From assembly GCF_003144245.1 (NCBI RefSeq), contig NW_020289984.1, positions 496,001 to 560,000 of the forward strand: a stretch of DNA of 64,000 nt, read 5' to 3'. The position numbers were made by a program, and so were the translations under genes. The stretch is from Jaminaea rosea. Lineage: Eukaryota > Basidiomycota > Exobasidiomycetes > Microstromatales. Positions 1 through 64,000 of the stretch are shown here, piece by piece (the stretch's first letter is position 1; each line of letters starts with the position of its first letter). Below the pieces are notes generated by a model. The model ran no database searches. It saw only the letters and a program-made list of their open reading frames with translations, and had not been told where the DNA came from.

Positions 1-417
1 AGGAGGGCGGGGAGAAGAGGGAGAAGCACGAGGCCGGGGCGACGAATGGCAAGTGAGAGCAAGTGCCTGGGGAGGCAGGTGCGGTTCCATTGTCTGATCT
101 ATTGCACTTCTGGGCTCTTTGCAAATAAAGAAGAGAGATGAGACGTGACTTTGATGAAAGATGACCGACAAGATGGTGAGGTTGGTGGTAGTGAGCTCGA
201 TGGTCTGACCTGCAACAAAGATAGAACACCGGCCCTTGCTGCGCTGCTTCGCCCCGTTGGCCCTTGCATCGGATCGCCGTCGGCTCGACAGTGGTCCGAG
301 CGTGGGACGGGGGCAAAGGACAAGTGACAGCTGCGAGAGAGAGTGAGTGTATGCTCGCTCCCCTCGAGCTGCTGATCATCACCATCATCCACACCCTCAA
401 AGACTGACGTTTTCAAC
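1..417. other. Upstream region of the dipeptidyl aminopeptidase gene
   Basis: No gene is supported here. The stretch leads into the plus-strand peptidase gene and should hold its promoter and 5' leader. One short reading frame in the first 55 bases could be the tail of an upstream gene, but it is too short to judge. Confidence 0.5.
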
Positions 418-3400
418 ATGGCGCGCTCCGCCAGGTCGGACAGTACGGCCTCCGATGCCTCGTTAGAGGACGACCTGTACGAGAAGAAGGCAGCAGGAGA
501 GGGAGGATATCACGACGAAGCAGAAGGAGGCGATGACGACTCTCTCGACGAGGAGGAGAGGGTCGGATTGATGAAACAGCATCATCCGAATACCACAAGA
601 AGAGCAACTTCGCCTTCGCCAGCTCCCTTTCAGCCCCGCCATTCGAGGAAAAGGCTCCTTCTCTACCTCGTCGCTCTCGTCCTCTGCTTGATTCTGGTGG
701 TGCCCCTCCTAGCCTGGTTGAGCTCCTCCCACCCAACGCACAATCCATGGGCGCATGTCGACGTCCTCATTCCTGGCTTCTCTGCCCCACCGAGTCCCTC
801 CATCTCTGCGGCAAAGAAGCTGCCACCCTCGAGCAACGACGCCAAGGGCCAGTACGGCCTCGCGAATGCTCCCTCCTTTTCCGTCTCCGAGTACATCCCG
901 GGCTGGGCTACACCGGAGGAGGCAGACGAGCAATTGTCCTTGTCCAAGGGCACTACGAGGCAGACGTTGGCTAGGCAGGGTTGGCGCAGCCTCAAGCCCG
1001 TGGGACTGGATACCATCTTCAATGGCACGTTGGACTATGCGGATCGCCGCCTGGACTGGAGCTACGAGGACCCAGACGAGGGCGTCTTCATGACTGTTGA
1101 CCCGGTGGAGGGGGACATCGTCTTCGAAGATGTTACTCATGCGCGTCAGAATCAGACCGGCGAGGGGAAAGTAGCCAAGGGAGGAGGCAAGGTCACCTAT
1201 GTCAAGGCGAGGGATGTGGTGGATGAGCACGGCGAGCCAGTCATGTGGGAGGAGTTCCACCCATCGCCTGATTTGGCAATGGTTTTTTTCACCACTGAGC
1301 AGAGAGACGTATGGCGCTACAGCAAGCGCTTCAGGCTTTGGGTGCATGATGTTCGCAAGAAGAAGACCATCCCCCTCGGTGAGGCGACACAGCTGCCCAC
1401 GATCTCTAATGCCCAATGGGTAGGCAATACCAGTCTGGCCTTCGTCCAGAACAATGACCTCTACATCGCCCTGGACATCAATGTTGCCTCCTCCCCTCCT
1501 GCCGCACCTATTCGCATCACCAAGGACGGGACAATCACCACCTTCAATGGCGGAGCTGACTGGGTCTACGAAGAGGAGATCCTCGAGACGGATCACGCCC
1601 TCTGGGTTTCTCCTGGCGGTACCAAGCTCGCCTACCTCCGTTTCGATGAGTCCGACGTGCCCATCTACGAATTCCCCATCTATGCGGGAGGAAACGATAC
1701 AGTTCACCCGGGGCAGGTGACCCCGTATCCGAAGAAGACGCAAATGAAGTATCCTAAGCCTGGTTACCCGAACCCGCGGGTAAGCGCGCATCTTGTCGAT
1801 TTGGAGCGATTAAGGAAGGACCCAAGAGATGTAGAGGGGGCCAAGCTGGATCTTGTTTCCCCCACGAGCGTCACTGACGTGGGTGTGGCAGGTGGCGAAC
1901 CCAATCGCGTCGACCTAGCTCTCGGGTCTATCGACGGGCAGAAGGAGAGTCTGGTGATAGACGTGGCGTGGCTAAGCGACGGGTCGCTCAGTCTAGTGGA
2001 GACGAACAGGTATAGCGACAAGAGCAGGCGACTGGTGTTCGACTTGACGAGGAGCGGCACCAAGAGCAAGCAGAAGGTCAAGGACATCGTCGTCGGCAAA
2101 GCTGTGCGCCATACAGACGTGGGGTCACGCAGCTGGATCACGCCCCGACACGACCTCATTGCCCTGGGCGTAGCAAGCTGGCGCGTCTACGCCCCATCTT
2201 CAACGGGTACCACGGCCTACCTCGAAGTCCTGCACAACGAAGCCGGATACGCGCACATAGCCTTCTTTCCCTCTTCTACCGCGGTCAAGCCATCACGTTG
2301 GCTTACGACTGGCGAGTGGGAAGTGGACCAGCTCCTCTTCGCCGATGTGAAACGCAGCAAGGTCTACTACTCAGCACCCCTACCCGGGCAGATCTGGAAG
2401 AGGCACATCTTCTCCGTCGATCTTGACAGCCATGGTGACAAGGCGCCAGTGGACATCACGGCCTCCTGGCCCACTAGCTCATTCGAAGCCTCTTTTGACC
2501 CCAAGGGGGCCTACGTCTCGTTGCGCTGTACAGGTCCGTCCATCCCCTTCACCCGCGTCGTAGGGCTAGACGACCCTTCCTTCACCTGGCATGTCCAGGA
2601 CAACGAGAAAGCACGCAACGCCTCCGCCCAGCATGTCAAGGCGCACACCCTCTTCTACAATGTGACCCTCACCACCAGCAACCACGTCACGGCTACGGCA
2701 CAAGAGCTTCGACCGCACGACTTTGATGCCTCGGGGTCTGTGAGGTACCCATTGCTCATTCACGTGTACGGCGGGCCGGATAGTCAGATCGTGGCGGGGA
2801 AGACTTTGCGCACCCATTGGCACGAGGTGCTTGCAACGCAGATGGGATACGTAGTCGTCCGAGTGGACGGTCGTGGCACTGGATTCCGCGGTCAGGCGTA
2901 CAGAGAGGGGATCGCTCGCAACCTCGGTAGCGTGGAAGTAGAGGACGTCCTAGCCACAGTGAGGGAGCTACGTCGACTCCCCTACGTAGACGAGAAACGC
3001 ATTGGCCTCTGGGGCTGGTCGTACGGCGGCTACCTGACAGCCAAAACCATCGAGGCCAACTCGGGAAAGGATCAGCTGCTCAGCCTCGGCATGTCCGTCG
3101 CCCCGCCAGCCAAATGGGAGCTCTACGATTCAGTCTACACGGAACGATTCATGAAGTCTCCATTGGGTCAGGATGATCGTGCTTCCGTCCCACCCGAGGC
3201 GAGCAATACGGACGGCTATGCCAAATCAGCAGTGCATGTCCCCCCCACCTCTGGCTTCTTTCGCACCCCATACCTCCTAGCCCATGGGACGGGAGACGAT
3301 AATGTCCACTTTGGCAACTCAGCCCAGCTTCTCGACCTTTTAGAGTCTGCGCACATCAAGCCCGCCACGCTGTGGACCTTCAGGGCCTTTGTGGACTCAC

Positions 3401-3702
3401 CGCACGGTATGTCCGTCCGGGGACAGTATCGTGCTTTGCATGAGTGGATGACGGGGTGGCTCGCGGAGAGATGGGGTGCGGGAGGGAAGAGGCGTTTCAG
3501 TGAGGGTGGGGAGGTGGTAGGGAAGGGAGAAGTGGTGGGAAAGGTTGGGAAGAAGAAGGGGACGAAATTGTTGGAGGAACATGGTAAGCGCGACGGTGCG
3601 GAGGAGGAGGAGGAAGAAGGGCAGTGGTGGCTGGACCGCAGACAGCATGAGCGTCATCGTAGCCGTGCGAGACGGAATAGGGCAGAGGGGCTGACGTGGT
3701 AG
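418..3702 (+). CDS. Type II membrane dipeptidyl aminopeptidase (S9B, DPP IV family; Ste13/Dap2-like)
   Basis: A single-exon gene of 1094 aa. The product would cleave X-Pro or X-Ala dipeptides from peptide N-termini in the late Golgi or vacuole. An acidic cytosolic head of about 75 residues is followed by one membrane segment (about 79-103) and then the lumenal beta-propeller and hydrolase domains. The N-terminus-binding motif DWVYEEE lies at residues 381-387. The nucleophile is Ser868 in GWSYGGY, the acid Asp960 in GTGDDNVHF and the base His996 in SPHGM. All three are spaced as in the family. The last 80 or so residues form a charged tail rich in Gly, Lys, Glu and Arg that typical members lack. 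Dap2 and Ste13 cannot be told apart here. The gene is convergent with the zinc-finger gene at 3955-6087. Confidence 0.93.
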   Translation: MARSARSDSTASDASLEDDLYEKKAAGEGGYHDEAEGGDDDSLDEEERVGLMKQHHPNTTRRATSPSPAPFQPRHSRKRLLLYLVALVLCLILVVPLLAWLSSSHPTHNPWAHVDVLIPGFSAPPSPSISAAKKLPPSSNDAKGQYGLANAPSFSVSEYIPGWATPEEADEQLSLSKGTTRQTLARQGWRSLKPVGLDTIFNGTLDYADRRLDWSYEDPDEGVFMTVDPVEGDIVFEDVTHARQNQTGEGKVAKGGGKVTYVKARDVVDEHGEPVMWEEFHPSPDLAMVFFTTEQRDVWRYSKRFRLWVHDVRKKKTIPLGEATQLPTISNAQWVGNTSLAFVQNNDLYIALDINVASSPPAAPIRITKDGTITTFNGGADWVYEEEILETDHALWVSPGGTKLAYLRFDESDVPIYEFPIYAGGNDTVHPGQVTPYPKKTQMKYPKPGYPNPRVSAHLVDLERLRKDPRDVEGAKLDLVSPTSVTDVGVAGGEPNRVDLALGSIDGQKESLVIDVAWLSDGSLSLVETNRYSDKSRRLVFDLTRSGTKSKQKVKDIVVGKAVRHTDVGSRSWITPRHDLIALGVASWRVYAPSSTGTTAYLEVLHNEAGYAHIAFFPSSTAVKPSRWLTTGEWEVDQLLFADVKRSKVYYSAPLPGQIWKRHIFSVDLDSHGDKAPVDITASWPTSSFEASFDPKGAYVSLRCTGPSIPFTRVVGLDDPSFTWHVQDNEKARNASAQHVKAHTLFYNVTLTTSNHVTATAQELRPHDFDASGSVRYPLLIHVYGGPDSQIVAGKTLRTHWHEVLATQMGYVVVRVDGRGTGFRGQAYREGIARNLGSVEVEDVLATVRELRRLPYVDEKRIGLWGWSYGGYLTAKTIEANSGKDQLLSLGMSVAPPAKWELYDSVYTERFMKSPLGQDDRASVPPEASNTDGYAKSAVHVPPTSGFFRTPYLLAHGTGDDNVHFGNSAQLLDLLESAHIKPATLWTFRAFVDSPHGMSVRGQYRALHEWMTGWLAERWGAGGKRRFSEGGEVVGKGEVVGKVGKKKGTKLLEEHGKRDGAEEEEEEGQWWLDRRQHERHRSRARRNRAEGLTW

Positions 3703-3954
3703 TGTACTGTAGATAGATTAAGACTCATAATGGGACTATCGACAATGAACTCTCTAGGAGTTGGTGTAGGTGTAGCGGCTGAGAAAGGGAGAGGTATGAC
3801 GAGAAGACAACATGTGGAGAGGTGAAGACACGAAAGTCAAAGGGTGAGGTATAGGTAGAGGAGAGGAGGAAGAAGAGGAACGGTCGCGATAGTGTAGTGG
3901 TGTTGAAGAAAGATTGGCACGACAAAGCACTGCGTCATCAGCCACTGCCCTCCT

Positions 3955-6087
3955 CTACGACCTAGCGGGCGCGTTGGGCAAACGCAAGGGAGGAAGTACG
4001 ATAGGCGCGTCCTCTCCACGTCCAGCAGCCTTGCCACTGCTGGTCGCTGATCCAGCTAAGCTAGGCGGTCGCCTTGCCTCGAAGCCATTAGCCGTGGCGT
4101 AGGCAGGCTGTGCATACTTGCCGTCCTTGGTCGTGGTCGACCTGTCCGACGAGCAGGCGAATGGGCGGGCGAAGGCCGAAGGAAGGTAAGAAGAGGACGA
4201 GCCCGATGATGCAACAGAGGCTGCTCCTGGGCTGCTCGCTCCAGCAAGATGGCCGCTGCTTGCTGGGTGTTGCGCATGGAAGTAGCCATTCCTCAGAAGA
4301 CTAGCGGTGCCGGGCGAGGGAGAGGATGAGAGAGGAGCGGAGGGTGAGGGGAAGGGGAGGGAGGGCTTGCGTCCACTAGCAGTGGCGCTAGGATTGTGGG
4401 GAGCGCTGCTGCCGGCGCCGCGCATGTTGAAGTTGAGCCCCTCGAGGCGGAGCGGCTGCCAAGGGGCGTTGGAGTCGCTACTTCGCGATGAGGCGGCGAT
4501 GGATGCGGGAGGAGGTGGAGCGTATTGCGAGGAGGAGGAGGAGGAGGACAGCCCGCTGCCGATTTGATAGTGAGGAGGAGGGGGTGTGGGAGGAACGGAA
4601 CCACCGCCGCCGATCTGAGATGAGCGGCGATAGGCGTTCCAGGACGGCGATGAGGAAGACGACGACATTGAGGATGCCGGAGCGGGTCCCGCGGGATAGT
4701 CGTCGTACTGCGAGGTGGGACCTTCGCTGCCTGCGTAGTGATGGCTGCGGGGCTGAGTGGGAGGGGTGTAGGCGTACGGATGGGCTCGCCTTCCCACAGG
4801 GGCGGCAGAGGGATGGCCATGCCCCAGAGGACGTGGCAAAGTACGAGGATTGTAGTCGGAGTGCACCGATGAAGGGCTCGAGTGGGTGGCCATAAGACGA
4901 TGGTGTTCCCGGATGGCATCGCTCGCGGTGCCCTTTGGGCCGCCGCCGTACGGTGCGCCCGCGCCGCTGTGGCTCTGCGCGTAGTCTGCTGCAGGAGTGG
5001 GGCCGGCGTTGGAGTAGCGCTTGGACCCATCGGCGTACATCATGTCCTCATCTTCCTCGTCGTCATCGTCGTCTTCGTCCATGTTCTCGCCCGCAGGCAC
5101 ATCATTGTTGCCCGCGGCAACACTGTAGCGAGACCTTCCGCCACGCGAGATGGAAGCTGACCCGGACGAGGCCCTACCCCGAGGCATGCCTACAGTCCTC
5201 TCGACCTTGCCGTCCCGCACGACGGCAATGGCGGTGCCCTCTTCGAGAGCTCGACGTCCCATCTCGGCGTGCGCATCGGATTGAGCATCGTAGGAAGGTG
5301 CAGAGGAGGGAGCAAGACTACCGCTGGCATCAGCCGCTTCGTCCTCTCCGACTGAGCGATTCTTTGCGAGTGCGTGGCCGGTTCGAAAGTGGGCGAGGGC
5401 ATTGTCCTGTCGAGAAAAGCTCGCCTGACAGCCCGGAAATGTACAGCAGTACGGCTTCTGTCCCGTGTGGATACGGTTGTGCCTGGCCGCATGGCCGCTG
5501 GTGGAGAAAGTCTTGTCGCAGCCTGGATGGCTACAAGGATAGCGCTTCTTGCCGCCTTGAACGATGGTAGCGCGAGGCTTGTTGCTGCGATGCGAAGAAG
5601 TTGAGGCTGCGGTGGACGAAGGTGCTTCGCTGCCTCGCGCAGAGACCATGTCGTCTTCATATCGCGGCGGGGGATAGAGACCCGCTGATGGTTGCAATGG
5701 GGCTGACGGACGAGGAGGGGCAAGCGAATTGTATGGCTGAGGGGAGCGAGAGAAGACGTTGCCGTCGAGAACCTTGCCGCGCGACGACGATGGTTGAGAG
5801 TCTGGACGAGTAATATTGGTAGCTTCGCTCGATGTCCTGCTCGAGCGAGAAGAGCTGTTGAACATTGAGTCGGCGCCGGCACGGCTACCGCTAGCGCTGC
5901 GACTGCCATGACCATGGCTGAAGCCCGTTGAGAGTGACGACGATGCAGAGGGCGAAGGCTCCGAGGCATTGACGTCGGTCTGTATGGGCGGCAGGCTGGC
6001 ATTAGCGCCGCTACTGCTGCTGCTGCCGTTGTTGAGGATGGAGACTGTGCCTCCAGCTGCAGCTGATGGCATTTGGAATGAGGTCAT
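3955..6087 (-). CDS. C2H2 zinc-finger transcription factor, Nrg1-type finger pair
   Basis: A single-exon gene of 710 aa. Two adjacent C2H2 fingers lie at about residues 178-237. The first contains TFSTSGHAARHNRIHTG and the second SFSRQDNALAHFRTGH. The TSGHxARHNRIHTG core is the form seen in fungal Nrg1-like repressors of stress, glucose and filamentation genes. That family resemblance is established knowledge, and the regulatory role here is inference. The rest is Ser/Pro/Gly-rich low complexity with an acidic run at about residues 330-350, as expected for an intrinsically disordered regulator. The 3' end is convergent with the peptidase gene, with about 250 bases between the stops. A CTG-repeat tract lies just upstream of the start. 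Confidence 0.85.
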   Translation of the reverse strand: MTSFQMPSAAAGGTVSILNNGSSSSSGANASLPPIQTDVNASEPSPSASSSLSTGFSHGHGSRSASGSRAGADSMFNSSSRSSRTSSEATNITRPDSQPSSSRGKVLDGNVFSRSPQPYNSLAPPRPSAPLQPSAGLYPPPRYEDDMVSARGSEAPSSTAASTSSHRSNKPRATIVQGGKKRYPCSHPGCDKTFSTSGHAARHNRIHTGQKPYCCTFPGCQASFSRQDNALAHFRTGHALAKNRSVGEDEAADASGSLAPSSAPSYDAQSDAHAEMGRRALEEGTAIAVVRDGKVERTVGMPRGRASSGSASISRGGRSRYSVAAGNNDVPAGENMDEDDDDDEEDEDMMYADGSKRYSNAGPTPAADYAQSHSGAGAPYGGGPKGTASDAIREHHRLMATHSSPSSVHSDYNPRTLPRPLGHGHPSAAPVGRRAHPYAYTPPTQPRSHHYAGSEGPTSQYDDYPAGPAPASSMSSSSSSPSWNAYRRSSQIGGGGSVPPTPPPPHYQIGSGLSSSSSSSQYAPPPPASIAASSRSSDSNAPWQPLRLEGLNFNMRGAGSSAPHNPSATASGRKPSLPFPSPSAPLSSSPSPGTASLLRNGYFHAQHPASSGHLAGASSPGAASVASSGSSSSYLPSAFARPFACSSDRSTTTKDGKYAQPAYATANGFEARRPPSLAGSATSSGKAAGRGEDAPIVLPPLRLPNAPARS

Positions 6088-6108
6088 CTTGAGAAGACGA
6101 AGAAGAGT

Positions 6109-6133
6109 TGCTGCTGCTGCTGCTGCTGCTGCT
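6109..6133. repeat. CTG/CAG trinucleotide run
   Basis: Roughly eight CTG units lie immediately upstream of the C2H2 start codon. On the transcribed strand they read as CAG/GCA, so the run probably sits in the 5' leader. Confidence 0.85.
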
Positions 6134-6884
6134 CCCGTCGCTATGAACGAGGATGACTAGAAGGCGTCAGAGTGGTGGATGGCTGCTTGTCGACGAGAAG
6201 ACCGTGTTGCATGTATGTGGTTCACGATGACCAAGTGAGTTGCAGAGTTGAGAGGGCTAAACAAACTGAGACGAGGACGGGGATCGAGACGATGGGGATC
6301 GAGAGAGGCAGGATTCAAAGTCAGGCAGGTGTCTAGATGATCGAGGGTCCAGGGGTCCTGATTCCTCTGCCACTGTCGCTGCTCGGTCGCTGTTGTCGGG
6401 GCCTGTCTCTGTCTTCTTTGACGAGAAAGGCGCTGGCCCAGCTTATTCCGCGCGAGAAGCAGTCGCCGTAGGGGGAGAGAGCGAGCGAGCGACAGAGCTC
6501 TAAGAGGAGACCGAGTGGCAGCCTTGAGAAAGCAGGCGACAGGGCCGAGGCCTCGACACAGAAAAAAGGGTCTCCGAGCGTCGAGGTCGACGAGCTCTAA
6601 AGTCGGGACAGTGGCAAAGTGCCGCAATGCTATTCGCCACCAAGCACGCACGCCCAGACCTCGACGACGCTCTAAACTCACGATAGGGCGCCTGCTTGCT
6701 TGTCTGTCCGCGAGCTTAGCCTTGCTTGCCTTAGACCACGACTTGCGAGCTTGTTGTCAATGCCAATGCGCGCCTCCTCGCTCGCTAACACGCAAAAGAC
6801 AGCGCCTGGCTTTGTGCCGGAGGGCGGGCGTCGGCCTGTCGTCTGCCTCGCTCGGCCGCTGCCACCAGCTAATGCTTGCGATGT

Positions 6885-6905
6885 TGCTGCTGCTGCTGCT
6901 GCTGC
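6885..6905. repeat. CTG/CAG trinucleotide run
   Basis: Seven CTG-type units in the intergenic region upstream of the C2H2 gene. Confidence 0.8.
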
Positions 6906-8061
6906 ACCCTCTGGATGTTGCTTGTGTCAGACGAGTCGACGGAGCTGATTGTGCACCCGCGTAGGTACGATGTGTGAGCCTCCGCGCAGACGAGAGATAC
7001 AAACGAGACGATCGCGAGAGCGGGTCAACCAACGCCAATGAAATTCTCCAGGCGAAGACGACGTGATAGCCAGGCTGCTGCTGAGCATCACCTTCGCCGT
7101 CGCAGTCCTCGTCGTCGTCGTCGTTCACTGCTCTCTTGTCGAGAGAGACTTCGACCCCTGCGTGGCGAGAGACCGTGCAGAGAAGCATGAACTCACCCAA
7201 TTCTGCTTCGTTGCCTTGCCTTGCCTTGGTGTGCTTGCGCTGTGCGTGCGTCAGTCAGTCCAGAAGGAGCAAGGCTCGAGTCGCGCTGCGAAGGTCCAGA
7301 TGCGCCTGCTGCTAGAGGACGACGAGGATGAGGCTGATGATGAAACCTGAGATTTTCCCAGCTCACGGTCCCCCCGCTCCCTCTACTCCTCATCACCTCG
7401 CCACTCAACGTCAGTCTTCTTTTGCGCTGGCTCGCCAATTCGAGGTAGGTTGCCGATCGAGGTGGAAAGAAGCTACAAGGATCGGGCTGGGCTCGGGCAC
7501 GGGACGCTGAGCCGCTCGCACGGGCAACATGATGAGAGCGGCCTTCATCGCGCGACATCGCACGTCGACTTTCGTCATTGAACGGCGGCTTGACATTGAC
7601 TGCGAGAAGCGACGATGATAGGGCGACCAAGACGCGGCGATCATCCATCGATATGGCAGTAGTGACGTAGGACCCTGCTTGATGCTCGATGATGCGCCCC
7701 AGTTTTCCCGCCAGATCGATGACGACGACGACCAAGGCTCTAAGGGTCTAAGGGTCCGAAGGCGAGCAGACAGCAGGAGCTCTAAAATGACCCTCTTGCA
7801 CGCCCGCTGGACCCTTCTCTGCCGCCCGTATCGCTACCCGGGCGCTCTTTAGACTTAGGACCCTGCAGAATCTTCGTCAAGTGGGTGAGGATCGAGACCC
7901 TGACGCAGTGGAGAAATAGATACGAGACAATGTGAATTTGAGATTGCGGATGAGACAAATGTTCTTTCGTTGGTGTCGTTGATGTGATATGAAACAGAAA
8001 GGAGGACGAGACAGAGAACAGAGACCAAACAACAAGGGTCATCACCATGCGCCGCGTTGTC

Positions 8062-11000
8062 TCAGATACGAAGCGCCTCGGCCCCACCAGGCCCACCCTG
8101 ACTCTCCAAGTCATTCTCGTCCTGCGCACTCATGTTCAGTGGGGCAAAGAGGCCACCAAAGAGGGGTGAGGTCATTGGTCCACCAAAGGTGGAAGAGGGC
8201 AGGCTAGGCACAGGACCGTTCCCTGCTACAGCGCGCGTGGGGGGCGTATTGCCTGGCAGGGAGAGGTCGATCTTCTGCTGTGGCTGGAGGCCCAGTTGCT
8301 GGTGCTGGTGCTGCGAGGTGGCGGGCGCTGTAGAAATTGCTGCTCCACTGGCCTGCTGCTGCTGCTGATCATCGCGCGGCGCCGGTGAGGCCCTTGGCGA
8401 TGCTTCGGTGAGGGAAAGCTTAGGCATCGCACTCGATGGCGAGAGGCTGGGCGGCGCTTGCAAGGCAGGGGCAGCCGCAAGTGCAGAAGTCCCTCCAACA
8501 GTAGGCGTGGAAGGAGCAGAGGCCAACGCGCTCGTACCAGCCTCGTTCTCGCCAAAGATGTGCTCAACTTGCAAGCGCTGCTTGTCCGCTCGTGCCGCTG
8601 CGCGCTGCGCTGCTCTGCGCGCCTTCTTCTCACGCTTCTCCTTCTTTGTGAGCTTACCGTGGGGTGTCGCTGCCACAGCTGCTGACCCCGAGGCGATCGC
8701 GTTGCTGCTCGATGCACCTGGCGTCTGCTGAACGTTCCCGTTACTGCCGCCTCCGCGTACTGGCCAGAGCACAGGCGAGACGACCATGGATCTTCTGTCC
8801 CCCTCTGCATGCGGGGAAGGCACTACCATGTGCAGGCTACTCCCTAAGCTGCCTGTCCTACGGAAGGGCGAGTGATGATGGTCTTCCTGCCTGTTGCTGT
8901 TTCGCCCAACTCTCTGCAGCAAAAAATTGCCCATCATCGGCTGAGGCGGAGCAGGCGTCGTGGACGGCCCAGCTCCTCCGCCTCCGGCACGGGACTGCTG
9001 CTGGTCTCGGAATGCGCCCATGGGGATTTTACGCCAGCGAGAAAAGGCACTGGACGTCATTGCGTAACCTGACGGAGCGCCTGAGGTGGTCGAAGAGCGA
9101 CGAGAGCGAGAAGTGACCCCGTCCGCAGCTGCCGTGCTCTCCGAGGCTGCATCCGAGTCCTGCTCCTCATCCGACGAGTCGCTGCTACGCCACAGCATCG
9201 AGCCGTCCACTACATCGTCGAGATCCATTGCGAGCGGAGCGCTCCTGACTTCGGGCGAGGACGGCGCCTCACTTGTGTCGTCGCGACGAGCCCGCTTCGA
9301 TGCGACGCTCTGTCCAGGGGCTTCGAGGGCAGAGCGGCGTGGTCTGCGCTTGCCAGCGAGGCCCTTGCGCTGCAGCGAGTACTTGCTCGTGAACGGTGAA
9401 GCAGCTTGGCGTGAGCCGTCGATGACTGCACGATGCACTGACTTGGTAGATGAAGGCATAAAGGAGCCCATGGCTGGTCGTGCGTCTGGCGATTCGCGGG
9501 CATCACCGTTGCTTGGCGTTGCGGGTGGTACCGCGGCAGTACTCGGTGATGGCCTTGATGGTGAGGTAGCATTGCCCTCTTGCGGATTTGAAGGATTGGT
9601 ACCGACTTCTTCGGCCACCTTGCTAGAACTCGCGCCTGCCGTGTTGGGTGACAGCCTCCTCATCTGCGCAGCCAGAGCTCGAGCTCGGCGAGATGTGCGT
9701 CCTCCTCTTGGGTCGACTGATCCAACTAGCAGACGCGGGAAGGGCATCTCCTCGTCCGGCAGCTCGTCAGTTGTATCTCCGTCGTCTTCAAAAACGTCCG
9801 CGTCCCTGCTTGCAGCCCTGCTCGCTGGAAGTCGAGTCATACCGCTGCTGCTGCCCTGCCCCTGCGTTTCCCACTCGGCCGCCGTTGCCGCCCAACGAGG
9901 GTCGCGAGCGTCCAGTCCCAAGTCGTCGACCTCATCGTCCGAGTCGTCATCCGAGCTAGACTCGTCTACGAATTCAAACTCTCCATCTGACCCGAACACG
10001 GCCTCGCCATCTCCCGCGCGCGCGTAGATGAGTCGGCCGTCGAGATCTTCGATGACGAGCAGCGGGATGTCCTGTGCAGCAATCTGAGCCCCAGCTTCCA
10101 TTGCCGCTTGAAGCTGCTCAGCCGTCTGCGGTGCGCCATTGACTGCGCCGACGTGAGCGAGAAAGGGCTCATCGATGCCCATGAGTGTGTCCTCGATGTC
10201 GCTGATGTCGTCGTCTTCTTCGTCATCGTCGTCTGAGGTGAGCTCGTCGTCGTCCGTCGTCATTGCATTGGCTCCCTCGTCGTCCGCTGCTTGGAGCCCT
10301 TCATCGTCTGAGGCGAAGAAGTCGGTGAAAGAGGGCTCAGAGTCGCTATGGAAACCAGTCTGCTCTTGCAGCAGCTCGTCGCCAATTGTTGAGAGGCCGA
10401 GCAGGCGCATCGTGTCGGGTGACATTGAGCCGATGTCGGAAAGATTGTCGACATCGTCGCCTTCGCCACCGTTAACGCCATTGCTGCTACCTTCGCCATG
10501 GTTTCGGACGCTTGCGCGTCTCGCACGCTGCCTCGCCCTCATCGAGTTTCGCGCCTTTGCCTTTGTCTCTGCGACGATGAACCGCTCCTCGTCATCTTCT
10601 TGCTCGTCTCCTGACTCGCCTGAGCCGAGGAGAGACTCGCCATCGCCTGCTGCTTGGAGCTTAGCGGCCATTTCGCCGTCCGAGTCTGAGTGCTCGAGGT
10701 CGTTGGTAGAGGGTGATGGGAGGGAAGGAGCGTCGGACAGGTCCGAATCATCCTTTAAAGCAGCATCGACATCGTCATCTGCGGCCTCATCTTCGTCCAG
10801 GTCGTACGACTCCTTGCGTACCGACGCCTTGCGCTCCGGTCTGGATACCTTGCGGTTGGATGACTTGGGTCGCCTGGATCTGCCTGGCAGAGGTATTCTC
10901 TTTGGGCCCTGCGAGGACGACATGATTGCTGCAGAGGGCGATGGTTGCTTGCTGTGTCTACTTGTGGATGCTGCTTGTTGCGGCGAAGGTATAATCTGCC

Positions 11001-11130
11001 GCTGAAAGCCTTGAATGGATGGTACGGGAGAAGACGCGCCGGAATGCGTAGGGCTGGATGCGAGTCTTCTTTCTGAGGGAGGTCTATGGGAGGGTCCGAA
11101 GCGAGCTGTATGCGCCGGTGATGGAGACAT
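8062..11130 (-). CDS. Acidic, Ser-rich nuclear-type protein, possibly Ifh1/Crf1-like
   Basis: A single-exon gene of about 1022 aa from the first ATG at 11130. The frame stays open further upstream but without an ATG. The N-terminal half is basic, then strongly acidic with many Asp/Glu/Ser clusters. Around residue 265 is TDFFASDDE and around residue 357 is LVIEDLDGRLIYA, followed by an acidic GSDGEFEF stretch. These two short motifs recall the Crf1/Ifh1 coactivator domain, which controls ribosomal-protein genes together with Fhl1. The match is from memory and weak. A basic coiled stretch of KKEKREKKARR type lies near residue 827, and the C-terminus is Pro/Gln/Ser-rich. Location and role are otherwise unknown. 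Confidence 0.6.
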   Translation of the reverse strand: MSPSPAHTARFGPSHRPPSERRLASSPTHSGASSPVPSIQGFQRQIIPSPQQAASTSRHSKQPSPSAAIMSSSQGPKRIPLPGRSRRPKSSNRKVSRPERKASVRKESYDLDEDEAADDDVDAALKDDSDLSDAPSLPSPSTNDLEHSDSDGEMAAKLQAAGDGESLLGSGESGDEQEDDEERFIVAETKAKARNSMRARQRARRASVRNHGEGSSNGVNGGEGDDVDNLSDIGSMSPDTMRLLGLSTIGDELLQEQTGFHSDSEPSFTDFFASDDEGLQAADDEGANAMTTDDDELTSDDDDEEDDDISDIEDTLMGIDEPFLAHVGAVNGAPQTAEQLQAAMEAGAQIAAQDIPLLVIEDLDGRLIYARAGDGEAVFGSDGEFEFVDESSSDDDSDDEVDDLGLDARDPRWAATAAEWETQGQGSSSGMTRLPASRAASRDADVFEDDGDTTDELPDEEMPFPRLLVGSVDPRGGRTSRRARALAAQMRRLSPNTAGASSSKVAEEVGTNPSNPQEGNATSPSRPSPSTAAVPPATPSNGDARESPDARPAMGSFMPSSTKSVHRAVIDGSRQAASPFTSKYSLQRKGLAGKRRPRRSALEAPGQSVASKRARRDDTSEAPSSPEVRSAPLAMDLDDVVDGSMLWRSSDSSDEEQDSDAASESTAAADGVTSRSRRSSTTSGAPSGYAMTSSAFSRWRKIPMGAFRDQQQSRAGGGGAGPSTTPAPPQPMMGNFLLQRVGRNSNRQEDHHHSPFRRTGSLGSSLHMVVPSPHAEGDRRSMVVSPVLWPVRGGGSNGNVQQTPGASSSNAIASGSAAVAATPHGKLTKKEKREKKARRAAQRAAARADKQRLQVEHIFGENEAGTSALASAPSTPTVGGTSALAAAPALQAPPSLSPSSAMPKLSLTEASPRASPAPRDDQQQQQASGAAISTAPATSQHQHQQLGLQPQQKIDLSLPGNTPPTRAVAGNGPVPSLPSSTFGGPMTSPLFGGLFAPLNMSAQDENDLESQGGPGGAEALRI

Positions 11131-12493
11131 GGTTGTGCGGTGAGCCTCGCTGCTAATGTTGACCGCTGCTGCTCGCCCCTCTCTATGTGTGCTCACGGTG
11201 ATCGGTCAAGCCTGCTCGAGGCATCTATGGTCGAGGAGCCGCCTGTAATTGGTTCGTGGTGTGTGGGTTACTCAGTGCGCAGTCGCGCAGCCTCACAGCG
11301 CTTTGGTCCGCTGCTGTTGATGGTGTCGTGGAGCTGTTCGGTGAGATGAAGCTGTGAAGGGGCTTTTAATCATATTCTCTCTGGCTTTGAATGGATGGAT
11401 GGACGAGGAACGCTATGCCAATCTGCGAGGGCACGGCGAGGTTTGGGTGGGATGTTGAGCATCAATGTGATCAAGGAGCTGGACAGGATCGACGACCGGC
11501 TTACCTGAGATGTGATTGAAGCTTTGCGCTCTCGATTGAAATTCGTTCCTGAGCGAAGGCGTCGCTGGAAGGCCCGCGAGTGCGGCAGCGAGGTGGGCTC
11601 AGAAGATAATGAAGTTGGCTGAGCGGGTAGCTCGGCGGCGACGTGGAGAGTCGAGGTGTGCAATGGAGCAGGGACGTTGTGATCGCTGCTCTTCGCGATT
11701 GTGCAAACTGCCGCTGAGAGATGTAATGGTAGTGGCGGCGTCGGTGATGAAGAGTGGTAGTCGCTACGTTGTCTAGGTTGGAAGGTTCAGAGGAGGGAGG
11801 TGGTGGACAAGGAGACGGCTCGTCGCCGGACGGACATCGTTTAGACGGCGGCTTCGAAATTTCAAAGGCGGCAGAGCAGTGTGTGTCGTTTGGGCGGGCC
11901 AGCCTCGCCTCGCTTTGAATCCACTGGCTCTCCCAATTCCAATTCCTCCATTTCCACACCTACGCCGGCTCACGCGGAAGGGCCAAGGCAGACGACGCTA
12001 TTCAAGCTGCAGCCAGAGACAGCTCCGTACGTAGAGCCGGGGGCGAGACGTACGTACGTACGTAGAGCGCAGCAGCGTTTAGCAGCGCAGAAGCAAGTCA
12101 TAGCGCAGCAAGGCTTGAGTCACGGCGGAGAAGTCGACGAGGTTTTGGCAGATGCTGCTCCACGCATGCTATTCGCCCCAAGTCTCTCGCTGCGTGACAT
12201 GGGTAAGAGTCACAAGTCACACAATCACAGCGCTATGGTGTCTTGGTCGCATAAACTACTCTTCATTTGGATAAGGGCCGCGAGAGACAGACACGCTTCG
12301 ATCGTGGGGAGCGCGAGCGAAGAATGGCGGGTATGCGGCGTCTCGAGACGAAGTGGAAAGGCTAGGTATCGAGAACGCTGGGTGTACGAGGCTACAACGA
12401 CTAGAGAGGAGAAGACAGAGGAGACGAGAAGCTGTTGTTACATGACGACGAGCGAGCGGGCTAGCTGAATTGCAGCCCTTTTGCGCCACGCCG
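11131..12493. other. Intergenic region upstream of the acidic regulator
   Basis: No convincing gene. It holds the promoter of the minus-strand gene ending at 11130 and the 3' flank of the HMG-box gene. An alternating TACG tract lies at 12048-12064. Confidence 0.5.
12048..12064. repeat. Self-complementary ACGT tandem tract
   Basis: Four ACGT units in a row. Every unit is its own reverse complement, and a further TACGTAG copy sits about 20 bases upstream. It could be a protein-binding site array or a simple-sequence repeat. Confidence 0.7.
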
Positions 12494-14233
12494 CTAGCTG
12501 TCGAGACCAAAGCCACCCTCGACCTTACCCGACGTGAAGCCAAGGTCGTCGCTCTCTCCCAGCCCAAAGTGGGACCCGTCGAGCTTGAAGGCATCGTCAC
12601 CGCCAGCAGCCATGCTAGGAGGTACAGGCTGCTGACCGCCACGGCTGTTGGATGCACCTGCGCCTTGGTTATTGTTCCATCGACTCGGGTCGTCGTCCGT
12701 CGTGGTTGCCGCTTGTGTGCTCGTACCGTCCTCGGTGTAGTCGAAGCCGTGACCCTCCTCGTCCTCATCTCCACCATCGTCTCCGTCGTCCTTGTCGCCG
12801 TCGCCTCCGCCGCTGGTACCTGGTGCGAGGCCGTGCGACTGCTCGTACTCCTTGCGCTGACGCTCATACTCGACCTTGTCAGCCTCAGCCTTCTCGAGGA
12901 AGGGCTGCTTCTCCTCCTCGGGCAGGCTGCGCCACTTGGCAGCGGCGAGGACCGACTGCTTCGTAGTCTCTTGCTCGCCGTGGAAGACGTCCTCGGTCAT
13001 CTTGGGGTCGGCACGGATGGCACGGAGGAAGAGGAAGTAGGCACTCAGGGGCTTCTTGGGCGCATTGGGGTCCTTGAGATTACCCTTGCGGGACTTGCCG
13101 GCCTTGCGCTGCGCAGTACGGAACATGTTCTCCTGCTTGATGTCTTCAGGCGTGAGCGTCTGCTTCCAGGCCAGCATATCGCGCTCCCACTGCTCCTTGG
13201 CCTCGTCGGAACGACGCTTGAACTCCTTCTTGGCCTCGTCAGGCAAGGCTGCGTAGCGCTGGCCGGCGTCCTTGGCGACGTGAGCAACATTGAGGCGTGC
13301 GCCGGGCTGCTCGGCCTTGATCTTCTGCAGCTCCTCCGTGAAGTAGACTTGCCACGCAGAGGGAGCCTGCTTAGGCGGCTTGAGGTGAGACTTGAGGACG
13401 GGAGGCTTGGCGGGCTCCTTTTCCTTCTTCTTCGAGGGCTTCTCTGCGGCAGGAGCGCCCCCTTCAGCGCCACCGTAGGGATGATGCCTATCAGCACCAC
13501 TGTTGGCCTTGCTGCTCTTCGCTTTGCCACCACCGCCGACGGCCGAGTCAGCAGACGCATCCTCCTTCTTCGTGGCCTTTTTGGTCGTTGCGGCTCCGCT
13601 CGTCGAGTTCTTGCGGCCGCCACCGGTCGAGGCCTTTGCGCCCTTTGCTGATGCTCCTTTGCCACCTGCGGCAGGCTGCGCAGGAGCGTGATGGGCAAGC
13701 GGGTTGTAGTTGCCACCAATAGCGGCTGGGATCATGCCTGGTACTGTAGCGTGAGGGTGGTGTCCCATCATGCCGTGGACGGACGGATCTTGGTAGTACA
13801 TGCCGTGTTGAGCCATGTGCGCGTACTGAGCCGGGTGGAAGTCACTTGCGCCAGCGCCAGATAGCATGGATTGAGGCGTAGGTCCAGATCCGCCAAAGCC
13901 CGCAGAGGGGACGTGAGAGTAGTGCTGCTGGGGGGACGCGCCGTGACCATGGGCAGCTTGATAGTGAGGGTAGCCTTGGTACATGCCCATGTGCCCGTGC
14001 TGGGCTCCTTGCTGCTGAAGGTAGGACATTGAGGGTGACTGCTCGCCGTGAGAGCCGTAGGGCGCGTGGTGCTGGCCGTAGCCCGAGTGGACGTTGTGAC
14101 CGGCGTGATGACTACCGGCCCCACCAGCTCCACCACTACCTGCTGCACCTCCTCCTGCGTATGATCCAGCTTGATTGTAGAAGCTGTGCTGATTGGCAGC
14201 GCCGCCCTCGTGTGAGAAGGCTGAAGGCTGCAT
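12494..14233 (-). CDS. Two-HMG-box chromatin protein
   Basis: A single-exon gene of 579 aa. The N-terminal half (about 1-280) is Gly/His/Gln/Ala-rich and looks disordered. A basic Lys/Ala/Ser stretch leads into two HMG boxes. The first starts near residue 288 with APSAWQVYF, and the second near 388 with DPNAPKKPLSAYFLFLRAIR, the classic Nhp6/HMGB signature. The tail carries an acidic Asp/Glu/Gly segment followed by Asn/Ser/Gly-rich sequence. Tandem HMG boxes bend DNA with little sequence specificity, so a nuclear architectural or transcriptional role is expected. The second box is clearly canonical. The first is more divergent. Confidence 0.9.
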   Translation of the reverse strand: MQPSAFSHEGGAANQHSFYNQAGSYAGGGAAGSGGAGGAGSHHAGHNVHSGYGQHHAPYGSHGEQSPSMSYLQQQGAQHGHMGMYQGYPHYQAAHGHGASPQQHYSHVPSAGFGGSGPTPQSMLSGAGASDFHPAQYAHMAQHGMYYQDPSVHGMMGHHPHATVPGMIPAAIGGNYNPLAHHAPAQPAAGGKGASAKGAKASTGGGRKNSTSGAATTKKATKKEDASADSAVGGGGKAKSSKANSGADRHHPYGGAEGGAPAAEKPSKKKEKEPAKPPVLKSHLKPPKQAPSAWQVYFTEELQKIKAEQPGARLNVAHVAKDAGQRYAALPDEAKKEFKRRSDEAKEQWERDMLAWKQTLTPEDIKQENMFRTAQRKAGKSRKGNLKDPNAPKKPLSAYFLFLRAIRADPKMTEDVFHGEQETTKQSVLAAAKWRSLPEEEKQPFLEKAEADKVEYERQRKEYEQSHGLAPGTSGGGDGDKDDGDDGGDEDEEGHGFDYTEDGTSTQAATTTDDDPSRWNNNQGAGASNSRGGQQPVPPSMAAGGDDAFKLDGSHFGLGESDDLGFTSGKVEGGFGLDS

Positions 14234-15996
14234 GACTTGATAGCGCGTCGACGCGACGTGACGCGGCCTATTGATGGCGATGACGAGGTAGCGCGGTAGC
14301 TAAAGCGGCACTGAGACCGGACAGATGTTGTTCCTGGGAAGGAGCGAAGAGTGCAAAAGAGGGCGAAGGTGGAACTACGTGGTGTGAGTGCAAAGCTCGC
14401 AGCTTGATGGGAATGAGACGGATGTGGATGGGAGTGGGGAAAGAGGAGGCGAGTCGAGGCGGAGCGTGGCGTGGCGTGGCGGGAGGGCTAAGGGCCAGCC
14501 AAGGGCGGAAGACGAGAGGCCGCGCGCTCCCGATCTTGGCTCTGATTCCGCGTGCAGAGCTGATCTCGGGGCCAGCGACAAGGGCGACGATTACGTCGTG
14601 CACTGGTAGGCGCTGGTGGTGGGCTAGCGATGGGCGAGAGCGACTAGGTGTGATGGCCAGAGAGCAGCTCGATCGCCCATGATCACCTGCTCGCCAGTAC
14701 CATCACCGTCTGGCAGCGATAGTGACGAGTGGCATCGCGGTGGTGATGAGGTGTCGTGATGAGATGACATGAGACTGCGTGGAGTAGAGCGACGACGACA
14801 AGGGTGAAGCCGCGATGCTACCACGCTGCCATCCACCTCATCCAGCCCGTCCACCCTCGCTGCATGATATAAAGCTGACCATGGTAGCAAGAAGAAGAGC
14901 AGGAGGTGGTGATAGGGAAGATGCGGAGGGAAAGGGATACTCGTGATGGAAAAGGAGAGAAAGGAGAGCATCGCCGCGGTGTGCTGGTGCGAGTCATGGC
15001 GTCGACAATAGCCAAGGCACAAACTAACTACCAATGCAATAGCGGCCAGTCGAGGGCCCAGGTACCGTACTCGAGAGCGCAACTGACACGGCGACGAAGC
15101 GATCGACCAACACTCACTCACTCAGTCACTCACGCTTTGACTTATTGAGCACGCACGAAGCGGATGGCGGGGCCGATGCGTCGCCGTGTGCTTTGCTGCT
15201 GCTGCTGCTGCTGCTGGTTGGCGGCGTGGTGCGTGCGAGGCGGCTCGCTCGTACGCTGAATTGCTTCCTTCTTTGCCTTTGCCTTTTGCCTCGTTGATGA
15301 GTTGAGGGCGGCCTCGCGCTCTCTCTCTCACACTGTGTGTCTTTGTTTGGGCTTGAGTTGAGTAGAGTGAGGCTGTGGCGGCGGCAAGGGCGGGGGCAAC
15401 GGGAGCGGCGAGATGTGGAAGGCGGGGGAGAGAGAGAGGGACGACGGCGATGAGAGTGCGATGTGGGTTCGGGGGGAGAACGACGAGAGGGGAAGAGTGG
15501 TGAGGAGGGAAAGGAGTGAACAGAGAGACGAGCCGCTGACCTCAGGCAGATCGACGGCGGATGCGGGCCGCGCGCGGCGGCGGCAAAGGGGGCTTCACAA
15601 CCAGTGGGCGGGCTTAGCCTGGCTCAGCGAGCGAGCGAGCCAGAGAGACGTGCGTCCTACGCCCAGCCAGCCAGGCAAGCAGGCCAGCCGGCGAGGAGGG
15701 AGGGCGAGCGAGTGAGGGGGCCAAGGCTCAAGAAACCAAATTTGAGCTTTCGGAGAGTGGGGCGTACGATGCGATGCGATGCGATGGCATGGCCTGGCAA
15801 GACACGACGACGGATCTCAGCTCGGGCTGGGATGCTGCTCAAGCAAAGCCTGGTCTCCATTCTCATCCTCGACGTGACTCAATGCCAAAGTCTCGTCTAG
15901 ACGCCGGCAGCCTACCACTGTCACTGTACGGCCTGGACTCCCGACGACCACCGAAAGCAGCTTCGCGCACAGAGTAGACTAGCTGGCGGAATGCTG
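14234..15996. other. Intergenic region upstream of the HMG-box gene
   Basis: About 1.8 kb with no supported gene. It contains the presumed HMG-box promoter, a TATAAA on the plus strand at 14868-14873 that serves no gene I can see, a CTG run at 15194-15216, and several GCGAGC/CTCACT short repeats. The right end is the 3' flank of the hydrolase gene. Confidence 0.5.
15194..15216. repeat. CTG/CAG trinucleotide run
   Basis: Seven to eight CTG units in the HMG-box gene upstream region. Confidence 0.8.
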
Positions 15997-16920
15997 CTAC
16001 TGCAACCAGCGTTTGACGGCCGCTACGAGATGGTCGCGTTGTTGCGGCGTGCTCCAGAAATGGTCTGCTCCCTCGATCGTCGATACGGTGACGCCGTTAG
16101 AGCTCCTGTCGAGCTCCTCGCACCACTTGCGATAGCTCTGCATTAGCATCGAGCGAGTGAAAGAGGACGGCTGAGCTCGTGATGCTACTCATCCTGTCCG
16201 CTGCTCTTCACCGCACTCACCTCTGCCTTGGTGAACTGATCTGTGGTGCCTTGGACCAAGAGCACCCGAATCTGCTCGAGCTGAGTGATCGCAGCCACCC
16301 GTTGCTTCCATCTCGTAGCAGCGAACAGCGACAGCGCCCACAGCTTGTCGAGAGGAAACGAGATGAGAAGGTAGCGTAGGGCAGGGTCGAAGACGCTCGG
16401 TAGCTGGAGATCGCTGGCGGCCGAAGCGTACATGGCCCCAGCAGAGTAGCCTGCAATGACTAGGACGGCTCCTGTAGCTGAAGGGAAGTCGTGCTGAAAG
16501 CTGGCAATGCTGGCTTGTGCGACCGCCTGCCATTGCGTGATGGTGGTCAGCGAGCTGTCAACCTCTCAATGTCCCCTGCCACGCGCCTTATAGTCTTGCG
16601 CCTCTACCTCTCCTGTCCAGCTACCTCTGCCCCCACTCTGTCCTACTCCTCGCGAATTGAATCGTACAGTCCGAAAGCCTCTAACGCCAAGCACTTGAGC
16701 GACTGTCATGACGACGCCATCTGACAGCGAGCCGCCGAGGAAGCCGTATGCTGACCGGGGCGAGGAGGTGGTGAGCTCTTGATCATCCTGGAGGTGAGGA
16801 GCCTGTCTCACGGTGAGCGATGATCGCTAGCCCTCGAGGCGTGGCACCACGAGGCGGGTCGTCAACCCTTGCCTCGAGCTCGACGCCATCAGAGCTAGCG
16901 GAGATGAACAACAAGGTCAT
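15997..16920 (-). CDS. Alpha/beta hydrolase (COG2945-like), four exons
   Basis: Proposed exons are 16920-16812, 16750-16608, 16562-16221 and 16137-15997, giving 244 aa. An in-frame stop precedes the ATG at 16920. After splicing, the oxyanion region reads IIAHPYGFLGGS, followed by VRFNSRGVGQSGG. The nucleophile is Ser124 in GYSAG, the acid Asp192 in GTTDQF and the base His224 in GADHFW, a full catalytic triad in the expected order. The family includes small cytosolic esterases and acyl-peptide or dienelactone hydrolases. The substrate cannot be told. Introns 1 and 3 have good sites. Intron 2 (16563-16607) is only 45 bases and its exact acceptor is the least certain point. Confidence 0.8.
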
Positions 16921-17275
16921 GGCATATTAGAGAAGTGGGACGAGGGCGGAACCCGTGCAGGCCAATCAACACCACGGCTCGCCGGGCACGACGCGATCGC
17001 AAGGTGGGCCACCGCAGAACGTCGTTCAGGGCCGAATTGACCTTACAAATCCGGCTTGCAGCTCGACTTTGCCGTAAGCTCAGCCTTACGGAAAGGTGCC
17101 ACAGACGGTATCATTCGCTTCTCTCAATTCGTATGGTCACATTCGCAGATCCCAGCCACCCTGGAAGGTCAACAAGATGAATCTATCGCTTTGGGTCAAG
17201 GGCAATTTTGAATGGCACGCACCACCGTCGTCGTCTGCTCACACACGAGCTCTCGGCCTGTCGAGCGCCCGATCA
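16921..17275. other. Intergenic region between the hydrolase and the secreted Cys protein
   Basis: About 355 bases holding the hydrolase promoter and the 3' flank of the secreted-protein gene. Nothing else is seen. Confidence 0.5.
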
Positions 17276-17884
17276 TCACCTGCACCAACAAGCCACCTGT
17301 CCGAACGGCTGTGTTTGGCGGCATTTGCGAGGTTAGCGGAAGCTCGGTAGCCAACTCGTAGAGGTCGGACTCGACTCACGCCCTCCGATGGTTGGCCTGC
17401 CAGACATATCATGTTCGGCGTTGACGTGCAAGTGCGATCGAAAGCGTCAACGGTGCAGGACGCGTAGCGACCGCGACAAAGCCCGGTGATAGTGCTGCGG
17501 ATCTCGCCGTGAAGGAGGACGAACACGGTCACTGCGGGCAAGAGCGAGGGGCAGACATTCGGTCAATCATTCGCTCGCCTCAAGGCCTACTCTCAATGTG
17601 GTCTCAGCGAGACTCTTACGGGTGTGACCACCGCCAATCTGGACGTAGGGCGCGCGACGTAGAGGGCAACGAGGACACCGTGCCCCTTCCATGTCCTTTG
17701 CGACCGCGCAAGCCGACTTGCCTTCCCCACAGTCGCTGAGAATCTCACCCTGGCGTGTTTCGAGGTGCGTGCTCAGCGTCTCATTGAAGAGAGCAGGTAT
17801 ATCGTTGGGGCCCACCGGGGCAGCTGCTGCAGTCAAGAGGAAGGAGAGAAGCAGAGTGAGGGTGGGGGTGAAGGGCAGATTCAT
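17276..17884 (-). CDS. Small secreted cysteine-containing protein, three exons
   Basis: Proposed exons are 17884-17620, 17531-17380 and 17308-17276, giving 149 aa. The start is followed by a strong signal peptide (Leu/Thr-rich core ending in ALA-type small residues at about 20-24). The mature part is Cys-bearing: SDCGEGKSACAVAKDM, two CPxxC-like cysteines, then a segment with ITGLCRGRYASCTVDAF and NMICLAGQP, and a last exon ending in VACWCR. The donor GTAAGAG of intron 1 and both acceptors are good. The first intron could instead start a few codons earlier. I recognise no family. It is divergent from the enoyl-CoA hydratase gene. A small secreted protein of this kind in a fungus is an effector or antimicrobial candidate (inference). 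Confidence 0.65.
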
Positions 17885-18356
17885 GGCGATGGTGCTCGAG
17901 GAAGTGAGACAAGAGATGAATTACTCAAAGAGGGACGTCACTGCTTCCATCTGCTAACGTTCAGCCATGCAGCATACGGTCAGTGAGTTTCGGACCTCTC
18001 CCAGTCATCTCAAGGTATGCACGTCACGGTCAGAGCTTGGTCACGCCCGTCGGGAGTTGAGTGGTACAGAGATAAAATCCCTTCGCCGTCGACGAGCAGC
18101 AGAGCAGACGCTTGTGCCCTGTATAGCCGCTATCACTCTTTTGGTGGTACTGTGAAGGGGAGCAGCGACTGAAAACAATCTTCGCCATGCGATGAGGAAG
18201 AGGGAGGAGAGTCGGAAAAGGCGGTCCGTGCAGCCTCCACCTCCGGATCCCCGTAGACGAGGTCGTCAACCCTTCCCCACTTTCTCACTACACTCACACA
18301 GCTCGTCCTCAACATCCATTGGGGGAAGGAAGAGGCGATACCTCGCATTGGTGGAA
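17885..18356. other. Divergent promoter region
   Basis: About 470 bases between the secreted-protein gene (minus) and the enoyl-CoA hydratase (plus). No gene is supported inside. An in-frame ATG at 18192 exists upstream of the hydratase start chosen here. Confidence 0.5.
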
Positions 18357-19519
18357 ATGACTCTCATCTCCAGTCTGCCCCGAGCGCCCCTCGCTGTCGC
18401 TGCTGTCTCGCGACGATGCTACTCAACCTCCCGCTCTCCCCTCCCGCTCGCCTTTCTCGACTATGGTGATGCTTCCTCTCCCTCTCCCTCTCCGTCACAA
18501 GGCGTCACGCTCCTCACCCTCAACCGTCCTGAAGCAAAGAATGCCATTAACAGCCAAATGCTCGACGAGCTTCACACCGCCGTCGAGAGCCTGCAACACG
18601 ATGGCCACACACGCACACTGATCATCAACTCCATGGTGGCCGGCGCCTTCTGCTCTGGAGCAGATCTGAAGGAGAGGCATAGCATGAGCAAGCAGAACTT
18701 TCATAAATGGCATGCTAAGCTGGGACATACGTTCAGGGGCTTGGCCAATCTGCCGTTTCCTGTCATTGCAGCTATGGATGGCTTGGCGCTAGGCGGGGGA
18801 CTGGAATTGGCCTTGACTGCGGACTTTCGAGTCGCTGGACCGCTCACTACGAAGCTAGGATTGCCAGAGACTAGGCATGCGTGAGTAGTGTGAAGGATAT
18901 GAAGAAGGACGAGCAGAGTGGCTCTCATGCTCACTGCCACCCCTCGCTCGCTCAGCATCATCCCGGGAGCAGGCGGGACACAGCTTCTGTCACGGCTCAT
19001 CGGCCCCTCAAGGGCCAAGTACCTCATCTTTTCGGGCCGGATCTTTGATCGCGAGTATGCATACCAGCACGGCATCATTGACGAGCTCGCAGACGATGGT
19101 CCAGAGGAGGGGGAGGGCCATGCGCATGGTAATGAAGGTGAGTGGGAGTGGAAGCGAGTGTAGAGATCGGCTCGGAGTGAGCTCTGACACTTCTTCCTTG
19201 CCTCACTCAGCCGGGCTTCGCTTGGCACGCAAGATGGCACAGCAGATCGGACAAGGAGGTGAGCGAGCGATGCTGGACATCGTTGATGGGAGCCGCTGCA
19301 TGCTAACTTCTTCGCCTCCTCCCTTCCATCCCGCCTTCGCTAGGTCCTCTCGCTCTCCGAGCGGCCAAGGCAGCCATCAACAAGGGTCTCGATATGGATG
19401 TCAATACGGCCATGGAGTGGGAAAAGGCCTGCTACAAGACGCTCTTCGATACCAAGGACCGGGAGGAGGGCTTGCTCGCCTTCAAGGAGAAGCGCAAGCC
19501 CGAGTACAGAGGGCAATGA
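18357..19519 (+). CDS. Mitochondrial enoyl-CoA hydratase/isomerase (methylglutaconyl-CoA hydratase-like), four exons
   Basis: Exons are 18357-18880, 18956-19137, 19211-19258 and 19344-19519, giving 309 aa in a consistent frame. The chosen ATG gives an Arg/Ser-rich amphipathic presequence ([20 protein letters not shown]), and the upstream in-frame ATG at 18192 would bury it. Crotonase-fold marks are [22 protein letters not shown], the glycine-rich [14 protein letters not shown], and [15 protein letters not shown] across the first junction. This pattern fits AUH-type hydratases of leucine breakdown. A beta-oxidation hydratase is the alternative. An insertion with Glu/Gly/His follows the DELADD motif near exon 2's end. 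Confidence 0.88.
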
Positions 19520-20002
19520 GAGGGTGAGGAGGCGAGAGATTGCTGCTACTGCGGAGCGCATTCTATATGGCTCTCGACTTCCCTTTCTCTGCTCAATAAA
19601 ATCATCGATGCTGGGCTGGACTGGACTGGACTGAATCGGAGAGTGGTGTGGTGGAGCAGAGCAATATTGACGGGAGCCGCGTTCGTCTCTGTCCGTCGTC
19701 GGTCGTCCGCACGCGTTTTGCAGCTTGGCATCCTCCCCATCTCATCTTCATCTACTTCGTCCATGCCCACCTAGCTTATCACGATGATCCAGCTGCGGAT
19801 CGAATAGCTTCACTACCACCTCTGCTCCACGCGCAGGACGCATACACGCTTCCATCCTCCGGTCTTGGCCCTCGTCACTGTCATCGTCCTGCTTCTGCGC
19901 CTGCGCTCTCATACTCCACCTTTGCCATCCATTTAGTCAAACGCTCACGGACAGTGGGCTTTCCATAGCATACAGTAGCTTCACCGGCACCTTCGAACAG
20001 CC
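19520..20002. other. Intergenic region
   Basis: About 480 bases: the 3' flank of the hydratase gene and the promoter of the next plus-strand gene. A short TGGACTGGACTGGACTG tandem lies near 19616. No gene is seen. Confidence 0.5.
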
Positions 20003-23000
20003 ATGACGTCGCTCACTACTTTATTCAACGTCGGGCCAGAAGAGTACGTCGAGTTCAACGAGTCACTAGGCAGCAAAGCCTTCCTAGAGCACGTCTGGGA
20101 TCAAGAGACTACGCCGCTCAAGCAAGGAGGTGAGCAGAAAGGCGTGGCCCCCATGTCGCCCTTTGAATCGTCCCACTGACCTACTCCTTGTCCCCTCTTG
20201 GATCCTAGAAACCGCCGACTCTCGTCTCCGCAGCGCCGGAGCCCGTCTCTCGTCCACCACACCACCTAGCATCGAGTTCCCCACAATCCACCGCGTCAAA
20301 GGCCAAGGAAACTCGTATCGCTTCACCGGCCGGTGGATAGCGTGGGAAGAGCTACATCGACGTCACCCCATGGCGGTGTCTTCCCCGCCCGACGTGGAAG
20401 CTTTTCAGCGGCGAGGAGCCAAAGTGGGGGAAGGGGAGAGGCTTGGCGCAGGGGAGTGGTTGGGAGAAGAGAGCTTGAGTGCCGCAGCGAGGAGGAGAGG
20501 GGGAGGAATAGAGAAGAAGGAGACGAGAGAAAATGACGGATGGATAGGGAGGGGAAGTAGCCAGAGCAGGTATGCGCCCAAGCCTGCGGGCGCAGCTTCA
20601 GCGGCCGCACCGCCTGCGCCGCTTCCTGCTGCTACGCCGCTCCTCCAAAGCAATGGCTTTGCAACCTCCTCCTCAGCATCACCAGCTCCTCGCTCCACGT
20701 CCCTCTTGGATCGCTTCACTTCGCCCGGCGAGGACGAGCAGCAGCGCCGCCAAGGGCCAGCGCCAGCTGCTCCAGCTGCCCCCTTCCCGAACTCTCCCAA
20801 GACACCAGCTCGCAACAGGCCACCCCAGCTAGACCTCAACTCCACTCCTGTCCACATGAGGCCGTTCAGCCTCCCGCTCGTTTCCCCTTCGACGACGAGG
20901 ACGCCGCTCAGCGCTACAGCCCCTCTGCCGGAGACGCCGCTGAAGCACGGGACGAACCTGCCCTCCACCAATGCTCCGAACGCAGCAGCACCAGCAGTAG
21001 CCCCGAGTGCTTCCGGCTCAACAGCCCGCCAAGCACTCTCTGAGCGCCGTCATAGACCGCATGTCCCACCCATCTCACCAGCAGCGCACGAAGAAGCCAC
21101 TCGTGGCTTGGGGCTCGGCCTGGGGCTCACTCCCACCCGCCCTACGGCTTTCGCGGCTGGGGGACCCCTGTCACCTGTAAACACGAGACGGGTCGAGCTA
21201 CCCACTATCCCCGCTTCTGAAGCGGGTCGCGATGATACTGATGAGGAGGGCGAGGGTGAGGCGACGTACAAGGCGGGAGAGGGACTTGGAGGAGCTTCTC
21301 ACGAGACGGTCGGCGTTGGCGCTGGCGGGAGAGACGAAGCGGTTGATCAAATCGAGTCGATGCTCCTGCGACTACGTACGGCGAAGACTGGGTTGAAGAC
21401 CGCGGGAAGCTCTGCTAGTCGATGGGCTACCCCGCCCGCGCAGAAGGCTGCACTTTTGCCGGCTGAGTCAGAGCCCGCAGCGCCTCGTTCACGAGCTGCT
21501 GCGCATCAGCCAGACCCCGAAAGCGAGGACGAGGGCGAGTCGACGCCTGTGGTGGCAAAGGTCAGCGGGGATGACCAGCAGAAAGGCTGGGATCTACTCT
21601 CCCGGCTCGGACCCGCAGCTCCCTCCTCCTCAACCTCCGAGGCCATCCTCTCGCCGCCGCTTCTAGATCTGAACGGGCAGCCGACTAGCTCAGCTGCAGG
21701 AGGAAAGGAGGGGAAGCCCACGACGAAAAGAGAAAAGCAGGGGAGAAAGGTGTCCGGCAAAGGATTGGGTCTGAACCCACCAGCAGCGCCGGAGTCACTC
21801 CCACCGCCCACTCCACGTCTTGATGGTGACGAGGGGGCTTTTGGAGACAAGCTCATCGAGAAGGATGTCGCTTCGTCACCGCCACTGCCGACTGCGCCGC
21901 GTGCTATGAGGCAAAAGGACGAGGACCCAGAACCGGTGGCGGCCCCGCCTGCTGGAGAGGAGCGAATGAAAGCAGAAGAGGTCGAGACGCCCAAGGCGGA
22001 GGAGCCCAGCGCTTCCGCTCCCCTGCGACCCGCTGCGCCGCCTTCTTCTCCGCCCAGGGATCGCGCCGAAGAGCCGGGGACTCCCACCACACCAGCACCA
22101 GCTCCGGCCTCCTCAAGTCCTCCTCCCTCTACGCCCACCATCCCGCAGTCTCCAACAGCCCACGGCAGCCTAGCCAGTCCCCTCTCACCGTCCACCTCCT
22201 TTTCCTCCTCCCAGCACTTCGACTGGGCAGCAGACGAGGACGACGACGAGGACGCTCTGCCTGATCTGACCGACTGGGGTGTCGAGCTTCCGACCAGTGG
22301 GAGCGCACCCAGCATCAGTACGACTGGGCCATCCTCAGAGGTCAACGAGGAGACAAAGCCAGCACAATCGGTGCAGCGTGAGCTCCTTCCTGCGAAGCAT
22401 GCGCCTACGAAGGGTGGCCGTGGAGGAGGCAAGACAGGAGGCGGCGTGAGCAATGGCGCCTCAACGTCAGCGGCAAGCAACCCGGCATACGCAGCCTGGC
22501 GCCGTGGAGACAGAGCATCTTCTGTGCCTCTCTCCTCGTCTTCTCAGAAGGCTCCGACGCGAGAGCTCTTCCCCTCCACCACGTCCTCGGCCACATCACC
22601 ACACCCTTCTCAGCTGCAAGCAAGCAGAGCAGACGGGGACTGGAAAGCTGCTCGTGTCGCTACACTGGCCGCGGAGGAGAAGCGCGAGCCCAAGAATGGT
22701 AAGGTCAAGACGGCCAGAGCGACGCCGTCTTCTGTGGCAGCCAATGCGGCGATTGCTGCTGCTACCACGCAGGGGGGCGGCGTAAAGAAGAAGGCCTCAA
22801 AGAAGACGCTGAAGGGAGGAGCTACGGAGGGAGTTGCACCTGGCACTCCGGCCATGCCTTCCTCGACGACATCGGCACCACAGCCGCAGGGCATGCGGAT
22901 CGCCGGTATCGCGAATAGCGGCAGGTCCGTCTCCTCGGCAGCTTCTTCGGCTTCGAAGCAGCACGCCCCTTCTGCACCAGCAGCACGAGCTAGTGTTGTC

Positions 23001-23099
23001 ACGCCTGCTTCACCGCCCAAGGGTCCTCGAGCGGACAGGGACAAGGGCAAAGTTGCTGTCGGTGGTAGTTCGGGTGGGAAGAAGGGGAGTCGTAAGTAG
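20003..23099 (+). CDS. Large low-complexity protein with a short ordered N-terminus, unknown function
   Basis: Two exons (20003-20129 and 20209-23099) give 1005 aa. The first exon starts with a good ATG. Its end, GTGAGC, joins TAG acceptor sequence in frame. The first 90 or so residues look ordered: FNVGPEEYVEFNESLGSK, then IEFPTIHRVKGQGNSYRF and WIAWEELHRRHP. The remainder is Pro/Ala/Ser-rich with many SP/TP sites, an acidic Asp/Glu patch followed by LPDLTDWGVELP near residue 690, and a Lys-rich C-terminus. No catalytic motif or membrane segment is visible. I do not recognise the family. A scaffold or nucleic-acid-associated protein would fit the composition, but that is a guess. Confidence 0.75.
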
Positions 23100-23746
23100 T
23101 GAAAACAAGGCGGCGTGGAAAGAGCAATTGAATGCCAGGAAGCGTAGCAGGGACCCTTTGTACATTTGTTCAATGCATTTTCGATCGTTAACAGCACACT
23201 GCAGCAGCCACAAAGCGGCGAGATCGTCCTATTGCTTGAGTCAGGAGATCAGAAGAGGGGAGAAGAAAAAAGCCTGCCGATCCGAGGTAACCCCATAACA
23301 ATGTCGTTCAGTCTAGTCCAGGCCAAGCGCAGAGTAGGCCCTGAATGCCCACATCGTGACGCTGCGCAGCCCGCCAGCCCTCGCCGTCGAGTGCTTTGCT
23401 TCGCCTCCTTCATTCGCCCCCTCATGCTCTCTTGCCTGCTAACATGACTTCGTTGCCGCTGATCCCCATTAAGTGCTTTTGCTTCTCTTTCCTTTGGCCT
23501 CGGTACCTCACTCCACGTCCCTGTGATGTCAGAGTCAAGAGGAGAGACGACGTCAGTCCCTCGCTCACGCGCAAAGTGACCGCGGCCCTCCTAATCGCCC
23601 CACGCAGACTCTTCCGGTTGCCCCTGAGGCTCCTCAATTGTGGCCGCACGTAGCGGCTCCAGCCCGCATCCCCACCAATCGCGCACGTACCGCCATCGTC
23701 TCCCTGTTCTCTATGGCCCTTTCCCATGATACATCATTCAACCAGC
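23100..23746. other. Convergent 3' flanks
   Basis: About 650 bases between the stops of the low-complexity gene (plus) and ERV14 (minus). No gene is supported. Confidence 0.5.
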
Positions 23747-24625
23747 TCATACCCACGCAATCAGTGCCACAATCATCCTGTAGTCGCAGAGAGGGGAATG
23801 TTGCCAGACAACATGTCAGCTCTCTGGCTTCACCTCTGCTTCTCTACCTGGCGTTCGTACTCACTTGTAGAGATAAAGGAAGAAGCTCAACAAGAAGATG
23901 GCCAGCTTGATGAAAGCCTGCTTCTTATGACTGTTCAACGTCCGGAATATCTCTGTTGCATCGAGTAGGTGGTTTTTGTCCATCACTCTGCGAGGGGGAG
24001 TGAAGGAGCGCGGCGACGAAGATGGAGTGGGGAGGGAGGGAGTCAGTATGGTGAGCGAGGAAGGTGAGGGGTTAGGTAGGGCCTGCTTACTTTTTCGCAT
24101 TCCATGCTACCAGTGGCACGTTCAGCAGGAAGACCAGCCATTGCCCGCTGAGGAGGAAGAGTAGGGTGAGGGAAGCGTGGACGATCATTTCAGGGAGGAT
24201 GAACTGCGCGAGTGAGAGCGAGCGAGCGGATCACAGGGCGGGTGAGCGAATGAGCGATGAGGCAGTACCGAGGGGCAGGAACAGAGGCTGAACGCACCTG
24301 GTTGAGCTTGTTGCAGAGGTCGATCGGGTTGATGTAGTCGCATTCGAGGTCGGAGAACATGATGATCTGTGGGCGCGGGGACGAGGCAAGGAGATGTCAG
24401 CTTGGGCTGCGCTATGAGGATGCCTCCCCTGTTGCATTGTCATGGACACGCACGTAGAAGACCATGGTGAAGAGTAGCGCTGCTGCGATGAGCACCGCGA
24501 GGAGGTATAGCCATCCTGCCGATTGCGAAGGGAAAGACGGGGCGACGCATTGAGCTCAGATCGCGAATCGTACATGGAATGTGCTGCGCCTGTGCCTGGT
24601 TGGTACACTTACCTTCTCCCGGCAT
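23747..24625 (-). CDS. ERV14: Cornichon-family ER cargo receptor (Erv14), six exons
   Basis: Exons are 24625-24613, 24515-24454, 24366-24298, 24203-24091, 23987-23865 and 23777-23747, giving 136 aa, close to the family's usual 138. The spliced protein begins MPGEGWLYLLAVL and contains IIMFSDLECDYINPIDLCN, the cornichon signature, then NQFILPEM, LNVPLVAWNA, LLDATEIFRTL and a last hydrophobic segment ending ALIAWV. Three to four membrane segments are present. Cornichons load transmembrane cargo into COPII vesicles at the ER, including Axl2 in yeast, and an Axl2-like gene lies at 40.4 kb. The gene is divergent from ATP5, sharing about 430 bases of promoter. Confidence 0.95.
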
Positions 24626-25054
24626 CTTGGCTGATGATCCTTTGTTGCTTTGCTTGTTCTGTGCTTGTAGGGTATTGTACTAAGGAGCAGTGTGCGTATA
24701 TGCTGGTGTTCTGTTAGCGCGCCAGCCGTAGGGTATTGGGAATGGGAAGGATCGAGGGCGGTTGGGTGGTAATCGCTTGCCCTTTGGTGGAGTCTGAGCG
24801 AGCGAGCGGACGGGGCGCTCAGTCCGACGAGGCCATCGCGCGTCCGAGGTGTGAGGGAGAGTGAGAGGGCGGGCAGAGAAGAGAGGCTGCTGGCTCAGAT
24901 GCCACGAGGCGTCGTCGTCGTCGTCGTCGACAGTCCCTGGCCCCCCGGCCAAGCCCGCCCGCCCCGACCGTTGACGGTCTCGTCTCGCATTGGCATCGCA
25001 TCGCATCCTTCTCACCGCTACTACACACCCCTCATCACCACCACTCCTTCCGCA
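24626..25054. other. Divergent promoter between ERV14 and ATP5
   Basis: About 430 bases shared by two housekeeping genes. It contains GCGAGCGAGC and a GTCGTCGTC run. No gene is seen. Confidence 0.55.
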
Positions 25055-25878
25055 ATGGCAGCTCGCTTTGTTCCCCGTGTTTTCCAGCAGGCTACTCGCG
25101 GCTACGCTTCGCAAGCCGCTGCCGTCCGTCCCCCCATTCTCCTCAACGGTCTGCCCGGTGAGCGCGGCCACGATCCTTCCTCCAACGACCCCTCTTCCCT
25201 TTCCCTCGTACTGACCATCATTTGTCCCTTGCACCCTCGGCGCGCGCAGGCAAGTACGCCTCATCTGCTTACGTCGCCGCCCTGACCAAGTCGGACAAGA
25301 CTCTTCAGGCAGTCGAGCGTGACCTGCAGGCCGTCGCTCACGCCCTCAGCTCGGGCAAGGACGCACAGAAGCTCCAGACCTTCATTGCCAACCCCACCCT
25401 TTCCAACAAGGACAAGGTGCGTTGGCGCACGTCAAACGAGTCGTTATTTCCCAACTTATACTGACCATCCTTTCACCCACACCCTCGCCAGGTCTCCGGC
25501 CTCGAACAACTCATCGGCTCCAAGTCGGACGAGGTCACCCGCAACCTCTTCTCCGTCCTCGCAGAGAACGGCCGTCTCCAGGACTCGGAGCGTGTAGTCG
25601 AGGAGTTTGCCCGCCTCATGGCTGCTCACCGTGGAGAGGTCGAGGTGATCATCACCTCTGCTACTCCCCTGGACAAGGCGCACACCCAGCGCCTTGAGTC
25701 TGCTCTGAGCGAGAGCGCAGTTGCTAAGGAGGGAGGAGGACAGAAGATCAAGTTCACGCACAAGGTCAACCCAGCCATTCAGGGTGGTCTGACCGTCGAC
25801 TTTGCTGGAAAGTCGGTGGACTTGTCGGTTGCGAGCAAGGTGAGGAAGTTGAACCAGCTCCTCGAGGAGGGTATCTAA
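25055..25878 (+). CDS. ATP5: Mitochondrial ATP synthase OSCP subunit (Atp5), three exons
   Basis: Exons are 25055-25157, 25250-25416 and 25492-25878, giving 218 aa, near the usual 210. An Arg/Ala/Gln presequence (MAARFVPRVFQQATRGYAS) targets mitochondria. Family landmarks follow: PPILLNGLPGKYASSAY, VERDL, FIANPTLSNKDK, NLFSVLAENGRL and the C-terminal GGLTVDFAGKSVDLSV segment. The subunit links the F1 head to the peripheral stalk of complex V. Phase is consistent across both introns. Confidence 0.95.
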
Positions 25879-26444
25879 GCGTGCGGGAGGGTAGCATATA
25901 GGAGGGTAGCACGGAGGCGAGGCAGCTTCCTCTCGTAGGGTAGAGACCAACAGAATCAAAAGGACAAAGATTCACGCACACGCATCGCTACTACGCTTGA
26001 GCGGCACAAGATACGAACGATCGGGCAGAAACGTTTGGATTGCAAGGGCAGATCAGAGTAGGAAGACGTAAGGTAAAACAGAATGAGACGTGCTGGCCCA
26101 GAAGGGGTCCGGCGGCAATCTCCACGACGACGATGACCGTATCGAGCATCGTAGGACGTGCCCTCAGTTGGGTGCCAGACCATCGGTGTGGAGCCAGGTC
26201 GGACATCGTTAGGTGACAACGTCGATGTCCAGAGGCTTAAGCAAGCAGGCTCAGCAAGGGCGATGACTCGATTGTCGGCCTTGTACGATCGGGACTTTGA
26301 GCCTTGGCGTGGTGACAGTCGGGCTCAGGAGGAGGCGTGCATGCCGGCCCCTGGCTCTAGACAAGAGGAGGCGCGTGACCTTGACGGAAGGTGACGCTGA
26401 GATCATTGACACAGCGGATAGGTGGTCGACGAGCGTATGATCGC
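25879..26444. other. Convergent 3' flanks
   Basis: About 565 bases between the stops of ATP5 (plus) and the duplicated-motif gene (minus). No gene is supported. Confidence 0.5.
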
Positions 26445-27176
26445 TCACCCCTTGTTGGCCAGGTACTCGAGGGAAGTCTGAGGAGGCGAGTATTCCTTGA
26501 CGCGCTTCCAAGCTGCAGAGAGGTTGGATCGCACGCTCGAGCGAGAAGAGCTTGAAGAGCCAGATACGGAAGATGAGCTGGACGAGGTGCGATTGGGCTT
26601 GGTCTTTTCCTTGCCCTTGTCCTTCGCTTTGGCCTCGAAGTTGGGCAAGACAGGGCACATCATGCTCGTTCCCATGCCGTACTTGCCCATCGAAGCCTGG
26701 AGAGCAGCGTCGTCTGGGTCGACTTCTCGGTTCTGAGACTTGGAGTTGGCCTTGGGCGTGGTATTGCCCTTCTTCTGCTTGTCCTTGTGCGCATCCTCAA
26801 AGTCGGGCACCTTGGGGCACATCATCGTGGTGCCCATGCCGTACTTGCCCATCAGATCTTGAAGGACAGCATCATCGTTGTCATTGTCGTCGCGGCGCTC
26901 CACTTTGCCTGTGCTCGCCGTGGCATCATCGTAAGAAGGCGGGGAGACACTGAGCGCCTTGCGCGTCTCGGTCGGGTTCTTCTTGGGCGGCGAGGATGAA
27001 AGAGTCCAAGAGGTCCTTGAGCTGGAAGTAGTGTATCGACCAGTCTCGTTCGAGGGCCGAAGCTGTTGCGCGAGGTCTGCGCGTGGGTCGAATGTCATGG
27101 GCCCGTCTCCGGTCCGCATGCTGGGTGAGGCGCTGGTAGCGCTTGTTGAGCTGGAGAGTTGAGGAGATGTTGACAT
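26445..27176 (-). CDS. Unknown 243-aa protein with two copies of a GKYGMGT-xMMCP motif
   Basis: A single-exon gene. The N-terminus is Ser/Thr-rich. Two repeats of about 35 residues follow near positions 105-140 and 155-190. Each has an acidic lead-in (DDAVLQDLMGKYGMGTTMMCP and DDAALQASMGKYGMGTSMMC in outline), then a PxFE segment and a Lys-rich spacer. The C-terminus is a Ser run followed by SNLSAAWKRVKEYSPPQTSL. There is no signal peptide or membrane segment. The strict conservation of GKYGMGT and MMCP between the two units, against divergent spacers, points to selection for a binding or metal/thiol function. I do not recognise the family. Confidence 0.75.
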   Translation of the reverse strand: MSTSPQLSSSTSATSASPSMRTGDGPMTFDPRADLAQQLRPSNETGRYTTSSSRTSWTLSSSPPKKNPTETRKALSVSPPSYDDATASTGKVERRDDNDNDDAVLQDLMGKYGMGTTMMCPKVPDFEDAHKDKQKKGNTTPKANSKSQNREVDPDDAALQASMGKYGMGTSMMCPVLPNFEAKAKDKGKEKTKPNRTSSSSSSVSGSSSSSRSSVRSNLSAAWKRVKEYSPPQTSLEYLANKG

Positions 27177-29433
27177 GTGTGCAGGAATGATTGTGTGCAG
27201 GGGTGATCAATACGTAGAGATGGCTGCTCATAGACGAGGGCCGCCTTATGAAGCCGGACATCGGATCCTCCTTGACATCAGCATTGACTCCCACGTTGAC
27301 TCGTTCTCGCAATCGAATCTTCGTTGCGCTCAGTTCCTCAGTCAGTTCTGGCACGATCAGAATCCGATATGCTAAATTGAGAGCATGGCCCACTCACCGC
27401 ACTAGCTTTGTTGCCCCGCGGGTGTCCTACGACCGCAAGTCACAGTCACCGCGAAGTCACGACCGAGCTCTCTTCGCTCATACGGTCCGTGGCTCCCGTT
27501 CTTCACATCCGACCCCTCGCCCTTCTACGCCGCAACCCTGAACCTGACTCTTGATGTTCGCAGGTCCGGCCGAAGGGCGTTTCGATCCTCTTCATTCTAC
27601 TAGCGAGTGCACAAGCCACTCGACATTGCCTGGTTCCTGAATTGGCCTTCTGCGGAGCCATAGACGGACTGCCCTCAATGTGGTTGGCTCGCGTCCCGCC
27701 CTTGCCGTGCCGTGCTGAGCAGACCAGACGAGCCGGCTGTGCATTTCAAGGGCCGCTCGCGGGGGACCTTGTTTCCGGCCTGTTCAAAGTCTATCTGGCA
27801 ATACGCGACCCCACCTCAGCTCAGCAAGCGTGACTCGACTGAGCGTCATGCTACCAGGGCAACACGCGCTCGTCAAGCAACCCGTGGGATGCTATGCTCA
27901 GCACAACTTCGCGCGGTATGCTCGGCAGCAGGTTGCGGGCGCCTGCTCCCACTCGCATCCGACGATGGGATAGCGTGTGAACAGCTGAGCGTATCGGTAT
28001 TAAGGTGAGGATAGATCCGTCACCGATGGACACTGAGCCGAGATATCATTGAGCATCACGTAACACCATATCATGGCATGATCCGCTCAACAGCCTCACG
28101 TGAGTAATCCATGACGAGGGTCCAGATGACCAGAATGAGCCGATGACAGTGTACTTGCGGGACATGAATCAAGGGTCGAGCAACCGATGGACCATGCCGA
28201 AACATCGCGCCCCGTGCCCGCTGAGCTGAGTATCGGGTGAGCTGGACTCAGATCAGTAGTTCCCACGGGGCCGCGAGCAACCCTCTGTGATCGAATGACA
28301 CCCTCCTCCAGGGATTGCGATGCTAACAGTCCACATCCGGGGTCAATGTGAGACCGTTCACAGTGCTTGCCTGGCCGCCATGCTCTCAGTGCTTGCCGCC
28401 AGTCTTTGCCAAGGGCGACAATGAGACGAGCGAATTTGGCTTTGTGGTCACCACAGCAAGAAGCGATGTGATCCACTACGATCGCCGCCGCCGGAAAGAT
28501 CTCCCCATGCAATCGCTCCGGCGATGAAAGTCAGAGGTTGGAGTGCGCACCATCTACCGACCAGTTCCCTTGTCTGCCCTCGACCATCAGCTCGTACCAT
28601 TACCTGCTCATTCCATAAATTTGCCGTGGCAGCAAGCGTCGGCGTCTCAGATCTCTCTCTCTCTCAAACACCTGGCCAAGGACGATGCCTACGACGAGGC
28701 TTTTGGGTGCGCCCAGGCCTCAACGCTCGGTAGCCATTCTCGTCTGTCTGAAGCTGAAGCAGAGCAGAGACCGGCACGCCACGAAACGTCAGACCAGTCA
28801 GGCCTACTGCCTGGTTGTGTGTCCTCGCTGCCGCACTCTCCGCTGCATCGCCCAGACCCAATTTCAGAAGCCTTGGCTCCGCCTGCACGCCCGTCCGCCC
28901 GCCCGCACACACGCCGAGACCCTAGCACGTTTGGAACCCCGTCCCTCGCTCCGTGGCTCCGCCCGTCGCTGGGTCGCACCCTCGTCCCTCGTTCTTCTCA
29001 CGAACTAGCTTTGCAGCGCAGGGCCCTTTAAAGGGACCCGGTCCCTGCCATCGATCCCCGCGTGAGGGCCCCGTAATACTACCACCTTTCGATCAGTCGG
29101 CTCACAATAGATCTCCACGAACATCTTCATCTCTTCTTTCTTCCCTACTCGCTACTCCAATAGCTGAGCCCAGCTTCGCCAACACCACCACCAACTGACG
29201 AGCTCGCGTACGGCGGCCTATCCCAACCTCACTTCCGCCACCGAAATATTCTATTCTTCTCCGTGCCGGTCCTGGCGATCTTCATCACGGCGACTACAGC
29301 AGCAGCTCCAGCGCCGAGAAAGGCTACACCACCGGCTCTTCTACCCTTGTCCGGCCCGTCAAAGTCGGCCACGACGACGGTGACCACCACAACGGCTCCG
29401 CAGTCACCGCTCTCGCCCACCAGCCCGGACTCC
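27177..29433. other. 2.2-kb stretch without a visible gene
   Basis: Several open frames exist (for example 28096-28512 minus and 28543-29031 plus), but none shows domain-like sequence, a signal peptide or a credible intron chain. The left end is the promoter of the duplicated-motif gene and the right end the leader of the 29.4-kb gene. The middle (27.4-28.5 kb) looks less GC-rich than its surroundings. I see no terminal repeats or transposase. Confidence 0.45.
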
Positions 29434-29685
29434 ATGTTCCACGTAGGACAGTACGTCGTCTTTCAGCTTAGCGGTCTACGTGTCGAAGGGTTGATCTCTG
29501 ATGTGAGTCGAGCCAAGCTTGATCCCAGACGAAGGAGGAAGGAGCGTCAGGCTGACCCTCCCCTTGCCTTCCGCCATCGCTAACAGATGATGCTTCAAGA
29601 CCTCTACCACGTCGAGATACTCGGCACTGAGCGAACGATTACCGTACCCAGGCGTGATCTTACGGCGCTGAAGGGGCGCTACTAA
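29434..29685 (+). CDS. Very small protein with an SH3/KOW-like beta-barrel pattern, two exons
   Basis: Exons 29434-29502 and 29587-29685 give 55 aa. Sequence is MFHVGQYVVFQLSGLRVEG in the first exon and DLYHVEILGTERTITVPRR in the second. The alternation of hydrophobic strands around a Gly-rich turn looks like a KOW/Tudor/SH3-type barrel. Donor GTGAGT and acceptor AACAG are good and the frame is kept. The reading frame is open upstream to 29164 without an ATG, so a further 5' exon is possible and the product may be longer. No family is recognised. Confidence 0.5.
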
Positions 29686-30221
29686 GGGGTCAAAGTAGTA
29701 GGAACCAGCCATCATACTCAGCATCAACTTAGTCACGACACGTCATCATCGCCATCATCTTCGCTTCATGGGCCATCGTATTCACGCCGATCACGTCACC
29801 GCATTGCATCGCATCGTCAAGTCAGATCAACCAAGCCAAGCTACCGTCTTACCCATTCGCACCATTTTTCTCCTGTATTCCTATTGCATACCATACACGT
29901 AATTTAACAATCAATGTCTCACGGGATTTGGCTTGCTCTCTACCCCGTCGTGAATCCATATCGCCTGCTCGCGGCCGCAAAGGAGCAGCTGCGCTAGATA
30001 GGTCCATCATCGTCGCTGCGGTGGATCGACGACCGCTGAACCGTTCCTCCTGAACCAAGACGCCAAGTGGAGATAGGGCTCGATACGGATGGTTCGCCAT
30101 CAGCAACGACGACGAGGCACTCACACTTCGACGAATGGCGGCCTATTGTGCGCTCTGTCGCCGTCCATAGCTCGACAGATGAGCAGGTCTTGATACCCCT
30201 GCCATTCGCATCTTACGCACG
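29686..30221. other. Intergenic region
   Basis: About 535 bases: the 3' flank of the small barrel gene and the promoter of secreted paralogue A. No gene is seen. Confidence 0.5.
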
Positions 30222-30828
30222 ATGATCTCTCTGGGTGCGAGCATCTTCTTCTTTCTTCCCCGCATTGCATTCACTCCCATCATCGAGGCGAAACATGTCG
30301 TCTGTTCTTGGAAGGTCGGCATCTCTACGCCCGACAAGTACGGCTTTGAAAAGGCGAGTCACTCATGCCTACCTTCCTCGGCCATTCGTAGATCTCTGAC
30401 TCCTCGGCCGTCCCCGAACGTATCTCGGCGGCAGTTCTGCACCGCCTCTGCTCTCATCAAAGAAGTGCAAGACAATACCACGGGGCTCAACAAGACGACG
30501 GCGACCTTCTCGTGCTCTGGGCCCTTCCAAAATAACGTGGTCACGCCTGCCTCATGGGGCTTGCTCCGGGAGAATGTCCTCGAGTTTGGTGAACAGTATA
30601 CCGTTGTGGCTGTAGCATAGTATCGGATGAGCTCTCGCTGAAGGTGACTGCCCATTCGCGCTCGCGCGCTCAGCCACTCCCTGCGGCGATGGCGGCTGGT
30701 ACGTGATGGCTCATGACTACTGTCCTGAGCGGAATTTCGCCATGTGCTTGGGCACGGTCAGTCGGCGACCAGCGGATCCTCAGTGCTGGTATCTCCATAG
30801 AAAGGACGATTGTGCGTGCTGCGCGTAG
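30222..30828 (+). CDS. Secreted 8-Cys protein, paralogue A, three exons with a GC-AG intron
   Basis: Exons are 30222-30353, 30435-30588 and 30674-30828, giving 146 aa. A hydrophobic signal peptide (about residues 1-22) precedes a mature part with HVVCSWKVG, TPDKYGFEK, FCTASALIKE, ATFSCSGPF and, in the last exon, TPCGDGGWYVMAHDYCPE, AMCLGTV, PQCWYL and DDC. Intron 1 begins with GC rather than GT. Exon 2 is 154 bases, the same as in the paralogue at 48.7-49.3 kb, and eight cysteines are shared, suggesting four disulfides. This copy ends with two extra cysteines. The family is not recognised. Export and an extracellular role are inferred from the signal peptide and the cysteines. Confidence 0.8.
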
Positions 30829-31061
30829 CGGCATACAGAGGAAGGAGGAGAAGGACCAGGATCGTAGACACACTGACCAGACCTCCCCTCACCCCATCGT
30901 GGGCCACCCAGGCGAATGGCCGGTCGAGTTCGACTTCGAGCACATGCCCCTGTGGGTCGATATCTGGTACCAGCCTGTGCAGGATGTAGGTCACACCGAA
31001 GCGCTGAGAGGCATACAAAATGCATGATGATTGCAAAGGTCAACCTCGCGCGCCAGAACGC

Positions 31062-34000
31062 TTACAGTAGAGGCAGCGATTGCCCCTCCCCTCGCCTTGG
31101 AGATCGCGGTGGTCTCACGGGAGGAGGGAAAAAGCTCACGGCCCCATCGGCCACCAGCGGGCTGCTTGACAGAGGCGGCGCGGTGTTGGCATCAAGGTCG
31201 AAGGCGAGGCGGGCAGGAGAGGGGTTGCGAGGCGTGGCGGGGGCGCTGTCTTCCTGCTGCGGACCGAGTGTGGGCGATGCTGACTCGAAAGCGGCATCCT
31301 CCTGAACCGGATCTTCATCCTCATCACCTTGCTCGGCAGCGACATTGGCTCGCTCCTCAACAGGGTCTTCATCTGAGTCTGGAGCGCCGATCACCTCGCC
31401 ATCCCCCTCACTCTCGCCCTCACTCTCCGACGTATCAGCAGAGATGAACGACTCGCCAGCCTCCTCTGCAGGCTCTACCGAACCCTCAGCCTCAGCCTGA
31501 TTATGTTCAAGCGTCGCGTCCCCACCACCGCTTACAGCCGACCCTCTGGACCACATGCTTCCAGACGAGTCAGAGGAGGGCAGCCCTGTAGCAACCTCAC
31601 CGCTCCCATTCGTACCACCGCTGAGAGAGCTTCCGACACCTTGGCTCGAGTCATGGAAGCTCCAGCTGCTCGTACTGCTACGGTCAAGGGCGCGACGTAG
31701 TTGCGTCCCCGTGAAGATGACTGATCCGTCAGCTGAATTGGTCGTGCCGTACGTGATGGGATTGCTGCTGTTCGCACCGTCAGCGCTGCCCGACGTGGTG
31801 TTGACGGTGTAAGTGAGATCGCCCGTGATGGAGTTTGGTGCTCGTCGTACGCTTGGGCGAGCCAGTGGTGCTGCCTCTCCTGATACTGAGCCGTACTCCG
31901 TCATGGCGTCGTCGTCTTCTCCATCTTCCTCAGCTTCATCTCGCTGCTGAAGTGCCAATGACCGCAACGCCGGCTGAGAAGATGCCTTGCGCAGACTATG
32001 CTGTCGTTGCATTGCCGTAGGACGAAGTAGAGCTTCAGCCCCACCCCCTCCACCGTCCTGCGTCGGGTCGCTCGCGATGCTTGTTGCCTCATCCGCCTCT
32101 TCAGAAGAGGAAGCACCCTGCAGGTCGTCGTCCTCTTCCCAAGCCTTGATGCGACGCCGTCCCGACACTTGACTGTCCGAGGACTTCTCACCGTCCGCCT
32201 TGTTCTCTTCCCTGACTGGCTCCTCACCGGGAAAGCGCGGTCGCGCCGCTATTCCCTCGTGAAGGACATAGTCCACCAATCCCTTTCCCGGTCTCGCCCC
32301 ACCATGGAAAAGAGCAAAGTGCTTCCCCGTATCAGATGCGACTATGACGCGACCCTTGTCGTGGTCACGCGTGGCGAGACAGTACGTGCATATGAGCAGA
32401 GGATCCAGCACCGCGTGCAGGGTGGGGATGAGGGTGCCTCGCGATCCTACTCCGTCTTGGGAGTCAGGGTCGGGACGCCACTGCTGCGTCTCCTCGAGGG
32501 CGATGATGCCCACGAAGACGGAGGAGGCGTGGCGGAAGATGGCTTGGGCTTCTTCTGTCGTGAAAGTCGCTGTGGTCGGACTAGGCGAGTGAGGTTGCTT
32601 TGCAGAGGATGGAGGGGATGGCGAGGCAGAGGCGCTACCATTACGCCCATCAGGAGCAGCAGGAGCCGAATCGGCACTGAAGCTCTCGCCCATCTCTGGG
32701 CTTGTCAACGCAGTCTTGTCTAGCTCGTCCACGAGCTGCGGTGGAGCACTCTTCCTGGGCGGTTCCTGACCCTTCTCTTCATTAGCCGTGAGAGGCAAAG
32801 GGGGCGGTGCTAGCTTGGGTGGGGTCTTCTGCGGCGGCAGTGCTGCGGCCGAGGCAGCAGAGCGCGCAAGAAGTGGCATGCTCTTCTTCGCCAGACGGTG
32901 CATGGCTTTGCGCAATGCCTTGCTCTTGAAGAGGCGCTGCCTTGCCGCAAAGGAGGGCGTTGAGGGGCGGGCCGAAGACTCATCGAAGTCAATGCCAAAA
33001 GCCGAGCCTGATGCTACATCGTTGTCTCCCTGCCGAGAGGTTGGGCTCTTCTTTGGCTTCTTCTCCTGATTGACAGCGTCCAGATCCTTGAGTGCTTCCT
33101 TTGGCAGAGCATTCGCTATCCTTGCGAGCATGTCAAAGTCGACCTGCTTTGCCCTGAATTCACCTGCCTCCTTTACTCCGTGACATCTTGCTGATCGCTC
33201 AACGAGGGTAACCTGCAGCTCCTCCGGCACCTTGCGTACGACATCTGCCAGGCAGGTAGAGCAGAGTAGCTCTGACGTCCAGGTCCAGACCCACAGGCCG
33301 AAGCCGGGCGTCACGTTGGCACCGGCCGGTGGACAGCGATCACACTTTCGCTGGATTGACTTGGCGAGGAGGAGCTTCAGATCGCCCAGATTGCGGTCCC
33401 GTACTTCGCGAAGAGGGTCGGCACTGCACTCCAGTGAAAGACCGGCTTTGTCCAACAGCTCGTGACGCTGGTGCTGGTGCTGCTGATTCGGCTTCGACTT
33501 GGACAAAGAGGCGACGGAGTCGACCGAGCTGGAGGGCGGAAGCGTCATATGTGTGCGAAGTGGGGATGACGTCTTCACCGAGGACTTGGACTTGATCGAG
33601 GCGCGATCCGAGGAAACATTGGCGGAGGTGGAGCGACGATGGTTCGGCGTCTGCTGCTGAGCAGCGCTGGGCGGCTCGACGAGACCCATGGCGATTGCAT
33701 CGGCGTCTACTGGCGTGCCCCACAGGTCGTCCTCGTCCTCGCTATCCTCGTAAGTACCATCGGTTGCTCCTTGTCCGTGGCCACGCGATGTTGCGGCGTC
33801 AGAGTCGAAGCTGCCCGCGACAGTCTTTGGGCGTCGCACGCTAAGGCTCCATCCTGCGGCGAGGGAGGTGCGGCGGCTGAGATTTGGATGGGCGCTGGAG
33901 GCGAGCAGCGTGGGGCTCGAGGGTTGTTTGACCGTAGCATCGCCTTTCAGATAAGTGGGCTCCCATTCGGCGGAGTAGGGGCGAGGCGTCGTGGCTTCCG

Positions 34001-34139
34001 TTGGCGTAGCCGCCGCTGAGCTTTCCGTGTCGCTGGGTTCAGAGGGGGAGCCAATGGACTCGATCGTTGAGAGCACCGGCGTGCCCTGCGCTGCGAGGCG
34101 GAGGCGGTTGGGCACGACGGGGCCTGCCAACGAGACCAT
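31062..34139 (-). CDS. 1025-aa protein with CxxC pairs, unknown function
   Basis: A single-exon gene starting at the ATG at 34139. Ordered segments sit in disordered Ser/Pro/acidic sequence. One at about residues 245-345 contains LLLAKSIQRKCDRCPP and LLCSTCLADVVRKVPEE, two Cys pairs that could bind one zinc. A second at about 535-640 contains ASSVFVGIIALEETQQW, LIPTLHAVLDPLLICTYC and a HFALFHGGARPGKGLVDYV stretch. The C-terminal third is acidic and low-complexity. There is no signal peptide or membrane segment. I do not recognise the family. The CxxC set suggests a structural zinc site (inference). The gene is convergent with secreted paralogue A. Confidence 0.75.
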   Translation of the reverse strand: MVSLAGPVVPNRLRLAAQGTPVLSTIESIGSPSEPSDTESSAAATPTEATTPRPYSAEWEPTYLKGDATVKQPSSPTLLASSAHPNLSRRTSLAAGWSLSVRRPKTVAGSFDSDAATSRGHGQGATDGTYEDSEDEDDLWGTPVDADAIAMGLVEPPSAAQQQTPNHRRSTSANVSSDRASIKSKSSVKTSSPLRTHMTLPPSSSVDSVASLSKSKPNQQHQHQRHELLDKAGLSLECSADPLREVRDRNLGDLKLLLAKSIQRKCDRCPPAGANVTPGFGLWVWTWTSELLCSTCLADVVRKVPEELQVTLVERSARCHGVKEAGEFRAKQVDFDMLARIANALPKEALKDLDAVNQEKKPKKSPTSRQGDNDVASGSAFGIDFDESSARPSTPSFAARQRLFKSKALRKAMHRLAKKSMPLLARSAASAAALPPQKTPPKLAPPPLPLTANEEKGQEPPRKSAPPQLVDELDKTALTSPEMGESFSADSAPAAPDGRNGSASASPSPPSSAKQPHSPSPTTATFTTEEAQAIFRHASSVFVGIIALEETQQWRPDPDSQDGVGSRGTLIPTLHAVLDPLLICTYCLATRDHDKGRVIVASDTGKHFALFHGGARPGKGLVDYVLHEGIAARPRFPGEEPVREENKADGEKSSDSQVSGRRRIKAWEEDDDLQGASSSEEADEATSIASDPTQDGGGGGAEALLRPTAMQRQHSLRKASSQPALRSLALQQRDEAEEDGEDDDAMTEYGSVSGEAAPLARPSVRRAPNSITGDLTYTVNTTSGSADGANSSNPITYGTTNSADGSVIFTGTQLRRALDRSSTSSWSFHDSSQGVGSSLSGGTNGSGEVATGLPSSDSSGSMWSRGSAVSGGGDATLEHNQAEAEGSVEPAEEAGESFISADTSESEGESEGDGEVIGAPDSDEDPVEERANVAAEQGDEDEDPVQEDAAFESASPTLGPQQEDSAPATPRNPSPARLAFDLDANTAPPLSSSPLVADGAVSFFPPPVRPPRSPRRGEGQSLPLL

Positions 34140-34737
34140 GCTGGGGGAGATGAGGTGAGGGGGGCAAAGAGAAGATCAGATGACGAGCAGGTGATAGAGG
34201 GAGGAGATTAGCTGATAACACGTCTCTCGCCGCCATCTCGACCGCACTCTTGTATGATTGCCGCAATGTCGGGGGCCTCATCACGCCGGTTGGGCCCTGT
34301 TGGAATGAGCTCTCAGAAGATGTTCAGGCTCGCGTACTAGGAGATGAGCCATGGGAACAGGGGGCTTGAGCGCGTGGGCGTACCGCGAGGGAGATGAAGC
34401 AAAGATCCTCGGTACGCTAAGAGCGCTCGGACCTCGTGGTGTCACTATCGTCATCGCGGTGTACGCAGGGAGGGAGCGAGCGATCGTGCCAGAGCAGTGA
34501 CCGATACGAAGAGAAGCGAACGAGCGAGGAAGTGGTACCTGGGCAAAACGAATGATTCATTACACACAGGAAGGGTGGAGTTGGGTTAAGCGCCGGGACA
34601 AACTGGATCGAGCTCCCCTCACCAGACGCTCAGTTAAGAGGTGGCTGGGTATAGCGTGCGAAAGCCATGATGTGTTCGAGAAAGCATGTCTCAGGGCGAT
34701 TTTGAGAAGAAAAGGTGCGCAACTTGATGCTGCGCAC
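34140..34737. other. Intergenic region
   Basis: About 600 bases holding the promoter of the CxxC gene and the 3' flank of the uL1 gene. No gene is seen. Confidence 0.5.
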
Positions 34738-35464
34738 TTAGTAGAGGCGGACGGGCTTGCCCATGGTGCTCTTGAGGTGAAGAGACTTGACGTTCTGCCA
34801 GTTCTTCTTGAGGAGCGAGATGAGGAAGTTGATGGAGAGCATGACGTTGGCGAGGAGCTCGTCGTCGCTCATCTGAACGTGGCCGACGGCGACACCCAGG
34901 CAGAGAACCTTCTTGAGCTGGAACTTGAGAGTCGACTTGACCTCGGTGACCTTCTTCTCGAGGTCCTCGGCGTGGGAGACGGGCGTAGGGAACTTGCCAG
35001 CCTTGGAGAGACCGGGGCCCAAGAGACGAGGGATCTGCTTGATGAGGGCCTCGGAGGCAAGGAAAGCGTCGTGCTTCTTGGCAAGCTTCTTGACGAGCTT
35101 CTTGTTCTTGTTGAGCTTCTTCAAGTCCTCGACGGTCATGAACTCGAGGTCGATGAGCTTAGCACGGTCGACGTCGGCGGCGTCGGCGAGAATGCAGAGG
35201 CTCATGCGAGGACGAGGGATGTTGGGGAGCTTGACGGTACCCGAGAAACGCTTGTCACGCTGGGGGTCGTAGTTCTTGAGACCGATCTGGAGCTCGACGG
35301 TCTCGTTGAAGTTGCGGTGCTTCTCCTCAGAAGCCTTGAGCTGCGGTCGTGAGGAGGATGGATTCGGAGGTCAGAAGAAGGTTCATTTGACGTCTCTACT
35401 ATCACGCTACACTCACGAGGCCCTGGATGCTGGTTCGCACGCTGGAAGTCTGGATCTTGCTCAT
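34738..35464 (-). CDS. RPL1: Cytosolic large-subunit ribosomal protein uL1 (L10a/L1), two exons
   Basis: Exons 35464-35417 and 35340-34738 give 216 aa, the family length. The first exon encodes [16 protein letters not shown]. The second begins [19 protein letters not shown], followed by [37 protein letters not shown], the [19 protein letters not shown] segment and the L1-stalk signature [14 protein letters not shown]. It ends [15 protein letters not shown], as in eukaryotic L10a. It forms the mobile L1 stalk of the 60S subunit. The gene is divergent from the SWIB gene. Confidence 0.97.
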
Positions 35465-35850
35465 CTTGAGGAGGTTGGAGGGGCGATGGTGAGGAGCAGA
35501 AAATCCAAGTCGTTCTCAGGCGGACCAAGAGGCGGGCGGCCAGTCGGGCGGGCGGGCTTGCCTGCCTCGATCTTCTTCAGCGGCGTCGCATGGGCAATTG
35601 GCGTGATTTCGGTTCCGCACCACAGCCAGGGCCCCTTCCACTGAAACGAGTCCAAACGAGTTGACCTACCACGTGGCTTCAGTTACTTTTGGCGCTCCGA
35701 TCGACCGACGACGATTGGCTCGCTCAACTCTCCACTCGACTCGCGAAGCCGCCTCGGCGTTGACCCGCCGACTGCCACGCTCACTACCAACCACCACCCC
35801 ACAGTCTCCATACCCCAGATCGACGCCCTTGCTGGCTTACCTGCCTCGCG
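35465..35850. other. Divergent promoter between uL1 and the SWIB gene
   Basis: About 385 bases with no gene. It must drive a ribosomal-protein gene on one side. Confidence 0.55.
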
Positions 35851-36828
35851 ATGGCATCCTCATCAGCCTCACCGGGCCCCATGCCGCTGCCGCGCTCCTT
35901 GCGCCCCCTCATCTTGGATATCCTCTCCAAGTCCGACCTTGAATCAGTGACGCCTCGAGCGCTGCGAGGCGACCTAATCAACATCCAGCGAAGTCACAAC
36001 ATCAGCCCGCCAGCAGACACGACGCGCCTCATTCCGAGCGGATTCGACTTCGAGGCCAACAAGAAGGCGGTGACTAGCCTGATCAAGGAGTGCTACGATG
36101 ATGTAGCCGCGCAGCAGCAGCAGCAGCAGCACAAGGCGCCAGAGGTCAAGGCAGAACCGCCTGCTGAAGTCAAGCCTAAGCTGCCGGCTCTCAACGGCAG
36201 CAGCAATGGCGGAGGAGGAGGACTAGCATTACCAGGCTTGGGCGGCGTACGAGGTGACTCAGCAAGCGCAGCAACGCCCAAAGCATCACCGCCAGACGCA
36301 ATCGCCGCCCAATCAGCATCAGACGCAGCCCTGGCAGCCAAGCTCCAACAGCAATACTCTGCCTCGGCTGGCCCTTCAACAAGAGGAGCGGCCACGACCA
36401 ATGGCTCCTCATCCTCAGCAAAGAAGCGCAAGAAGTCAAAGAAGGCAAATACAGATGAGATCGACTCGGAAGAGGACTCGGACATCGATTCAACATCAGC
36501 CTCCCCAGCTCCTGGCAGCAGGAAGGCGAAGAAGACCAAGTCTTCTTCAACACGCGCCTCGAACCCGAACAACCCCTTCAATCGTCCCGTACTCCTCGAT
36601 GCAGCCATGGCCGACATATGCGGAGGAGACGAGATGCCTCGTCACGCCGTCGTGAAACAGCTCTGGGCCTACGTAAAGGGGAGAGACCTGCAGAACCCTT
36701 CCAACAGGAGACAGATCATGTGCGATGACAAGTTGAAGAACTTGTTCGGAAAAAGCGTGGTAGATAGCTTCGAGATGAGCAAGTTGATCAGCAATCATGT
36801 AAGGAAGAAGGAAGATGTGCTGCCTTGA
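35851..36828 (+). CDS. DEK_C plus SWIB/MDM2 domain protein (Uaf30/Tri1-like)
   Basis: A single-exon gene of 325 aa. Residues 10-80 form a DEK C-terminal-type helical domain (LRPLILDILSKSDLESVTPR, then a KAVTSLIKECYDDV helix). A polyglutamine run and a long Ser/Ala linker follow. A Lys/Ser acidic block precedes the SWIB domain at about 240-320: NPFNRPVLLDAAMADICGG, MPRHAVVKQLWAYVKGRDLQ, IMCDDKLKNLFGKSVVD. Fungal proteins of this architecture include Uaf30 of the RNA polymerase I upstream factor, and Tri1. A chromatin-associated role is therefore likely. It is convergent with the MFS gene, with fewer than 100 bases between the stops. Confidence 0.9.
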   Translation: MASSSASPGPMPLPRSLRPLILDILSKSDLESVTPRALRGDLINIQRSHNISPPADTTRLIPSGFDFEANKKAVTSLIKECYDDVAAQQQQQQHKAPEVKAEPPAEVKPKLPALNGSSNGGGGGLALPGLGGVRGDSASAATPKASPPDAIAAQSASDAALAAKLQQQYSASAGPSTRGAATTNGSSSSAKKRKKSKKANTDEIDSEEDSDIDSTSASPAPGSRKAKKTKSSSTRASNPNNPFNRPVLLDAAMADICGGDEMPRHAVVKQLWAYVKGRDLQNPSNRRQIMCDDKLKNLFGKSVVDSFEMSKLISNHVRKKEDVLP

Positions 36829-36915
36829 TACCGAAGAGGCCGAGAAGAGGAAAACGCTTGGAATGCTCCGAATTACTACGCTTAGCTACGATACAATGTC
36901 ACGGATATCCCACTG

Positions 36916-39143
36916 CTACCCTCGTCCTACTTGTGACGCCTGCTTCTCCTCATCATCGCCTGTTACCCCTCTCGCTGCTTCTGCCTCTTCCTCTTCCCTC
37001 AACCTAGCCAGTCTCAACATCGTCATTCCAGTAGAGGCAGTAACGGGCGTGGCGTCATCTTGCTGCCCGTCAGCTGCACGCCCATACTTGGCAAGCGTCT
37101 CTTCCTTTGCTCGTCTTCTCCTTTCCCTCCTTAACTCCTTCTCCCTCGCCGCCTGTCGTTGCTCCTCAGCCTCCTCCTCCTCACGCTGCAACGCCTTCGC
37201 TACACGGGACATGGATCGGATCTGCGGCCCAAAGGCGAACAGAATGAAAGGCGTCAGACCTAAAACGGCCGCAATAGCCGCGAGGACGGAAGAGGCTATC
37301 GGGGGTGTCAGGTTGTTGTACATGGGCGGAACGGCCAGCGAGAGCGTACCGGCGAGCACGTTGCGCAAGAAGGACTGTGCAGCGAGCGCGCTCGATGCGT
37401 ATCGGCGGAAGACGTCGCTGAGGAAGACGAATACGCCCAGGTAGATTGGGAATACGCCCGTAGCGAAGAAGATTAGCCCGAGGATGGGCACGACCGGATC
37501 GACTCCCTCTCGGCAGCCCCAGGCGAACCAGAAGAGGCCCACAGGCACCATGATTGCGCCCACGGAGGGTAGGTAGAGTCGCGCTTCCGGTGGTGGCTCG
37601 CCATTATGGCGCTTCCAGGCGCGATTGTAGAGGGCTTCTTGTACGAGGTTGAGCAGCCAGCCCAGGCATCCACCAACGGCCAGGATGAGCAAGACGAGCG
37701 AAGACTGTTGTGCCGTCCAGCCATATGCGTCGCCAAAGGCGATTGGGATCGATCCGACCGACATGAAGACGCTTGCCCAGAGCAGGGCGATCCAGAGTGC
37801 AAAGCTGGTGACGATGGGCTCCGTAAGGAGGTAAATGAGTGGGCGCGAAACACTGGTCTTGACCATCTGAAGCACGCTGAGCTTCTCGTCGTCTGCTCGA
37901 CAGCGGTAGATCGTCTTGCCGCCGCACTCCTTTGTCATCTTCTTTGCTCGACGAGAGAGCAGGACGGGCCCGCGTGTCTCATCGAACAGGACAAGCATGA
38001 CCACTGCGACAAAGAGGGCAACGGCCCCCTGCCACCAGAGGGAAACACGCCAGCCGTGCGCCTGCACCGTATACGCCGTAGCGAGCGGTCCGATACCCTG
38101 ACCGATAAAGACGATAGCGGCGAAGAAGCCCATGGGCAGCCCACGGTCGTGTGAGCTGAACAGGTCCGCCACAATCCCACCCGTCACTGAGTTTCCAGCA
38201 GAGGCGGCCGCACCCTGCACGATTCTCGGGATATGGATTCCGTATATGTTTGTGGCCAGGGCTTGTGGGATGAGCATGAGGGCGGTGAGGAAGGCGGAGA
38301 CGATGAAGATCTCCTTGCGGCCTACCAGCTCGGAGAAGGGGGCGAGGATGAGCGGCGCGACGGCGACGGAGCCTAGGTAGGCGGTGTTTCCCAGTAGGTA
38401 GACTGTTCCAGAAACGCCGAACTCGCGGGTCACTTGCTCTTGACCAGCGTCGAAACCGACGGCTGCAGGTGCGAGGACGGGAAGAAGGTGTGAGCTCGAG
38501 GAAAGTGACATTGCGAACGGCATCGCACGGACTCACCAATGATAGCCGTGATGGCCGTGAACAGGAACACAGCAATGACCAATGTCCACTTCTTCCTCCG
38601 CGGCCAGTTCATCGGATCTTCTGAGTCTCCTTCCTCCCATTCGATATACACCGCCCCGGGGGCAGAGACGGAGCGTGAGAGGCTGAGGGCTATGTGTGGA
38701 TAGTGCGGTGATGGGGGCCGGTTGGAGTTGCGGGAAGTCTGCCGGCATAGCTGTGAGGGCTGAGGGCAGCCCGGACCTGCGCATGGTGGGGCTTCGGGGC
38801 CCTCAAGATTGCTGGGATCGACCGCGGCGTCCTTACGGATTCGGGAGGGCCGTCGTTGGGGTTCGGCGAAGGAGGCGCTGCGACCCTTTTTCGGTGGTGG
38901 AGAAGCGACTGCTTCTACAGCATCGTCTGCCTCATCGTCTTCGACTGCCACGCCGTCGTCTTCGTCGTGATCTTTGAAGGCATCAAGCGTCTCGCTGGTG
39001 TTGCATCGAGTAGTAGCGCAAGTACTCGGGCTGGTGTTCTTGTCCAGCATCGACGGAGGTGGCGTCTCGTATGCGGGAGGAGCAGCAGCAGATCCTTCCT
39101 TAGTGCCACTTCCGCTGCTACTGCTACCAGCTTTCATCGTCAT
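36916..39143 (-). CDS. Major facilitator superfamily multidrug/polyamine-type transporter (DHA1), two exons
   Basis: Exons 39143-38537 and 38462-36916 give 717 aa. A long Ser/Pro/acidic cytosolic head ends in YIEWEEGDSEDPMNWPRRKK, the EDPxNW motif typical of fungal DHA1 carriers. Membrane segments then run across the intron (FTAITAIIA joined to VGFDAGQEQ). Later marks are GSVAVAPLILAPFSELVGRK, RIVQGAAASAGNSVTGGIVA, FVFLSDVFRRYASSALAAQS and FLRNVLAGTLSLAVPPMY. Twelve segments are expected. The tail is highly charged. Drug:proton or polyamine export at the plasma membrane is the family role. The start could be upstream at 39266, which is in frame. Confidence 0.88.
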
Positions 39144-40422
39144 CGTCGACGAGACAGCAGCGAGGGGAGCACAGTAATGTGGATGATGATGATGATGTGG
39201 TATCGAGGCTGAGAAATTTCGCAGCCCCTCTCTGTCTTCCCCGCATCGTATCTCGAAACGCATCAACGACTAGAATTGACCGAGTCATTCTCCCGCGGCG
39301 TTAAGCAGGCAGCGCCGCCCACTCTCTCTCTCTCTCCCACCGAAGCGTCCGAAGTTCGACTGACCCTTGAAAGAGAAATCGGCGAAGCGTCCGATGGCCA
39401 AGCAGCAAGAAGACGGAGCGGAACTTGGGCTTCAAGAGGTGGTTCTGCCACGCGAGCGTCGCGACGTCGAGAAGTGGCCTCAGACCGGCGGCACGGCCTA
39501 TGCAAGGGGCAGGACGTCGAGGCACGCATCTTGCCTCCGATGGAGCATCTTCAGCTGCTGCTAGCTTGTAGAAGCCTGGCTGTCACGACGAGGGCGCCGA
39601 CGAGCCGTCGAGCTTCAACGACTTGCCTTGTTGAGTAGGTCGCTACCAGCGCGAGGATGAATCGCGATCAGGTGGCAGCATCGCGTTGCTGAATTAGGAG
39701 ACGTCAGTGAGGTGGGGGGGGGGGGCGGTCGATTCGAATAGACAGGAGAGGTCCAATATCTTTGCTCGACGGTGATGATGACGATGAACGGCGAGCACTG
39801 TGTGCACCTCATCGTTGACTCAAGCTTTCTGCCTACCGACCCCTGGAAGGACGCCACGCCACGGCAAGCAAAGCAAGCAGGCAGCTGCCAACCTCCTTGC
39901 GCCTCGACGCGCTGATCCTGTCTGTCTATCTGTCCGTCCGTCAGCGAGGGCTGCCGCTGCCCTTGCGCCCGGCCGCCTGACGCCTCGAATCCGCCAGTCC
40001 GCCTCCGCCTCAACCTCGCCCACACACACGCCTCCTTTCCTTGACCTGTTGCCCCCTCTCGTTGGCGTCGAAGAGGAGAGGCAATGGACAACCCTGTTCT
40101 CTCGGTGATGGCAAGCCCACCGAGATCGGGGCCAAGAGCTGGCTGGGAGGCAAGGGCTGGTCACTCTCACTGTCGCGTCCTTTTCATTTCACCATCTTAC
40201 CATCCGCGCTCGTGTCCCTGTTACCACCACCCACGTCTCCCGCTCCCTTTGTCCCATCCCCCTCGTTGGTCCCCTTAGAGAGCGTGCGGCTCGCCGCTAC
40301 TCGTTTGCTTAGTCTCCCTCACCTTACCACACTGCGATAGCTCTCGCTCCAACACACTCATTAATTGCTCCATCTCCGCCCCCAGCTTCCCACACGCGGC
40401 TCGCGCTCGCCGTCATCCAATC
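39144..40422. other. Divergent promoter region between the MFS and Axl2-like genes
   Basis: About 1.3 kb without a supported gene. It contains a run of twelve G residues at 39714-39725 and CTGTCTGTCT-type short repeats near 39920. Confidence 0.5.
39714..39725. repeat. Homopolymer run of 12 G
   Basis: Twelve consecutive G residues preceded by GGT. It is the longest mononucleotide run I noticed in the window and lies in a divergent promoter. Confidence 0.85.
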
Positions 40423-43400
40423 ATGCGCTCATCAACATCATCACCATGGCGGCGGATAGCAGCGACCGTCGCCTTCTTGGCGGCATCATCACCACACTGC
40501 TTTCTGTCAGCCGTCGCAGCTCTCAGCGTATCACGACCACTCGCCGACCAATACCCGCAGATAGCCCACGCAGGTCAGGCCTACTCGTGGACCTTCTCCC
40601 CTACCACCTTCACCGGCGAAGACAACATCGAATACTCAGCCAAGGGGCTCCCATCATGGGCCAAGTTCGACGAGGCATCTCGCACCTTCACCGGCACACC
40701 ACCACAGGGCAACCAGGACAAAAGCACCGTCACCATCACCGCAGCCTCGTCTGGCTCTCCTTCGTCATCCTCGTCCTTCGACCTCATCGTCGTCAACGAA
40801 CAGAGCCCTATTTTGCGTACCTCGCTGGCCGATCAGCTCCCCATGGCATCCTCCTTGGGTCGCTCACAGATCCTGCCAGGCAACAAGCTTCACATTCCGT
40901 GGGGCTGGTCCTTCTCAGTTGGATGGCAGGGCGATACCTTCTACCTGCCCAGCGGCGACGCTGTGTACACGCATGCGACGATCAATCACGACCAGCCGCT
41001 GCCCAGCTGGCTCAAGTACAGCCCGCAGACGTACGCCATGTGGGGTATTGCGCCTAATGTGCCTGGTGCAGAGGGCACCGAGTTCGTCTTTGTGCTCACG
41101 GGGTCGAACCTACAGGGCAAATTTGGTGGGACGAGCACCAACATCAGCATCGTCTTGGGCACGGGCAACCTCGCAGAGGCGACGTCTTCATCTGCGGCTG
41201 GATCAGCGACAGCTCTGCCCGCACTCAATGCTACGGCGGGCCAAGAAGTCAGCTACACCATCCCGCTCTCTGCATTCCTCGTCGATGGCCATCCTGCCAG
41301 CGCCAACTCGATCAATGTCACGGCAGACACGTCGTCCCTCCCTTGGCTCAGCTACGACGCTCCCACACGTACGCTGAAGGGAACTCCGCCCACCAACAGC
41401 GACGCAACAGCCTCCAACACTTCTCTGCCGCTCACTGTCACCAACTCGTTGGGCAAGTCCCTCAACGCCAAGCTGCCAGTCAACCTCTTCCCGCCAACCT
41501 TCTCCGCTGCCACACTTCCCAACGTTATGGTCATGCCGGGGCAAGACTTCAGCGTCTCCCTCGCCGAGTACGTGCGGGACAGCGCGCAGCATACCATCAG
41601 CCTGGCTCTGGACCCCGAGTCGGCGAGCCAGTGGGTCCACTTCGATGCTTCGAGCCTTGTCCTGTCTGGTACGGCGCCGCAGATGGGCTCGGATGAGAAG
41701 GTCAAGGTGACGCTACAGAGCGCAGCTTCTTCAGCAGCAGCCGCAGCGTCATCCTCCTCCTCCAACAATCCGCAGCGTCGCGCCGACGCGAGCGACAGTC
41801 CCTCAAACTCGGCATCCTTCTACATCGCGCCTCAGGGCTCCAATCCTGGCCGCGCACCTGCCCCAAGCGATGGCAATGACGACGGCTCCTCATCTGGCAA
41901 CGGTCTCTCGCAACGCACCAAGATCGGTCTCGCGGCAGGCTTGGGCTCAGTAGGCGCTATCATCATCCTGATCCTTCTCCTCATCTTTGCACGACGATGC
42001 TGCGCAGTCGAAGAGCACGACAGACACGGCAATGTCATCGTGCCGGGCAAGTCTCCTGCCTTCTCCGAGCGCACGCTCACCAACAATGATGCGTCGCCCA
42101 TGTGGGGGCAGGAGGCGGACAAGAAGGAGAAGCACCTCGAGAAGACGACGCCCCAAATGGTGCAGGCCAACTCGCCTTACGAGGAGCAGGGGAAGGATCT
42201 GAAGGGCATCTTGATTGGTGGTAGGCACTACGGTGGTAGCCCTGCGATGGACAACGCAGCATCGGGAGAGGACGCTGCACCTCGCCAGCATGGCTTCATG
42301 TCTGCACTCGTGGCCGGTGCTCGTAAGTGGTCATCACGCAACCTCTCGCAGCAGGCGGACCCTCAGGCCTCTCACGCTCAGGTTCTCGCCCACCCGCCAT
42401 CCCAATCAGCTCATCGCGGTCGCTCCGACTCCCAAGGGCTCGGCCTCACGGGACTCGACCTCGATGGCGACACGCCCGATTCGGACGACCCGTACCGCGG
42501 CACAGGCACAGCGCCATCACGCAGCCACTTGAGCATGCGCAGCAAAGAGAGCTGGGAGGAGGATCTCTTCTACTCTTCGACGGAAGCCGCAGCTCGTGGA
42601 GTGCCCATCAGCGGCCACCAGCAGCACCAGCACGGCAATGCCCTCGCTCCCGTCATTGAGGTGGACGAGGTGCCGACTCGCCGCGGTGGTAGCGACAGCA
42701 GCATGAGTGGGCGTGGTCGTCATTTGCGCGTCTCGAGTCGCTCCAATCCGATGCGCCACCGCAGCGGGCACAGCAAGAATTCGCCCTCCTTCGTTGCGTC
42801 AGACACCTTCGACACTCCTGCTGCCGATGAGATGCCCACCAATGAGTCCGACCCCTACGTCATTGGAACGGCGCAGCGTGTAGACGTACGCACGCTCGCC
42901 AGGCAAGGGTCAGTGCAGAGTCGTCGCCCCGATGTCACTCGTGGCCACCACCACTCAAGGAGCATGCACCTCGAAGATCCGAGCGGTGCCTTTGAGGATG
43001 CGGAGGACGAGGTCGGCCAGATGGTCGGCCAGAACCGTGAGAACAACGCCGTTTCCCCTACCGAGCCTCTCCCTCCTAGCCATCTGGAAGCCCTCGCACA
43101 CATCCAATACCCGCAGGCAGTGCAAGCTCACTCCCCTCGTCCTCCCTCCTTCTTCGGTGGCTCGAGCATCGCGTCCAACATTCGACCAGAGGACACCATG
43201 CGTGCCGTAGCCACTCCTCCGCGCCAGCAGCACCAAGCCCCACGCACGCCCGCCGGCGCCCTTGGCTCTCCACAACGTCCCACCTCCCGCTCCGGGTTCG
43301 TCGAACACCTCGAGGCTAACGTCTCCATGGGCGAGCGTATCCGTATCAAGCTCACTCCACCAGGCGGAGCAGCAATGATGGGTGGCGCTCCCGGCTCTCC

Positions 43401-43848
43401 GGGCAAGCGCTCCAACCGTCGCGGCAAGTACGTCCCGGTCCTGGACGATGCGAGCATGCAAGCGCACGGTACGTGGCCCATCTGGCTGAGCGAGTGGCTC
43501 CACTGGGATGCGGGCATGTTCGAGCTTAGCGGTGAGGTTCCCGTGGACTTTGAGTTGCCCGAGCTCCACTTGGCGCTCGTACATCGACGCCAGGGGACCG
43601 ATGTCGCGACGGGGGCGATGGGCACCCCGGGTAGCAGTAACGGAAGCTCAGGCAGCAGCTCTCAGCAGCATGCGCCGAGCGCCGCAACTGGCCACCGTCG
43701 TCAGGGTAGTCAGGACTCAGCAATTACCGCCGTGGAAGACGAGGTGGTGATTCGATTGACGTTGTTCATCGACTGGCCCGTGGATCCGACGGGATCGGGG
43801 AATCACATCGCGCTGAGGAGAGGCGAGGCGGCTGGGACTGCATTCTGA
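40423..43848 (+). CDS. AXL2: Axl2-like single-pass membrane protein with cadherin-like repeats
   Basis: A single-exon gene of 1141 aa. A signal peptide (about 1-35) is followed by cadherin-like repeats of the fungal Axl2/dystroglycan type: QYPQIAHAGQAYSWTF, LPSWAKFDEASRTFTGTPP, then LPSWLKYSPQTYAMWGIAP, LPWLSYDAPTRTLKGTPP and WVHFDASSLVLSGTAP. One membrane segment lies at about 503-527 (GAIIILILLLIFARRCC). The 600-residue cytosolic tail is Ser/Pro/His-rich with a more ordered patch near the end (WPIWLSEWLHWDAGMFEL). In yeast, Axl2 marks the axial bud site and needs Erv14 for export, and an Erv14 gene lies at 24 kb. A role in cell polarity or septum site choice is inferred. Confidence 0.88.
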   Translation: MRSSTSSPWRRIAATVAFLAASSPHCFLSAVAALSVSRPLADQYPQIAHAGQAYSWTFSPTTFTGEDNIEYSAKGLPSWAKFDEASRTFTGTPPQGNQDKSTVTITAASSGSPSSSSSFDLIVVNEQSPILRTSLADQLPMASSLGRSQILPGNKLHIPWGWSFSVGWQGDTFYLPSGDAVYTHATINHDQPLPSWLKYSPQTYAMWGIAPNVPGAEGTEFVFVLTGSNLQGKFGGTSTNISIVLGTGNLAEATSSSAAGSATALPALNATAGQEVSYTIPLSAFLVDGHPASANSINVTADTSSLPWLSYDAPTRTLKGTPPTNSDATASNTSLPLTVTNSLGKSLNAKLPVNLFPPTFSAATLPNVMVMPGQDFSVSLAEYVRDSAQHTISLALDPESASQWVHFDASSLVLSGTAPQMGSDEKVKVTLQSAASSAAAAASSSSSNNPQRRADASDSPSNSASFYIAPQGSNPGRAPAPSDGNDDGSSSGNGLSQRTKIGLAAGLGSVGAIIILILLLIFARRCCAVEEHDRHGNVIVPGKSPAFSERTLTNNDASPMWGQEADKKEKHLEKTTPQMVQANSPYEEQGKDLKGILIGGRHYGGSPAMDNAASGEDAAPRQHGFMSALVAGARKWSSRNLSQQADPQASHAQVLAHPPSQSAHRGRSDSQGLGLTGLDLDGDTPDSDDPYRGTGTAPSRSHLSMRSKESWEEDLFYSSTEAAARGVPISGHQQHQHGNALAPVIEVDEVPTRRGGSDSSMSGRGRHLRVSSRSNPMRHRSGHSKNSPSFVASDTFDTPAADEMPTNESDPYVIGTAQRVDVRTLARQGSVQSRRPDVTRGHHHSRSMHLEDPSGAFEDAEDEVGQMVGQNRENNAVSPTEPLPPSHLEALAHIQYPQAVQAHSPRPPSFFGGSSIASNIRPEDTMRAVATPPRQQHQAPRTPAGALGSPQRPTSRSGFVEHLEANVSMGERIRIKLTPPGGAAMMGGAPGSPGKRSNRRGKYVPVLDDASMQAHGTWPIWLSEWLHWDAGMFELSGEVPVDFELPELHLALVHRRQGTDVATGAMGTPGSSNGSSGSSSQQHAPSAATGHRRQGSQDSAITAVEDEVVIRLTLFIDWPVDPTGSGNHIALRRGEAAGTAF

Positions 43849-45306
43849 GCGAACGCTCAGCCGTAGAGGGATGGTAGGCTTAGTCTGGCTGCGCATCGCG
43901 CCGACGGCCTGCGTGCCTTTCCCTTGCCTTCATCCTCCACCCCTCTACCACGTCACATTCTGCCCTCCTGCTCTGCACTCGGCTATAGACCTTCCCTCTT
44001 ACCCCCAAGTCCCCCTATTCTCCGCTTGTATTACTATTCATCCTTCGTTCTGTTTGCTTCTTCTCGCTCTCGCACCAATACCCTCTCGCCTCTATTGTTC
44101 CTCTCCTGTTCTTCCTCTCCTTTCTTCTTTGGACGGTCGAATGCAATGGATTGAGAAGCCGCAACTCACGACGTCGCAGCGTGTGCAATGCAAGTTTACG
44201 GAGTCCGGTCGAAACGAGGTGAAATTGGGGTACGCTAGCGGCGTTGGACGTCACGACGTGGTGACAGGCAGCTGAGAGAGCGTCTTGCCTGCCTGCCTGC
44301 CTGACGGTCGTCGATGATGGTGACGGTGCGTGAACCATCCACTCGAACGGTGCTTGACGCATTGACAGGCAGGTGAGACTAATTCGCCGCGGTCGTTCAA
44401 AACAATCGTCGCCCTGAACATGATCATTCACATCGCATCGCGACGACGCTGCTGCTTCTTGGCGTCCTGACGCGTAGGTAGTGGAAGCATTGAGCCGTAA
44501 TGGGCCACGACGCTCCCTCGCCGTGGCGCGCGCCGCGTGGGAGTGGCCTGACCTGGATCTGGGCAATCTGACGCGTCCGCATGCATCGAAGACACGCTTT
44601 CTGGCCGCGCATAGCAGTCTCATCTCCGCTCCTCGTTGCCTATCCCAGATTCTACCACGCAACTCCACTCCGACATTAAAGTTCCGATCGTCATCGACGA
44701 CGAGTGCGACCACCAAGCATGATGATGATGCTGCAGAGAGAGGGAGCAGCCGGCCGCTGCTGCTGTGGTGTCGGATCGATTGATTGAGCAAGTTGCGCTT
44801 CAAGGACCGCCGGTCGGCTGCGAATCAGCATGTCTTCGATGGAGGCCGGGCCAGGCCAGGCTAGGCAATAGGACGCACAAGGATGGTGGAGTGGGAACAC
44901 TTGCCTGTAGCGTCGAGGAGACCCTGCCATGTCTCGAGTCGGAGGCAAGAGAGTCAGGACGAGCTGACCTCGATCTTTGAATCGGACGTGCGACTCCCGA
45001 AACATCTCTCATCGCATCATCCCATCCATCCTGTCCTATTCGTTCATCCGCATCCCTCCATCGACTCGCCGTCGCCGTCCAGCCCTTGAATCTCTCCCTT
45101 CTTCCCCATCATTATCACCGTCGTGCGGACTTACTCACTCTCGCGGTCCAGGTTGACCCGCTACCCACGCTAATCCCTCCCCTCCTCCGACCGAGTTGCT
45201 TTCAAGTTCAGTCAGCCAGTATCGCTCCACCGAGGACTTCAAGGGCTCAACCCTTCGCCTTCGCCGACTCCTCAAAAGCAAAAGGTCATCGGACCGTTGG
45301 CACAAG
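43849..45306. other. Intergenic region
   Basis: About 1.46 kb: the 3' flank of the Axl2-like gene and the promoter and leader of the next gene. A GCCTGCCTGCCTGCCT tandem lies near 44287. Open frames on the minus strand (for example 44015-44803) show no recognisable protein. Confidence 0.5.
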
Positions 45307-48300
45307 ATGGCGACCTTATATTCCTTCAGGCCTCTTCGTCGAACCTCTTCCCTCGATACGGGAATCATCAGGTCGCTACAGAGAGACGTCGAAGACGAAA
45401 CGGACAGCGATAGTGGTAGCGAGCACGAAGAGCCGCGCCCACCTCCAGCTTTTGCTCGTCAGGTGCCCCTGTCGCAAAAGAGCCAACACCAAATCACCCG
45501 ATCTCAAGACTTGCAACGGCCCTCAACAGCTTCTCGGTCCTCTCCATCCACGATGCTCGTTACACGGCTCAATTCCTTGTTCTCTCAGAAGGGCGAGAGA
45601 GGTAGCCTTGACTTGGCAAAGATTTCGCGGCCGGTACCCTCCTCCGCCGAAGCTGCCCACATCAGATCCTCCTCATCGTCATCAGCAGGGACAGCGCCCA
45701 AAGCCAAGCCGGCTGTCGTGGTGCAGCAACTTCCCCTCCCTACTCCCTTTGCAGTACGCCGCCCACAGCAGGCCAAGCCCTCGAATCCACAGTCACCTCG
45801 CTCTCCTCTGCTGTACTCCAAGGCAAAGGACGCCAACAAGGAGCCTGAGCCCAAGCCAGTCCCAACAGACTATGGGGCGCTGCAAGAGGAAGAGGAGAAG
45901 CTGGCCAGTCGATTCGATTGGTCACCGTCTACCTCGCCCGAGCCCTCAAGCAATACAAGGCGGTTGGCCAGACTGAAGAACTCGCCCAGCTTGACGTCCA
46001 GCAATGACTCGTCCGCGGGTCGCAATCCCTGGAGAAGTAGCAGGGATGTGTTCACTTCCTCGGCTGGCAGCACGAGTAGTCGGCCCTCGTCATCAAGCAA
46101 GAAGAGCTTGGACTTCGGTGCCAGCAAGCCAACCATCACCCCAACTCAATTGGTCGCCGTGACGCGAGGTCGCGAGCTATTGCCCTTCGACGCTCTGCCC
46201 GTCCCGTTCTCGCAGCCAGGAAAGCCCTCCACTCAACGTCGTCCAACGCAAGCGCCGCCCATCTCGCGCACAAGCATGAGTAGGGATCGACGAGTGCCCG
46301 TGAATGTGGGCAACATCTCAGCTACAAGCTCGTCAATGGACTTGCCGACCTTTGCCGCTCCACGACCGGCGCCTGTGCCACCCCTTCAGCTCCGCAGCAG
46401 CGTTTGCCCCGCCCCTCGCCCTACCTTTTCGAGAGCCATGAGTCATGGTGACGCTGAGCTCACCAGCTCTTCCACTATCGCGCAAAGCTCACTGCTTCAA
46501 CCGCAGCCTCGTCGTGCCCAACCAGCTGCGAGCCCGTCTTCGATGCGACCGCCAAGTGAAGCCCTCTCGCTCAGCAACTTCGACTTTGAGCTCCCCTCGC
46601 TACTCGCTACAGATGAAAGTCGACTGCTAGCTATGGGCGCCCGCAGGAGCGGCTTCACGAACGGCAGCGGTGATTCGCCAACTGTTGCAAGACGACCTGA
46701 CCTGCCCCACTCTCAGTCCATGTCCGCGCTCAGTAGCCATGCTCGGGCAGCCAGCAGCAAGCCGGCTTCCCCGACCGCGGGTGGTACGGCTAGCTCCTCG
46801 CGCACGTCATCGCCACGTCGCCGCTCGAAGCGCAAGAGCAGAGTCATGCCCCCTACACCGCCCGTAGGCGATCGTATCTCCTCGCGACAGCATCGCGGTG
46901 ACTCGGATGCGACGATTCGTCCTGCCAACCCACTAGGTCAACAGATGGCAGCTTCGTCCCCTCTCGCATCGCCGCGCAATCCCTCGCTCTCATCGGCATC
47001 GCTGAGCTCCACTCCCTCTCCTCTCACCCCAACGCGAGGCTCACCAGTCATCAAGAGCCCGGCCTTGCCGCCGCGCTCACCTTTGCGGGAGCGTCGTCGC
47101 AAGCTTGGCCCTGCTCTGGCTCTCGGTGGCGCAAGCATGGGTGCGGAAGCCCACGCAGGCAACACCCCTCCACCTCGACACCGTCCATTACGCCTCTCCC
47201 CCTCTGCATCTTTTGGTTCTCTTCCCCGCTCTGCTAGGCCGCGGTCTGCCTGCATCGCAGGCTTGCCGGCTACCCCACCTCCCATGCCTCCGCCAAGTGG
47301 GCCGTTGCCTGAGGTGCCGACGTACTTCGACATGGCGGAGAGCTACCTGCGCGAGGAGCAGGAGCAGCAGCGACGCGCTTCGATGCGCGCCTCTTCTGCC
47401 GGCAACGGGAGCGAAGAAGAGGAGATCATCTTCACGACCGACAGAAAGCTGCTCCGCCCGGCATCTACATCGACCATGGGCAGGCTGAGGGCAGACTCTG
47501 CCGCCTCTGCCGCGTCTGTCTACTCTGTGCCCTCACCATTGGCGGCACACTTCCCCTTGCCGCCACTAGTGGAGCGCGACGTCTCTTCGTCGTCCAGCAC
47601 GGCGGAAGCAGCTCAGCCGCTTTCGATCACCAGCACCGCCGCTCCAGTGGTGCCGCTTCGCCAGCCATACGGTCACGGGGCGAGGCGGGGCTCAAACTCC
47701 TCGCGCGGCTCCTACACCTCGTACGGCTCCTCGTCTCCCGTCTCCACACGCTACGGGAGTGCGGTCAGCTCGCAGTCGCAGGGCCCGAGCAGCTGGGGGA
47801 GCGGCAGCGGCACATTCAGCAGTGGGGGGAGGAGGGGCAGCGGCATTGTGCCAGGGAGTGCCGCGACTACATTCGTCGGTCTCTCTACGCCTGGTGGGAG
47901 CAGTGCAGCCGGTACTGTCGGGCCTGCCACGCCACCCTCGCTGTATGGGTCGGGCGAGATGGGTGAGGCGCAGCTGCTCACCGCCAGTCCGAACAGGCGC
48001 GGTGGGCTTGGTTTGACGTTCAGCTCGAGCCCGAGTCAAAGCCCGGGCTACTACGAACAGGCAGGCACTGGTGGGAGCTGGTCGACCCTCTCACCGCCAA
48101 CATCTCCTGCCACCACAAGCGGCTACATTACCGCCCGCAGCTCCGCGTCAGCCATGCTTCTCTTCGAAGCACTGCAGCTCGACGTCCTCTCACCGACTGC
48201 CGCTGCCTCAGAAGGGAAGACGAAGCTGGGTAGACCTGCTCCACTCGACCTGCGTCTGGGAAGCGGAGCGGGCATGGGCGCTGGAGTGGGCATGGGAAGG

Positions 48301-48450
48301 AGTAAGAGTGCAGCTCCTATTGGGGCTGCGACGAAGAGTAAGGTCCAGCGTAGTGGCCGTGGTGCCCGGGGCCAGCAGCAAGAGGGGGAAGCAGAGCTGG
48401 TGTGGCCCAAGTCGGCTGGGGCAGAGAGGAGGTACGGGTTTGCGATGTAG
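45307..48450 (+). CDS. 1047-aa Ser/Pro-rich protein, unknown function
   Basis: A single exon with the first ATG at 45307 (the frame is open to 45196 without an ATG). It opens MATLYSFRPLRRTSSLDTG, followed by an acidic DETDSDSGSEHEE patch. Nearly all the rest is Ser/Pro/Ala/Arg low complexity with many SP, SxxS and RxxS sites. Slightly ordered islands are VPTYFDMAESYLREEQEQQ near residue 680 and SASAMLLFEALQLDVLSP near residue 955. There is no membrane segment or catalytic motif. A phosphorylated regulatory or cortical scaffold would suit the composition, but the family is not recognised. Confidence 0.72.
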   Translation: MATLYSFRPLRRTSSLDTGIIRSLQRDVEDETDSDSGSEHEEPRPPPAFARQVPLSQKSQHQITRSQDLQRPSTASRSSPSTMLVTRLNSLFSQKGERGSLDLAKISRPVPSSAEAAHIRSSSSSSAGTAPKAKPAVVVQQLPLPTPFAVRRPQQAKPSNPQSPRSPLLYSKAKDANKEPEPKPVPTDYGALQEEEEKLASRFDWSPSTSPEPSSNTRRLARLKNSPSLTSSNDSSAGRNPWRSSRDVFTSSAGSTSSRPSSSSKKSLDFGASKPTITPTQLVAVTRGRELLPFDALPVPFSQPGKPSTQRRPTQAPPISRTSMSRDRRVPVNVGNISATSSSMDLPTFAAPRPAPVPPLQLRSSVCPAPRPTFSRAMSHGDAELTSSSTIAQSSLLQPQPRRAQPAASPSSMRPPSEALSLSNFDFELPSLLATDESRLLAMGARRSGFTNGSGDSPTVARRPDLPHSQSMSALSSHARAASSKPASPTAGGTASSSRTSSPRRRSKRKSRVMPPTPPVGDRISSRQHRGDSDATIRPANPLGQQMAASSPLASPRNPSLSSASLSSTPSPLTPTRGSPVIKSPALPPRSPLRERRRKLGPALALGGASMGAEAHAGNTPPPRHRPLRLSPSASFGSLPRSARPRSACIAGLPATPPPMPPPSGPLPEVPTYFDMAESYLREEQEQQRRASMRASSAGNGSEEEEIIFTTDRKLLRPASTSTMGRLRADSAASAASVYSVPSPLAAHFPLPPLVERDVSSSSSTAEAAQPLSITSTAAPVVPLRQPYGHGARRGSNSSRGSYTSYGSSSPVSTRYGSAVSSQSQGPSSWGSGSGTFSSGGRRGSGIVPGSAATTFVGLSTPGGSSAAGTVGPATPPSLYGSGEMGEAQLLTASPNRRGGLGLTFSSSPSQSPGYYEQAGTGGSWSTLSPPTSPATTSGYITARSSASAMLLFEALQLDVLSPTAAASEGKTKLGRPAPLDLRLGSGAGMGAGVGMGRSKSAAPIGAATKSKVQRSGRGARGQQQEGEAELVWPKSAGAERRYGFAM

Positions 48451-48740
48451 CGCGCGAGGGGTGCGCGCGAGGGGGTAGAGGCTTTCAAGAAATACACAGG
48501 CCAATTGGGACAATGATTCAATTTATTGTGATGTGAAAGTGGTGTAATGTATTTTGACATCAGCTTCGAGCATGGTGCGCGAGGTGAACAACAGGGTTCG
48601 GCGACACTCAAGACCCTACGTGGGCTTGTACCAGATGTCGACAGAGCTGGGCACCTGGTCGAGCGTGAGCTCGTCGGGCCACTCGCCTGCCCGAAGCGAA
48701 GGCCAAGGACACTGAGTCAGTCTGGCCCGCCAATGGTGCT

Positions 48741-49341
48741 TCATTCCTCCTCAATCGTATACGTACAGTCATCGTTGGCATTGACGTACCAGCAGGCGGG
48801 GCTGACAGCCTGCTCAGAGTTCGCTCCCAGACAGATGGCGAAGTCCTCTTCAGGGCAGTAGTCGTGAGGCCATACGTACCATCCACCATCACCGCAGGGG
48901 GTGCCTGAACAGCGAGAAGGGCAGAGTCAGTCAGACACTGAGACGTACCTAGCTAAGGTCAAGAGCAGCTTACCAAAGTTGAGTATGTTATCCCTCAGCA
49001 CATTCCAGTCGGCGACCCGCGATGGCTCGTCTCGGTGGACACCGGTGCAAGAGTACGTGCCGATCGTCCTGTAGAGGCCAGTATTGATGTCCACCTCTTC
49101 CTTCAGAGTGACAGGAGCGTTGCAGAACTGCGGTAAGCGAGGGTGAGATCAACGTCAGCTACGCGAAGCATCATGAGGAAAGCGGCACGCGCGGCCGCCT
49201 ACTCGCCTTCTCGTATTTGTACTGATTGGGAGACCCGATTCCCGGCTTCCAGGTGCAGACCATGTGCTTGGCCTGGTAGGCTGGGGCGAGAGCCATCAAG
49301 GCGAGTGCGAAGGGCGTGAGGGCGAAGGTGAGGAAGACCAT
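48741..49341 (-). CDS. Secreted 8-Cys protein, paralogue B, three exons with a GC-AG intron
   Basis: Exons are 49341-49207, 49127-48974 and 48904-48741, giving 150 aa. A signal peptide with a Phe/Leu/Ala core ends near AYQAKH. The mature part shows HMVCTWKPGIG, YKYEK, FCNAPVTLKEEVD, GTYSCTG, FGTPCGDGGWYVWPHDYCP, AICLGAN, PACWYV and NDDCTY. Layout, exon-2 length (154 bases) and the non-canonical GC donor of intron 1 match paralogue A at 30.2 kb. The ATG at 49341 is chosen because the frame extends upstream to 49452 but would spoil the signal peptide. The gene is divergent from the first member of the tandem array and shares about 400 bases of promoter with it. Confidence 0.8.
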
Positions 49342-49738
49342 GGTGAGTACGCGAGATGCGGAGAGGGTCCTAGAGCTGTGAAGGGCCCAGCTCAAGTACC
49401 TCTCGCCAAGATTTAGGCTCAAGAGCGGCGCTGTGTACAACCCTTGGCCCAAGAAGCCCTACCGGAGTTCTGTTGGCGCTGTCGTCGGCCCTTTGCTACC
49501 GCGGCACATTATGGCGTCGCTCCGGAGTGTCAGCCATACGGTACACCTGGGCGCTTTTGATGCCATCCCTGTCGGGGGAAGTCTTCCGACCCAGCGATTG
49601 TCCGCAGCAACGACGGCTGTGCTCTGCGGGACAGCTGACCCTGTTGCGCCTTGGCGTCCGGGTGAGCAACTCTTGGGGCTCCGACGATCTCGCTGCTGCA
49701 CTTTGTCACCACACCTACGCCGCTCACGGACACCACGC
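49342..49738. other. Divergent promoter between paralogue B and the array
   Basis: About 400 bases between two secreted-protein genes on opposite strands. It is a candidate shared control region for the two families. Confidence 0.5.
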
Positions 49739-50461
49739 ATGTCTCGCCTCCTGCAGCTGCTCGCCATTGTATTGGCTACTGCGGCATCTCTGCCCGCTGT
49801 GCAGGGTGCGAACGCTACGCTGAGTAGGTGGGCAACTCTCATCGAATTGTGGCGGGATGGATGCTGACTCCCTTTGCAGTCCATGCCTGTAATGAGGAAA
49901 GGAACCGCCACTGTGAGTCAACCATAGCAAGGCGTGCTGAGCTAAGGCCGCTGACGGTGTGCCCGCGTCTAGGCTTCTACACTCCTCGTGGAGAATACCT
50001 CGCTCATCCTAACAGCATCGACCTCACCGATGATGACAAGCTGCTTTGGCTGGAAACCGATGAGACCGGCGCGAGTGAGTTGCGCTTGCCTTTCTGAACC
50101 GCAGCATCTGACTCAGAACACTCGCCTGACCTTGCAACTTCGCTCCGCAGCCACATATCTCTTCGACGAGGGGTCTCACGGCAGCTTCGCCGTCAGCTGC
50201 CTGAACGGTGGCGGCAGGAATGGTTTCTACTTCTCGCTGAACCGCAGATACTCGGTCATCACCCACGCCGCTTTGTCGTCTGGTAAGGCTACGGTCGCTT
50301 TCAATGACGCGATGTCCACGCAGGTGAAGTCCAGGCGCGTGATTGCAGCGGACCTTTCGGCCTGATAACCTGTGCTTCGCCCTCTTAAATTTATAGCCGC
50401 TGGGAAAGCCATCTACAGTTACCACGCTGGGGTTGATGTCATTATTCGCTGCCCCGTCTAG
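49739..50461 (+). CDS. Array member 1: small secreted protein, five-exon plan
   Basis: Exons 49739-49823, 49880-49912, 49973-50074 and 50151-50323 fit the family plan exactly in length and phase. A signal peptide of about 24 residues precedes IHACNEERNRHC, then FYTPRGEYL, and the core TYLFDEGSHGSFAVSC, RNGFYFSLNRRYSV and KATVAFND. A last segment near 50397-50461 contains the family ending AGVDVIIRCPV. The 3' end departs from the pattern of its neighbours, so the last exon is not firmly assigned and the copy may be starting to decay. Function is unknown. It belongs to the subgroup of members 1-5. Confidence 0.6.
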
Positions 50462-50660
50462 CGTATGCCTTGCAAGCCGCTCGATGCTCCTGATCTGCGG
50501 GTGATTGTCCGATCCGTGGCTGGAAGGATCGATATCAAACGCGCCGACGGCACGGGCCGCACTGTGGATCATACTGTAGGATGACCGATGGCAACGCGGA
50601 CCGCTTTGCTTGTCGCCGATGCCCGGCAGATGAGTGCATCCGATCGGCGACAATGACGAG
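50429..50660. repeat. Array upstream module, copy R1
   Basis: This module runs from the end of member 1 into the member 2 upstream region. It shares GATCCGTGGCTG, GCACGGGCCGC, GATGACCGATGGCAACGCGG and GATGAGTGCATCCGATCGGC with the modules at 51788 and, more loosely, 53074. Confidence 0.75.
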
Positions 50661-50724
50661 TTCCAGAGATGTCATATCTCCTGACCTCCTTTCCCTCCTG
50701 CATTAACCAGCCTTACCTCTTACA

Positions 50725-51479
50725 ATGCCTGCTCTTATCTTCCTCCTCGTCGTGACGGTGACTCTAGCCGTGGCCGCTCCTCCTCCAGCGGCTCGTGGTT
50801 CGATCGTCAGTGTGTATGCCCCTGATCGCTCGCCCGCTACCTGCGCTGATCGCTCCAAGTGATACTGCGCTCGCTGCAGCTCAACGCTGCCATGCAGACC
50901 CCAATGTCCATTGTGAGTCCCGAGAGAGCCGAGCAGTCGACGGCAAACAGTATTGACGAGTGGCATGTTTTCAGGCATCTACGCTAGCCAATCCGTGGTC
51001 GAATATCCTAAAGTGCGCATGTCCTCCGGCAGCGTCATTGCTACCGAGGTCGACAACATCGGCTCATGTAAGTTGCGGAGGCTGGTCTCTCGAGCACAAG
51101 GCTGACATCTCTTGCGTCGCAGCCACCTTCGTCCTTGAGCAAAATTCCGTCGGCTCCATCACGGTCAGGTGTGCAGAGGGTGGCGGCCAAAACGTTTTCT
51201 ACTTTCTCTTTCAGAACAAATTTTCACAGATCGACCACCGTCCGGAGTCTACTGGTCGGGCTACGATCGCTTTCAATGACGACGGAGGGCTTCATGTGAG
51301 GCAGTAGATCCAAGCAGCATCAGCTTCTCCTGCTGACCATTCGTTCTGCGATTCCGTGTTCACAGCCTAAACCCGGTTCGAGCGCATTCAGTCACATGGC
51401 AGGTGTCGATGCGACGATCTCTTGCCCGTTCGCAAAAGGGGTTGAGCACGAAGGCCTCGCTGATGCAAAGCTCGGCTAG
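50725..51479 (+). CDS. Array member 2: small secreted protein, five exons
   Basis: Exons are 50725-50809, 50880-50912, 50975-51067, 51123-51295 and 51366-51479, giving 165 aa in frame. A signal peptide with a Leu/Val core ends at APPPAARG. Exon 2 gives TQRCHADPNVHC and exon 3 IYASQSVVEYPK. Exon 4 has FVLEQNSVGSITVRC, GGGQNVFYFLFQ and ATIAFNDDGG. Exon 5 has the ending AGVDATISCPF followed by a 15-residue tail (AKGVEHEGLADAKLG) that most members lack. The four family cysteines are present. Confidence 0.8.
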
Positions 51480-51775
51480 GCTAGCCTACGCTCAGGCCCC
51501 TTCACTACTGTACTCCCATTTCATTCGCCACGTTCGACTGTGCCTTTCACATTCGACCCTTCCAAACCTTCCCTCATTGTCCGGCCAACTAAAGTCTCAA
51601 AAGAACTCAATACAAAACGAGATCTTCCCTCTCGCTCCGTCGTCGCTGAGGATGACCAGAATAGCGTGAGCGGACACAAGTCTTGGCGCGCTCGAGCCGC
51701 GCCTCGATCTGTCATGGCACTGCAAGACGTCCCGTGCCCCTCTGGCAATTATCTATCTGCTGGGAACGGTATCTG

Positions 51776-51832
51776 GACAGTAGTCAACACGCTGAGCTTC
51801 ATGTCACGGTTCGCTGTCCCTTGCACCATGCT
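51776..51832 (+). pseudogene. Remnant of an array last exon
   Basis: A short stretch reading AELHVTVRCP resembles the GVD-type ending of member 1 and sits in the same position relative to the upstream module. No signal-peptide or core exons are found beside it. It looks like a leftover edge of a duplicated unit. Confidence 0.5.
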
Positions 51833-51985
51833 TTTGACCTGCGTGTGATCATTCGATCCGTGGCTGAAAGATCGAAATCAAATCCGCCGCAAACGGCACG
51901 GGCCGCTTTGTGAGTCGTAGGATGACCGATGGCAACGCGGGTGGTCTGGCAGATGAGTGCATCCGATCGGCGGCGATGATGAAAT
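51788..51985. repeat. Array upstream module, copy R2
   Basis: It is closely similar to R1 at 50429: GATCCGTGGCTGAAAG, AACGGCACGGGCCGC, GGATGACCGATGGCAACGCG and GATGAGTGCATCCGATCGGC occur in the same order. It sits upstream of member 3. Confidence 0.8.
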
Positions 51986-51991
51986 GGATGC

Positions 51992-51997
51992 TATATA
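51992..51997 (+). promoter_or_regulatory. TATA-like box of array member 3
   Basis: TATATA lies 61 bases upstream of the member 3 ATG, a plausible core-promoter spacing for a fungal gene with a short leader. Confidence 0.4.
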
Positions 51998-52057
51998 CAG
52001 TACTCCAAATTTTCCTCCTTTGCCTTCCTACATTCCACTGGCCGCACTCTTACTACA

Positions 52058-52896
52058 ATGCTTCCCCTTGCTCTTCTCATCGTCGTCACAGCGACTCTCG
52101 CTGTGGCCGCTCCTCCTTCCGCAGCTCGTGGCACTTCCATCTGTGCGTACCGTTGGCAAGTCGACTCCTTACGGCACGCTGACCGTTCAGAGCGATACGC
52201 TACCAGCTCAACGCTGCAATGCGGATCCCAATGTCCACTGTGAGCCGCGAGAGTCCTGACCGCGTCGAGAAGGAACACGAATCACAACTTGCATGAGCAC
52301 AGGCATTTACGGCCCTCCCATCAATGCACGTGTACCTAATTATGCCTGTCCAACTATGGAATGGGGCAAAATCATCGATTACGAAATCGACGAGATAGGC
52401 TCCGGTGAGTCGACATTGCTGATCTGGCAGGCACAAGGTTGATATTTCTTGCGCCGCAGTCACTTGGCTGATCGAGGACTATTCGCTCGGCTCCATGACC
52501 GTAAAGTGTGCGAAGGGAGGCGGTGTCACGCCACGTGGCACGCGTGGAGGCCCGTTCAACTTATGTTTACCAGTTCTCTCCGTCGTACTTTCTTACCTTT
52601 AATACCATTCTTTCATCCCCCTCTGAACTGGTACAGGCGGCTCGAACGATTTTGAATTTTACTTCAACAAGAATTATTCGTCGATTGAGCACCAGCAAAG
52701 TTCGACCGGTCACGCTACGATGGGCTTCAATGATGGCGTTGGGGGTCATGTGAGGCAACAGACCGAGGCAGCGCCGCAGAGTCTCCTGCTGACGCCGACG
52801 CTGCCCCATTTCCTCATGCCATACCAGCCTGCCCCAGGGGCTCTCTTCACGACTCGGATGCTCGGTGTTGACGCGACGATCCACTGCCCATTCTAG
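52058..52896 (+). CDS. Array member 3: small secreted protein, six exons with a gained intron
   Basis: Exons are 52058-52142, 52207-52239, 52303-52404, 52460-52522, 52637-52749 and 52828-52896, giving 154 aa in frame. It has a signal peptide, then SQRCNADPNVHC, CIYGPPINARVP with two extra cysteines in exon 3, WLIEDYSLGSMTVKCAKGGG, SNDFEFYFNKNYSSIEH, ATMGFNDG and the ending GVDATIHCPF. The core exon that is single in all other members is split here by a 114-base intron (52523-52636) placed inside the Gly-rich turn. Without removing it the core would not align. It is the only member with six exons. Confidence 0.78.
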
Positions 52897-53073
52897 GCAG
52901 TGGCGAACACGAAAGCTCGACCAGGCTACAGGGCTGTAGCGTGCGCTCAGGTCCCCTCACTACTGCCATCTATCCGCCACATTCTACTGTGCTTTTCCAT
53001 TCGACTCCTCCAGACCTTCCGTCACTGTCTGGGCTTGTAGTCGCGCTTCGCGGTCCTGTCTAATGCCCTGTCT

Positions 53074-53290
53074 ACCAGTAGCGTCTACCTTGCAGACCGC
53101 TCGATCATCGTGGTCTGCGGGTGATCATGTGAGCCAGGAGCAGCGAAGATCAATTCTATTCCGTCGCAAAGCAGCTTGAGCCGGTACAATAGGCTACAGG
53201 AAGACCGACGGTAACGGCCGCGTGAATGATGCATGCGCGGCGGTTCAGTGCCTCCGATCGGCGCAACTCTTCGGCGATGGGCACGAAATG
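53074..53290. repeat. Array upstream module, copy R3 (diverged)
   Basis: It resembles R1 and R2 with more changes: CTTGCAGACCGCTCGAT, TCTGCGGGTGATCATG, GAAGACCGACGGTAACGGC and CCTCCGATCGGCG occur in the same order. It lies upstream of member 4. Confidence 0.6.
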
Positions 53291-53378
53291 AATGCTACCG
53301 TATACAGACGAGACGACACACCAATACCCTTTAATTTCCTAGCCATCGCTCCGTCCTTCCATCAGCCCTGCCCCGACC

Positions 53379-54129
53379 ATGCTTGCACGCCTAACTCTGC
53401 TTCTTGCCGGACTGGCGACCATGCTTGCGGCCGCTCCTCCTCCTCCCGCGATTCGCAGAGCTTCCATCGGTGAGTACCTTGTTGGCCGTCAGGTTGCCAG
53501 CGCTGACTAGTCCGAGCGATACCTGCCTACCAGCTCAGCATTGCAATGGGGACCCCAGTACTCACTGTGAGTCACTTGAAGACTCAGATCGTCGATCAGG
53601 CAACGTTCTGTACAGTACGGTATTGACGAGCTGCATGCTGTATTGTCAGGCATCTACACCCCTCCCCAGGAGTCAATTGCTGATTGTGGATGTCTCCCGG
53701 TGAAAGTATTCCGCGGCCAGGCCATCGACCAGCAGGTCGACGCCATCGGCTCAAGTGAGTCGCAACAGCCAATCGGCCAAGCCCGAGGCTAATTGGTCGC
53801 GTGCCGCAGTCACTTATCTCCTGACCGAGAGTGCAAGTGCCTATACCACGGTCAAGTGCGCCAAGGGTGGTGGCGAAAACTTCTTCGTAATCTACATGGA
53901 CAAGGACTACTCCTCGATTCAGCACTACCCAAACTCGACCGGTTTGGCCACGATGGGCTTCAATGATGGTTCTGGGGCTCATGTGAGGCCACACGACCAA
54001 GCAACGCCGCAGACGTCCGTACATTACTTACGTTGCGTTTGTCTCGGGTTCATTCCACAGCCTGCCCCAGGGTCCACCGTCAGCACCCGAATGAGAGGTG
54101 TCGACGCAACGGTACACTGCCCGTTCTAG
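53379..54129 (+). CDS. Array member 4: small secreted protein, five exons
   Basis: Exons are 53379-53469, 53534-53566, 53650-53754, 53810-53982 and 54061-54129, giving 156 aa. A signal peptide ends near LAAAPPPP. Exon 2 gives AQHCNGDPSTHC, exon 3 IYTPPQESIADCGC with two extra cysteines, and exon 4 TYLLTESASAYTTVKCAKGG, ENFFVIYMDKDYSSIQH and ATMGFNDGSGAH. Exon 5 ends GVDATVHCPF. All phases agree (1, 1, 1, 0). It is closest to members 2 and 3 by eye. Confidence 0.82.
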
Positions 54130-54560
54130 GCGCTGATCGGTACGAAGGTCTTAGTGAGGGAAGGCTCTCCAAGCCTAGCGTAGTTCCGGGCCCCATTCAG
54201 CTCCTATAGTCTCTATGCTCGAGTCCTCTACAGCGCTACTAGATCCTCATTCAACGATCCAACACCTCCATTTGAATGACATATCTCACCGACGATATCA
54301 GTGAAGAAGAATACAGTGTTGTACGTCGTCTCGCCACGAGATGACCTACTTGTACGGGCCTTTCAGACTCTCTGTCCACGTAGGACTCTCAAGGTGGTCG
54401 CGCCGGCGCTGCTCGGCAGCAAGCGTGTCATAGCGGTGTCGCAGCGCCGGCTGCTGAGCTGCGGCGACCGTGTTGGAGCGCCGATGTCAAATCCAGGTAG
54501 TGCTCCTTCTCGTTACCCATCTCTTCCCTTCTCACTGGCTAGTCCACTCTTCAGATCAAC

Positions 54561-55284
54561 ATGCTCCAGCTCGTACTACTGTTTGCCCTCGCAGCCACGA
54601 CTGCTGTGGCTCGCATTGCCAAGACTCGAGCCCCCTCGATGGGTGCGTCATCTGCTCATCTGCAATCTCGCTGCGCTGACCCAACTGTACTCGCTGACCA
54701 GCTCAAATCTGCAATAGATCACCTAACGCGCATTGTGAGCCACGACGAGTCTCGTAGCGCCAGAGTGGAGGACTGAACACTCCACCGTACGCAGGCATCT
54801 ACACACCTCCTGGTGAATCACTCGCCAATGGAACGGCTCCCACGATTCACATGTTCTGGGGCCAGATTTTCTACCATGAGGTTGACGCAATCAATTCTTG
54901 TGATGTCGTGGCGGTACCCGCAAAGTTGCAAGCAATTGGCTCACATGCTTCCGCCCTACAGACACCTTCGTCATAGGCGACGATGCTCGAGGAAACATCA
55001 AGATCGCATGTGCGAAGGGCGGCGAGAACGAATTCGCCTTCTTCTTCAACAGCACGTACTCGTCGATTGTGCACCAAGCGTCTTCGACCGGTCAGGCCAC
55101 GATGGGCTTCAATGACGGAGGCGATGCTCATGTGAGGCACGAAATCTAGCAGCGTACCGAGACCTTGTATTCACCGGCAATCGACCGCCTCTTCGCTCCA
55201 CAGGCAGCTAGAGGCAGAATGATCGATACTCACGCCAAGGCTGTCGACGCGACGATTCACTGCCCCTTCTGTAATGATCCTTGA
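54561..55284 (+). CDS. Array member 5: small secreted protein, five exons
   Basis: Exons are 54561-54642, 54702-54734, 54795-54899, 54962-55131 and 55204-55284, giving 156 aa. The signal peptide is LVLLFALAATTAVA-like. Exon 2 gives AQICNRSPNAHC, exon 3 IYTPPGESLANG, exon 4 TFVIGDDARGNIKIACAKGG, NEFAFFFNSTYSSIVH and ATMGFNDGGDAH, and exon 5 KAVDATIHCPFCNDP. It combines the FNDG...H style of members 1-4 with the 170-base core exon of members 6-10, so it looks intermediate. An extra Cys lies in the tail. Confidence 0.8.
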
Positions 55285-55452
55285 GTGCAATCGGTGCTGC
55301 TGCAGAGGCGGTGACTCAATACTTTCTTCCACTTTGCCATTGCGGCATCATAACGGCGATCGCCCTCTGCCCTGCTCTGACTTGCCGACGATGTGAGCCT
55401 CGCTGAACATTGCACCGCTTCATCCACTGCTTTACACCCAGTACATCGCAGA

Positions 55453-56178
55453 ATGCTCCTCAGCCTTATTGCTCTGTTGGCCTACGCTTGCTTCATCGCA
55501 GCCGACCCGGCTGAAGATGTGCGTGAGTACAGTACAATACGACGAGACCACTGACGAGACCAGCTGGATCTTGCTGAACCATGACTGCCTACATCGTGCG
55601 CGTACACAGAGGCCCTGTGCAATGCGGCTAACAATGCCTACTGCGCGTACTTGAAACGAAAGGCGAAGGACAAGGTGACCTCAGGCTGAGCCTGCTGCCG
55701 CACTCACAGGCTTCTACTCGCCCATCGCGGCCTTTCTATGGAGCATCCCAGAAGTCAAGACCGAGACTGGCTCCATCCTCGCCCAGGATCGCGATGCCGT
55801 CGGCTCAGGTGAGTTATGGTCTTCGTCAGATTGTAGCACAGTAGCTCTTTGCCTCACACGACGCTACGCACAGTCACGTATCTCCTCGACGAAGGCAGCA
55901 CTGGAGAGTACATCATCTTCTGCAAGAGTGTCGGGTCCAATCGCTTCACCTTCTCGCTTGGTCTGCCTGGAAGCCAGATCACGAGTGATCCCGCTTCGAG
56001 AGGGCCTGCCCGCGTGTACTTCAACGACAATCCGGACGTCTATGTGCGTGTGCGAGTGCAACAAGCGACCGAGATGCGAGACTGACTGTTGAATACCCTG
56101 CATCAACAGGCTAGTCCGGGCCAGACGATCAAGAGCTCCACACCTGGCGTCGATGCGACAGTGACGTGTCCTCACTAA
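55453..56178 (+). CDS. Array member 6: small secreted protein, five exons, one GC-AG intron
   Basis: Exons are 55453-55522, 55610-55642, 55710-55808, 55874-56043 and 56110-56178, giving 146 aa. A short signal peptide (LLSLIALLAYACFIAA) is followed by ALCNAANNAYC, FYSPIAAFLWSIPEV, GSILAQDRDAVGS, TYLLDEGSTGEYIIFC, SNRFTFSLG, ARVYFNDNPDVY and GVDATVTCPH. The donor after exon 2 reads GC where other members have GT. Exon length and phase hold only if that site is used. It is the first member of the CPH-ending subgroup (6-10). Confidence 0.8.
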
Positions 56179-56321
56179 GCGGCGGTGTCGTGACAGCTAA
56201 AGAGGTCCTGTGACCTGCCCATCCCTCCGAATCGATGTCCACCTCTCCCTCGTCGCGAGCGTTGCCCCCGTACCCTTGCGCCAGTGATCGTGACTGTCAC
56301 GCCGTGACCCTGGCCCTTGAT

Positions 56322-56341
56322 TGACCCTGACCCTGACCCTT
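56322..56341. repeat. Short TGACCC tandem
   Basis: Three TGACCC units in a row between members 6 and 7, within the member 7 upstream region. Confidence 0.6.
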
Positions 56342-56470
56342 CATTGCCGCTCGCCCGCAAAAGCGGCGGGAGGTCTTCCGACGCACGTCAAGCAAGTCCA
56401 TTACCTGATGCTCGAGCTGACACTCTTTGCTTCTCTCCTCATCCTCACCCACAAGTCTCGACTCCCCACA

Positions 56471-57195
56471 ATGCACTTTATTCTCACAGCATTGGCCTTG
56501 TCCGCCTACCTCGTCGCGTCGCTCGTCCAGGCCGAGCCCAGCACCATCCGTGAGAGGCACGCCTGTCCTGCTTGCCAAGTCGTTCGAGCAGAAATGACAC
56601 CTCCTTTCTTCTCATTGCGCGCTCGCAGAGCTGGCCTGCCAGAGCGCCGATAATGCCCATTGTAAGTCACAGCGAGAGCCAAAAGTTCGGCCATGGCTTC
56701 CGGCTAAACATACCGTTTTGGCGCAGGCATGTATTCTCCAACCGCTGCTCAGCGTATGGAGGACCCTACGATGTCCACGACGACTGGCTCTGTCCTTCAC
56801 ACCGAGAGGGACGGTAAAGGTGTCAGTGAGTACGATTATGTCCGCCCCTCCTCCACCTTGCATTCACAACGTCCTCGACTGGTCCCAGTCACCTATCTAA
56901 TGATGGACGGAACGACGGGCAGCATGCTCATCTTCTGCAACGACGGCGGCAGCAACCGCTTCAACTTCAGTTGGGCCCACGGCGCAAGCTCCATCGTGGG
57001 TGACCCGTACGTGCATGGCAACGCCAAGGTGTACTTCAACGACATGCCCAGTCGCCTGGTATGTGGCGGTGCAGACGGCGTCAAAGTGCTTTCACTGATG
57101 CGAGCTATTCGCTGCTTGCCGACCAGGCCGGTACGGGAGAGACCATCGCTAGCTCCGCGGCTGGGATTGACGCTACGGTCACGTGCCCTCACTAG
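56471..57195 (+). CDS. Array member 7: small secreted protein, five exons
   Basis: Exons are 56471-56549, 56629-56661, 56727-56825, 56889-57058 and 57127-57195, giving 149 aa. A signal peptide (FILTALALSAYLVASLVQA) is followed by QLACQSADNAHC, MYSPTAAQRMEDP, TGSVLHTERDGKG, TYLMMDGTTGSMLIFC, GGSNRFNFSWAHGASSIV, AKVYFNDMPSRL and GTGETIASSAAGIDATVTCP. All donors and acceptors are canonical and the phases match the family. Confidence 0.83.
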
Positions 57196-57476
57196 TGGGA
57201 GGCGGCTGGGCATGTTAGCTCGCTTGTTGCACCTCCATATCCTCAGACTTTATCCCCTTCTCCTGCCTCTTGCTTCAACCAAGCGGCCCGCCACCTTGTC
57301 GCCGCTCACGAGTGGCATCGCTGACGGCCCGTCCAAACGACAATTGCGAGTAGTGAGCCGCTGATGACTTCCTCGCCATGCGAGATTGCCGGTCACCATC
57401 TATCTGTGCCAATGGTCGATGCTCCGTCCGCTTGAGTTGAGTCTCTCTTCACCTCGCCTGATACGCTTCACCAAGC

Positions 57477-58184
57477 ATGCGCTCCATGAACCCCACCTTC
57501 ATCGCCCTATGCGCCTTCCTCACCGCCGCGCTCGCCAGCGCTTCGACCCTTCGTGAGTCAAGGGGCGGCAAAGCATGAGCCACGGTCTTCTGACCGACTC
57601 CCTCCTTCCTACGTACCTACAGCTCAAGTCTGCAACGGCGCAAAGGACGCTCATTGTGAGTGTTGCTAGCGAACAGGCGCCTGAGACGTGTAGAGAAGGA
57701 GAACAAGCTCACTCTCCTTCTCGCGGGATCACAGGCCTCTATACCCCTATCGCGGCGTATCGTACCCAAGATCCCGAGATCAAGGCCACGAAGGGCGCCA
57801 TCGTCAGCCAAGAGAGGGACCCTGTAGGTTCCATCACCTACCTGATCAAAGACGGCACTGCAGGCCAACTTACGATCTTCTGCCACGATGGAGGAGGCAA
57901 CAAATTTCTCTTTGACTTTGGTCAGGGGGCTAGCTCGATCGTTGTGGACTCGGTGTTGAACGGTAATGCCAAGGTGTACTTGAATGACAATCCTGGTGTT
58001 TACGTGAGTACGAGGGGCGAAGAGCGAGGAGCGAGGGGCGAGGAGCGAGCAGTCAGCAAGTGCGAATCATGATTCTGACTCCTCCCCCTCCCTTTCGTTC
58101 GTCTGCCAGGCCGGCATAGGCCAGACGCTGATCTTGCGTAGCAACTCTGTCGGGGTTGATGCTACGGTGACCTGCCCCCACTGA
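57477..58184 (+). CDS. Array member 8: small secreted protein, four exons (one intron lost)
   Basis: Exons are 57477-57552, 57621-57653, 57735-58003 and 58110-58184, giving 150 aa. The third exon is 269 bases, exactly the sum of the usual third (99) and fourth (170) exons, so the intron between them is absent without any gain or loss of coding bases. The protein has a signal peptide, PQVCNGAKDAHC, LYTPIAAYRTQDPEI, GAIVSQERDPVGSITYL, GQLTIFCHDGGGNKFLFDF, AKVYLNDNPGVY and GVDATVTCPH. Members 8 and 9 share QVCNGAKDAHC and look like recent sisters. Confidence 0.85.
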
Positions 58185-58449
58185 GTGTGCTTACTCTCAT
58201 AGTTGTTGTGCCCCTATGCGCTCGCTCGTCCCAGCGCTTGCCCAAAATGAAAGATCATTAGCGACCCATCATGCCCACTCTGATCGTGAGCCCATACTGT
58301 CATAAAAACCCGCAGGCTCCTTCGCGATCCTTACCCTGGGAGTGCTCGATCGCGACGACAGCGGCTTGCCTCTCGCCCACCGCCTCGCTGTTCTGCTGTT
58401 GAGCCGCCTACATCACTCTCTCTTCTATCCACCCATCCTGACTTCCACC

Positions 58450-59231
58450 ATGCACCTCGTCGCCATTACCTTAGTCGCTTTCGGCGCTTTCAGCGCTCTC
58501 TTCGCGAGCCGCGCCTTTGGAGGTGCCACTCTACGTGAATTGACTTGCTGCACACCTTGTGTGCACCTTCTGATCTGTCCAGCCCCTTCTCACCTCGCAG
58601 GCCAGGTCTGCAATGGTGCCAAGGACGCTCATTGTGAGTCGAACGAGTGCGAGAGGCTCGTCGACCCTAAGAAGGCGAGTTGATTCCCATACCCACCTCG
58701 TCTGCCTTCTCGAAAGGCCTCTACTCGCCGATCGCAAACTACCGTAATGCGGATCCGGATATCGACATGACGAGGGGCGACGTGGTCAGTCAAGAGAGGG
58801 ACGCCGTCGGTGCCAGTGAGTGCGTCGGGCGGGGGCAGACTCGATCATTGGCGTCGAGTCGCAGCTCTGCTTTCCTCGATTCACCTACTCGTCCTGCCCC
58901 GCGCAAACATCGCAGTAACCTACCTGCTCAAAGACGACTCGGCCGGCAAGATGACCATTACCTGCTCGGATGGCGGGAGCAACAACTTCTTCTTCGAGTT
59001 TGGACACACCTCTAGCTCCGTGACTGTCGACACGGCGGATCATGGTAACGCCAAGGTGTACTTTAATGACAACTCGAACAATTATGTGAGTGTGTGCGAG
59101 GCGGGCATGAGGTGACAGGCGTAAAGAGCTGACACTGTGCTTGCCCTTTGCTGTTTTGACAGGCTGGCACCGGCCAGAGTATCCATAGCAGTAGCCTTGG
59201 TGTTGATGCGACGGTGACGTGTCCTCATTAG
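58450..59231 (+). CDS. Array member 9: small secreted protein, five exons
   Basis: Exons are 58450-58534, 58601-58633, 58717-58815, 58916-59085 and 59163-59231, giving 151 aa. It has a signal peptide rich in Leu/Phe/Ala, RQVCNGAKDAHC, LYSPIANYRNADPDI, GDVVSQERDAVGA, TYLLKDDSAGKMTITC, GGSNNFFFEFGHTSSSV, AKVYFNDNSNNY and LGVDATVTCPH. The acceptor before exon 3 is AAAG rather than the usual CAG. A CATAAAAA element lies about 150 bases upstream of the ATG. Confidence 0.83.
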
Positions 59232-59544
59232 TGGTACAAGTACGAGGCAGACGTTGCGCGGACCACCTGCGGGCAGGCAAACGTCGACGTCGCAAATACG
59301 AGTCTATTCATCCATCCATCTGTCAATCAGACTCACCGTGACTCGGTGTCCCGTATGACAAGGCCCTTTGCCCATCGTCGGCGCTATTTCACAGCCTCAT
59401 TGTGGCAAGCCGTTGCCGTTGCCATTTTGCTGGTGCTGCGGCTCCATTTCGCCAAGCCAGCTCTTCTTTGCTCGCCTCTCGTCTTTCGGCTTCGACATTG
59501 ATCCTCTCCCTCTGTCGGATTTTCCTCCCACCTTCTGGCGCACG

Positions 59545-60393
59545 ATGAGTCACCTCGCCTTCACCATCTGCGCTGTGGCTACTATGCTCCTTCTCACCAT
59601 CAGCACGGCCGTCCATGCCGACCAGCTTAGTGAGCGACGGACAGTCTCACCAAGCTGCTCTGAGGTGACTGACTTCGGGTCTACTGAGCGAATCCTCGAG
59701 CAGGCGAGTACTGCAATGCGGCCGTCAATGCGCACTGTAAGTAACTCCCCTCTCACGAAGAGTTGACGGGAGGGCCGTGCCATAATGCCTGCGGAGCTCC
59801 TCGCCTCGACGACCGTCGCAGGCATCTACACCCCCATCAGAGCTTTCCGTCTGCAAGACCCGCTCATCAACATCACGAACAACGGCGGCATCATCGCCCA
59901 GGAGACCGATGCCATCGGCTCCAGTGAGCATGCTTTATCCTGCCGACCTCGAGCCTCGACACCCTCTGACTCCCCTCTATCCGGACACACTCTTCCGCAG
60001 TCACTTACCTGATCGTAGACAACACTCAAGGCTACTTGACGATCATGTGCTCAGATGGGGGCAGCAACAGCTTCCAGTTCTACTTTGAGCACAGTGGAAG
60101 TGCAGTGACGAATGAGGAGAGACTGCACGGATTGGCTTCCGTCTACTTCAATGATATGCCGGATAGCTATGTGAGTGCCGCGCGTAGGGAGGGGTCGAGC
60201 GCTGAGTGAATCGATGCATGCTGATCAAGGGACGCTGTGTGTGGATGTGGACGTGGATGTGGTGCAGGCTGGGCCGGGTGAGACGATCATCAGCTTCTTT
60301 GCCGGGGTGGACGCGACGGTCACTTGTCCTCATGACAACAAGACGAGCGCTGCTGGGCTGACGAAGCGGAGGATACGAATGAGGAGGCCGTGA
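59545..60393 (+). CDS. Array member 10: small secreted protein with a basic tail, five exons
   Basis: Exons are 59545-59629, 59704-59736, 59822-59923, 60001-60170 and 60268-60393, giving 171 aa. It has a signal peptide (TICAVATMLLLTISTAVHA), SEYCNAAVNAHC, IYTPIRAFRLQDPLI, GGIIAQETDAIGS, TYLIVDNTQGYLTIMC, GGSNSFQFYFEHSGSAV, ASVYFNDMPDSY and AGVDATVTCPH. The frame then continues for about 19 residues, ending KRRIRMRRP, a strongly basic tail seen in no other member. It is the last member, and TPI1 follows about 310 bases on. Confidence 0.83.
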
Positions 60394-61533
<1,140 letters not shown>

Positions 61534-61692
61534 GGGCGCGCGAGATGGCGACGACTGGAGGAAAGGCAGGAAGGAAGGAAGAAGGGAAGCGCCTGCGATA
61601 GGAATAGATACAATTACAATAGCAGCTGCCTAGCTGTGTGACTGACTGCTTGCCTGCTCAGCTGCGAAGAGCATCAGCATCGCTCCCCTCCC

Positions 61693-62163
61693 TCAGTATC
61701 GCGCCGTCTCATCCTCCTCCTCCTCCTGATCCGCATACCCACCTCCCCTCGCCCTCCTCTCCTCTTCTTCCCTAAAAGCCGCCTCCTCCTCCTCTTGTTC
61801 CCTCTGTCTCCTCTCCTGCTCAGCCCTCTCATCCTGTTCAACCACGATGCTCCACACACTAGCCTTGAACAGGGTGATCACCAGACCCATCTTCCTTTCC
61901 GTCTCCCTCAACTCATCGAGCACTTGCGCATGCGGACGCGTGGCGCTCAGCTGAGCAGATGTGGAGAGGATACGACGCAGTGTGGTTGAAAGGCGATGGT
62001 ATTCTCCCAAGAGGTGGGACTGAGAGGGGGTAAGGAGTCGATGCCCTAAGTAGGGGTTGTGCCAATTTGAAGGGGCGGGCTGCGCAGAGCTGGCGTTGGG
62101 CGGGGATGATGGGCCGCCGCCGCCGCCGTCATTGTGAGAGTGTGAGAAGGTAGGGTCCTCCAT
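61693..62163 (-). CDS. DAD3: DASH/DAM1 complex subunit Dad3
   Basis: A single-exon gene of 156 aa, longer than yeast Dad3 (94 aa). The core at about residues 43-110 reads LTPSQSHLLGEYHRLSTTL, then VLDELRETERKMGLVITLFK and ASVWSIVVEQDE, matching the Dad3 helices (LSPLQQEVLDKY, then KIGLVGTLLKGSVYS in yeast). The N-terminus is Gly/Ser/Pro-rich and the C-terminal 45 residues are a Glu/Arg-rich coil. The DASH ring couples kinetochores to microtubules in fungi, which supports the fungal assignment of the window. Confidence 0.87.
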   Translation of the reverse strand: MEDPTFSHSHNDGGGGGPSSPPNASSAQPAPSNWHNPYLGHRLLTPSQSHLLGEYHRLSTTLRRILSTSAQLSATRPHAQVLDELRETERKMGLVITLFKASVWSIVVEQDERAEQERRQREQEEEEAAFREEEERRARGGGYADQEEEEDETARY

Positions 62164-62626
62164 GAGGTTGGTGATTGGCGTGATTGAGCGCCGATATTGG
62201 TTGGATGAGAGAGGACGATGAGGATGTTGGTCAATCGCGTGGTTAGGCCGGGCCCTGACTGATTATATGCACTCGTATCGGCGAGACACTGTTTCCTGAT
62301 GACCTCAAGCGAGACGATAGAATTGCCCCCGTCGCTTTGTGACAGTGGGACGCTGAGGTAGCGTTATCGTTGAGCGCAACACAAGGCGGATGTTGGTGAT
62401 GGAGGGTGAACGAAGTCGTGAGCGGACGGAGAGCAACAGACGATGTGGACTGAGCTTTGGCCCCAGTCGACCCGCGCGGCACGAGCGCGTCTTGACTTCT
62501 CGCGACTGGCCGTCAGGTTCACTCAAAGTGGCTTCACTCATCACGACCTCAGAAAGGGCACGACTTCTATTTGATGCAGAGCAGAGAACAACGAATAGGC
62601 TGATCTACATATTGCACATGAGAGCT
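62164..62626. other. Intergenic region between DAD3 and LYS1
   Basis: About 460 bases holding the DAD3 promoter and the LYS1 3' flank. No gene is seen. Confidence 0.5.

Positions 62627-64000
<1,374 letters not shown>

Follow-up and report, generated by a model that had tools for sequence, protein, structure and literature searches.

The Tin2-like array of the smut Ustilago maydis consists of tandem genes for secreted proteins with core beta strands, is divided into subclusters, evolves under purifying selection and has members elsewhere, as described in PMC9816061. According to a second source, thaumatin-like proteins possess 16 conserved cysteines, the small ones 10 and the small fungal ones one or two fewer (PMC3048497). 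Plant pathogens provide the best-known examples of large secreted families restricted to one species. In a structural survey devoted mostly to pathogens, nearly species-specific effector families of more than 15 members were seen only in a few of these (PMC9816061); the clusters of that survey are structural, so that their sizes are not strictly comparable to the count of 16 given below. Here, we describe a ten-gene array and a family of at least 16 members in Jaminaea rosea (Microstromatales, Exobasidiomycetes), a culturable phylloplane yeast, which would make it a tractable case for the function of such families.

The analysed window is a stretch of 64,000 nucleotides corresponding to positions 496001-560000 of contig C10 in the J. 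rosea assembly (16.6 Mb, 21 contigs). Ten related plus-strand genes, g1-g10, were modelled at positions 49739-60393 by splice enumeration and fit to a common plan (Table 1). In leave-one-out HMM searches, the profile of the other nine genes retrieved each of the ten with 90-186 bits, while the best of 1068 decoys (ORFs from window positions 1-49000 plus 320 shuffled members) reached just 11-15 bits. Four of the models are identical to GenBank proteins. The observation made in the earlier note, ten consecutive plus-strand genes of one family, is confirmed and was right in substance. Protein database searches linked the J. rosea GenBank entries P0001-P0005 to five window genes. All 156 residues of g4 are contained in entry P0012, which also translates 26 codons of intron 4. 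No GenBank protein was found for g2, g3, g9 and g10 in searches that would miss some. The mature parts of g1-g10 share 28-65% pairwise identity, and the identity matrix divides the array into groups g2-g5 and g6-g10, with g1 standing apart.

Table 1. Family members and associated features; positions refer to the window unless a contig is given
Feature	Position	Strand	Remarks
g1	49739-49823, 49880-49912, 49973-50074, 50151-50282, 50397-50461	+	138 aa; 3' end doubtful
g2	50725-50809, 50880-50912, 50975-51067, 51123-51295, 51366-51479	+	165 aa; splice model and HMM
g3	52058-52142, 52207-52239, 52303-52404, 52460-52522, 52637-52749, 52828-52896	+	154 aa; extra intron
g4	53379-53469, 53534-53566, 53650-53754, 53810-53982, 54061-54129	+	156 aa; GenBank P0012
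g5	54561-54642, 54702-54734, 54795-54899, 54962-55131, 55204-55284	+	156/156 aa identical to GenBank P0001
g6	55453-55522, 55610-55642, 55710-55808, 55874-56043, 56110-56178	+	146/146 aa identical to GenBank P0002; GC-AG intron 2
g7	56471-56549, 56629-56661, 56727-56825, 56889-57058, 57127-57195	+	149/149 aa identical to GenBank P0003
g8	57477-57552, 57623-57655, 57735-58003, 58110-58184	+	150/150 aa identical to GenBank P0004; intron 3 absent
g9	58450-58534, 58601-58633, 58717-58815, 58916-59085, 59163-59231	+	151 aa; AAG acceptor, intron 2
g10	59545-59629, 59704-59736, 59822-59923, 60001-60170, 60268-60393	+	171 aa; basic C-terminal tail
Extra g3 intron in core exon	52523-52636	+	related to dispersed repeat
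Remnant of g1-type last exon, g2-g3 interval	51759-51820	+	local score 40 vs 25 for best of 40 shuffles
Duplicated block upstream of g3	51821-52034		copy in g1-g2 interval (to 50704)
Fainter copy of this block	53029-53266		upstream of g4
Three members	C10:198-200 kb		genome search
One member	C10:569 kb		genome search
One member	C10:580 kb	opposite	genome search
One member	C17		intronless, 158 aa; genome search

The family extends beyond this window. Genome searches, for which g4, g9 and two of the outside members served as queries, revealed six further members, which score 38-167 bits against the window profile and bring the family to at least 16 members in the J. rosea genome. These counts are lower bounds because the search scores exons separately. 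The genes at 198 kb of C10 lack the third intron or both the third and the fourth; the gene at 569 kb lacks the first and the fourth, and its intron 2 is shifted by seven bases. Every intron is absent from the C17 gene. In the tree of the 16 members, a single one of 13 inner branches is starred, and h_L005, h_L003 and g1 sit on long branches; given this poor resolution, only groups also seen in the identity matrix were used.

The five-exon plan that had been proposed for all ten genes applies to eight of them; g8 has four exons and g3 has six. Exon 2 is 33 bases long and ends within a split Cys codon in every gene, which requires a GC-AG intron in g6 and an AAG acceptor in g9. Intron sites occupy common alignment columns and phases, except for the last intron of g1, the loss in g8 and the gain in g3. 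The sequence motifs proposed along with this plan are less uniform when counted by eye in the alignment. Namely, Y(T/S)P is present in eight genes (g2 and g3 lack it), GS where exons 3 and 4 meet in six (not in g1, g5, g7 and g9), and the exact ending GVDAT-x-x-CP in seven (not in g1, g5 and g7). The four conserved cysteines do hold throughout, in 10/10 window models and 16/16 proteins with the outside members included, the fourth one of g1 being model-dependent. Besides the initiator Met, the positions invariant across all 16 members are Cys29, Cys37, Cys86, Cys148 and Asp143 (g8 numbering). The total number of cysteines is 4-6 per full-length protein, and two disulfides could possibly be formed by the four fixed ones.

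The 3' end of g1 deserves separate mention. This gene matches GenBank P0005 in 120 of 133 aligned residues, and the two differ at their 3' ends: P0005 runs through position 50282 and stops without the last Cys. Splicing from the donor that corresponds to those of the other genes would lead to a frame without the GVD..CP ending. This leaves two possibilities: splicing from a donor 41 bases upstream, with loss of one conserved strand, or a copy in decay. Our model employs the upstream donor, minus that strand, and the fourth Cys of g1 depends on it.

All 16 proteins display a hydrophobic N-terminal stretch followed by a permitted cleavage site, as judged by our own heuristic rather than SignalP, in agreement with the signal-peptide exon postulated previously. 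If taken to start immediately ahead of the first fixed Cys, the mature part comprises approximately 110-143 aa (12-16 kDa). No second hydrophobic stretch was identified, the highest later mean over 15 residues being 1.49. This argues against a constitutive cell-surface or wall-associated role in the yeast, with expansion of the family in the absence of any antagonistic function. Such a role would fit purifying selection on average, and the UniRef name on the GenBank protein of g4 refers to a Tos1-type cell wall protein. The Tos1 name was rejected, however, because Pfam gave no Tos1 match at E 10; the genome search with PF10287 also gave no support for it, its control being silent. On balance, we consider this explanation quite improbable.

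AlphaFold2 models of two members are all-beta, with pLDDT of 82.4 for g8 and 84.2 for g5, as anticipated by the earlier proposal of a beta-rich core. Values of at least 90 were obtained for 71 of 150 residues in g8 and 93 of 156 in g5. The matches listed by Foldseek show middling similarity to thaumatin-like, aegerolysin, fruit-body-lectin and actinoporin sandwiches. Many proteins with these sandwiches bind glycans, proteins or lipids. The best E-values of both models, 2.3e-3 and 5.0e-3, belong to fungal fruit-body lectins, with TM of 0.28-0.37 relative to the query. A viral fold library yielded no match at E 0.001, and RALPH, MAX, Alt a 1 and KP4-type folds were absent among the fold matches listed.

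None of these structural neighbours is related to the array family in sequence by the searches made. Membership among the thaumatin-like proteins (PR-5, PF00314; small type such as wheat TLXI) was rejected on Pfam, cysteine count and signature in a comparison that included hhalign against a three-member profile. PF00314 was matched by 0/10 window and 0/6 outside proteins; elsewhere in the J. rosea genome, it was found above the cut-off on C4 and C14 and more weakly on C18. The array family has four conserved cysteines, in contrast to 10 or 16 in thaumatin-like proteins, and the thaumatin signature is absent in 16/16 members. The fruit-body lectin family PF07367 was likewise matched by none of the ten window and six outside proteins, with no sequence relation, and was not found in the genome at E 10. 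Fungal fruit-body lectins are not known to have a signal peptide, unlike the array family, for which one is predicted. Aegerolysins and actinoporins differ from the array family in cysteine framework and signal peptide, and no sequence match to either was obtained. For the aegerolysin family PF06355, this applies to 0/10 window and 0/6 outside proteins; the genome search was empty too, but its control was likewise silent. Thaumatin-like proteins and aegerolysins can bind the walls or membranes of competitors. By analogy, the array might encode antifungal or antibacterial proteins directed at other microbes in this manner, which we regard as distinctly unlikely.

The explanation that we tentatively prefer, and to which we give a little less than an even chance, is a lineage-restricted orphan family of secreted all-beta proteins that bind extracellular targets and evolve by birth and death. 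The predicted signal peptide, the fixed scaffold and the variable stretches between fixed positions together suggest extracellular binding. The proteins would be small, secreted all-beta sandwiches of 10-11 strands with four fixed cysteines, in which varied loops are carried on a constant scaffold. Putative targets would be glycans or lipids on the surface of the yeast itself, on that of the leaf or on microbes nearby. Tandem duplication would have enlarged the array, with some copies lost. Since Asp is the single invariant residue other than Cys, there is no sign of a catalytic set; an enzyme function is possible, given the nearly invariant polar residues. A differently worded version is unlikely in our estimate: an undescribed secreted beta-sandwich family of at least 16 members for surface binding, against neighbours or for hold on the leaf, and a possible extreme offshoot of thaumatin-like or lectin/actinoporin proteins. 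If true, a smaller family with fewer cysteines than the thaumatin-like one would provide a leaf-surface yeast with varied surface-binding proteins.

The statement that the proteins belong to no recognised named family stood up to searches of Pfam, PDB and protein databases, none of which gave a relative of known function. Pfam assigned no family at its cut-offs to the ten window proteins (E 1) or the six outside members (E 5). Rows below the cut-offs, namely a KdpF match to the g7 signal peptide (E 0.0099), a SOTI match to g4 (E 0.041) and four other weak ones (E 0.1-0.5), were rejected. Sequence searches of PDB returned chance-level rows only (E 0.29-0.77), and Rfam and tRNA scans returned nothing. 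No relatives outside Jaminaea were found among 5.8 billion proteins (E limits 0.01, 1 and 10) in searches of limited sensitivity, which rely on shared 5-residue words, at most 100 of them used, and so give weak evidence of absence. One of these searches scored 8000 candidates and missed the GenBank protein of g4, which another recovered. Viral contigs contained no relative. The only matches were J. rosea entries and unnamed pieces labelled lgn, which are taken to be environmental assemblies. The best fits of these pieces were P0006 to g9 (56/58 residues), P0007 to the C17 gene (134/158), P0008 to one of the C10 198 kb genes (89/92), P0009 to the 569 kb gene (58/58) and P0011 to the 580 kb gene (72/81). 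This suggests that J. rosea or its near relatives carry the family in nature. No published account of it was found in the open-licence literature on Jaminaea and Microstromatales. The family is thus new to the resources searched, and its general kind is familiar.

The nearest genomic precedent is the Tin2-like array. The two are alike in being tandem arrays of secreted (here predicted), beta-rich proteins with subclusters, purifying selection and extra members elsewhere; database searches revealed no sequence relation to Tin2-like proteins. The Tin2-like family differs in being linked to virulence of a pathogen. By this analogy, the proteins could be plant-directed effectors, secreted into leaf tissue and altering host physiology. 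The array encodes small secreted proteins in tandem, as expected of such effectors, with secretion assigned by heuristic only. Purifying selection on small beta-rich proteins in tandem resembles what is described for the Tin2-like effectors (PMC9816061), the subphylum includes smuts, and the array paralogues have diverged to 28-65% identity. On the other hand, J. rosea is listed as a phylloplane fungus (PMC7766764), and the literature excerpts examined contain no report of J. rosea disease. The phylloplane listing is a weak argument because the same list includes the pathogen Ustilago maydis (PMC7766764). Members of Jaminaea are widespread plant associates according to PMC8880017. Also, structurally similar but sequence-unrelated secreted families may not be confined to pathogens according to the survey (PMC9816061), and effectors are not the only proteins on which selection is purifying on average. 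The effector reading, put forward tentatively in the earlier note, seems to us rather unlikely.

Pairwise dN/dS values (Nei-Gojobori) could be computed for 43 of 45 pairs, the other two being saturated; they were 0.23-0.65, and none reached 1. The dS values of array pairs, 0.93-2.88, are near saturation. The array genes are old copies under purifying selection on average, as expressed by pairwise means on near-saturated distances. The dN/dS comparison proposed in the earlier note thus gave average constraint and no sign of positive selection; at the level of single sites, positive selection is neither shown nor excluded.

Traces of array growth were detected between the genes. The decayed g1-type last exon in the g2-g3 interval is one of two matches in about 550 exon-region comparisons, and the comparison of upstream blocks pointed to the same place. 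The second match, 23 bases of g5 exon 1 at about 49602-49624 (score 29 vs 20), was taken as chance in view of the number of comparisons made. The block upstream of g3 scored 222 against its copy in the g1-g2 interval and 115 against that upstream of g4, compared with shuffle bests of 38 and 43 (200 shuffles); no such block was present upstream of g5 or g6 (scores 31 and 26). We infer that the duplication units exceeded one gene and that some copies were lost afterwards. The extra intron of g3 is 114 bases long, carries AGGCGG at both edges and is 73% identical over positions 8-113 to C11:2636-2742. Intron loss, a repeat-related intron, and birth and death of copies are thus displayed side by side in one family.

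Among the ten tandem genes of the array, g3 carries one extra intron (52523-52636) inside its core exon. This intron looks like the product of a mobile-element insertion with a short target repeat, because the 114-base intron, from position 8 to position 113, shares 73% identity with a dispersed repeat of the J. rosea genome (L012; G000:C11:2636-2742), and because the motif AGGCGG is present at each of its edges. In this respect it resembles the introners of other lineages, which are described as introns made through insertion of mobile elements with a short target repeat (PMC9860276). Only two copies were found, and therefore no introner family is claimed.

The GenBank gene models of three family members differ from the exon structure described here. 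Part or all of intron 4 is treated as coding in the records of g1 (P0005; 50283-50396) and g4 (P0012; 53983-54060), while the model of the member at 580 kb on the same contig (P0010) extends into intron 3. All three records may need revision.

A triosephosphate isomerase gene marks the end of the array. The product of the gene beside g1 is likewise a small protein that contains Cys and has a hydrophobic N-terminus; it had no Pfam matches at E 1. The thaumatin-like gene on contig C18 (L009) is apparently split into at least two exons.

Features flanking the array and the gene on contig C18 (positions lacking a contig label refer to the window)
Feature	Position	Strand	Remarks
Neighbour gene of g1	48616-49341	-	Transcribed divergently from g1; exons spliced by eye
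Triosephosphate isomerase gene	60705-60941		Pfam TIM match in the first exon, 65.8 bits
Divergent thaumatin-like gene (L009)	C18:107041-110271		Pfam thaumatin score of 25.5 bits, under the cut-off of 27.4 bits
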